A stretch of 36,855 nucleotides of DNA, taken from contig JAJZXF010000020.1 of the NCBI GenBank assembly GCA_021802485.1, positions 1 to 36,855 on the forward strand, in the 5' to 3' direction. The notes under the pieces are model-generated. The model was not told the origin of the DNA. It worked only from the letters and a program-made list of their open reading frames with translations, and ran no database searches. The first letter of the stretch is position 1; every line of letters begins with the position of its first letter. This DNA is from Actinomycetes bacterium (GTDB lineage Bacteria; Actinomycetota; Acidimicrobiia; Acidimicrobiales; JAJZXF01). The translations under genes and the position numbers were made by a program. Below, piece after piece: positions 1 to 36,855 of this stretch.

Positions 1-12
1 GCGCAGTTTGAG

Positions 13-87
13 GGTGGCCGAGGGGACTCGAACCCCCGACCTCCAGGGCCACAACCTGGTGCTCTAACCAACTGAGCTACGACCACC
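13..87 (-). tRNA. tRNA-His (anticodon GTG)
   Basis: The minus strand folds as a full cloverleaf. The acceptor stem GTGGTCG/CGGCCAC has one G-U pair. The anticodon stem CCAGG/CCTGG encloses the loop TTGTGGC, whose anticodon GTG occupies 50-52. The T arm is GGGGG-TTCGAGT-CCCCT. An extra G at 87 (G-1) faces C at 13 (position 73), which is the identity element of histidine tRNAs. The 3' CCA is not encoded. It is divergent from surE. Confidence 0.97.
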
Positions 88-247
88 ATGACAGTTCCCG
101 GACAACTCCGGTAGACGCCGGTCCGATACGGCAATCCGAAGAGTAGATAGCGGCCAGTTCCCAGGCATCTAACACTCGCGCTCGTATCTCGCTTTGCTCA
201 GTATAGCCCAAGAACCATAGGGCTCGGGCCAGCGAGCGGTAAGCGGC

Positions 248-253
248 TAGGGT
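248..253 (+). promoter_or_regulatory. -10 hexamer TAGGGT for leaderless surE
   Basis: TAGGGT fits the actinobacterial TAnnnT -10 element and lies 7 bases before the ATG at 261, so transcription would start at or next to the start codon. There is no ribosome-binding site upstream of that ATG, and no clear -35 box. This hexamer overlaps the alternative GTG at 252 and favours the ATG at 261 as the true start. Confidence 0.5.
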
Positions 254-260
254 GACGACC

Positions 261-1127
261 ATGCGGATTCTCGTTACCAATGATGACGGCATTACCTCGC
301 CCGGCCTGCACGAGCTCGTGCGGGCGATTCACAGCAATGGTGTCGAGGTGACAGCTGCAGCCCCGCTGGAGGACTGCACAGGAGCTGGTGCTGGTGTCGG
401 GGAAGGATACAGGAAAGGCTCGGTCTCGTTCCGCCGCTACGAAATTCCCGGTGCAGCAGACGTCCAAGCGTTTGGCGTCGACGCTCTGCCGGCCCTCATC
501 GTCCTCGTGGGCTGTCTCGGCGGGTTTGGCAAACCCCCCGACCTCGTAGTTTCTGGGATCAATCTCGGCCTCAATACAGGACCAGCAGTACTTCATTCCG
601 GCACCGTTGGGGCCGCACTGACCGCGCTGCACTTCCAAACCAGCGCTCTCGCAGTAAGCGTGCAGCCGTTCGAGCCTGTCTGCTGGGATACCGCTGCGAA
701 ACTAGCGGCGCGCGTGATCAACCAGATGAAGGACCTGCCGGCAGCCTCAATGGTGAACCTTAACGTTCCCGGCATCCCTTCGGACGAGGTGCGAGGAGTC
801 CGCCGTGCCGATCTATGCCGGCGGGGACCGTTTCGCTCACCCGAACGCCCTTCAGCTGGAAATGGCCCGTTGGGTGGTCTCCAGGTAAAAGAAGACGGCT
901 CGGGGATCGGCACCGTCACGCTCGATCCCGGGTGGCCTACGCAGCTGAAGCGTGCAAGCAAGAACGATGCTGAGTTCGCGCAATCCGAGCGAACATCCGG
1001 GTTCCCCTCGGACACCGATCTCGTCGACGCAGGATACGCCGCGGTGACCGTGCTCACACTGGTGCACGAGGACAGCCAACCCTCAGCAGCTGTGCTTCTC
1101 AAGAATCTTGAAGCGCTTCAACCTTGA
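261..1127 (+). CDS. surE: 5'/3'-nucleotidase SurE
   Basis: SurE is a metal-dependent phosphatase that dephosphorylates nucleoside monophosphates. The N-terminus MRILVTNDDGITSPG contains the family's metal-binding Asp pair (D8, D9). SGINLGLNTG holds the metal-ligand Asn (N101), and SGTVGAA (113-119) is the expected active-site loop. The normally Ser/Gly-rich loop after the third strand reads PLEDCTGAGAG here, so it is somewhat divergent. The protein is 288 residues, a little longer than the usual 250-265, with a longer C-terminal part. I chose ATG 261 over GTG 252 because a TAGGGT -10 hexamer overlaps the GTG. It is convergent with the GGDEF gene, and its last codons form a 14-base palindrome (1109-1122) that may aid termination. 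Confidence 0.9.
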   Translation: MRILVTNDDGITSPGLHELVRAIHSNGVEVTAAAPLEDCTGAGAGVGEGYRKGSVSFRRYEIPGAADVQAFGVDALPALIVLVGCLGGFGKPPDLVVSGINLGLNTGPAVLHSGTVGAALTALHFQTSALAVSVQPFEPVCWDTAAKLAARVINQMKDLPAASMVNLNVPGIPSDEVRGVRRADLCRRGPFRSPERPSAGNGPLGGLQVKEDGSGIGTVTLDPGWPTQLKRASKNDAEFAQSERTSGFPSDTDLVDAGYAAVTVLTLVHEDSQPSAAVLLKNLEALQP

Positions 1128-1254
1128 AGCCTCCCGGGCTGAAGTGCCGAGTTTTGCGCTCACAAATACAGAGATCACGTGTGCTGGTATGTTCGAAGGC
1201 GTTACACACCGGCGCGTGTCGCGAAAGCAGCTGGGTCCAGACCCCTCGCTAGCG

Positions 1255-2250
1255 CTAACCGCAGACGATGCAGCTCCGGCCGTTCTCCTTTGCCTCCAGC
1301 AATGCCTTATCCGCCTTGTGCAACAGCTCGAGGCTCGAGTCACCAGGGGTCCACTCTGCGATCCCGACCGACCATCCGATGTTTCCGTAGCCTCTGAGGC
1401 GTCCGAAGATCTCGATCGCATTGCGCTGGTCGCAGCTCGGGAGAACTACTACAAACTCGTCCCCGCCGTAGCGGGCGAGAATATCAATCTTGCGCAGTGC
1501 GGACTGCCACCTGATAGCCATGTTGCGCAAGATGATGTCGCCAGCGAGGTGCCCCTCGGTGTCGTTCACGCTCTTGAAGCCATCAAGGTCGATCACCCCA
1601 ACGCAAAGCGAGCCACCAAAGCGGATAATCCGGGCCACCTCACGCTCAAGTATGTGCTCCAGCGCTTGCCTGTTCGGGAGCCGGGTCAGTGGATCCGTGA
1701 GCGCAATCCTTCGAAGTTCGGACTTCAACCGGGTGACCACGACCGTTGAGAGCACCACAGTGCTTATCACGATTATCGCAATAGAGATGCTCAAGGTGCT
1801 CCACGAGACCGCGATGACTGCCGAGAAGGCCACGCAGATGAAAGCAAGGTGCGCAGCGACAGCAGTTCTGCTGAAGAAGTATGCAGCGTAGATGCCGACC
1901 CAGACGTACATCGCAGCTATCCCGACCGACATCGCGCCCCCATGGCTCAAGTAGATTCCAGCTGTCGTCATCGTTGTCCCCACTACAACGAGCAACTGGT
2001 ACCAGCGATCACCAAGGCGCTGGCCAACGAGAAGCACTGTTGCCCCGAGCGCGCCCGCTAGCAATGTGAGTGCGAGCGCGAGCGTTGCATTGACCCCCCT
2101 GGGGCTAGGTAGGAGGAGCGAACACACCCCGATAGCCGCCCCAGTCAGCCACATACTCCCCATGATCCGCGCCTGCAAGCGCATCTGGCGCTCGCCAAAG
2201 ACGTTTCCATCGAAAAGCCCGAAAAGCGCCATGTGCGGGTGCGGGGACTT
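1255..2250 (-). CDS. Membrane-bound diguanylate cyclase (GGDEF)
   Basis: This enzyme makes cyclic di-GMP from two GTP. The N-terminal half has about five to six hydrophobic segments, a membrane sensor of no recognised family. The C-terminal domain opens with LTDPLTRLPNR, the usual GGDEF-domain start. It carries an intact GGDEF signature (ARYGGDEFVVVLP), preceded five residues upstream by RKID, an RxxD inhibitory site, so both activity and product feedback are expected. No EAL domain is present. The start is uncertain. The frame is open up to 2505, but its first 85 codons encode a low-complexity acidic/arginine-rich stretch. I place the start at GTG 2250, just before ATG 2232, which begins MALFGLFDGN. 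Neither has a convincing ribosome-binding site. The 5' region is divergent from the kinase. Confidence 0.87.
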   Translation of the reverse strand, partial: KSPHPHMALFGLFDGNVFGERQMRLQARIMGSMWLTGAAIGVCSLLLPSPRGVNATLALALTLLAGALGATVLLVGQRLGDRWYQLLVVVGTTMTTAGIYLSHGGAMSVGIAAMYVWVGIYAAYFFSRTAVAAHLAFICVAFSAVIAVSWSTLSISIAIIVISTVVLSTVVVTRLKSELRRIALTDPLTRLPNRQALEHILEREVARIIRFGGSLCVGVIDLDGFKSVNDTEGHLAGDIILRNMAIRWQSALRKIDILARYGGDEFVVVLPSCDQRNAIEIFGRLRGYGNIGWSVGIAEWTPGDSSLELLHKADKALLEAKENGRSCIVCG

Positions 2251-2605
2251 CACATCACGATCAGGTTCCTTATGATCATCCACGCAACTGCCCCCGTCGG
2301 GGGCCTCGTCAAGAGTGCGCGCCGAGGAACTGCCTGGCGGCGACCCAGCGGGCGCCTGGACGCGTCCAGCGTCGCGACGTCGAGCTTGCCTGAAGAGATG
2401 ATCGAGGTCTGTGTCCTCGATATCCTCGGCACCGTCCTCGATAACCTGTAGATGTCGAACTCTGCGACGGCCCGCCGGGGTGTTCACACTCTTCAGATTC
2501 GGCACATTTCGCGTTTCTCTTGACCGTTATTGCCTCCGGCGCCCGAGTCATCCCAGTGTCGCCACCGCTACAACTCTCAGTGCGGCAAGGCTTGCCAAAA
2601 CGCGT

Positions 2606-2611
2606 TATGAT
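2606..2611 (+). promoter_or_regulatory. -10 hexamer TATGAT before FGGY kinase
   Basis: TATGAT is a near-consensus -10 box. The sixth base after it leads directly into an in-frame ATC (2618-2620), which is where FGGY kinases normally begin. The spacing matches the leaderless pattern of other genes in the window. No convincing -35 box was found. Confidence 0.5.
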
Positions 2612-2617
2612 CCCGGA

Positions 2618-4162
2618 ATCGAGCGGATTCTTGTTCTCGACATTGGCACCTCTGGGCTGCGTGCAGCAGTTGTCAGCGAGGATGCGAGGATCATCGATGT
2701 GAACTATGCCGCTTTCCCGCCATCGCTTCCTGCACCGGGACTCGTGGAATTCGATCCCGTAAAGCTCGCGGCAACCGCAGTTGAGCTCGCCCGTTCAGTT
2801 CTCGCGCGTTCAGGGCCAGTGAAGTGCGTTGGAATCACAAACCAGCGGGCTTCGACCGTCGTGTGGGACCGCTGTACAGGCGAACCTGTCGCGCCGGGCG
2901 TCGGCTGGCAGGATCTCCGCACTGTAGCAAGGTGCCTGGAGTTACAGGCCAGCGGGGTCCGCCTTACCCCGAATGCATCAGCCACCAAGTTGGCACACCT
3001 GCTCGAGCTGGCAAGAGCACGAGCGGGTCCAACAGGGCTGCAAAGCGGGGACATCTGCTTTGGGACTCTCGACACCTGGATCGCGTGGGTCCTCGCCGGC
3101 GGTGCAGTGCCTGGCGTAAACCCGCCGAACCTCGAGCAATCCCGTGCTAGAGCTGTTCATGTGACCGACTGGACTAACGCCGCAGTCACCGGCCTTGTTT
3201 CCACTGGCACTCCTGGCTGGGACTTGGACCTACTGTCCGTGCTCGACATACCGCTTGCGATCATGCCCGAGATCGTTGACAGCGCTGGCATCGTCGCCGA
3301 AGCAAGAGCCCTCGGTACGAGCGCGCCAATCGCCGCGCTGGTGGGAGATCAGCAAGCCTCCCTGATCGGCCAGGGGTGTATCCATGAAGGCATGGCGAAG
3401 ATAACGTTTGGCACCGGAGGCATGCTCGACCAGTGTGTTGGAACGCGACCTCCGGAATCCGTCGCGAGCAACGAGTGGGGGCCAAATGGAACGATTCCGA
3501 TAATTGCATGGGCGCGCGACGGCCAGTTGACTTGGGGTATCGAGGCAATGATGATTTCAGCAGGGGCTGCGGTTGACTGGCTTTGCGACAGCCTAGGCAT
3601 CCTCGCGTCCCCCGCTGACTCTCAGTCCGCGGCTGCGAGTTGCAATGACTCAGCAGGGGTCTGGTTCGTACCAGCTCTGATCGGTCTCGGCACTCCAGTG
3701 TGGGACTTTGGTGCACGGGGCGCTTTTTTTGGCCTTACCCGTGGCAGCACCGCAGCACATCTCGCAAGGGCCGTGTTGGAAGGCATCGCTCACCGCGGAG
3801 CAGATCTCGTCGACGCAGCGGAGGCGGACTCGCACCTCGCAATCGACACCATCCGCGTAGACGGCGGGATGAGTGCCAACCGAGTCTTCCTCCAGGCGCT
3901 AGCTGACGCTACGGGGCGCTGTGTCGAGGTTTCACCGATCACGGAGGCCACGACACTAGGTGCGGCTTATCTTGCCGGCGTTGCCTGCGGAGTATGGCGT
4001 GATGAGGAACAAACTGCAAGGCTGTGGTCACCTGGGGTCGTAGTCGAGCCCGATACTTCCCCCAGAGCGGCCCAACACCGGGAGGAGGCGAGAGCCAACT
4101 GGTTCAAAGCTCGTAAGGCGGCTGAAGGCACGATCCCCGAACTCTCCGCTCTTCACTTTTGA
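2618..4162 (+). CDS. FGGY-family carbohydrate kinase, glycerol kinase-like
   Basis: Read from 2618 the protein is 514 residues, the usual size for FGGY kinases. It starts ERILVLDIGTSG, the first phosphate-binding strand. Further motifs are GITNQR (72-77), GWQDLRT (96-102), GDQQASLIGQG with the catalytic-base Asp at 244, FGTGG (264-268), GLGTPVWD and VDGGMSANR. The layout is closest to glycerol kinase GlpK. However, residues matching E. coli GlpK Glu84, Tyr135 and Phe270 appear as Ala78, Asn119 and Met269, so the substrate may not be glycerol. The frame contains no ATG near the N-terminus, and the nearest GTG is at 2480, which would add 46 unlike residues. I infer a start at ATC 2618 on a leaderless mRNA. 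No glycerol uptake or dehydrogenase genes are adjacent. Confidence 0.85.
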   Translation: MERILVLDIGTSGLRAAVVSEDARIIDVNYAAFPPSLPAPGLVEFDPVKLAATAVELARSVLARSGPVKCVGITNQRASTVVWDRCTGEPVAPGVGWQDLRTVARCLELQASGVRLTPNASATKLAHLLELARARAGPTGLQSGDICFGTLDTWIAWVLAGGAVPGVNPPNLEQSRARAVHVTDWTNAAVTGLVSTGTPGWDLDLLSVLDIPLAIMPEIVDSAGIVAEARALGTSAPIAALVGDQQASLIGQGCIHEGMAKITFGTGGMLDQCVGTRPPESVASNEWGPNGTIPIIAWARDGQLTWGIEAMMISAGAAVDWLCDSLGILASPADSQSAAASCNDSAGVWFVPALIGLGTPVWDFGARGAFFGLTRGSTAAHLARAVLEGIAHRGADLVDAAEADSHLAIDTIRVDGGMSANRVFLQALADATGRCVEVSPITEATTLGAAYLAGVACGVWRDEEQTARLWSPGVVVEPDTSPRAAQHREEARANWFKARKAAEGTIPELSALHF

Positions 4163-4358
4163 TCCGAGACCTCCTCACATAGACGCGAAGTCGGTGTAGG
4201 CAGGCAGCGCCTCGAGGCGCGACTCCGACGGCGCATCACTCGGGGTCTGCGTGCATCGCTGGCCCATTGGCGCGGAGCTCTTTCATCTCCTCCTCCTTGC
4301 CGGTTTGTCCCAGCGCTCCGATGATTGTAGTTGTGCTTACTTGCTCACCAGATCGAAG

Positions 4359-4364
4359 TAGCCT
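4359..4364 (+). promoter_or_regulatory. -10 hexamer TAGCCT before moxR operon
   Basis: TAGCCT matches TAnnnT and ends 9 bases before the ATG at 4374, giving a leader of zero to a few bases. The gene has no Shine-Dalgarno sequence. The 4163-4373 spacer otherwise shows only a 14-base GC-rich palindrome GCGCCTCGAGGCGC (4207-4220), which could belong to the end of the kinase transcript. Confidence 0.4.
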
Positions 4365-4373
4365 GTCAACTAT

Positions 4374-5414
4374 ATGATCCCGCCACAAATCCAGGACGTC
4401 GACCCGCCAGCGTCAGTGCTCGACAAGAGCGTGCAAGCTCCCCCCCCTGCAGCGAGCGAGCTCCTTGGAGACGATGACGACCTGGCGTTCGAGGAGGCCA
4501 TCGACTTCGCTCAGAATCTCTTCCAAAGTCTCAGCCTCGTCGTGCTGGGGCTTCCGTGGGCCGTAGGCGCCGTCACCATAGCGGCAACTGCGGGACTTCA
4601 CGTGTTGATCGAAGATGTGCCGGGGGTCGGAAAGACCATGCTGGCAAAGGCCCTGGCTGCGTCTCTTGGAACCCACCTTTCGCGGATCCAGGGGAACCCG
4701 GACTTCCTCCCGTCCGACGTCACGGGTGTGTCGGTCTATACCCAGTCCAGCGGGACCTGGGAGTTTCGCCCGGGCCCCGTCTTTTCAAACGTCGTCCTTG
4801 TAGACGAGCTCAACCGGACACCGCCGAGGACGCAGTCCGCGCTCCTTGAGGCGATGCAGGAGTGCCAGGTCACAGTGGATGGGGAATCCTGGCAACTTCC
4901 ACGCCCGCACTTGGTTCTCGCGACGCAGAATCCAGTTACGCAGCTCGGAACCTACCCTTTGGTAGAGAGCCAACTGGACCGTTTCGGTCTCGCTACCCGC
5001 CTTGGATACCCGCTCGCTGACGTCGAAGTGAGCCTGGCGATGGGTGAGGGCAGGGAGCAGGCACTCGATCGCCTCAAGGTGCTCTGTGACGTGAACGGCT
5101 GGGCGCGCGTTCAGCAAGCTACAGCCCGTGTCCATCTAGCCCCTAGTGTTGCAGAGTACGCAGTTGCGATCTGCAGGGAGACTCGTGTTGCTCCAGGCGT
5201 CCGACTTGGAGCGAGCCCGAGAGCGACTATTACGATGATTGCTGCGGCAAAGGCGCATGCGATCCTTTCGAGAAGAACCTATGTGACACCAGAGGACGTA
5301 AAGGCAGTGAGCGTGTCATGCCTTGCCCACCGGCTCGCAATTGATGATGGTCCGGACGCTGCGATAGACCTCGTCCGCTCCGTGTTGGAGCGCATCGTCC
5401 CACCGAGACCGTGA
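4374..5414 (+). CDS. MoxR-family AAA+ ATPase
   Basis: MoxR ATPases act as chaperones that assemble or activate partner proteins, usually encoded next door. After an acidic, proline-rich N-terminal tail of about 40 residues, the AAA+ core shows Walker A (EDVPGVGKTMLAK, about 80-92), Walker B (VVLVDELNR, 140-148), the MoxR stretch ALLEAMQE, the sensor-1 region LATQNP, and the arginine-finger segment ESQLDRF. The C-terminal helical lid ends near PEDVKAVS. Length (346) is slightly above the usual 310-330 because of the tail. It is the first gene of a run with DUF58 and transglutaminase genes, which is the classic MoxR neighbourhood. The DUF58 gene starts 15 bases downstream. The start at ATG 4374 fits the nearby -10 hexamer. 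Confidence 0.93.
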   Translation: MIPPQIQDVDPPASVLDKSVQAPPPAASELLGDDDDLAFEEAIDFAQNLFQSLSLVVLGLPWAVGAVTIAATAGLHVLIEDVPGVGKTMLAKALAASLGTHLSRIQGNPDFLPSDVTGVSVYTQSSGTWEFRPGPVFSNVVLVDELNRTPPRTQSALLEAMQECQVTVDGESWQLPRPHLVLATQNPVTQLGTYPLVESQLDRFGLATRLGYPLADVEVSLAMGEGREQALDRLKVLCDVNGWARVQQATARVHLAPSVAEYAVAICRETRVAPGVRLGASPRATITMIAAAKAHAILSRRTYVTPEDVKAVSVSCLAHRLAIDDGPDAAIDLVRSVLERIVPPRP

Positions 5415-5429
5415 CCACAAATACCTGAT

Positions 5430-6587
5430 GTGATGAGGATGCTGCCCCAAAGCCAGGCATCACCGCGGTCTTCGCGATCCAAGGGGTCACGACGTGTGCG
5501 GAGCATTCCGACCCCTCGCAATGCGCTGTTCCCAACCATGACCGCTGCAGCAGTTCTGCTTGGCTGGGCAGCAGTCGCATTTGAAAGCGGATCCGTTTGG
5601 GTCGAGGTGACCGGAACTACGATGGCCTGTCTGATCGCAGCGGGTTTCCTGCTCCCGCCGATCGCTCTAATGCGCTCGAGGATTGAATGTACTCGAAGCC
5701 CGATGGATTGCGTCGCAGGAACTAGCGCTCCACTTACCCTCACCTCCTCACGACCTCTAATGCTTTCCACTCAAGCGATGCGCTCGGCCGGCAAGGAGTC
5801 AATCCCAGCAGTTCCGGGCAGTAGCGCAGTCCTTGAGATCGTTCCACAACATACCGGCGTGATCAGAACCGTTTCCGTCACTGTAGCAAGCGCATACCCA
5901 TTTGGTCTCCTGTGGTGGCAAAGGAAGGTCTACGTCGCCTTGCCGCAGGTCCTTTGCGTCGCGCCGAGGCTTGGTGAGCCGTTCCCAGGGATAATCACCT
6001 ACGAGGGGGATCATGCTCTAAACCGCTCCAGCAGATTCGCTCCAAGCACGATCGGCGAGCTCCGTGGTGTCATCCCCTACCTTCCGGGACATAGCAGACG
6101 CTGGGTCCACTGGCTTGCCTCAGCGCATTCAGGAAGCCTGATGGTACGCGAGATGGAAGACGAGGATGCAAAGCCGATCAGGGTGGTCGTTGCGCTACCT
6201 CGCGACGAAGAGTTGGCCGATGCCCTCGCAGCGCGAGTTCTCGGAACGCTTGTCGAGCTCCTTTCCTGCCACCACTTCGTAATCTTATGTTCCCGTGAGG
6301 ACAATGGCCTTCGCGTTGAACCTGTACGAACACGTCAAGAGGCCGGCCGGCGCCTCGCGACCACGCTGAAGGGCTCTCATCCGCTCGGTGACGAGGAGGG
6401 GGTGATTGCCGGGGGCGACCACTTGATCCCATCTTCGACCCCGAGTGAACAGTATGGGCTAACGCGGATCGCAAGGGAGCTCGCTTTGTCCAAGCCAGGC
6501 AGGGAGGTTGATGACCGTGGCGATGCGAAGGATCCAGGCGCGGTGTGGTTGCAGCAGGGGCAGGAACCGGTACTCATGATCGGATGA
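5430..6587 (+). CDS. DUF58 membrane protein, MoxR partner
   Basis: The 385-residue protein has two hydrophobic segments near residues 36-51 and 63-81, then an extramembrane domain. The DUF58 signature is at 209-243: GELRGVIPYLPGHSRR followed by HWLASA and LMVREME. DUF58 proteins are membrane-anchored, have a VWA-like fold and are thought to be MoxR targets; their biochemical role is not settled. The start could be GTG 5430, ATG 5433 or ATG 5439; none has a clear ribosome-binding site, and the gene lies 15 bases after moxR, so translational coupling is plausible. Its stop overlaps an ATG (ATGA at 6584-6587) that opens a 34-codon reading frame. Confidence 0.88.
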   Translation: MMRMLPQSQASPRSSRSKGSRRVRSIPTPRNALFPTMTAAAVLLGWAAVAFESGSVWVEVTGTTMACLIAAGFLLPPIALMRSRIECTRSPMDCVAGTSAPLTLTSSRPLMLSTQAMRSAGKESIPAVPGSSAVLEIVPQHTGVIRTVSVTVASAYPFGLLWWQRKVYVALPQVLCVAPRLGEPFPGIITYEGDHALNRSSRFAPSTIGELRGVIPYLPGHSRRWVHWLASAHSGSLMVREMEDEDAKPIRVVVALPRDEELADALAARVLGTLVELLSCHHFVILCSREDNGLRVEPVRTRQEAGRRLATTLKGSHPLGDEEGVIAGGDHLIPSSTPSEQYGLTRIARELALSKPGREVDDRGDAKDPGAVWLQQGQEPVLMIG

Positions 6588-6688
6588 CCAGCCCGCAAGC
6601 GCAAACTACCGGCTTGGCGCAAACGCGGGGGCGTCCTCGCCTTCAGGGCCACTCCCGGCTATTCGATCTTCGCGCTGGAGGGGCCTGA
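6584..6688 (+). CDS. Possible 34-residue ORF coupled to DUF58 gene
   Basis: An ATG at 6584 overlaps the DUF58 stop codon as ATGA. It opens 34 codons (beginning MTSPQAQTTG and ending RAGGA) that stop with TGA at 6686-6688. That TGA is one codon before, and in the same frame as, the GTG start of the transglutaminase gene. The peptide is polar and basic, with no recognisable motif. It may be a real small protein, a coupling device that delivers ribosomes to the next start, or chance. I do not recognise a function. Confidence 0.35.
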   Translation: MTSPQAQTTGLAQTRGRPRLQGHSRLFDLRAGGA

Positions 6689-6691
6689 AGC

Positions 6692-8986
6692 GTGACCCGG
6701 GTCAACGAGCGAGAGGACATTGTGGCAGTCGTCGCGCGTATGCCCTCGTCGGGTTCTCTGAGCGATCCCGCTGTTTCGTTCGCGCGCGTTCGCAAGGTAA
6801 TGAGCGCCGCGAGTTCGCCTGGGTTGCCAGAGAACTCCCTCCAGCTTCGCATAGCCGCGGCCTTCAGCGTTATTGTCGGGATCGCAGCATGCCGCTCAGC
6901 GGGAGAAATTGGCGTCCTTGCTGCAGTGCTGAGCATCGCTGGCGTAGCGGCCGGCGGAACGTTCTCACACCTAAAGCGGAACCGACCCTGGAGGTTCGCG
7001 ACTCCAGTTCTCGCCTTGGCAGCGATCGGTGTCTTCGCCTGGTTCTTCTACGCGATCACAGCGGCTGTAAGTGCGAACGGAGGCGCAGGCCTCAACCTCT
7101 TGGACGATCCCCTGGCTTTGCTCTTCGTCTGGATCCAGGTGATCCACTCATTCGATCTGCCGTCTCGGCGTGATCTTGCCTTTTCGATCGCTGGGTCAGG
7201 AACACTGATCGCGGTGAGCGCTACTCAGGACCTGAGCGCAAGCTTCGCGGTCTACGTCACGTTATGGGCCATCTTGTGCGCCTGGGGTCTCAGCGTGAAC
7301 TGGTCAAGCATGGTCGGCGCGCCAAACGCTCCCATTGCCACAGGGATCAGCGTAGCGATTGTCGCACTTGGAGTGGCAATGGTCGTCCTGGCTGTGCTGC
7401 CGCCGCTTTATGCCCATACGCCAGCCTTCTTCCCGTTCTCGTTTTCCCCTGGCGGATCTGGGTCCAAGACAGGTGGGCACTCTTTGAGCTCTAGCCCCGC
7501 CAACAGCGAGGGTGGCCAGGCTAGAGCGAACAGCAGGCTCGGGGTCGGCGGCTTTCTCGGCTTCGCGGGCCAACTGAACACCGCGATTCGTGAACCTTTC
7601 TCCAAGAAGGTCGTCATGTACGTACGCGCAACTCGACCAAGCTTCTGGGCAGCAGAAACCTACTCGCACTGGTCTGGGCGCAGCTGGACATCCAAGCCCG
7701 TCAAGCAACGCCGGTTGCAGGTTCGTCGGCTGCCAATAACCCTTCCACCTCTTGAGTCGAACGTGCCCTTGTTCTCGCTGGAAACTGCATCGACGGTGAC
7801 CGACATCCAGGAGTTCACGCTGGCAGGCATGAAGGCAAACCTGATCTTTGCTGCAGAAAAGCCAATTGAGGTCTGGCCACCGGGGCGCAGTGTCGTCCTT
7901 GGCTCCGGCGGCACGATTTCCTCGCCAGTAACCATGGGCCCGGGAACGGTCTACACCGTCGTGTCGCAGCTGAATAACCCGACGCCTCGTGCGCTGCGTT
8001 CCGCTCAAGGCAATGGCCCTACGCTTGCGCCAGCAGATGCATCCACCTACACCCAACTTCCTGCACGCTACCGGAGAGTTCGCGAGCTTGCGCTGTCGCT
8101 CACGAAGGATCACAAGAACCTTTACTCGAAGGTCCTTGCGCTCGAGAACTGGATGGCGCACCACCTGCACTACTCGACGAGCATCCCAGCGCTTCCACCG
8201 GGACAAGACGCAGTGAACGCGTTCCTCTTTGGCAACCGCACTGGGTACTGTGAACAGATATCCACCGCACTTGCGGTCATGTTACGTACCCTTGGGGTGC
8301 CAGCACGTGAAGCAGTCGGCTACGTGCCTGGCTCTTACGATCCGCTGACGCACGTCTACAGCGTGACTGCAGCTGACGCTCACGCCTGGGTTCAAGTGTG
8401 GTTCCCGGGGATAGGTTGGGAGAGCTTCGACCCGACAGCGAGGGTTCCAAAGACCACCCCTGGCCCGGCTAGCCAGCTCCTCTCAGAACTGGCAAGCGTC
8501 TCCCATGATACCCCCCTCATGGTCGCCTTCGGAGCGCTCATCGTCCTAGTCGTGTTTTCCGAGTTGTCCAAGCGCGGCCCGCGCCGAAAGAAGCGCACTT
8601 GGGCAGAGACAATGTCACGCAAGATCGAACGTGCTGGGCAAAGAGCAGGCATAGCGCGCAACCCTGGCGAAACCATTGGAGAGTACGCCAGGCGCCTGGA
8701 CAGCGCTGAGTCTTCGATATCCACTGAAGGCAAATCAAGGCCTTCGAACCAAGTTGAGCCTACAAGTGCGCGCGCAACCAGAGGGCGTGGTCCCCAGTTC
8801 GAGGAGCTTGCAACTGCGATCGCCCAGGATGCCTACGACCGCGTGCCCCTCGATGCGCGAGGAAAGGCAAAGGTGGCATCAGACCTCGCGAGACTCACAC
8901 ATATGCACACTAAGGCACGCGTAAAGAAGGCTGTCAGAGCTACCGCGCGGCCGTTCAGGTTAGGCCGCGACCCAGAACACGTCTAA
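6692..8986 (+). CDS. Membrane transglutaminase-like protein (TgpA type)
   Basis: The 764-residue protein begins with about six to seven hydrophobic segments (residues ~49-230). A long external region follows, then a transglutaminase-like domain with an intact triad: Cys520 in GYCEQ, His564 in DAHAWVQVWFP and Asp580 in FDPT. A further membrane segment lies near 608-626, and the basic cytoplasmic tail resembles the DUF4129-type end of TgpA proteins. Such proteins are the usual third member of MoxR-DUF58 operons and are thought to act on cell-envelope substrates, either as peptidase or acyltransferase. A GGAGGGG ribosome-binding site (6677-6683) about 8 bases before GTG 6692 supports this start, unlike the leaderless operon head. 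Confidence 0.92.
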   Translation: MTRVNEREDIVAVVARMPSSGSLSDPAVSFARVRKVMSAASSPGLPENSLQLRIAAAFSVIVGIAACRSAGEIGVLAAVLSIAGVAAGGTFSHLKRNRPWRFATPVLALAAIGVFAWFFYAITAAVSANGGAGLNLLDDPLALLFVWIQVIHSFDLPSRRDLAFSIAGSGTLIAVSATQDLSASFAVYVTLWAILCAWGLSVNWSSMVGAPNAPIATGISVAIVALGVAMVVLAVLPPLYAHTPAFFPFSFSPGGSGSKTGGHSLSSSPANSEGGQARANSRLGVGGFLGFAGQLNTAIREPFSKKVVMYVRATRPSFWAAETYSHWSGRSWTSKPVKQRRLQVRRLPITLPPLESNVPLFSLETASTVTDIQEFTLAGMKANLIFAAEKPIEVWPPGRSVVLGSGGTISSPVTMGPGTVYTVVSQLNNPTPRALRSAQGNGPTLAPADASTYTQLPARYRRVRELALSLTKDHKNLYSKVLALENWMAHHLHYSTSIPALPPGQDAVNAFLFGNRTGYCEQISTALAVMLRTLGVPAREAVGYVPGSYDPLTHVYSVTAADAHAWVQVWFPGIGWESFDPTARVPKTTPGPASQLLSELASVSHDTPLMVAFGALIVLVVFSELSKRGPRRKKRTWAETMSRKIERAGQRAGIARNPGETIGEYARRLDSAESSISTEGKSRPSNQVEPTSARATRGRGPQFEELATAIAQDAYDRVPLDARGKAKVASDLARLTHMHTKARVKKAVRATARPFRLGRDPEHV

Positions 8987-9060
8987 GGCACGCTACTCAG
9001 GTTCAATACTTGTGCCAGGTCGCTGCGCTGATTGTCCGTCAGCTCGCTGAGAGGTCACGG

Positions 9061-9864
9061 CTATGAGGTGCCAAAGGCGGCCATCCACTCTTCGAACGCT
9101 GCTGGCCGCAAGACATAATTCTCTGACCGGGTTGCTCCCATGGATGCAACCGCGTCATGAGAGTAGTGGTGTCCGGGGAACAGGAGGGTGTCATCGGGCA
9201 CCCTCGCAAGGCGCTTGGTCAGGCTGTCGTACAAAGCTGCGGGATCGCCGCCGGGAAGGTCCGTGCGCCCGCACCCTTGGAGGAACAACGTATCGCCCGC
9301 GAGCAGGCGTTTTCGGACGAGAAAACACTGGCTTCCAGGAGTGTGCCCAGGTGTGTGCAGAAACTCGATCTCAACTGCCCCGAGCGAGAGCGTGTCACCG
9401 CTATCGTGCGACACGAGTTGACTTTGAGCAATCCCGGTTGATCGCGCTACCCACGTAAGCTCGTCACGGTTCACGTGAATAGGCACGTCCTGAAGCTCGA
9501 CAAGTCGAAGAACTCCCTCGATCGAGATCCCGAAGATGCTGCCACCGACATGATCCGGGTGATGGTGGGTCGCAAGCACCCCAGCAAGTGTCATCGAATC
9601 AGCAGCGAGAACTGCGAGAAGGTCCTCTACGCAGTAAGCGGGATCGACGATTACCGCAGCTCGGGTTTGTGAGTCACCGACCAGATAGGAGAAGTTCATC
9701 ATTTGCGATGCGACAGGGTCGTTGATCGCAAAGTCACGCCCGGACAGCAACTGGCGAAAGTAGAGGTGATCTGCGCCTTCATCCCCCATCAGCGGAATCG
9801 GGCCTCGCTCTGCGTGCAGTCGTGGCATCTCGCGGACCTCGTCTGAATCCGTGGGTTCGTTCAT
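9061..9864 (-). CDS. MBL-fold hydrolase, glyoxalase II/persulfide dioxygenase-like
   Basis: This is a metallo-beta-lactamase-fold metal enzyme. The metal motif HHHPDH occupies 100-105. Further ligands are His174 in HTPGHTPGS, Asp191 in AGDTLF and His232 in FPGHHYS. The FLQGCGRTDLPGGD segment is typical of the glyoxalase II / ETHE1 (persulfide dioxygenase) branch. An N-terminal extension of about 40 residues precedes the fold. No rhodanese domain is fused, and no sulfide or glyoxal genes adjoin, so the substrate is undecided between glutathione- or mycothiol-type thioesters and persulfides. It is convergent with the transglutaminase gene and divergent from the KdpD-like gene. Its start lacks a ribosome-binding site but has a TAGCCT hexamer 7 bases upstream. 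Confidence 0.88.
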   Translation of the reverse strand: MNEPTDSDEVREMPRLHAERGPIPLMGDEGADHLYFRQLLSGRDFAINDPVASQMMNFSYLVGDSQTRAAVIVDPAYCVEDLLAVLAADSMTLAGVLATHHHPDHVGGSIFGISIEGVLRLVELQDVPIHVNRDELTWVARSTGIAQSQLVSHDSGDTLSLGAVEIEFLHTPGHTPGSQCFLVRKRLLAGDTLFLQGCGRTDLPGGDPAALYDSLTKRLARVPDDTLLFPGHHYSHDAVASMGATRSENYVLRPAAFEEWMAAFGTS

Positions 9865-9871
9865 TTAGGCA

Positions 9872-9877
9872 AGGCTA
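9872..9877 (-). promoter_or_regulatory. -10 hexamer TAGCCT for leaderless MBL gene
   Basis: On the minus strand TAGCCT ends 7 bases before the ATG at 9864, which would place the transcript start on the start codon. It uses the same hexamer as the moxR gene at 4359. Confidence 0.5.
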
Positions 9878-9927
9878 TCCGGTCTCCAAGGTACGCACTG
9901 AGGCTCGCTTGCCAGCGCGCCACGCGC

Positions 9928-9933
9928 AATGAT
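9928..9933 (+). promoter_or_regulatory. -10-like AATGAT before KdpD-like gene
   Basis: AATGAT, one change from TATGAT, lies 6 bases before GTG 9940, consistent with a leaderless start. The divergent MBL-gene hexamer is only about 50 bases away, so the two promoters share a compact control region (9865-9939). Confidence 0.4.
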
Positions 9934-9939
9934 GGCCTG

Positions 9940-11127
9940 GTGAGCGAAGACAACCATCTCGACTTCTCCCCTGGTTCAAGCGAGTCGCTTCCGGTAACCG
10001 ACAGTGCTGTTGGCGACGAGACAGCTACAGTCGCGCCCGCGGGCCGCTTCCGGATCTACCTGGGGTCCGCTGCTGGAGTCGGTAAGACGTGCGCGATGCT
10101 CGATGAGGGCTACAGGCGCCATCGACGAGGAACAGATGTCGTGATCGGGATCGTCGATACCCATGGTCGCGACTACACAGCAACTCAGATCAGGGATCTC
10201 GAGGTTGTCCCATGCAAGGTGGTCGAGTATCGGGGTTCTCGCTTCGAAGAGATGGATCTCGATGCGGTTTTGGAGCGCGCTCCCGAGGTTGCATTGGTTG
10301 ACGAGCTTGCCCACACTAACGTGCCTGGTTCGGGCAAGAACCGCAAGCGTTGGCAGGACGTCACGGAGCTCTTGGATGCGGGCATCAGCGTCGTTACGAC
10401 CGTGAACATTCAACACATAGAGAGCCTTGCCGACGCTGTGGAGCGAATGACACAAACAAAGGTGCGCGAACGCGTGCCTGACTGGGTCGTACGCAAGGCT
10501 GATCAGGTCGAACTCATCGACTCATCACCAGAGCAACTGCGCAGGCGGATGCTGCACGGCAACGTCTACCCCAAAGAGAAGGTCTCTGTAGCGCTGAACA
10601 ACTTCTTCAAACGGGAGAACCTTATCGCTCTCCGCGAGCTTGCGCTGCGATTCATGGCCGATGAGACCGAAGAGGAGATGATGGAGTTCCTGCGCCGCCA
10701 CGGCGCGGCCGACCTCTGGGAGACAACTGAGCGGATCCTGTTGGGTGTGACTGGTGCGGAGGGAACTGACCTCATGTTGCATCGCGCCGCTAGGATTGCT
10801 GCTCGCTCGAAGGCAGATCTCCACGTTGTTCACATCTCCGCTGCAGACGCGGTCGCGCCCGAGAAGTCACCGTCGGTCGCGAAGATCCGGGCCCTCGCAA
10901 TAGACCTTGGGGCCTCGTGGCACGAGATAGACTCATCGGACCCAGCGGGCGCTCTCGTGCAATTTGCGGTAGATCACCAGATCACACAGATCGTCCTTGG
11001 CTCCTCCCGCAGGAGCCGAATCGAGGAACTCCTAAAGGGGTCTGTCGTCAACAAGATCATGCGTGCCGCGGCCTCCAGGGGGGTCGACGTGCACGTCATT
11101 GCCCGAAGGGACCACGCAACCACCTGA
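9940..11127 (+). CDS. KdpD-type sensory protein: KdpD N-domain plus USP, no kinase
   Basis: Residues ~36-245 match the cytoplasmic KdpD input domain: the Walker-A-like GSAAGVGKT (42-50), the Walker-B-like ALVDELAHTN (118-127) and the family stretch VNIQHIESL (155-163). A universal-stress-protein domain follows (about 264-391, from RILLGVTG to VHVIARR) with the nucleotide-binding-type end VLGSSRRSRIEELLKGS. Full KdpD then has four membrane helices and a histidine kinase; here the protein simply stops. Short KdpD forms of this kind are known in some cyanobacteria, Deinococcus and actinobacteria, and may signal through other partners. No kdpFABC or kdpE is in the window. Residues 1-35 are a polar, disordered-looking tail. 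The start is GTG 9940. Confidence 0.9.
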   Translation: MSEDNHLDFSPGSSESLPVTDSAVGDETATVAPAGRFRIYLGSAAGVGKTCAMLDEGYRRHRRGTDVVIGIVDTHGRDYTATQIRDLEVVPCKVVEYRGSRFEEMDLDAVLERAPEVALVDELAHTNVPGSGKNRKRWQDVTELLDAGISVVTTVNIQHIESLADAVERMTQTKVRERVPDWVVRKADQVELIDSSPEQLRRRMLHGNVYPKEKVSVALNNFFKRENLIALRELALRFMADETEEEMMEFLRRHGAADLWETTERILLGVTGAEGTDLMLHRAARIAARSKADLHVVHISAADAVAPEKSPSVAKIRALAIDLGASWHEIDSSDPAGALVQFAVDHQITQIVLGSSRRSRIEELLKGSVVNKIMRAAASRGVDVHVIARRDHATT

Positions 11128-11155
11128 GGCGATCACTCGGCTTCCCGTCAAGCGA

Positions 11156-11494
11156 TCAGGCCTGCGACGCGCCGTCTCCCTCTGGCCACGGGCTACCGCC
11201 AGTCGCCTGCGGAGGTGTCTGTGGTTGGGGTGGCGCCTGAGGCGATTGAGTCGCATCCCGCGTCGCCTCGTACTGCTGTAACTCCGAAATCAGTCGGTCC
11301 ACACTTGCTTGCGAGTCAGCGGTTCCGCGTCCCGTTCGTTCTGCGTAGATAGCTGCCCCGAGGTCTCGCAGCAACCCGTCTGCCCGCCGCTTCGCCTGCG
11401 CCTCCTCTATCTTGGCCTGACCAGCTGATGCGGCCTCTTGCGCCTTCTGCGCAGCCTGGGTGGCTTGGGATTTGACCTTGTCCATAAAACCCAT
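11156..11494 (-). CDS. Small coiled-coil protein, actinobacterial hypothetical
   Basis: The 112-residue protein starts MGFMDKVKSQA. It has an Ala/Gln/Lys-rich amphipathic coiled coil over about residues 1-45, a short conserved core (LLRDLGAAIYAERTGRG, 41-57) with a second helix to about 77, and a Pro/Gln-rich disordered tail. Proteins with this start and core are widespread in actinobacteria, without an assigned function as far as I know. A strong ribosome-binding site (GAGGAGG) lies about 7 bases upstream of the ATG, in contrast with the leaderless genes nearby. It is convergent with the KdpD-like gene and downstream of xseB by about 100 bases. Confidence 0.8.
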   Translation of the reverse strand: MGFMDKVKSQATQAAQKAQEAASAGQAKIEEAQAKRRADGLLRDLGAAIYAERTGRGTADSQASVDRLISELQQYEATRDATQSPQAPPQPQTPPQATGGSPWPEGDGASQA

Positions 11495-11594
11495 TTCACG
11501 CCTCCTCTTCTTGGACTACATGCCCATAAGACTTCTCAGTCATTTGCCCCTTTTTGCTAATCATACTGCCTTATCAGGCAAGTTGCCTCATTGT

Positions 11595-12068
11595 TCAGCG
11601 AAGTTCTGCTTCGTCGTCGAAGAGGGACTCTGGCTCTTGGTCTTCAGCAAGAGACGTGTCGGCAATCCCCAGGTTTGAGCGGCCTCGTGAATACTCAACT
11701 TCTTCCCCCGCACCACTCGCAAACCACGCTTCATCCGCATCTTCGCCCGTAGACTCGCTTGCTCGCGTTGGCGGCTGCACGTAGCCTCCGTCAGTGTTGC
11801 TTGGCTGGGTTCGTTGGAGCTTGGGTAGGAGCTCATCCACCTGCTTCTTTGTAGCAAGAATCCTTCGCTCGAGCTCTTCGACAATCTCGCTGGCCCGTTG
11901 CATGCGCGCGACCAGCTCATCGATGTCGACCCGGCCGTCTTCGAGTTCTTCCACAATGTTGTCCAGCTCGTCCTTTGCTTGCGCATAGCCAAGTGTTGCT
12001 ACAGGCGTAGCGTTCGTATCGGCCTTGGAAGTCAACCGACTGCCACCTTTCTCTCCTCCATGCTTCAT
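11595..12068 (-). CDS. xseB: Exodeoxyribonuclease VII small subunit XseB
   Basis: Exonuclease VII degrades single-stranded DNA; XseB is the small helical subunit that packs on the long helices of XseA. Residues ~25-85 match the family: LGYAQAKDELDNIVEELEDG, followed by DIDELVARMQRASEIVEEL. Typical XseB proteins have 60-85 residues. This one has 157, with an N-terminal polar tail and a C-terminal extension of about 70 residues that is strongly acidic and ends ESLFDDEAELR. The ATG overlaps the xseA stop by 4 bases (ATGA at 12065-12068), so both subunits come from one coupled message. Confidence 0.92.
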   Translation of the reverse strand: MKHGGEKGGSRLTSKADTNATPVATLGYAQAKDELDNIVEELEDGRVDIDELVARMQRASEIVEELERRILATKKQVDELLPKLQRTQPSNTDGGYVQPPTRASESTGEDADEAWFASGAGEEVEYSRGRSNLGIADTSLAEDQEPESLFDDEAELR

Positions 12069-13588
12069 CGTTCCTGCTCTGCTGCAACCAGTCCGGTAAC
12101 TGGCGAGCCATCATCCGCGGCGACTTGGACCGAGTCGATCACCGAGCTGAAGGTCCCATCAGCGACCTGGGTGGTAACACGATCGTTTAGTGCTAGGCCC
12201 GTAGCCGAACGCAGCAGTTTGCCATCGGAGCCACGGGTGAGTGTATAGCCACGCTCCAGCTGCCTATGGTAGTCGTACGCATCGAGGAGTCGTGCCACGC
12301 TCGCCAGGTGGGCTCGTGCTGCATCGAGTGACTTGCCCTGAGCGATGACAAGCCTCGCCGTACTTGCCGCTAGGTCATCGCGAGATACGCGGGTAACTGG
12401 GAGCGCGAGGCGAGCCGCCCTGGCGGAGGTCGCGTACAGCGTCTCTTGTGCTCCACGCAGATGGAACTCGGCCGCGGTAGCAAGGGATCGTCGGCACCCA
12501 CTCAAGTACTGCACGGGGCCACTCAGGCACGCAGTCCCGCGCGCTGCGAGCATCCTTACGGCTGAGGCCAGAGCTTCTGCGCTACGCTCCATCTCAGTCC
12601 TCGCACGAATAGTGATCCGCTCCCCCGCGCTACATATCTCTGCCCAGTACGATCGAACCCGAGCGACCACCTCTTCACCGCAAGCGGTCGGCGTGATGAA
12701 GGAGCTGTGTGCGACGAGGTCGGCCACCGACTTGTCGCCCGTGTGCCCGATACCGGTCCACACCGGCACTGGCGATGCTGCAACCGCCCTGGCGACCTCC
12801 TCGGAGTCGAACGCAGAAAGATCGCCCCGGGATCCCCCGCCCCGGACTACCACGATCAGGTCAGGCGAGCGATCCCAAACCCGCCTGATGCCAGCAGATA
12901 TCGATGCTGGAGCCTCTGCGCCCTGCACTGTGGCGTCCTCATCGAGCACCACGAATCCGAAGCCGGACTTTTGGACCTGGCCAGTGAAGTCGCGATACCC
13001 CTCTGTCCCTACGCTCGCGACCAAGCCAATCCGCAGCGCGACCTCTGGCATCGGCACCGAGCGATTGAGTTCGAAGAGCCCTTCTGCTTCGAGCTTACGA
13101 AGCAACCTCGCCTTCTGTGCCGCAAGCTTGCCAAGCAGTGCCTCGGTATCGATACGCTGCATTCGAAGATTGATCTGGCTGCCGCGATCGTACACAGACA
13201 CGTCCCCGAGCACACGCACGACCATCCCCTCCTCCAGGGAAATCCCTGACTCAACGAGATCAGGGCCGACGACACTCTGCCACTGCGTTCTCCAGCAGAC
13301 CACTCGCAGTACTGCGTCACCCCCTCGCTCAGCGCCCTCCGGGTCCGCAAGCTCGAGGTAGTGGTGACCCTGGCTGCTGCGTGAGATGGATCTAAGCTCC
13401 CCGGAAACCCAAACCGGGGTTGGGAAAGCATCGCGAAGTGCAGACTTCACCTGCTGGTAAAGCATCCGGATCGTAAGCACTCCCGGCTGCGCTCGCTGCA
13501 CTCCCTCAAGTTCCAAGCCAGCTTCATGTTCTTCGGAATCGCCCCCACGGTCCACAGCTCTCACCACTTCGTCAACCTCCGAGGGCAT
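12065..13588 (-). CDS. xseA: Exodeoxyribonuclease VII large subunit XseA
   Basis: This is the catalytic subunit of exonuclease VII. An N-terminal OB fold (residues ~35-135, with PVWVSGELRSISRSSQGHHYLEL) binds single-stranded DNA. The catalytic domain contains GLVASVGTEGYRDF, DLIVVVRGGGSRGDLSAFDSE and PVWTGIGHTGDKSVADLVAH. Long helices and a short C-terminal segment (RGYTLTRGSDGKLL) close the protein. Length 507 is above the usual 400-450, partly from about 35 polar N-terminal residues. ATG 13588 is the upstream-most sensible start. A short leader reading frame (13697 to 13572) overlaps it, so the true start could be internal. It is divergent from rnpB. Confidence 0.94.
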   Translation of the reverse strand: MPSEVDEVVRAVDRGGDSEEHEAGLELEGVQRAQPGVLTIRMLYQQVKSALRDAFPTPVWVSGELRSISRSSQGHHYLELADPEGAERGGDAVLRVVCWRTQWQSVVGPDLVESGISLEEGMVVRVLGDVSVYDRGSQINLRMQRIDTEALLGKLAAQKARLLRKLEAEGLFELNRSVPMPEVALRIGLVASVGTEGYRDFTGQVQKSGFGFVVLDEDATVQGAEAPASISAGIRRVWDRSPDLIVVVRGGGSRGDLSAFDSEEVARAVAASPVPVWTGIGHTGDKSVADLVAHSSFITPTACGEEVVARVRSYWAEICSAGERITIRARTEMERSAEALASAVRMLAARGTACLSGPVQYLSGCRRSLATAAEFHLRGAQETLYATSARAARLALPVTRVSRDDLAASTARLVIAQGKSLDAARAHLASVARLLDAYDYHRQLERGYTLTRGSDGKLLRSATGLALNDRVTTQVADGTFSSVIDSVQVAADDGSPVTGLVAAEQER

Positions 13589-13697
13589 ACGGACAGGGCC
13601 TTTTCGAACTGGCTCTTGGGGCGGTGTTCGCGCACTGCCAAGAAGATCCTCGGGTCATGTCGACAAACCCGCCAGCTGTGGCCGATACAGATGCCAT
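13572..13697 (-). CDS. Possible 41-residue leader ORF overlapping xseA start
   Basis: On the minus strand an ATG at 13697 opens 41 codons (starts MASVSATAGG, ends PYALGG). They end 17 bases inside xseA in a different frame. A TAGGGT hexamer, the same as surE's, lies 6 bases before the ATG, so this would be the leaderless first ORF of the xseA transcript. Its terminating ribosomes would meet the xseA start at 13588. The peptide has no recognisable motif and may be a chance frame. Confidence 0.3.
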   Translation of the reverse strand: MASVSATAGGFVDMTRGSSWQCANTAPRASSKRPCPYALGG

Positions 13698-13703
13698 GGC
13701 CCT

Positions 13704-13709
13704 ACCCTA
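13704..13709 (-). promoter_or_regulatory. -10 hexamer TAGGGT upstream of xseA-xseB
   Basis: On the minus strand TAGGGT fits the TAnnnT -10 pattern of this window. It would start the xseAB transcript about 110 bases before the xseA ATG, at the ATG of the short leader ORF. Confidence 0.4.
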
Positions 13710-13818
13710 ACCTCTAGGCACCCGAGGATCGTGGACGATCAACGACTGCGAGGCGAGGCGTTCGAACCCACACCTCTTTCCAGTACAGCATGCGGCCCAA
13801 AGTGTGCGATGATGTAGT

Positions 13819-14255
13819 GGTGGTGAGTTGGTCGGGTGGCCGCGGCACGGGTGGAGGCGTGAACGATCTATTCGTGCGCGACTCCTCTACCGTGTCGAGG
13901 AAGGTCGGGGCTCCGCAGGGCAGGGTGCTGGTTAACTGCCAGTCGAGGTGACTCGCAGGAAAGTGCCACAGAGAATAGACCGCCGATGGCATGCGCTTGT
14001 CGCATGATCAGGCAAGGGTGAAACGGTGCGGCAAGAGCGCACCAGCGACCAGGGTGACCTGGCGGCTAGGTAAACCCCACCCGGAGCAAGGCCAGACAGG
14101 AGATACGGGTCGCCCGCCCGGCCTCAACGCATTGCGACAAGCGTGCACAAGCTTTGAGGCAGTCTCCGGGTAGGCCGCTTAGATGGATGGCCACCTATCC
14201 GCCGCCGGGAACGGCGGCGGTGGACAGAACCCCGCCTACAGACCAGCTCACCATC
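13819..14255 (+). ncRNA. rnpB: RNase P RNA (M1-type, class A)
   Basis: This is the catalytic RNA that removes 5' leaders from tRNA precursors. Recognised parts in order are: the 5' half of P4 with GAGGAAGGTCGGGGCTCC (about 13898-13915), GCAGGGTGCTGGTTAA, the core motif ACAGAGAATAGACCGCC (about 13969-13985), GGCAAGGGTGAAACGGTG, GCGACCAGGGTGACCTGGCG, TAAACCCCACCCGGAGCAA, and the 3' half of P4 with ACAGAACCCCGCC. The ends come from helix P1, where GGTGAGTTGGT (from 13822) pairs with ACCAGCTCACC (14242-14252), extended by a few pairs outward. P4 differs from the common sequence by a G-C swap that keeps pairing. It is convergent with the zinc-ribbon gene and divergent from xseA. Confidence 0.96.
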
Positions 14256-14317
14256 TGAACCGCTAGTTACTGGCTCTCACCCACCTTTTTCGTCCCGGCG
14301 CTCTTGGGAACTTCGGC

Positions 14318-15034
14318 CTAATGCACGATAATGCGGCCACACTGTTCGCAGTTGGCGAACGAGCCTGGCGGAAGCCTGCGGATGCGCTCCACCTCGGTTG
14401 CCGGCATGCGCAGGTGACACCCGGTGCAGGAGTCTCCAACCAGGCGAGCGGCACCCTCCCCCCCGAGCCTCGAGCGGAGCCTTTCGTACTCTGCGAGCAG
14501 TGCTTGCGGCATTGCCTCCGCTAAACGGTGCCGTTCACCTTCTCGCTCCGTGATCTGAGCGTCCACGCCAGCTTCAGCGACCGCGAGCGCCTCCGAGATG
14601 CGGGTGATCTCGGCATCAACGTCCGATCGGAGCTGAGAAACCTTCGCAATCTCGGCATCCAGCGGCTCCGTATCCTCCATGAGCGCAAGCTCGCTGTCTT
14701 CAAGCGTTGCTCGCCTTGAGCGGAGATGATCAACCTCTTCTGACATCGCCTGGAGATCCCTCGAGGCGGAGACCTCACCACCGTAGAGGCGTCGCTCGAT
14801 CATGACGACCCTTGCGGTTGCAGACTCGATCTCAGCCTCGAGTTCTGCTTGGCGGGCAACCAATGCGTCTCGCTGACTTGTGAGATCTGCGAGCTGGCGG
14901 TCAAGGGAGCGAGCGACGTTCATCGCATCCGCGAGACTCCTCCGCTCGGGAAGCACCTCGCGCTTATGTTTTAGCTGGTCCAAGAGTGTATCCACGTCTT
15001 GAAGGTCCATAAGCGACGCTAGATTCGCGCTCAT
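14318..15034 (-). CDS. C4 zinc-ribbon coiled-coil protein (DUF164/CdsZ type)
   Basis: The 238-residue protein is a long alpha-helical coiled coil (about residues 10-190, rich in Leu, Glu, Arg) followed by a C4 zinc ribbon: CTGC and CEQCG separated by about 20 residues, ending IIVH. This matches the zinc-ribbon family once called DUF164, whose members are thought to bind nucleic acids or assist protein trafficking; the bacterial role is not settled. In many actinobacteria this gene sits next to rnpB, as here. A TAGCTG hexamer 7 bases before ATG 15034 weakly fits the leaderless pattern. It follows the polysaccharide cluster in the same direction after about 100 bases but may have its own promoter. 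Confidence 0.85.
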   Translation of the reverse strand: MSANLASLMDLQDVDTLLDQLKHKREVLPERRSLADAMNVARSLDRQLADLTSQRDALVARQAELEAEIESATARVVMIERRLYGGEVSASRDLQAMSEEVDHLRSRRATLEDSELALMEDTEPLDAEIAKVSQLRSDVDAEITRISEALAVAEAGVDAQITEREGERHRLAEAMPQALLAEYERLRSRLGGEGAARLVGDSCTGCHLRMPATEVERIRRLPPGSFANCEQCGRIIVH

Positions 15035-15140
15035 CTCAAACCAGCTACTGCACGCGACGCACGCTCTGTGCGCATCACTAGATCGTCCGAGCGGCTAGAA
15101 CCCGGAGCTTCGTATGAAAAAGCGTGATGTGCACGTCGCA

Positions 15141-16247
15141 TTATCCAGATAGTACAGCGGATGAGGCCGTAGGTATGCTCCCCACCTGGCTCGCTGGTGG
15201 CGGCCCCTCGATGCCGGCCGATCCATTCGGATTGGACGCGAGGATTGCTGTGAAGCTGATTGCCGGTTGTGCTTGGAAGGACCGGACCGTATTCACGCGC
15301 ACTCGTGCAGAACCCCGCTGTTTTGCCGGCTGGCCAGCCGGCGTGCTGGGCGAAGAGGTTGCCACCTGGGCAGGGACAGCGAGCGAAACGAAGCGTACGA
15401 TGCCAGCGGAATCAACTTCGATTGTAAACGTGAGCTTGCGGAGATTTCTTTGGTTAGCTAGTGCACGGTAGAAAACTCCCGCGATCCCGTGGAGTCTTCT
15501 AGCTGCCGCGACGTCTACAGCGACCTGGTACTTTCGCACCCGTAGTCCATCAGGGAGCGTAGCGTTCCCTGCCTGGACGCGCGCTCCTGGAACATCCCAC
15601 ACCGTGATGAGGCCAGCTGGATTTCCAAGTGCAAGCATTGCAAGCTGCGACGTTCGAGCTGGGATTGCCACCTTTTCGGCCCTTGCAGGCAGGACCTGAG
15701 AAGCGAAGCCACCGATCGATCCGAGCGGCAGGAGGAAGCTAGCTAACGTGGATGCTGGGAACTCGATCCAGGGCATCGAACCGACGGTCGCTGTCAGAGC
15801 GGGAGGTGTCTGGAGATACAGACTTGAACCGGCGAGGATCGCCGTCCTCGGTGGTGCGAGTGCTTGTGCTAACACCCCGGCACCACTGACGGACATGGTG
15901 AACGACGCCTCGTTCACTGCAGGCCTCAGTGTGCCACTGAGGTGCACGGCAAAGCTTGGCCCCAGTGCTGCCATAAGAGTGCCAGTGTCACCGGACTCCG
16001 AAAGCGCGAAGAACTCGGCGAGGACTCCGCGGCCAAACGTCCGCCTGTACGCCCGTGCCAGTGGGGATAGTGCCGGGCTCAAGGTCGCGGAGGTGCCGGA
16101 GCGACGCTCGTTTGAAAGTAGCGTGCAGGACGCCAGTGAAATCACAATGCACCCCATCGCCAGTCCGAGAAGAATCGCGTTTCGTATTGCATTGCGGCAG
16201 TTTCCCGCCCGCGTGCGGATGTCCCGGCGAAACACGCGAGCGTTCAT
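15141..16247 (-). CDS. Putative secreted lipoprotein
   Basis: The 368-residue protein has a basic N-terminus, a hydrophobic stretch (about 23-38) and a lipobox ISLASC, giving lipidation at Cys41 and anchoring on the outer face of the membrane. The mature part is rich in Ala, Ser and small hydrophobics, with alternating beta-type segments. It is broadly like the LppX/LprG-type lipid-binding or LolA-like fold seen in other actinobacterial lipoproteins, but I cannot assign a family. It is the last gene of the polysaccharide cluster; its ATG overlaps the stop of the upstream glycosyltransferase by 4 bases. That coupling suggests a role in surface glycan transfer or attachment. Confidence 0.75.
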   Translation of the reverse strand: MNARVFRRDIRTRAGNCRNAIRNAILLGLAMGCIVISLASCTLLSNERRSGTSATLSPALSPLARAYRRTFGRGVLAEFFALSESGDTGTLMAALGPSFAVHLSGTLRPAVNEASFTMSVSGAGVLAQALAPPRTAILAGSSLYLQTPPALTATVGSMPWIEFPASTLASFLLPLGSIGGFASQVLPARAEKVAIPARTSQLAMLALGNPAGLITVWDVPGARVQAGNATLPDGLRVRKYQVAVDVAAARRLHGIAGVFYRALANQRNLRKLTFTIEVDSAGIVRFVSLAVPAQVATSSPSTPAGQPAKQRGSARVRVNTVRSFQAQPAISFTAILASNPNGSAGIEGPPPASQVGSIPTASSAVLSG

Positions 16248-17425
16248 TTACGCCCTGCAAGCTCCAGTAAGGTCGAAAGCGTGGACTCGCGCGCATGCAC
16301 CAAGTTCAGCTCACGTAGCCGGGAGCGACCTCGATTTGCCAGCTCGTCGCGAAGTGCCCCGTCGCTTAGAACCCGGGAAACCGCGGAGGCGACCTCCACT
16401 GGAGCTTGCGATCTCAACAGTATCCCGCTACCGGCAAGCATCTCGGGGATCGCACCCGCGGCATACGCAATGACCGGCAGCTCTGCCTCGAGCGCCTCTA
16501 GGAGCGGAGCGCCGAAGCCCTCGTGCTCGGAGAGGCACACGAAGACATCAGCGTTTTGGTAGTACGCACTGAGCTCAGCGTCGCTGACCTCGCCTGGGAG
16601 ATCGGTTGAGTCCCCGATCCCAAGCCGATCCGCATAAACCCCTATAGCGCTCGCATACGCTGGAGAGGCACCCCTTCCGACCAGGTGCAGGCGAGCCAAA
16701 GGGTCATACAGCTTCTGGTAGGCGAAGAGGGCCTGGAGGAGGAGATCTTGGCGTTTATTGGGAGCCAGTCGCCCTACGAAGAGCCAGTCCGATCCCCCAC
16801 TAGCCTTCAGGCTGGACAGGCGTGATGCAGTTCGGGAGTCAACAGGCGTCTCGCTGGCGCTCTCAATCGAAAGGACCGGCAGAACAGCTGTACGCTGGTA
16901 ACCGGCCCCGACAAGCTCGGATTCGTTGAACCGAGAAACCGCAAGGCCACCACTCGCCCTCTTCGCAAGCTGGATCAGCTCATCGCGGGCCCTCGTCTGA
17001 TCCAACACCGACACGTAGTCCCAGTTGGAAAAGGCAGCAGCAGGCGTGATGTTGTGGTAGTTGACAACAAGCGGCTCCTCGCGCCGTAGCAACATCTCGA
17101 CCATCGGTGATGCGACCGCGAGCTGGTAAATGAGGATGTCGTCGGAAGCGGCGATCTCCGGATAGCTGGTGAAATGGCACACCTCAGCCGGCTCGGCCCC
17201 GCTAGTAGTATCAACGAAGATCCGCGAGTCGTACCCCGCGGCCACGGCCATCTCCTGTATAGCCAGCGTGTGACCACCCACAGCGTCGCGTGGCATCAAC
17301 ATCGGCACAAACTGGTGAAGCGCCTTTCCAGCTGAACGCTCCACGCTCAGACCAGTTCCTGCACTCGAAGCTCCCTCACTACTTGCAGACGCGTCGCGTT
17401 CACCTTGCAACCGGCCGTCTGCCAA
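16244..17425 (-). CDS. Glycosyltransferase, GT-B fold (copy B)
   Basis: This is a GT4-like sugar transferase of 393 residues. The C-terminal donor-binding half has LFVGRLAPNKRQDLLLQA, then AYYQNADVFVCLSEHEGFGAPLLEALE, the EX7E region that binds the nucleotide sugar, and ELPVIAYAAGAIPE. The N-terminal acceptor half (LHQFVPMLMPRDAVGGHTLAIQ) aligns along its length with the glycosyltransferase at 20764-21861, so the two are paralogues. It overlaps the upstream methyltransferase-like gene by 26 bases and the downstream lipoprotein by 4. The start could be GTG 17344, closer to where the paralogue begins, because the first 27 residues are low complexity. Confidence 0.9.
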   Translation of the reverse strand: MADGRLQGERDASASSEGASSAGTGLSVERSAGKALHQFVPMLMPRDAVGGHTLAIQEMAVAAGYDSRIFVDTTSGAEPAEVCHFTSYPEIAASDDILIYQLAVASPMVEMLLRREEPLVVNYHNITPAAAFSNWDYVSVLDQTRARDELIQLAKRASGGLAVSRFNESELVGAGYQRTAVLPVLSIESASETPVDSRTASRLSSLKASGGSDWLFVGRLAPNKRQDLLLQALFAYQKLYDPLARLHLVGRGASPAYASAIGVYADRLGIGDSTDLPGEVSDAELSAYYQNADVFVCLSEHEGFGAPLLEALEAELPVIAYAAGAIPEMLAGSGILLRSQAPVEVASAVSRVLSDGALRDELANRGRSRLRELNLVHARESTLSTLLELAGRK

Positions 17426-18551
17426 CTAGCAGGTGGCTCGGGTGAACCCTTGTGGCATCTGGGGAGGACCCCTCGGGCTGGTTGCACAGCTCGATGACCT
17501 CGATGTCCACAAAGCCTACGTGTCGCATCATCGCTGTCCAGGTGCTTGCTGACTTCGGGTTCCATTCGAGCAGCTCACGAAGGACGGGTTCGAGGTGCGA
17601 TGACCCAAAGAGAGCCGGTTCGGTTACGACGATTGAAGCCAGTCCCCCGCGATCGAGGACCCGCAGTGCGAGCTCAAGCAAGTGAAGCTGGCCGGTCGTG
17701 CCCGTCCGGTCGATGCTGCCTGACAGCACCACCGCTGCGAGGGATGCCTCGTCGAGAGATGCCAGGTGCTCGCTCGCTTCGCGTATAGCGACCTTCACGC
17801 CGCGTCGCATAGCAGTGTAGGCAGCCTCGACCCGCGGCTCTGCTCCCACGACATCATGCCCGGAAGCGATCAGTAACGACGCGAGCGATCCATCACCGCA
17901 CTCAGCGTGCAACACACTCCCTCGGAGCTCAGCGAAGCGCTCGATCACGACCGCTGCGCAGCTGCTCACATCCTCAGGCTCGAGAGCAGTTCGCAACTCC
18001 CTGACGAGAGAATCCCTCGAGCGCTCCGGCAAGCTGGAGTCTTCAAAGCGCTCACCGAGAAGGCGTAACGCGTCGTCCACCAACGCGAGGCGCTGGTCCA
18101 TCACCTGGAGCGCCCGTGCAGTCCCCGTCGCAAACGAGGACACTTGTGCTCCGAGATGAGCCACCCGGCCTTCTACGACCGATTCGATCAGCGATGCCCG
18201 CGTGAGTGCCCGCAGGCGATCCGCCACGCGATCCCGCAGGCGGGTCATGGAACGACCTGAACCAGGCTCGGGCGGTTCACCTACCGTGCTTGCAAACTCT
18301 TCGAGTGCCGCCTGGATGCCTCGATACCCTCGTGCCGCGCTGTCCAGGTGCACCCGCGCCGCGTCGAAGAACCACCGATTCGTCCCTACGGGTGCGAGGC
18401 GCTCGAAGGCTGCGGATAGCTCTTGCTCGAACTCCTCGGTGAACTCACCCGAGGCGCGCCTCTGGCACGCCTCTTCACGGATGTGTGCCACCGCGACCTC
18501 AAGAACGTCCTCGGTCCGGGCTGCGCCGGGGTCACCTGGCGGCTCAGGCAT
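17400..18551 (-). CDS. Methyltransferase-fold protein with helical N-domain (copy B)
   Basis: The protein has about 383 residues. Its N-terminal half is helical and charged (coiled coil likely). Its C-terminal half has the layout of a class I SAM methyltransferase: a motif-I-like VLHAECGDGSLASLL, an acidic strand end (VVGAEP), and later GGLASIVVTEP and HVGFVDIEVIEL. The motifs are looser than in active enzymes, so catalysis is uncertain. It aligns with 21858-23033. The start is ATG 18551; GTG 18560 overlaps the upstream stop (TAGTG) and is an alternative. It overlaps the downstream glycosyltransferase start by 26 bases. A role in modifying or capping a surface glycan is inferred from context. 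Confidence 0.75.
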   Translation of the reverse strand: MPEPPGDPGAARTEDVLEVAVAHIREEACQRRASGEFTEEFEQELSAAFERLAPVGTNRWFFDAARVHLDSAARGYRGIQAALEEFASTVGEPPEPGSGRSMTRLRDRVADRLRALTRASLIESVVEGRVAHLGAQVSSFATGTARALQVMDQRLALVDDALRLLGERFEDSSLPERSRDSLVRELRTALEPEDVSSCAAVVIERFAELRGSVLHAECGDGSLASLLIASGHDVVGAEPRVEAAYTAMRRGVKVAIREASEHLASLDEASLAAVVLSGSIDRTGTTGQLHLLELALRVLDRGGLASIVVTEPALFGSSHLEPVLRELLEWNPKSASTWTAMMRHVGFVDIEVIELCNQPEGSSPDATRVHPSHLLVGRRPVAR

Positions 18552-18559
18552 CAGGGCCA

Positions 18560-19531
18560 CTACCCAATGACTGAGGTCGAAGGCTGCACAGAACGCCCCT
18601 GATGTGGCTTCTCGCACAGGTACGCGATCAAGTAGCAGTCCGCGGCCTCGTGATAGATGCCAGGGCTGCTGGCAACGGTCCCCTCAGAGAACTTCCCATC
18701 AGAAAGGCACTCCCCAGCGTAGTTCAGCCCCTTCAGCTCCTTGACCCGCAACCCCGAGCGTTCGATCTTCGCGCTCAGCTCCGCGACCGTGTACTCGATC
18801 TTGTGATCAGGGTCGATGAACTCAGCCTGTTGCAACCGTGTCACCCGAGCGTTTGGCGTATCTAGGCCAAGGTATCCACCTGGTCTCAGGACCCTGTAGA
18901 CGCCGTCAAACACCAGGTCCGCGTCGTCCTCGCCGATATGCTCAATGCTCTGGCCGCTGTAGACGAGATCGAAGCTCTCGTCCTCAAAACCGGACAGGTC
19001 TGTCATCGAGTGATACCGGTACCGGACCATGCCCATAGCGGTGCGCTTCTCGGTGAGACGTCCCCCGGCTCGGTAGATCGGGTGGCGATCGTCCGGCGGC
19101 AGGTCCACAATCACGACCTCGTCGACCTTATACGGGTACCCGAGCCCGAGTAGCGCTCCGTCGTCATTGCTCTGGTGCGTTCCACCGAGGTCCAGCACCC
19201 GCCGGGCACGTGGCAGGCTCCGGATGAAGTCACAGCGGCTCATATGAAGCGACGGCCCGAGCAACGACGCCCTGCGTAAGCCCCTGAACTCCTCCGACGA
19301 GATCAGGAACTCGACGATCTGGTCCCGGGTGAGCTGACCGGCCTTGAGGCGAGGCAGCAGGTCTGCGGTGCCGACAGCGTCCGGCTCTCGACGGAGAACG
19401 ACCTCGTATGCCATTCGAAAGGCATCCTCGTCTGTTAGATCGGCAAACACCATCCCGCCAGAGCGCTTTCGCTCATTCTTCAGGCCTAGGACAGCTCGGC
19501 GCTTGGACATCGGCTCACGAAGACCTGGCAC
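18560..19531 (-). CDS. DUF4214-methyltransferase fusion
   Basis: The 323-residue protein has two parts. Residues ~33-84 (DEDAFRMAYEVVLRREPD ... EFLISSEEFRG) match the DUF4214 helical module often fused to glycan enzymes and surface-layer proteins. Residues ~108-300 are a class I methyltransferase: RVLDLGG (motif I, 111-117), VVIVDLPP, SFDLVYSGQSIEHI and RVLRPGGYLGLDTPN. It probably methylates a sugar in the polysaccharide made by this cluster. GTG 19531 has a TAACCT hexamer 6 bases upstream, so an internal leaderless promoter may raise expression of the distal half of the cluster; ATG 19510 is an alternative. It sits 30 bases after the glycosyltransferase gene. Confidence 0.85.
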   Translation of the reverse strand: MPGLREPMSKRRAVLGLKNERKRSGGMVFADLTDEDAFRMAYEVVLRREPDAVGTADLLPRLKAGQLTRDQIVEFLISSEEFRGLRRASLLGPSLHMSRCDFIRSLPRARRVLDLGGTHQSNDDGALLGLGYPYKVDEVVIVDLPPDDRHPIYRAGGRLTEKRTAMGMVRYRYHSMTDLSGFEDESFDLVYSGQSIEHIGEDDADLVFDGVYRVLRPGGYLGLDTPNARVTRLQQAEFIDPDHKIEYTVAELSAKIERSGLRVKELKGLNYAGECLSDGKFSEGTVASSPGIYHEAADCYLIAYLCEKPHQGRSVQPSTSVIG

Positions 19532-19537
19532 GCACCG

Positions 19538-19543
19538 AGGTTA
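19538..19543 (-). promoter_or_regulatory. -10 hexamer TAACCT inside polysaccharide cluster
   Basis: On the minus strand TAACCT ends 6 bases before GTG 19531 in the only non-coding gap (about 30 bases) of the cluster, and fits the leaderless pattern. It would give the last four genes their own promoter. Confidence 0.4.
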
Positions 19544-19561
19544 TCACCATCGTTGCCGCGA

Positions 19562-20767
19562 TCACAGGCCCACCCCAGGGCCTGTGAGACGACCGCGTTC
19601 TGCGACACCTGTGTAGAACGCTTGGAATTTCTCAATAAGCACTGGCCAACGATAGTTGGCCTCCACGTACTCTCGTCCTCGCCTCGCAAGCAGCCTTCTC
19701 GTGGTTTCACTCGCAAGCAACGTGTCAAGGCAGGCTTCGAATTCGTAGTACGAACTGAACCACACACCGCCTCCCGATCGGGTGCAGTGCTCCACCGTCA
19801 CCGCACAGGTGCCATTCACGACAACCGGAACCGACTGCATCCATGCCTCCATGATCACAAGCGAGAAGGACTCGTACGCTGAGGGCGACACGAGAGCCGT
19901 GGAGTCCGCAAGAATATCCCACTTGTCCTGCTCGGAAACCGCGCCGGTAATCACGATGTCGGGATGCGCGGGGATGGACGCAGCAACCGAGCCGACCATA
20001 GCAAGAGCAAGTGGGCCCGGCCTGCGACGCTTGTACTCGCTAAAGAACGCTGCGAGCATTGTGGACCCCTTGTGATCGTCCACCCTGCCAAGGCTGCACA
20101 GGTAGGGGCGATCGTTGACACCGAGGATCTCTGCACCGCTGTTCTTCTTGGTCATCGGTTCAGGGACCCCTAGCCCGAGAACAGCCTGAGGCGTCTGTGC
20201 CACGGGGTAGATTCGTTGCACTAGCTCGCGCTCTGCAACTGTGTGGTAGGCAAAGGCGTCTGCGGATGCAAACGTCTTCCTGAACACCTTCAGGTAGATC
20301 GCTGGCTCGTCATGTGCCGCGGGGTGCAGGACGGCTGGCTGCTTTACGTGCGGGATCGTTGCGACCGTCGGGTAGTACAGATACGGGTAGAACGCGATGA
20401 CGTCACAGGTGCTCTCCTGCGCCGCCTCGGCCAGATCGGGGCAGATCGGCCCCTGAAACTCCACCCAGTGTTCGGCCTCCTCGATGGAGGCTGATCGGGG
20501 CGACATCTTCACGCGAGCGTCAATCGCGTAGTACTCGGGCTGGCGGCCAGTAAGCGTGGTGAACCGGTGAAGCTGGACCCCGTTGAGCTCCCCATCTCCC
20601 GACGGATAGTGATCATCCCAGCTCACGTAGTCAAGCGCGCACGTCGTGAAAACCTCTACATCCCAGCCAAGATTCGAAACTAGCCTCTCAGCGAGCATGC
20701 GAGCTGCAGATTCCGCGCCGCCAATTACCTCGACACCATAGCGCGGAGTCACGAATGCCACTCTCAC
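19562..20767 (-). CDS. Glycosyltransferase family 4
   Basis: This is a 401-residue GT-B enzyme. The N-terminus MRVAFVTPRYGVEVIGGAES is the glycine-rich acceptor-domain start of GT4 enzymes. The donor half has YLCSLGRVDDHKGSTML, a weaker central segment, and ALVSPSAYESFSLVIMEAWMQSVPVVVN, which holds the EX7E motif. It is not close to the other two glycosyltransferases of the cluster. It overlaps the upstream glycosyltransferase by 4 bases (ATGA), so the two are co-translated. It probably adds a hexose from a nucleotide sugar; the donor and linkage cannot be read from the sequence. Confidence 0.92.
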   Translation of the reverse strand: MRVAFVTPRYGVEVIGGAESAARMLAERLVSNLGWDVEVFTTCALDYVSWDDHYPSGDGELNGVQLHRFTTLTGRQPEYYAIDARVKMSPRSASIEEAEHWVEFQGPICPDLAEAAQESTCDVIAFYPYLYYPTVATIPHVKQPAVLHPAAHDEPAIYLKVFRKTFASADAFAYHTVAERELVQRIYPVAQTPQAVLGLGVPEPMTKKNSGAEILGVNDRPYLCSLGRVDDHKGSTMLAAFFSEYKRRRPGPLALAMVGSVAASIPAHPDIVITGAVSEQDKWDILADSTALVSPSAYESFSLVIMEAWMQSVPVVVNGTCAVTVEHCTRSGGGVWFSSYYEFEACLDTLLASETTRRLLARRGREYVEANYRWPVLIEKFQAFYTGVAERGRLTGPGVGL

Positions 20768-21861
20768 CTCGGCATCTCCTGAGCGACCTCGTTGACGAGA
20801 TCAAGTACGCTGGCCTTTGCACGCTCGATTGAAAACGCATCGACCCTTGCTCGCATCGCAGGCTCGAGCGCGCTGAGGAACTCCTTCCGCCGACTGCAGA
20901 TGTAGTCGAATGCCGCTGCCATCATGGCTGCAGACTTCGACTCAAGCAGCACACCAGCATTTTGAAGGGTCTCGGGTATCGCAGAGGACGCGTACGCTAC
21001 GACGGGAAGCTTGCTGTACATCGCCTCAAGAATAGGGATGCAGAAGCCCTCGTGCTCCGATGCGCACACAAACAGATCTGCTGCCCGGTAGTACGCGGCG
21101 AGTACCGCATCGCTTGCTTCTAAGCGGAACTGGACCGCGTCCCTAAGGCCAAGATCCGCAACAAGCGAGGCTAACGCTGACGCGTAGGGAGCACATGACG
21201 GGCGCCCGAGAAGCCAAAGGCGCGCATCCGGGTCAAAATAGCGCCGGTACACCCAGAGTGCCTTTACGAGATCATGCTGGGCCTTGTTCGGCACAAGCCG
21301 GCCCACAAACAACAAGTCTGTGCCGCCGCTCAACTTGTGCCGCTGCAGCTCCGCGAGCGCTTCGGTGTCCGCAGCATCAAGGCGATTCAGGTCGATCAGC
21401 AGGGGAAGGACACCTGTGCGCTTGAAGCCAACATCCTCCAATTCCGAGCGGTTGAGCTCGGAATCCCCAACACCAACCGTACTTCGCTGAGCGAGCTGCG
21501 CGAGCTCTTCGCGTGCGTAACGGTTCCGCTGCGCAACCGCTGGCTCCCAGCGCGCATATAGCTCGGGTGGGGTGACGTTGTGGTAGTCAACGATCAATGG
21601 CTCTTTTCTGGCCGCGAGAAACGCCGAGACCGGCGTAGCGGTGGTCATCTGGTAAATGAGCACATCCCCGGGGCTTGCGGCAGCAGCATAGTCTGTGAAG
21701 TAGCGGGCCTCGCCCACCAGGTCATCGTGAACCGCCTCCGCGAAGATCTCAGAATGCCATCCCGCTTCCCTGAGACATTTCCGGATACCGAAAGCGTGCT
21801 GACCCGTTGCATCGCCAGGTAAGAGAGTTGCGAGGAATTGGTGTACGCCCAAGCGGCTCAC
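20764..21861 (-). CDS. Glycosyltransferase, GT-B fold (copy A)
   Basis: This 365-residue GT4-like enzyme begins MSRLGVHQFLATLLPGDATG. The donor half contains LLFVGRLVPNKAQHDLVKAL, ADLFVCASEHEGFCIPILEAMY (EX7E) and LPVVAYASSAIPETL. It aligns along its length with the glycosyltransferase at 16244-17425, sharing for example the IVDYHNVTPP / VVNYHNITPA segment. The start overlaps the upstream methyltransferase-like stop by 4 bases and the stop overlaps the next glycosyltransferase by 4, so the genes are tightly coupled. The substrate is unknown. Confidence 0.92.
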   Translation of the reverse strand: MSRLGVHQFLATLLPGDATGQHAFGIRKCLREAGWHSEIFAEAVHDDLVGEARYFTDYAAAASPGDVLIYQMTTATPVSAFLAARKEPLIVDYHNVTPPELYARWEPAVAQRNRYAREELAQLAQRSTVGVGDSELNRSELEDVGFKRTGVLPLLIDLNRLDAADTEALAELQRHKLSGGTDLLFVGRLVPNKAQHDLVKALWVYRRYFDPDARLWLLGRPSCAPYASALASLVADLGLRDAVQFRLEASDAVLAAYYRAADLFVCASEHEGFCIPILEAMYSKLPVVAYASSAIPETLQNAGVLLESKSAAMMAAAFDYICSRRKEFLSALEPAMRARVDAFSIERAKASVLDLVNEVAQEMPR

Positions 21862-23033
21862 CCTCCGCGGGTCCCGACTATGCAGTAGGAGGTCCCCGGG
21901 AAGATGGCATCGTTTAGAATCTGGAAGTTCGCATTCGCGAGGCTGTGCGCATCGTGAGTGCCGGGCAACATGCTAAGCCGCGGTCCTGTCTTCGACTCAA
22001 ATGTCTTGAGGTTTTCGAAACCATGCCGAGATAGCAGCGTCGACCAGGTGAGAGCGTGCAGCGGCTTGCCAAGCGCAAGATCCACCTCGACGGCGGACCT
22101 CGTGCGTGCCCACGCCTCTGGCGTACACGAGATCAAGACAAGAACCCCGCCGGCTGCAATCCGTGATGTTGAGAGTTCAAGCAGCTCGGCAAGGTCACGA
22201 GGCTCCAGGCGCTCGACGAAGCCGGTGAGCACCATTCCCCCAAGACTTGCGGGCAGAACGCTACGAAGGTGCGCTAGCACTGCCTCCTCGCGCAGATCGA
22301 GGGAACGGGCAATGCCCGTAGCTATGACACTCCCGCGCGGATCAACACCGTAGGCGTCGATGCCCGATCCAAGGAGCATCTCCACCAGTGCTCCGTCCTG
22401 GCAATCCGCGTGGAGCACCCTACTCGCAGCAGCGGCTGGTCCTCTAGCGGCGTCTCGCGATACAACATCGCTATCAAGTGGACGAAGTGCTGGGCGAACT
22501 GCGGTGCAAACGGCATTGAGAACCTGCTCACGCCACTCGCCTAGGTCAAGCACCTGCTGGAGGCCAAAGGAATCCAGCGCATTGCGCGGAGCAATCGCCG
22601 CGAGCCTCTCCTCGACATCCGCGAGACGTTCGTCACTTCTTACGATCAGGCGCGTCACGTATGATGCGAAACGAAGGATCTGACCTGTGACGAAGTTGAT
22701 ATACCAAAAGACCGCCTTGCGAACCAGCCACTTCACCGCGCGTCCCGCGGGCTTGCGCGAGGTAACCGGCGCCCGTGGATCGATATAGGCAGCACGTTCG
22801 AGTTCTTGGATCAGCGAACTCACACGCTCCCGATTGGTGGCCTCAACGGGGGTGAACTCGAAAAAGAGCCTATCCAGCTCTCCTTCTTCCTCGCTCCCCA
22901 GCTCGTCTACGATCCGGCAGCGTTCGGCACGAGCCCTGATTTCCGCCATAAGCGTTTCGTGCGACTGAGCGCTCTCCCCCGCTGCTTTTTCGGCGGGCTC
23001 CAACCTACCCTGCCTGAACTCGCCCAGGGGCAC
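21858..23033 (-). CDS. Methyltransferase-fold protein with helical N-domain (copy A)
   Basis: The 391-residue protein is a paralogue of the one at 17400-18551. A charged helical N-terminus is followed by a basic, aromatic amphipathic stretch (about 105-128, VFWYINFVTGQILRF) that may lie on the membrane. A class-I-methyltransferase-like domain follows: RVLHADCQDGALVEML, AYGVDPRG, GGVLVLISCTPEAW and HGFENLKTFES. As in copy B, the SAM motifs are only partly typical. The start overlaps the ABC gene end by 29 bases. ATG 22949 is an alternative start. Context suggests modification or termination of the exported glycan. Confidence 0.75.
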   Translation of the reverse strand: MPLGEFRQGRLEPAEKAAGESAQSHETLMAEIRARAERCRIVDELGSEEEGELDRLFFEFTPVEATNRERVSSLIQELERAAYIDPRAPVTSRKPAGRAVKWLVRKAVFWYINFVTGQILRFASYVTRLIVRSDERLADVEERLAAIAPRNALDSFGLQQVLDLGEWREQVLNAVCTAVRPALRPLDSDVVSRDAARGPAAAASRVLHADCQDGALVEMLLGSGIDAYGVDPRGSVIATGIARSLDLREEAVLAHLRSVLPASLGGMVLTGFVERLEPRDLAELLELSTSRIAAGGVLVLISCTPEAWARTRSAVEVDLALGKPLHALTWSTLLSRHGFENLKTFESKTGPRLSMLPGTHDAHSLANANFQILNDAIFPGTSYCIVGTRGG

Positions 23034-24267
23034 GCGCCTTGGTGTCCACCCGGAATGGCAGCGCCACCGAGCCTCGCGTGCGATCAGGGTTCATCACTTG
23101 GAACTGGGCGACCTGGTCCTTCCAGTCGTACACCTTCTCCCCCTTCCTAGCGCGCACGCCAACACTCACGTTATAGGTTCCGTCTAGAAGCGGCAGGGAT
23201 TCGCATGTCAACGCGAGGTACCCCTTCCCGTTTAGGAACCCCAACGGCTCTCCAAGTGCGTCCGTGTCCGCACCATAGATCAAGGAGCCCTGAGCGTCGT
23301 GAATCTCAAGGGTGAACACTGGATCCGTAACGGGCTGTTTCACCGTGTACTCCACCCTGACGGTCATCGCCTCGCCTGGAAGCAGGTACGGCCTCGTGCC
23401 GCCATCGTCAGCATGTTCGAACAGAACGTTTTGTATCGTGACGCTGCGATCGAGGGCCGCAGTCTTTGTGCTCTCTTGCGTACCTGCGGCCTCGTCGGTG
23501 ACGAGCAGGTTCGCGTGCATCTCGTCACCAGTCTCGAGCAGGTGCTGCCTGAAGGCTCGTATTGCCTCACCAGCTGTGCCCTGTGCAACTATCTTCCCTT
23601 GGTCCAGGACTATCGCTGAATCGCAGATCTGGCGAATCGAGTCTGCGGAGTGGCTCACGAGGACGATGGTCCGCCCTTCCTCCTGAAACTGCTTCACCCG
23701 AGCGAGGCATTTGCGCTGAAAAGGCTCATCGCCAACCGCAAGGACCTCGTCAATTAGAAGAACGTCCGGATCCACGTTCACCGCTACCGCAAATCCAAGA
23801 CGCGTGTACATGCCGGAGGAGTAGTACTTGACCTGGTTGTCGATGAACGTCTCGAGCTCAGCGAAGGCAACAATGTCATCGAAGCGACGTTCAATCTCCT
23901 TCTTGCCCATGCCTAGGAGTGACGCGTTGAGAAACACATTGTCCCGACCGGAGAGCTCCGGATGGAAGCCAGCGCCAAGCTCCAGCATCGCAGCAAGCTG
24001 TCCCCGTACCACCACCCGCCCTGAAGATGGCTTGAGGATACCCGCGATGCACTTGAGCAAGGTGGACTTTCCAGAGCCGTTGCGCCCGAGCATGCCGAGT
24101 GTCTGACCCTCGTTAATTTCGAAGTTGATCTCCGACAGCGCCCAGAACTCCTCGTACGGCACCTTGCCCAGGTGCAACGCACGCTCTTTTAACGATGTGT
24201 ACTTGTCATGATAAAGGCGGAAGTGCTTGGAAACCCCCTCCACCCTCACAGCTGGCGAGTAGACCAC
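23005..24267 (-). CDS. Polysaccharide ABC exporter ATPase, Wzt-like
   Basis: The 420-residue protein has an ABC domain: Walker A GRNGSGKSTLLK (about 61-72), signature YYSSGMYTRLGFAVA, Walker B DVLLIDEVLAVGD, and H-loop VLVSHS. The aromatic start (GVSKHFRLYHDKYTSLKER) is typical of the Wzt/TagH polysaccharide-exporter group. After a linker, residues ~270-410 form a beta-rich domain (VEYTVKQPVTDPVFTLEIHD and YNVSVGVRARKG), the Wzt C-terminal carbohydrate-binding type. In E. coli O9a this domain recognises the capped end of the glycan. GTG 24267 is chosen because TAGGCT lies 7 bases before it and the ABC domain begins there. The expected Wzm permease is not adjacent in this window. Confidence 0.92.
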   Translation of the reverse strand: MVYSPAVRVEGVSKHFRLYHDKYTSLKERALHLGKVPYEEFWALSEINFEINEGQTLGMLGRNGSGKSTLLKCIAGILKPSSGRVVVRGQLAAMLELGAGFHPELSGRDNVFLNASLLGMGKKEIERRFDDIVAFAELETFIDNQVKYYSSGMYTRLGFAVAVNVDPDVLLIDEVLAVGDEPFQRKCLARVKQFQEEGRTIVLVSHSADSIRQICDSAIVLDQGKIVAQGTAGEAIRAFRQHLLETGDEMHANLLVTDEAAGTQESTKTAALDRSVTIQNVLFEHADDGGTRPYLLPGEAMTVRVEYTVKQPVTDPVFTLEIHDAQGSLIYGADTDALGEPLGFLNGKGYLALTCESLPLLDGTYNVSVGVRARKGEKVYDWKDQVAQFQVMNPDRTRGSVALPFRVDTKARAPGRVQAG

Positions 24268-24274
24268 GCATGAG

Positions 24275-24280
24275 AGCCTA
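24275..24280 (-). promoter_or_regulatory. -10 hexamer TAGGCT for the polysaccharide cluster
   Basis: On the minus strand TAGGCT ends 7 bases before GTG 24267 of the Wzt-like gene. A TTTCAC about 16 bases further upstream could be a weak -35. This would be the main leaderless promoter of the whole cluster. Confidence 0.45.
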
Positions 24281-24469
24281 GCCGACCAGCAGGCAGTGAA
24301 ACGTCCCAGCACTCGCTAGCGCCGGCTCAATGAGGCGCGCGGATGATCCCCGGCAACTGTGATGCCTGACTGCGCAAAGGCGACCTTCGTATCTGCGGGT
24401 GCGCCCTACTGCACTGTACAAGCCACGCCAGCCAGGTCAGCGGAAAGTCTCGCCGTAGGCCAATCCTTG

Positions 24470-24898
24470 TCAGGGGATGAGCGGGTTGATCCAGGTGAGC
24501 TCAGGGAAGCGGGCGAAGTCGGAGTCCGCGCTGACGACTGCCAGCCCGTGCTCGAGTGCCAGAGCTGCGATCGCCGCGTCACTAACCAGGTTGCCTCGCA
24601 GGTCCAAATCGCACACCAGTCGCCGAAGAGTCTCTCGGTACCCGCGACCCGGCTGCGGTACCCACGCGGCGGGAGCGTCGAGCCAGTCAGCGACGAAGGA
24701 CCACGCGTCGGCTGGAGTGAGTGGGACAGCCAGGGCCCGCGGGTGGCTCACGATGCGCACGAACGCCAGCAGCGACTGCCAGGGTAGGCCGACCCGACGT
24801 GAGCCATTTAGCCCTTGTTCGAGCCACTCGCGTGCGGCGGAATGGGCACGGGACTGCTCGTCGACGGCATAGAGCAGGATGTTGGCGTCGACGAGCAT
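24470..24898 (-). CDS. vapC: VapC-type PIN-domain toxin
   Basis: This 142-residue PIN-domain protein is a predicted Mg-dependent endoribonuclease that cleaves tRNA or other RNA when free of antitoxin. Acidic residues expected in the active site are Asp4 (MLVDANILLYAVD), Asp107 (LVSDAAIAALA), and Asp125/Asp127 (SADSDFARF). The Glu often found near residue 45 is Ala here (LLAFVRI), as also occurs in some VapC subgroups, to my knowledge. Its ATG overlaps the antitoxin stop (TGATG at 24896-24900), the normal coupled order. It lies upstream of the polysaccharide cluster, in the same direction. Confidence 0.88.
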   Translation of the reverse strand: MLVDANILLYAVDEQSRAHSAAREWLEQGLNGSRRVGLPWQSLLAFVRIVSHPRALAVPLTPADAWSFVADWLDAPAAWVPQPGRGYRETLRRLVCDLDLRGNLVSDAAIAALALEHGLAVVSADSDFARFPELTWINPLIP

Positions 24899-25128
24899 CA
24901 GCGGATCGCCGCGCCGTCGAGAACCTCAAGGGCGTCAGCGACGCTGGAGACGTCAACACTCACCCCGAGCGGGGCGGTCCGCTGACGGAACGGCCGGTGG
25001 GCGGGCTTGGCGACCAGACCCCGACGGATCAGCTCGTTCACAGCCTCGGACATGCCGAGGCCGCACTCACGCCGCAACGCCTCGATGGCCCGGGCGGTGT
25101 CCTGATCGAACTCCACTGTCGTCCTCAT
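24898..25128 (-). CDS. vapB: VapB-type ribbon-helix-helix antitoxin
   Basis: The 76-residue protein has an N-terminal ribbon-helix-helix DNA-binding domain (MRTTVEFDQDTARAIEALRR, then LGMSEAVNELIRRGL) and a C-terminal tail that would wrap around and block the toxin. Such antitoxins repress their own promoter. A palindrome (GTGCATGCAC) just upstream is a likely operator. The ATG at 25128 has no ribosome-binding site, but TAGCTT lies 6 bases upstream, so the mRNA is probably leaderless. Confidence 0.88.
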   Translation of the reverse strand: MRTTVEFDQDTARAIEALRRECGLGMSEAVNELIRRGLVAKPAHRPFRQRTAPLGVSVDVSSVADALEVLDGAAIR

Positions 25129-25134
25129 GTTACA

Positions 25135-25154
25135 AAGCTAGCACGTGCATGCAC
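25135..25154 (-). promoter_or_regulatory. vapBC promoter with palindromic operator
   Basis: On the minus strand TAGCTT (25140-25135) is a -10 hexamer 6 bases before the vapB ATG. Immediately upstream lie two overlapping perfect palindromes: GCACGTGC (25141-25148) and GTGCATGCAC (25145-25154). This places a two-fold site between the -10 and -35 positions, where a ribbon-helix-helix dimer would block polymerase. Confidence 0.5.
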
Positions 25155-25216
25155 ATTACGCCGCACTCCCGTGCTCAATTCTGGCAAACACGGGTCGGTG
25201 TCGTGGGCTATGTACA

Positions 25217-25234
25217 GCACGCCGATCGGCGTGC
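25217..25234. repeat. 18-base perfect palindrome
   Basis: GCACGCCGATCGGCGTGC is a perfect inverted repeat with no loop. After one A-A mismatch the symmetry resumes for three more pairs on each side (TAC/GTA). It could be a binding site for a dimeric regulator. It is not followed by a T run, so it is not a typical terminator. Confidence 0.6.
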
Positions 25235-25677
25235 AGTAGAAGCCAGCTGCACTACACGAGCCGCCGCCTCGCCAACGGGCCTGCGCGCTGGCGAACTCAT
25301 CCCACTCTCTTGGCGGTCCGCGCCCTTTGTCTGCACTACGGCATCTCCACGTGCGCAGCGCCGATGTCGAGGAGAATCCGTCAAGAACTTCTGAGTTGAG
25401 CCGGAATCCCGCCGCGACCCGCTTTCCACACGCGCAAGGTAGACCCCCTATCCCAGGAGTTGTTGCACCCGTTCAGTAGGATCAAACATATGCTCGCACA
25501 ACATAGTAGTCCGCCAGCGAGCCGTTAGATCGTACCCACTGCCACTGTCCCCGTCACACTCTCGGGTGTTGACTACCGGCGAGCCCACGACGCTCACCAC
25601 ATTGCCGCTGGTCTGTCGGGTGAGGCGCTGAACTGGGTACGTGGAAAGCGCCGGGATAAACCGGCAAAGAGGAGGAG

Positions 25678-25878
25678 ATGAAAGAGCCCTGCTACTTCAC
25701 GGGCTGGACATCCGCGAACCACTATACCACGCGTCCTGGCATCCCTTCCAGGGCTCCCACTCGGGGACAGACCGCCCCAATAGTTGGCGGTCATAGGCGT
25801 GCGCTGAAGGTCATGCTCGCCTCTATCGCACATTCCGCCCTGCATTGCCCGTTGACCCGTAAAGTCGGAGCGGGTTAG
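25678..25878 (+). CDS. Possible 66-residue protein of unknown function
   Basis: ATG 25678 follows the purine run AAGAGGAGGAG, which could serve as a ribosome-binding site although it abuts the ATG. The 66 residues (starting MKEPCYFTGW) have no membrane segment, signal or known motif, and the amino-acid make-up is not distinctive. The frame ends where the probable promoter of the downstream repeat-protein gene lies. It may be spurious. Confidence 0.25.
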   Translation: MKEPCYFTGWTSANHYTTRPGIPSRAPTRGQTAPIVGGHRRALKVMLASIAHSALHCPLTRKVGAG

Positions 25879-25881
25879 TGT
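25852..25881 (+). promoter_or_regulatory. Promoter for the repeat-protein gene
   Basis: TTGACC (25852-25857) and TAGTGT (25876-25881) are separated by 18 bases and match good -35 and -10 boxes. The transcript would begin near 25888 and carry a leader of about 110 bases before TTG 25998. This is the best two-box promoter in the window and contrasts with the leaderless promoters. I looked for a riboswitch in the leader and could not establish one. Confidence 0.5.
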
Positions 25882-25997
25882 CGATGTGATTCGGTGACGT
25901 TCGGGGTGCAGGAACCGGAGGCAGGACAATAACGTGTGAACCACAACTACGGGACGCCAACGGAGACAAACTTCCGGGCGGACGAAACAAGGTAGCT

Positions 25998-27683
25998 TTG
26001 GCGGGCACGCGCCTCATCAGGCGGCTAGCTAACCTGGCGATACGCGCATCTCGGTCCGTTTCAGCTTGCCGATGGCTGGCTGTCGTGATGGTAGCAATGC
26101 TCATCTCCCCCCTGGCGCCCGATGTCCTTGTAGCGCCAGCCAGCTTCGCCACCGCCACCGTCCAGCCTTTTGCCACCACTACGGCCGGCTATTGGATGGT
26201 CACCAGCCATGGCGCAATGATGAGCTTTGGGAACGTCGCGCTTTTCGGCTCTACAGGCACGATACCGCTCAATGCTCCGGTAGTGGCGATGGCTCCGACG
26301 CCTGACTACCGCGGCTACTGGCTTGTAGCAGCTGACGGCGGCATTTTTGCATTTGGCGATGCGCACTTCTACGGCTCGATGGGCGGGCGGCGGCTCAACA
26401 AACCGATCGTCTCGATAACCGCCGACCCCGCAACCGGCGGCTACTGGGAAGTCGCCTCCGACGGGGGAATCTTCAGCTTCAATGCTCCCTTCTATGGCTC
26501 TATGGGCGGGCGGGTACTCAACAAGCCGATCGTCGGCATCGCTTCAGCGCCCGGTGGCCGCGGGTATTGGGAGGTCGCATCCGACGGAGGCATCTTCGCA
26601 TTTGGAGACGCTCCCTTCTATGGCTCGATGGGCGGGCGGGTACTCAACGCTCCGATTGTCGGAATCGCTTCAGCCCCCGATGGCCACGGGTATTGGGAGG
26701 TAGCATCCGACGGAGGCATATTCGCATTTGGAGACGCTCACTTCTACGGCTCGATGGGCGGGCGGCGACTCAACGGGCCGATCGTCTCGATCTCAGCTGC
26801 GCCAGATGGTCTCGGATACTGGATGGTCGGCGCAGACGGTGGGGTGTTCAGCTTCGGCAGCGCCCACTTCCGTGGATCTGCTGGAAACTTCGAGCTGCGA
26901 AAGGAACCGGTGGTGATGTTGGTAGGCGCACCGGGGTCGGGCACTGCCCCCAACCAGGGAAGGAGCGAAGGCCTCCAGGGGTATCCACAAGGTGCGAGCG
27001 GATATGACATCTCCTTCCCCCAGTGTGGCTCCGCGTATCCAAGGCCTTCTGCAGTGGGAATCGTGGGCGTCGAGGACGGGTCCCCGTTCTCGACGAATCC
27101 CTGCCTTGCCAGCGAGGCTTCCTGGGCGGGCATCGGGCTAAGCGTGTACTTGAACACAAGCTTCTACACCCCCGGCGGCGCCATCCCGTCACAAGCGCAA
27201 GACGGACCTGCTGGCGCCTGTGCGCCAGCAGACATGAGCTGCGAAGGCTACAACCTCGGGTATGCGAACGCGATCTACGCGGTCCACGCGCTCGAAGCAG
27301 CTGGCGTTGCCCCCCAGTCTCCGATCAACTGGTGGCTGGATGTGGAGATGGGCAACAACTGGTCCGCAAATTCCACAGCAAATGCGCGTGTCATCCAGGG
27401 TTCGATCGACGCATTGCGGGCCCAAGGGCTCACAGTTGGCATCTACTCGACCGTTTACCAGTGGGACAAGATCACCGGTGGATACGCGCCAACGCCAGCG
27501 GTGCCCGAGTGGTATCCGTCAGGCTCCGCCAGCTACCCGCCCTCACAGTGGTGCTCGTCGTCGAACCCGATCAGCGGAACGACGGACTCCTTCACGGGTG
27601 GACCGATCTGGATGGTTCAAGAGGGTCCTTACGACAACAACGCCAGCATCCAGCTCACCTATGACGAAGATTTCGTCTGCTGA
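25998..27683 (+). CDS. Secreted repeat protein with glycosidase-like C-terminal domain
   Basis: The protein has 561 residues. A basic N-terminus and hydrophobic helix (about 26-44) with Ala-rich cleavage sites (ASFATA) form a signal peptide or anchor. Residues 64-314 are six tandem repeats of 41-42 residues, each GYW-x-V-x-x-DGGIFxFGDAxFYGSMGG and then a LNxPIVxI strand, probably stacked beta blades. Residues ~330-561 form a separate domain (ASGYDISFPQCG, then WWLDVEMGNNW, GIYSTVYQWDKITGGY and IWMVQ). It resembles the GH25-like / DUF1906 TIM-barrel group, possibly a cell-wall or glycan hydrolase; Asp and Glu of LDVEMG would be the acid residues. The start is TTG 25998 with AAGG 5 bases upstream. 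A cell-surface role is inferred. Confidence 0.82.
   Translation: MAGTRLIRRLANLAIRASRSVSACRWLAVVMVAMLISPLAPDVLVAPASFATATVQPFATTTAGYWMVTSHGAMMSFGNVALFGSTGTIPLNAPVVAMAPTPDYRGYWLVAADGGIFAFGDAHFYGSMGGRRLNKPIVSITADPATGGYWEVASDGGIFSFNAPFYGSMGGRVLNKPIVGIASAPGGRGYWEVASDGGIFAFGDAPFYGSMGGRVLNAPIVGIASAPDGHGYWEVASDGGIFAFGDAHFYGSMGGRRLNGPIVSISAAPDGLGYWMVGADGGVFSFGSAHFRGSAGNFELRKEPVVMLVGAPGSGTAPNQGRSEGLQGYPQGASGYDISFPQCGSAYPRPSAVGIVGVEDGSPFSTNPCLASEASWAGIGLSVYLNTSFYTPGGAIPSQAQDGPAGACAPADMSCEGYNLGYANAIYAVHALEAAGVAPQSPINWWLDVEMGNNWSANSTANARVIQGSIDALRAQGLTVGIYSTVYQWDKITGGYAPTPAVPEWYPSGSASYPPSQWCSSSNPISGTTDSFTGGPIWMVQEGPYDNNASIQLTYDEDFVC
26187..26939 (+). repeat. Six tandem 123-126-base coding repeats
   Basis: There are six in-frame units of 126 bases, the third being 123 after loss of one codon (FNAP where the others have FGDAP). 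Units 3-5 are nearly identical in DNA, for example TATGGCTCTATGGGCGGGCG against TATGGCTCGATGGGCGGGCG. Units 1 and 6 are the most diverged. This pattern fits expansion by unequal crossing over or slippage in the middle of the array. Confidence 0.9.
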
Positions 27684-27724
27684 TCAGCTGCTTCGAGAAA
27701 CCCCCAAAATCTCCGGACAGGGGA

Positions 27725-28366
27725 TCACAGCTCAGCAAGGTGCGCCGCGTCGTTGTAGCTGACAAGCCTCCAAGCCCGATCACAATCACGCTCCCAGCAC
27801 GTGAGGGACGTGTTCTCACAACGCAGGCCGAGGCCAGCGCTCGGCCCGGGAATACCGAGGAACCGTGCGAGCGATGCCGCGGCTACCCCGGCATGACAGA
27901 CGATCACAACCAGCTCGCCTGCGTGGGCTTCCATGATCCGGGTCAAGTTCGCAGTAGCCCTTTCCACGAAGCCCACCCAGCTCTCCCCAGACGGCGCGAT
28001 TGGCTGAGTCGGAGCAGAGCGAAAATCGATGCTCCCGTATCGCCTGGTTGCCTCTTCCCAACTCAGACCATCTGCATCTCCCGGGTGAAGCTCACATAAT
28101 CCGCAGTCCTGGACGGCCGTCAAACCCCCAATAGCATCCGAGAGGATTTCGGCAGTCTCCACAGCTCGAGCCAGCACGCTCGTATAAAGCACCGCTGCGT
28201 CGTGGAGCTCACCAGTGCGCTCGAGCCTCGACCGCAGGGCCTTTGCCTGCGCTGCCCCTCTCGCAGACAGCCCAGTGCATCCCCGCTGACCACCGACCAC
28301 GCCCCGCAGGTTGCACTCCGACTCGCCGTGGCGTATGAGAACTAGCCTTCCTGGCGAGTACGCCAC
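27725..28366 (-). CDS. Histidine phosphatase family protein (phosphoglycerate-mutase-like)
   Basis: The protein has about 213 residues. The phosphorylated-His motif LVLIRHGESECN lies near the start (catalytic His13), and the second active-site His is in VVIVCHAGV. Other expected parts are GCTGLSARGAAQAKAL, YTSVLARAVETAEIL and the acidic CELHPGDADG. Such enzymes remove phosphate from small molecules or proteins; the substrate cannot be told from sequence (a cobalamin-pathway or general phosphatase is possible). GTG 28366 follows the VWA gene stop by 2 bases, with GGAG just upstream, so it is the last gene of the obg-pro-moxR run. Confidence 0.9.
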   Translation of the reverse strand: MAYSPGRLVLIRHGESECNLRGVVGGQRGCTGLSARGAAQAKALRSRLERTGELHDAAVLYTSVLARAVETAEILSDAIGGLTAVQDCGLCELHPGDADGLSWEEATRRYGSIDFRSAPTQPIAPSGESWVGFVERATANLTRIMEAHAGELVVIVCHAGVAAASLARFLGIPGPSAGLGLRCENTSLTCWERDCDRAWRLVSYNDAAHLAEL

Positions 28367-28368
28367 CC

Positions 28369-29799
28369 TCAGCGCTCCAGTGCCTTGACGAAGCGCTCCA
28401 GGTGGCGAAGGTTTCGACACTCGAACGCGCCGTCGCAATGGGGTACGTACTCTTCGATGATGGAGTCGCCGCTACCCCAGTACGCACGAGGCTCGGGGTT
28501 CAGCCAGTAGAGCCGTTTCGCATGCCGGTGAGCCTCCTCGAGGACCCAGGAACCGGACGCATGGTAGTTGTTGCGCGCGTCGCCCAGAATTATCATGCTC
28601 GTCCGCTGGCTCACCTGCCGACCAAAACGCTCCCAGAAGGATTCGAATGCATGGCCATAGTCCGAGTGGCCGTCGAGCCAGATAACGTCTGCCTCCGCAT
28701 TCACCCGCGCCAGCGCACTAGCGATATCGTCTGTGCCCGCCAGCAAGTGTGTCACCTCGTCGATCCCGTCGATGAAAACAAAGCTGCGCACCCGCGAGAA
28801 CTGCGAGCTCATGGCATAAACCAGCTGGAGCGTGAACCGGGAGAAGGACGCGACGGACCCAGAGACGTCTGCCAGCATGAAAATCTCGGGCTTGGCGGGC
28901 CTCGGGTACCTAAAGACAGGATCCACCGGGACCCCTCCGGTCGAAAGCGAGTGGCGTATTGTGTCTCGGAAGTCGAGGGGGCCCCGCGGCCCGTGCCGAC
29001 GTTTCCAGGAGATCCTTGCCGCGAGCTTGTGGGTGAGTGGCTTCAGAGCGACCCTCATCGCTACCAACTCCTCGCGCGTCGCGTGCATGAAGTCAATATC
29101 CTCGGGCAACGGCCTTCGGGCCGTCTTGGCGACGGCTCGCACTCCACGATCAGCGACGAGAAGCCGCCTGATCTCTGCCTCGACCTGTTTGCGAAATGCC
29201 TCCATCCGTTGCGCAGCCTCGTCGACGACCAGCCGCTCCGCGAAGCTGTCGTGCGCCTCGCCACGCTGGATGAGCTCTTGTTCTAACCGTTGTCCCAGGC
29301 CGTCGAAGTCTACGTGTCGAAGGGTCCGGAACAGGTAGTGCGAACCTGCAACGGGACGCCCGCTCACGATGCCCGCGTACCGCTTCACGGCCTGGCGCGC
29401 AAGCGCCGCGAGCGCTGCGTAGTCCCAATCGACAAGAGCCGAAAGAAGCGCATCTGGCAGCGACGTCACGTAATCCTGGCCTGCTAGCGCGCCGCTAGAG
29501 TCAGGTGGCTCCAGCGCTGTTTCACCAGAGTCCTCATCTGGCGACGTTCCCGAATCGACGTCCGATTCGCCTGCAGCAAGTTCCCCGCGCTGGGAGAAAT
29601 AGATATCGAACGCAGTCTCGAACGCCTTGCGGTGAGCGCTTGACTTCACAAGTGTTGCGCCAAGTACATGCTTGAGGACCTTGCGGTCGTCAAGGGAAAC
29701 CTCCATCACCGCCTCTGCAGCATCGAGGCTCTCGACGACCGAGACGGGTATCCCGACCTCACGCAACTCCGCCACAAAACCAGAGATCACATCCAGCAC
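28369..29799 (-). CDS. VWA-domain protein, CoxE-like
   Basis: The 476-residue protein is mostly helical up to about residue 300, with an acidic Ser/Asp-rich linker (about 75-105), followed by a von Willebrand A domain. The MIDAS metal site is DVSGS (Asp311, Ser313, Ser315); later parts are VFIDGIDEVTHLL, DGHSDYGHAF and MIILGDARNN. This matches the CoxE family, which pairs with a CoxD/MoxR ATPase to mature metalloenzymes such as CO dehydrogenase in other bacteria. Here the partner ATPase lies directly upstream, but no molybdenum hydroxylase is in the window, so the client is unknown. GTG 29799 has AAGG about 10 bases upstream. Confidence 0.9.
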   Translation of the reverse strand: MLDVISGFVAELREVGIPVSVVESLDAAEAVMEVSLDDRKVLKHVLGATLVKSSAHRKAFETAFDIYFSQRGELAAGESDVDSGTSPDEDSGETALEPPDSSGALAGQDYVTSLPDALLSALVDWDYAALAALARQAVKRYAGIVSGRPVAGSHYLFRTLRHVDFDGLGQRLEQELIQRGEAHDSFAERLVVDEAAQRMEAFRKQVEAEIRRLLVADRGVRAVAKTARRPLPEDIDFMHATREELVAMRVALKPLTHKLAARISWKRRHGPRGPLDFRDTIRHSLSTGGVPVDPVFRYPRPAKPEIFMLADVSGSVASFSRFTLQLVYAMSSQFSRVRSFVFIDGIDEVTHLLAGTDDIASALARVNAEADVIWLDGHSDYGHAFESFWERFGRQVSQRTSMIILGDARNNYHASGSWVLEEAHRHAKRLYWLNPEPRAYWGSGDSIIEEYVPHCDGAFECRNLRHLERFVKALER

Positions 29800-29812
29800 G
29801 CTAGGACAACCT

Positions 29813-30823
29813 TCAGCGGGATCCCAGTTCCTCTGGACCAGGCATCAAATCGCTCGAAAACAGGTCTTTCGAGGCGCGCTCGATGTCACTTGCATGCTTG
29901 CACAGCACCTGCAATGTCGAGCGTGCCTCATCCGGGCCAACCGTCTCGATCCCCAGTAGAACAAGCGTCCTCGCCCAGTCAAGTGTCTCCGCTACCGATG
30001 GCTGCTTCTTCAAGTCGATAGTCCGCACTAGACGCACGATCCGAGCCACCTGATCAGCAAGACGCTCGCTGATCCCAGGCACTCTCGCGCGGATGATCCG
30101 CCGCTCGCGCTCCACATCCGGATAGTCCATGTGGAGGTAAAGGCACCTGCGGACAAGCGCCTCGGAGAGCTCTCGGGTATTGTTCGACGTGAGGAAGACG
30201 AGCGGCACCTGGGATGCGCTAACGGTCCCCATCTCCGGGATCGAAACCTGGTAATCCGAGAGAACCTCGAGCAGGAGCGCCTCCGCCTCCATCTCAACTC
30301 GGTCAACCTCGTCGATCAGGAGCACAACAGGCTCCCTCGAGCGAATTGCCGCAAGAAGCGGGCGCTCCAGGAGGAACTCCTCGCTGAAGATGTCCTCCGA
30401 CACCTGTTGCCAGCCATCATTGCCGGCCGATGACGATACTTGTTTTGCCGCACCTCGTTCATCGTCCGAAGATCCCATATTGTGCGAGAGATCCCGCGAC
30501 GCTGTCCCGCCGGCCTGTATCCGCAGGAGCTGCTTCCTGTAGTTCCACTCGTATAGTGCCTTGGACTCATCGAGCCCCTCGTAGCATTGAAGCCGGATGA
30601 GCCGGCTTGACGTGATCTCGGCTACTGACTTCGCAAGCTCAGTCTTGCCGGTGCCAGCTGGTCCCTCGACAAGGACAGGCTTTCCGAGCCGGTCAGCCAG
30701 GAAGACGACCGTCGAAATTGCCTCATCGGAAAGGTAGGCCACCTCCTCAAGCCTCGAAGCGACCGAGGATACAGAGTCGAAGCGCTCAGGTGACGAAAGC
30801 TCGACGCCGAGTCCATGGTTCAC
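29813..30823 (-). CDS. MoxR-family AAA+ ATPase, CoxD-like
   Basis: The protein has about 336 residues. Walker A is EGPAGTGKTELAK (about 53-65), Walker B is VVLLIDEVDRV, and sensor 1 is VFLTSNNTRELSEALVRRC. It aligns with the CoxD branch rather than with the MoxR at 4374-5414. Compared with relatives it has an extra polar, Ser/Asp-rich stretch of about 40 residues (about 103-142) between KQLLRIQ and DIFSEEFLLERPLL, probably a disordered loop. GTG 30823 overlaps the proA stop as GTGA, so it is translationally coupled to proA. It should act with the CoxE-like VWA protein encoded 13 bases downstream. Confidence 0.92.
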   Translation of the reverse strand: MNHGLGVELSSPERFDSVSSVASRLEEVAYLSDEAISTVVFLADRLGKPVLVEGPAGTGKTELAKSVAEITSSRLIRLQCYEGLDESKALYEWNYRKQLLRIQAGGTASRDLSHNMGSSDDERGAAKQVSSSAGNDGWQQVSEDIFSEEFLLERPLLAAIRSREPVVLLIDEVDRVEMEAEALLLEVLSDYQVSIPEMGTVSASQVPLVFLTSNNTRELSEALVRRCLYLHMDYPDVERERRIIRARVPGISERLADQVARIVRLVRTIDLKKQPSVAETLDWARTLVLLGIETVGPDEARSTLQVLCKHASDIERASKDLFSSDLMPGPEELGSR

Positions 30824-32070
30824 TTTCGCACCTGCCCATCGCCTTCGACGACGAACTTCGCACACGTAAGCTCCCTCAGCCCCATCGGCCCCCTCGCATG
30901 GAGCTTCTGGGTACTGATACCGATCTCCGCACCCAAGCCGAACTCACCGCCGTCGACGAAGCGGGTCGAGGCATTCACTAGGACGCACGCAGCATCCACC
31001 TCCTGGGTAAAGCGTCTAGCAGCCCGGATGTCGGTTGTCACTATCGCCTCGGAATGTCCGGTCCCGAACCGGTTTACGTGTTCAATTGCCGAATCCAGAT
31101 CGTCGACGACCGCAACTGAAAGCTTCAGATCCAAGAACTCCTTAGCGAAGTCATCATCTGAAGCTTGGCCAATGTCGCCCAGGATCGCCCGAGAGCGCGC
31201 GTCGCCCACGAGCTCGACGCCAGCGAGCGCAGAGCGCGCCACCGGGAGGAATTCTTCTGCAACGCGAGCATGCACTAGAAGCGACTCAGCGGCATTGCAC
31301 ACACTTGGACGCTGCATCTTCGAGTTGACGATGATCTCGAGCGCTATGTCGAGATCCGCTGCAGCATCCACATACACATGGCAATTCCCGTCCCCATCGA
31401 TCACGTAGGGCACCGTGGCGTTCTCGATCACCGAGGCGACTAGATCGTGGCCGCCACGAGGGATCAGGCAGTCGATCACCCCTCGCATCCGCATGAACTC
31501 GACCGCGGATTCCCTCGTAGTCATCTCAACAAGCGATACCGCGTCCGCCGGTAGGCCAGAGCGGCTCATCCCCTCTCGTAGAGCGGATGCTATGCGCTGG
31601 TTGGACCTAATCGCCGACGACGAGCCTCGCAGCATCACCGCGTTTCCAGACTTTACGCATAGCGCGGCAGCATCGCTAGTCACATTCGGCCTGTTCTCGT
31701 AGATGATGCCAATCACGCCCAACGGAACTCGCACCCGTCGAATGCGTAGCCCGTTAGGCCTCACCCATCCATCAATCACCTCCCCAACAGGGTCACCAAG
31801 AGCCGCGACCTCCCGTAGTCCAGAGGCCATGGACGCGACCCTCGCCTCGCTCAGTCGAAGGCGGTCAATAGCTGTAGCGGTCACGCCTTGACCCTCTGCG
31901 ACGCTGAGATCCTCCTGGTTCGCATCGAGAATCTCGGGTGCTCGCTCCTCGATCACGTCAGCCGCATAGCGCAGTCCGTCGTCCTTGGACGCGCTGGACG
32001 CCAAAGCAAGCACCCTCGCCGCGTTGCGGGCATTCACACCGAGATCTACAAGTGACGTACTTGAGTCCAT
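30820..32070 (-). CDS. proA: Gamma-glutamyl phosphate reductase ProA
   Basis: ProA catalyses the second step of proline synthesis: NADPH-dependent reduction of glutamyl-5-phosphate to glutamate semialdehyde. The 416-residue length is normal. Family parts include VPLGVIGIIYENRPNVT, KSGNAVMLRGSS, LIPRGG, the catalytic Cys in MQRPSVCNAAES, and GLGAEIGISTQKLHARGP near the end. A TAGGCT hexamer 5 bases before ATG 32070 suggests its own leaderless promoter although proB lies 133 bases upstream in the same direction. Its stop overlaps the start of the MoxR/CoxD-like gene by 4 bases. Confidence 0.97.
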   Translation of the reverse strand: MDSSTSLVDLGVNARNAARVLALASSASKDDGLRYAADVIEERAPEILDANQEDLSVAEGQGVTATAIDRLRLSEARVASMASGLREVAALGDPVGEVIDGWVRPNGLRIRRVRVPLGVIGIIYENRPNVTSDAAALCVKSGNAVMLRGSSSAIRSNQRIASALREGMSRSGLPADAVSLVEMTTRESAVEFMRMRGVIDCLIPRGGHDLVASVIENATVPYVIDGDGNCHVYVDAAADLDIALEIIVNSKMQRPSVCNAAESLLVHARVAEEFLPVARSALAGVELVGDARSRAILGDIGQASDDDFAKEFLDLKLSVAVVDDLDSAIEHVNRFGTGHSEAIVTTDIRAARRFTQEVDAACVLVNASTRFVDGGEFGLGAEIGISTQKLHARGPMGLRELTCAKFVVEGDGQVRK

Positions 32071-32075
32071 GCCTC

Positions 32076-32108
32076 AGCCTACCCGCGTGGCCTCGAGCAA
32101 GTGGCCAC
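32076..32108 (-). promoter_or_regulatory. proA promoter with adjacent inverted repeat
   Basis: On the minus strand TAGGCT (32081-32076) is a -10 hexamer 5 bases before the proA ATG. Just upstream, GTGGCC and GGCCAC (32087-32092 and 32103-32108) are inverted arms with a 10-base spacer covering the -35 position. This could be an operator or a hairpin in readthrough RNA from proB. Confidence 0.4.
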
Positions 32109-32194
32109 CGTCACGCCCCGCGACCACGACACGTCTCTAGGATGCGACGAGCATCTCACCAACGGGGTTTGAGTCTCCGAATGAAGTCACAACC

Positions 32195-32216
32195 CATCAT
32201 GGCTCACACCATGATG
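32195..32216 (-). terminator. Hairpin spanning the proB stop codon
   Basis: CATCATGG and CCATGATG form a perfect 8-base stem with a 6-base loop that contains the proB stop codon. No T run follows, so it is only a weak candidate for termination or for protecting the mRNA 3' end before proA. Confidence 0.3.
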
Positions 32217-33316
32217 ACCATATCGTCGCGATGGACCACCTCGCTTGGAACGTCCCTTGGCAACTCCGCCGTACGTAATCCTGCCCACCGTCGGAGTGAA
32301 TCAACGCCTATGCGTACCAAGCCCTTCGCAAACACCGTTTCGTCAGGACCCGCGATCTCGACCGCGTCCCCAGCGTCGAAGGCACCTTTCGCACCGAGGA
32401 CACCTGCTGCAAGGAGCGATCCACCATTCTTCACTAGCGCAGCATGTGCACCAGCGTCCACGATCACCTTGCCAGATGCGCCAAGGGCAAAGGCTATCCA
32501 CAGCTTCCTGGCTCCGATGCGCTGCTCGCGCGGTCTCGGATGCACGATCGTGCCGACGCCAGGCGTCATCGCTACCGCATCCTCGAGCACTTGGCTTCTG
32601 TTCGCGGCTGCAATCACCACACGCACACCCGACCAGCTGGCCATCTTCGCGGCTGCAAGCTTCGAGAGCATGCCGCCGCTGCCGATTCCATTTGCCGAGT
32701 CGACAGCAAGGTTCTCGATCTCGTGGTCGATCTCGATCACCTCCTCGATCAGGGTTGCCTCCCCGTCGAAATGGGACGCGTAGTCCAGCAGCCCGGCCGT
32801 GTCTGTCAACAGCACTAGCAAATCAGCTCCAAGCAGGTTTGCCACCAATGCAGCAAGCCGGTCATTGTCGCCAAATCTAATCTCCTCGTCAGCAACCGCA
32901 TCATTCTCGTTCACAATCGGTACCGCCCCGAGATCCAAGAGGTGGCTGAAGGTCCGCCGGGCATTCAAGTACCTGCTGCGGTCGACGAAGTCACCAAAGG
33001 TGAGTAACACCTGGCCAGCGACGAGCGACCTCTGCCTCAGTTGCCCCTCGTAGACACCCATAAGGCGGCTCTGGCCAACCGCAGATGCCGCCTGCAGCAT
33101 CTGCAGATCACGGGGCCTACCCTCCCCGGCGAGGCGCCCTGCGGCCCGAAGTGCAGACAGCCCCGCTATCACAGCTCCCGAGGTCACTATCACCACCAGA
33201 TGGCCTTGGGCTCGCAGGGATGCCACTTGGTCGCAAAGGTGTCCGACGGCGCTGACATCCACCTCTCCTTCTGCGTCCGTGAGCGATGTGCTTCCAATCT
33301 TCGCGACGATCAGCAT
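32204..33316 (-). CDS. proB: Glutamate 5-kinase ProB
   Basis: ProB catalyses the first step of proline synthesis: ATP-dependent phosphorylation of glutamate, usually feedback-inhibited by proline. The amino-acid-kinase domain has VAKIGSTSL, VIVTSGAVIAGL, PIVNENDAV, RFGDNDRLAALVA and GSGGMLSKLAAAKMA. The last ~85 residues form the usual PUA domain. The 370-residue length is normal. It lies 47 bases after obg and 133 before proA. An AAAGG about 13 bases before ATG 33316 is a weak ribosome-binding site. Confidence 0.97.
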   Translation of the reverse strand: MLIVAKIGSTSLTDAEGEVDVSAVGHLCDQVASLRAQGHLVVIVTSGAVIAGLSALRAAGRLAGEGRPRDLQMLQAASAVGQSRLMGVYEGQLRQRSLVAGQVLLTFGDFVDRSRYLNARRTFSHLLDLGAVPIVNENDAVADEEIRFGDNDRLAALVANLLGADLLVLLTDTAGLLDYASHFDGEATLIEEVIEIDHEIENLAVDSANGIGSGGMLSKLAAAKMASWSGVRVVIAAANRSQVLEDAVAMTPGVGTIVHPRPREQRIGARKLWIAFALGASGKVIVDAGAHAALVKNGGSLLAAGVLGAKGAFDAGDAVEIAGPDETVFAKGLVRIGVDSLRRWAGLRTAELPRDVPSEVVHRDDMVIMV

Positions 33317-33363
33317 TTGGTTATGCGACCTTTCCTATGGCCGCGCAGCCTGTGCACAGCAGC

Positions 33364-34656
33364 TCATTCGCCCTCGTCAGGTTCGAACGTGAGCTCTACG
33401 GGTCCCACCCTAACCGTGTCTCCGGCCTTCGCACCTGCTCTCGCGAGTGCGCGTTCAACGCCGAGACTCCGCAGCTTCTTCTGCACGTGCCTGACAGCAT
33501 CCTGATCAGTAAGGTCACTCAATGCAACGGCTCGCACTGCCAAGCGACCGCTCACAACAAACACCTTGCCGGCCAAGCGCGCCACCCTCACTCCTTCCGG
33601 CTCGGGACGCGAAACCACCGTCGATCTCCTCTGGGGCCCCCGCTGTGCAGCATCCTGGACCAACCCTGACAGCGCATATGTGAAGCTATTCAATCCAGCA
33701 CCTGTAACAGCAGAAATCTGTGACTCCGGCCAGACGCTGCTCGAGGTGGCAAGATCCACCCTCGAGCCAACGATGATCCGAGGCAGATCGGCCAGTTCGC
33801 TGCTATAGCGAGCTAGCTCACTGGTGAGGATGCGCTCTTGTTCCTCGGGCGACTCCATGCGATCCTGCGCGAGATCGACGAGCACGACCAGAGCTCTTGC
33901 CCTCTCGACATGCCGGAGAAATCGCTGGCCGAGCCCCCTACCATCAGCAGCGCCCTCTACGAGGCCAGGGATATCGGCCAAGACAACCTCTCGCTCGTCA
34001 GCGCCGTCTCCAATGCGAACGACACCGAGATGCGGTTGCAAGGTGGTAAACGGGTAGTCGGCGATCTTCGGTCTTGCAGCTGAGAGCCGGGAGATCAAGG
34101 TGCTCTTGCCGGAGTTCGGAAATCCGATCAGCGCAACGTCGGCCATGAGCTTCAATTCCAGTTGCAGCCAGCGTTCCTCTCCCTGCTCTCCCTGCTCAGC
34201 AAAGGCAGGTGCACGCCGGCTATTTGACAGGAAGCGCGCGTTGCCCATTCCACCATGCCCACCCTTGGCTGCAAGGAATCGATCTCCCTCGACCATCAAG
34301 TCTGCCAACACTTCGCCGCGGCGATAGCCATCAGTGCTGTGCGCATCGCCGCCGCCGAGTGATGCAACCACAGTTCCCTCCGGCACCTGCACGAACAGGT
34401 CCTCACCCCTTGGCCCATGGCGCTTTGCACCACTGCCGTGGCCACCGTCAGCGCCCCGCCTGTGCGGGTGGTCTTTGAATGCGAGCAGTGACGCGGTCTT
34501 GCGGCTCGCTACCAACCACACAGATCCGCCGCTGCCCCCATCCCCGCCATCCGGACCACCACGGTTCACATGCGCCTCGCGCCGGAACGATACCGCCCCC
34601 GCGCCACCATCGCCGCCCTTAGCATGAACGCGAGCCTCGTCGACAAAACCTTGCAT
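33364..34656 (-). CDS. obg: GTPase Obg/CgtA
   Basis: Obg is an essential ribosome-associated GTPase acting in 50S assembly and stress control. The glycine-rich Obg fold begins MQGFVDEARVHAKGGDGGAG. The G domain has GFPNSGKSTLIS (G1), YPFTTLQPHLG (G2) and LADIPGLVEGA (G3); the guanine-specificity position reads VGSRVD where NKxD is usual. A C-terminal OCT domain (about 340-430) ends VELTFEPDEGE. I chose ATG 34656 rather than 34716 because the Obg fold starts there and TAGTAT lies 7 bases upstream. Obg usually follows rplU-rpmA; here an IS607-type element lies upstream instead. Confidence 0.96.
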   Translation of the reverse strand: MQGFVDEARVHAKGGDGGAGAVSFRREAHVNRGGPDGGDGGSGGSVWLVASRKTASLLAFKDHPHRRGADGGHGSGAKRHGPRGEDLFVQVPEGTVVASLGGGDAHSTDGYRRGEVLADLMVEGDRFLAAKGGHGGMGNARFLSNSRRAPAFAEQGEQGEERWLQLELKLMADVALIGFPNSGKSTLISRLSAARPKIADYPFTTLQPHLGVVRIGDGADEREVVLADIPGLVEGAADGRGLGQRFLRHVERARALVVLVDLAQDRMESPEEQERILTSELARYSSELADLPRIIVGSRVDLATSSSVWPESQISAVTGAGLNSFTYALSGLVQDAAQRGPQRRSTVVSRPEPEGVRVARLAGKVFVVSGRLAVRAVALSDLTDQDAVRHVQKKLRSLGVERALARAGAKAGDTVRVGPVELTFEPDEGE

Positions 34657-34663
34657 CGCTGCA

Positions 34664-34669
34664 ATACTA
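34664..34669 (-). promoter_or_regulatory. -10 hexamer TAGTAT for leaderless obg
   Basis: On the minus strand TAGTAT ends 7 bases before the obg ATG at 34656, so obg has its own probable leaderless promoter and need not depend on genes beyond the IS607-type element. Confidence 0.5.
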
Positions 34670-34778
34670 CCGGCATACAGGAAACGCTCCCGCCATCCGA
34701 TCACCGAGCCACCCAATAATCACCGCATGCGACACTCTGTCGCGAAGATCAGAGCTTCATCCACTGAACCTCGGCTGG

Positions 34779-34970
34779 TCACCGGGAACCCAGAGGTGGG
34801 GACTCTTGCTGTTTGCTCTTGGCACTGCACTCGCAGCAGCAACTGCCGTTCCCCAAACCATCAGCAAACATCTCACTGACGGAGTAAGCCTTACCTGATA
34901 CAGCAGGCTTGGCTCTCTGGGCGGTTGAACTTCCAACCGTGCCGCTGTCGTGGGCAGATGCACGAGGCAT
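34779..34970 (-). CDS. Possible 63-residue cysteine-rich ORF after tnpB
   Basis: An ATG at 34970 overlaps the tnpB stop (TGATG). The 63 residues include a CCCEC cluster near residue 46 and end PPLGSR. There is no known motif. The region is also where a TnpB guide RNA would be encoded, so the frame may be incidental. A second frame of similar length overlaps it (34757-34963), which lowers confidence in both. Confidence 0.2.
   Translation of the reverse strand: MPRASAHDSGTVGSSTAQRAKPAVSGKAYSVSEMFADGLGNGSCCCECSAKSKQQESPPLGSR
34922..34939 (-). ncRNA. Hairpin at the candidate 3' end of TnpB guide-RNA scaffold
   Basis: On the minus strand, 31 bases after the tnpB stop, CGGTTGGAAGTTCAACCG forms a perfect 6-base stem with loop GAAGTT. 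In TnpB systems the guide RNA overlaps the 3' end of tnpB, and its scaffold ends in a hairpin at the transposon edge, followed by a guide copied from flanking DNA. If that holds here, the element ends near 34920 and the guide would be read from about 34921 downward. This is inferred from position and structure only. Confidence 0.35.
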
Positions 34971-36685
34971 CAGGCCACCGCCTTCTTAGGGCTGGGTGAG
35001 ACTCCGTCAAGTACGCCGACAGAGCCGGTGGCGACAACAGCTTCCCGATCAAAGGGGCGGTCCCCGACAGAACTGCGTCGGGCGGTCTTCCTCCCCCATC
35101 CATCAGCCTTGCGGCTTCCGGCTCGGGCACACCCCCGCGAACTGCGGGTGTCTTGGTCTCGCTCCCAGCCATCGGGGCGTATGGGTAGCTTCGACCAGTC
35201 GACCGGGGTTCCGGTCACAAGTTGTGCCAACAGGCACACTGCGGCGAGCTCTGCCAGAGCCGCCAGGTTCTTTGCTGCGTTCAAGTCTCTGTCGATGGTG
35301 AGCCCGCAGGCGTCGCAGTGGAACACCCGGGCGGTGCGGGGCAGGTCGGCTTTTTTCGTCCGACAGGCCGAGCACATCTTCGACGACGGGTACCACCGGT
35401 CGGCCAGCCACAGCGAGGACCTGTGCCAGGGGCACTTGTAGGCAAGCTGGCGGCGGTACTCGGCCAGGGCTGCGTCCGCCCACGCCCGGTTGAACCCGCG
35501 CTTGCCCCGGCCTTTGCGCCCCATGCCCGATACGCCCAGGTCCTCGACCACGTTGACGGCGAATGTGGTGGCAGCCCGGTAGCTCGCCTTGTGGATGGTG
35601 TCACGCCGTACATTTGCTGCCCCGGCATGAGCCTTGGCGAGGCGGGCCTGGTTCTTCTTTGACCGCTTGGAGCGGGCCTGCCAGCGGCAGGCGCTCTTGA
35701 TGTGGGTGCCGTCGGGACCGAAGCAGGCCGGTGAGCCCGTGCGGTACTGGCGGTCCATCCTCCGCTGGTAGCGGGAGATGTGCTTCGCTTCCTGCCTGGA
35801 AGCCCTCGGGTTCCCGGCCACGGCGCCGTCAGAGGAAGTCACCAGGGCAGAGATCCCCACGTCGTGCCCACCGACACCTTTGAGGGCTTTAGCAGAAGCG
35901 CCCCGCTTGGCGATGACGGCGAAGGATACGTAGGTCTTTCCCCCCTCAGTAACAAGGGTGGCCCGCAATATGCGGGCGGTCCCGGCCCCGATGCGCTGGC
36001 GTAGCTTGTCGGTGGGCTCCTTCACCCGCACGACGCCCACCACCGGGAGCTGGACGCGGTGGCGGTCTACCACCTTGATCGCCCCGGTGGTGAAGCTCAC
36101 CGACTGGCGCCCCCGACGCCCCTTGTGGCGGGGCCAGCCGACGCGGGGCCCCTTGCGCTTGCCCGAGGCCGAGTCGGAGTAGTTCGTGAACGCCTGAGCG
36201 AGTGCCTCGAAGCCCGACGAGTACGCTTCCTTGGAGTTCTCTGACCACCAGCCGACCCCCGGCACCACCTTGTCGGCGAACCTACAAGCCTCTTTGGCCG
36301 TTGCGCCCTGACGGAGCGCCAGAGTCTCATAAACCCGGCGGGCGTGGATGTGTTCGGATGCGGCCGCACGCTCACTGTCGGACCTGGCTGTGACCAGGTC
36401 CTTCTCGTCGTTCCAGATCTTGCGGAGCTGGGCCAGCTTCCATGGCACCGGGACCATCAGCTTCGCCCACTCGTCAGCCTCGGAAATGCTCGCCCCGGAG
36501 CGAAGAGCCAGCACCCGGTAGGCAGCTCTGGCACGTAGGTGCTCCTCCACCAGACCGAGCCCCCAGTTCCACGCGAAGCGCTTGGCTCCTTCGTGAGAGG
36601 CGATGGCCGGATGACGCACTGGTCGGTCCACCTCGAAACGATACGCCTGGTGCACCCAGCCCGGAGGAAGGTCGATCTTCGCCAT
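34970..36685 (-). CDS. tnpB: TnpB RNA-guided nuclease, IS607-type
   Basis: TnpB cuts DNA under guidance of an RNA made from the transposon end and is the ancestor of Cas12. The 571-residue protein begins with the family's PPGWVHQAYRFEVDR. The RuvC residues are present: Asp275 in GGHDVGIS, Glu381 in VVEDLG, and Asp466/468 in TIDRDLNAAKN. The zinc finger is intact (CSAC at 438-441 and CDAC at 457-460), so the nuclease may be active. TnpB usually has 370-500 residues. Here an extra ~50 residues (about 97-146) sit between IWNDEKD and WWSENSKEAYSSG, and they repeat residues 48-82. The long polar C-terminal tail (from about 500) may overlap the guide-RNA gene. The start lies 3 bases after the tnpA stop. 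Confidence 0.92.
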   Translation of the reverse strand: MAKIDLPPGWVHQAYRFEVDRPVRHPAIASHEGAKRFAWNWGLGLVEEHLRARAAYRVLALRSGASISEADEWAKLMVPVPWKLAQLRKIWNDEKDLVTARSDSERAAASEHIHARRVYETLALRQGATAKEACRFADKVVPGVGWWSENSKEAYSSGFEALAQAFTNYSDSASGKRKGPRVGWPRHKGRRGRQSVSFTTGAIKVVDRHRVQLPVVGVVRVKEPTDKLRQRIGAGTARILRATLVTEGGKTYVSFAVIAKRGASAKALKGVGGHDVGISALVTSSDGAVAGNPRASRQEAKHISRYQRRMDRQYRTGSPACFGPDGTHIKSACRWQARSKRSKKNQARLAKAHAGAANVRRDTIHKASYRAATTFAVNVVEDLGVSGMGRKGRGKRGFNRAWADAALAEYRRQLAYKCPWHRSSLWLADRWYPSSKMCSACRTKKADLPRTARVFHCDACGLTIDRDLNAAKNLAALAELAAVCLLAQLVTGTPVDWSKLPIRPDGWERDQDTRSSRGCARAGSRKADGWGRKTARRSSVGDRPFDREAVVATGSVGVLDGVSPSPKKAVA

Positions 36686-36688
36686 CAG

Positions 36689-36855
36689 CTACATGCTCAC
36701 ATCTGGCCGTATCAGTGCCATCGGACCTACATCGTGCTTGGCGCAGTTGAGCGCCTTCTCGGCTCGGTTCCGAGCGCCTCGGCGGCCGTAGAGGCGAGCG
36801 CAGAACGAGGTGAGCACCTCGGTCATGTCTCGCACCAGGTCGTCGTCGACTTCAC
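36689..36855 (-). CDS. tnpA: IS607-type serine recombinase TnpA, C-terminal fragment
   Basis: Only the last ~54 codons are inside the window; the first full codon starts at 36853. The frame reads EVDDDLVRDMTEVLTSF, then ARLYGRRGARNRAEKAL, and stops at TAG 36691-36689. This is the characteristic end of IS607-family serine recombinases. The catalytic serine and helix-turn-helix domains lie outside the window. The stop is 3 bases before the tnpB ATG, so the two are coupled. Confidence 0.85.
   Translation of the reverse strand, partial: EVDDDLVRDMTEVLTSFCARLYGRRGARNRAEKALNCAKHDVGPMALIRPDVSM

What the first reader, a model, noticed from the sequence alone, without database searches (positions are those of the whole stretch)
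36248..36544. Internal duplication inside a TnpB nuclease
Residues 48-82 and 111-146 align nearly without gaps: HLRARAAYRVLALRSGAS against HIHARRVYETLALRQGAT, then a similar helix ending VPVPW / VPGVGW. The second copy sits as an insert of about 50 residues between two segments that are normally adjacent in IS607-type TnpB (IWNDEKD and WWSENSKEAYSSG). This is the N-terminal, target- and RNA-recognition half, while the RuvC triad and zinc finger are intact. The DNA of the two copies has diverged, so the duplication is old and has been kept. A TnpB with a duplicated recognition module could have altered guide-RNA or target-motif contacts.
Basis: partly seen in the sequence, partly recalled or inferred. 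Interest (0 to 1): 0.7.

Follow-up and report, generated by a model that had tools for sequence, protein, structure and literature searches.

The report
Duplicated hairpin in a TnpB nuclease
A transposon-encoded RNA-guided DNA cutter (TnpB) in an uncultivated actinobacterial lineage carries a real, old and maintained second copy of a small two-helix unit, inserted in the part of the protein that holds the target DNA; it shows one natural way in which these small enzymes can grow a larger recognition lobe.

Summary
The 571-aa IS607-type TnpB (34970-36685, minus) holds residues 48-82 and 111-146 as two diverged copies of one ~35-residue unit. The second lies in a 49-residue segment (97-145) that replaces the usual four residues 'EVAP' before the conserved WWSENSKEAY helix. 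Score 79 against a maximum of 48 in 1000 shuffles; a profile built from inserts alone finds copy 1 as the next-best hit in the whole genome. AlphaFold folds the insert confidently as a helical hairpin like copy 1, not a disordered loop. Six genomes of one order carry it (four times in this genome); it is under purifying selection. Deeper relatives have one copy; some close sisters also lack the second, so one old gain with later loss or exchange is likely. Best reading: a REC1 enlargement adding backbone/heteroduplex contact or rigidity, not a new motif specificity. New variant of a known kind; no precedent found in the searches made.

The parts
34970..36685 (-). tnpB ORF, 571 aa, IS607-type RNA-guided endonuclease
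   Evidence: NF038280 IS607_TnpB E 1e-102; 344 bits against a cut-off of 350
36440..36544 (-). copy 1 (residues 48-82): end of the long first helix plus short second helix of REC1
36398..36439 (-). residues 83-96, helix KLAQLRKIWNDEKD; N92 aligns with ISFba1 N61 (TAM backbone contact)
36251..36397 (-). insert, residues 97-145 (49 aa), replaces EVAP of single-copy relatives
36248..36355 (-). copy 2 (residues 111-146)
36164..36250 (-). residues 146-174, WWSENSKEAYSSG helix; S156 aligns with ISFba1 K83 / ISDra2 Q80 (TAM base contact)
35861..35863 (-). RuvC D275
35543..35545 (-). RuvC E381
35285..35287 (-). RuvC D467 (second D of DRD)
   Evidence: assigned by alignment to ISFba1
34846..35105 (-). 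conserved 3' region: end of tnpB plus right end of the element, presumed guide (omega/re) RNA scaffold, ends GGAACGG
34826..34845 (-). presumed 20-nt guide CAGTTGCTGCTGCGAGTGCA (first bases outside the element)
36689..36855 (-). 3' end of IS607 tnpA (serine recombinase), cut by the contig end
   Evidence: NF033518, E 1e-9 on the last 29 profile positions

Best explanation
An IS607-element TnpB whose REC1 domain has been enlarged by internal duplication of one helical hairpin. In an ancestor that already had the long copy-1 hairpin of this family, a second copy was placed in the loop between the helix that touches the TAM backbone and the WWSENSKEAY helix that reads the TAM. It was kept, probably because it thickens REC1 beside the TAM-proximal DNA and gives extra non-specific contacts (to DNA or heteroduplex backbone, or to the guide-RNA scaffold) or rigidity. 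Shown: the duplication, its place, its predicted fold, purifying selection, single-copy deeper relatives, patchy presence among sisters. Inferred: the role; TAM identity and guide-RNA type seem unchanged.
For: Copy similarity far above shuffles and profile-profile E 4.6e-12; the insert-only profile retrieves copy 1 genome-wide. Predicted fold: insert helices 103-125 and 130-140, pLDDT about 86-95, mirroring copy 1 (end of helix 26-62 plus helix 67-77); the single-copy sister L003 has the same bundle without them. Insert pN/pS 0.19-0.42, about as low as the nuclease part. Inserts diverge between the two sub-lineages as much as the RuvC part does (pN 0.25 v 0.26, Q-L155). Place relative to TAM contacts from the ISFba1 paper PMC11061315 and alignment. 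Flanks and guide-RNA ends do not track the insert.
Against: Model coordinates could not be inspected against DNA or RNA, so contact is inferred from position only. The alignment given to AlphaFold held few insert-bearing rows. The flank comparison has only five against four elements. The charge of the insert is near neutral by eye, which does not speak for strong nucleic-acid binding. No activity data.
Confidence: 0.55

Rival explanations
1. The second hairpin changes or lengthens target-motif (TAM) reading.
For: The insert starts five residues after N92 (ISFba1 N61 equivalent) and ends eleven before S156 (ISFba1 K83 / ISDra2 Q80 equivalent).
Against: Left flanks are G-rich with GG at the junction in elements with and without the insert; L002's flanks rejoin in frame into an uninterrupted 4Fe-4S protein sequence RWGMVIDQDRCIGC, fixing TGGGG next to the guide. 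The sample is small.
Confidence: 0.15
2. The hairpin contacts the guide-RNA scaffold and co-evolved with it.
For: TnpBs adjust and co-evolve with their RNA in known IS607 systems (PMC10711439); two RNA 3' types exist in this family.
Against: The window protein and L004 have the insert with the long 3' type; L006 lacks the insert but has the short type; the RNA core is shared.
Confidence: 0.15
3. A tolerated, functionally neutral REC1 expansion: the loop accepts inserts, and this one happened to be a duplicate.
For: Sisters L005/L006/L007 carry a different insertion nearby; RdCas12n appears to have unrelated extra residues at about the same loop; the insert is absent in several close sisters.
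Against: Purifying selection on the insert and many invariant positions in it, including the RQGA turn, across nine inserts.
Confidence: 0.15

Closest known systems
IS607 TnpB, ISFba1 (PDB 8iaz; PMC11061315)
   Same: WED/REC1/RuvC/zinc layout, RuvC triad, IS607 tnpA next to it, guide RNA running off the right end, G-rich target-side flank; best Foldseek match
   Different: 387 aa; no duplicated hairpin at the REC1 site; RAGATH-18 RNA, of which no match is found here
ISDra2 TnpB (PDB 8h1j, 8exa)
   Same: overall fold, TM 0.84 over the target; TAM-facing helices align
   Different: IS200/IS605 element, no duplicated hairpin, AT-rich TAM
RdCas12n (PDB 9j09)
   Same: TnpB-like nuclease with about 48 extra residues apparently in the same REC1 loop
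   Different: CRISPR effector; its extra segment has no evident sequence likeness to this one, and its placement rests on a low-confidence part of the alignment
Single-copy sisters (L003, L008, L010, L032 and others)
   Same: same family, same copy-1 hairpin, same RNA core
   Different: no second copy; KDEVAPWW-like loop
Fanzor1 / Cas12 REC insertions (PMC10711439)
   Same: enlargement of REC1 near the heteroduplex
   Different: not described there, in the passages read, as duplicates of an existing REC1 hairpin

Membership tests
IS607-type TnpB | profile match to IS607_TnpB NF038280 | tested here: inconclusive
   344.2 bits, E 1.1e-102, just under the curated cut-off of 350; guided_TnpB NF040570 178 bits is above its cut-off of 100
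IS607-type TnpB | RuvC D/E/D and four-cysteine zinc ribbon | tested here: met
   D275, E381, D467; C438, C441, C457, C460
IS607-type TnpB | IS607 serine recombinase tnpA upstream | tested here: met
   C-terminal end only, the contig ends there; full-length upstream ORF in relative L002
IS607-type TnpB | TnpB fold | tested here: met
   AlphaFold model, mean pLDDT 84, matches 8iaz and 8h1j first
IS607-type TnpB | guide RNA at the right end, running into the flank | tested here: met
   conserved region ends at GGAACGG, then unrelated flank in 18 loci; transcription not tested
IS607-type TnpB | RNA-guided DNA cleavage | not testable with these tools
   needs an assay
RAGATH-18-associated IS607 TnpB | RAGATH-18 RNA downstream | tested here: not met
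   no Rfam match up to E 1 in 34500-36855
Type V CRISPR effector (Cas12n, C2c8) | curated family score | tested here: not met
   V_cas_c2c8 67 bits against a cut-off of 350
Type V CRISPR effector (Cas12n, C2c8) | CRISPR array beside the gene | not tested
   no array search was run

The most novel reading that the evidence does not exclude
Internal duplication of a REC1 hairpin is a route by which TnpB-type nucleases grow Cas12-like recognition lobes, and this clade is a natural before/after pair in which the added hairpin extends heteroduplex or DNA contact and so changes guide length or mismatch tolerance.
Probability: 0.2. Interest if true: 0.65.

Novelty: new variant of a known kind. Interest (0 to 1): 0.38.

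Why it matters
How the small TnpB recognition lobe grew into the larger lobes of Cas12 is an open question. Here is a family with and without a duplicated REC1 hairpin at a place between the target-motif contacts, with an otherwise shared guide-RNA core and similar flanks, so the effect of one natural enlargement can be tested directly by removing or exchanging 49 residues. In itself it is a modest finding.

Tried and rejected
Chance similarity: rejected. Disordered loop: rejected by the model. Recent duplication: rejected, DNA of the copies about 50% identical. A mobile or known small domain: no Pfam match to either copy, and apart from TnpB relatives no hit to the insert profile below E 1e-3 in about 800 genomes of the order and phylum (one hit at 1.0e-3, G408, was not examined). 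Insert-bearing members as one clade: disfavoured (AU p 0.011 and 0.034), although the long stem of the family makes the root uncertain. Two independent duplications: rejected because the linker TARxDxER is shared. RAGATH-18 RNA: none. Consensus folding of the right end gave only a weak structure and was not used. Plasmid and viral collections gave only more distant relatives, below 60% identity; insert presence was not checked in each of them.

Full report
Observation. The ORF at 34970-36685 (minus, 571 aa) is an IS607-type TnpB. The reported stretch 36248-36544 is residues 48-146. Copy 1 (48-82) and copy 2 (111-146) share 18 of 36 aligned positions; local score 79 against a maximum of 48 among 1000 shuffles. 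In relatives the likeness persists, e.g. L001 has VLALRQGA in both copies. Inserts mostly resemble copy 1 of insert-lacking relatives about as well as their own copy 1 (Q insert: 87 against L032, 79 against its own), and do not resemble the same place in ordinary IS607 TnpBs (15-38). A profile made only from inserts, searched over the whole own genome in six frames, returns the four inserts and then the four copy-1 segments.

Anatomy. Ordinary IS607 TnpBs and close sisters read like LRRIWNxEKD-EVAP-WWxENSKEAY; here EVAP is replaced by 49 residues (97-145): a linker LVTARSDSERAAAS and the second hairpin. AlphaFold (61-row alignment, mean pLDDT 84) gives helices 26-62, 67-77, 84-98, then 103-125 and 130-140 for the insert, then 152-174. 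The single-copy sister L003 gives 26-62, 67-77, 84-98, 107-129. So the added piece is a second helical hairpin on the plan of copy 1. Nearest solved structures are ISFba1 and ISDra2 TnpB.

Place relative to function. In ISFba1, N61/N62 touch the TAM backbone and K80/K83 the TAM bases (PMC11061315). The 8iaz chain numbering is three lower than the paper's; I inferred this because the catalytic D371 then falls on an alanine at chain position 368, as in an inactivated protein. By the profile alignment N92 matches N61 and S156 matches K83 (ISDra2 Q80). The insert therefore lies, in sequence, between the two TAM-facing helices.

Evolution. The insert is found in this genome four times (C129, C140, C42, C21) and in G043, G038, G653, G032 and G313, all of the same order. 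In the phylum-wide sample only the own genome had full-length hits. Deeper relatives (L012, L126, L168, L170, L094) have one copy. On trees made without the insert region, insert-bearing rows fall on both sides of the deepest split of the family (bootstrap 97-100), and holding them together is disfavoured (p 0.011, 0.034). As the linker is shared and the inserts are as diverged as the rest, I take one old gain with later loss or exchange; the root is not certain. Insert pN/pS is 0.19-0.42, like the nuclease part.

Element. The right end is fixed by GGAACGG followed by unrelated sequence in 18 loci; in the window it ends at 34846 and the presumed guide is CAGTTGCTGCTGCGAGTGCA. In L002 the two flanks rejoin in frame through RWGMVIDQDRCIGC, which fixes TGGGG before the guide. 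By the same register other insert-bearing elements show AGGGG, CAGGG, AGGGG, ATGGG and insert-lacking ones AGGGG, AAGGG, TGAGG, TAGGG. The six bases just inside the left end vary between elements, so the exact left boundary is uncertain by a few bases. Two guide-RNA 3' types occur, and neither goes with the insert.

Judgement. A real and maintained duplication; its function is most likely REC1 enlargement without change of motif, which is inference. REC1 insertions are known in Fanzor1 and Cas12 (PMC10711439). A duplicated REC1 hairpin in a TnpB was not found in the open-access library with the searches made, which is weak evidence of absence.

Noticed in passing
L152 901-1083 (own genome contig C3): A right-end/guide-RNA remnant 95% identical to that of the C140 element; only the last 30-35 residues of tnpB match there. 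Possibly a stand-alone guide RNA with guide CTGGCTTGGAACGATTGGGA, or just a truncated element.
   Followed up: partly
L005, L006, L007 (single-copy sisters): A different, additional stretch of about 26 residues after copy 1 (EMNEARRKTHEAKVASGERK...), a separate REC1 expansion in a sister lineage.
   Followed up: partly
window 34970-35158 (residues 510-571): C-terminal tail predicted as disordered (pLDDT about 33) while its DNA is well conserved, as expected where coding sequence overlaps the guide RNA.
   Followed up: partly
PDB 9j09 (RdCas12n), profile alignment: About 48 extra residues apparently at the same REC1 loop; not evidently related in sequence.
   Followed up: no
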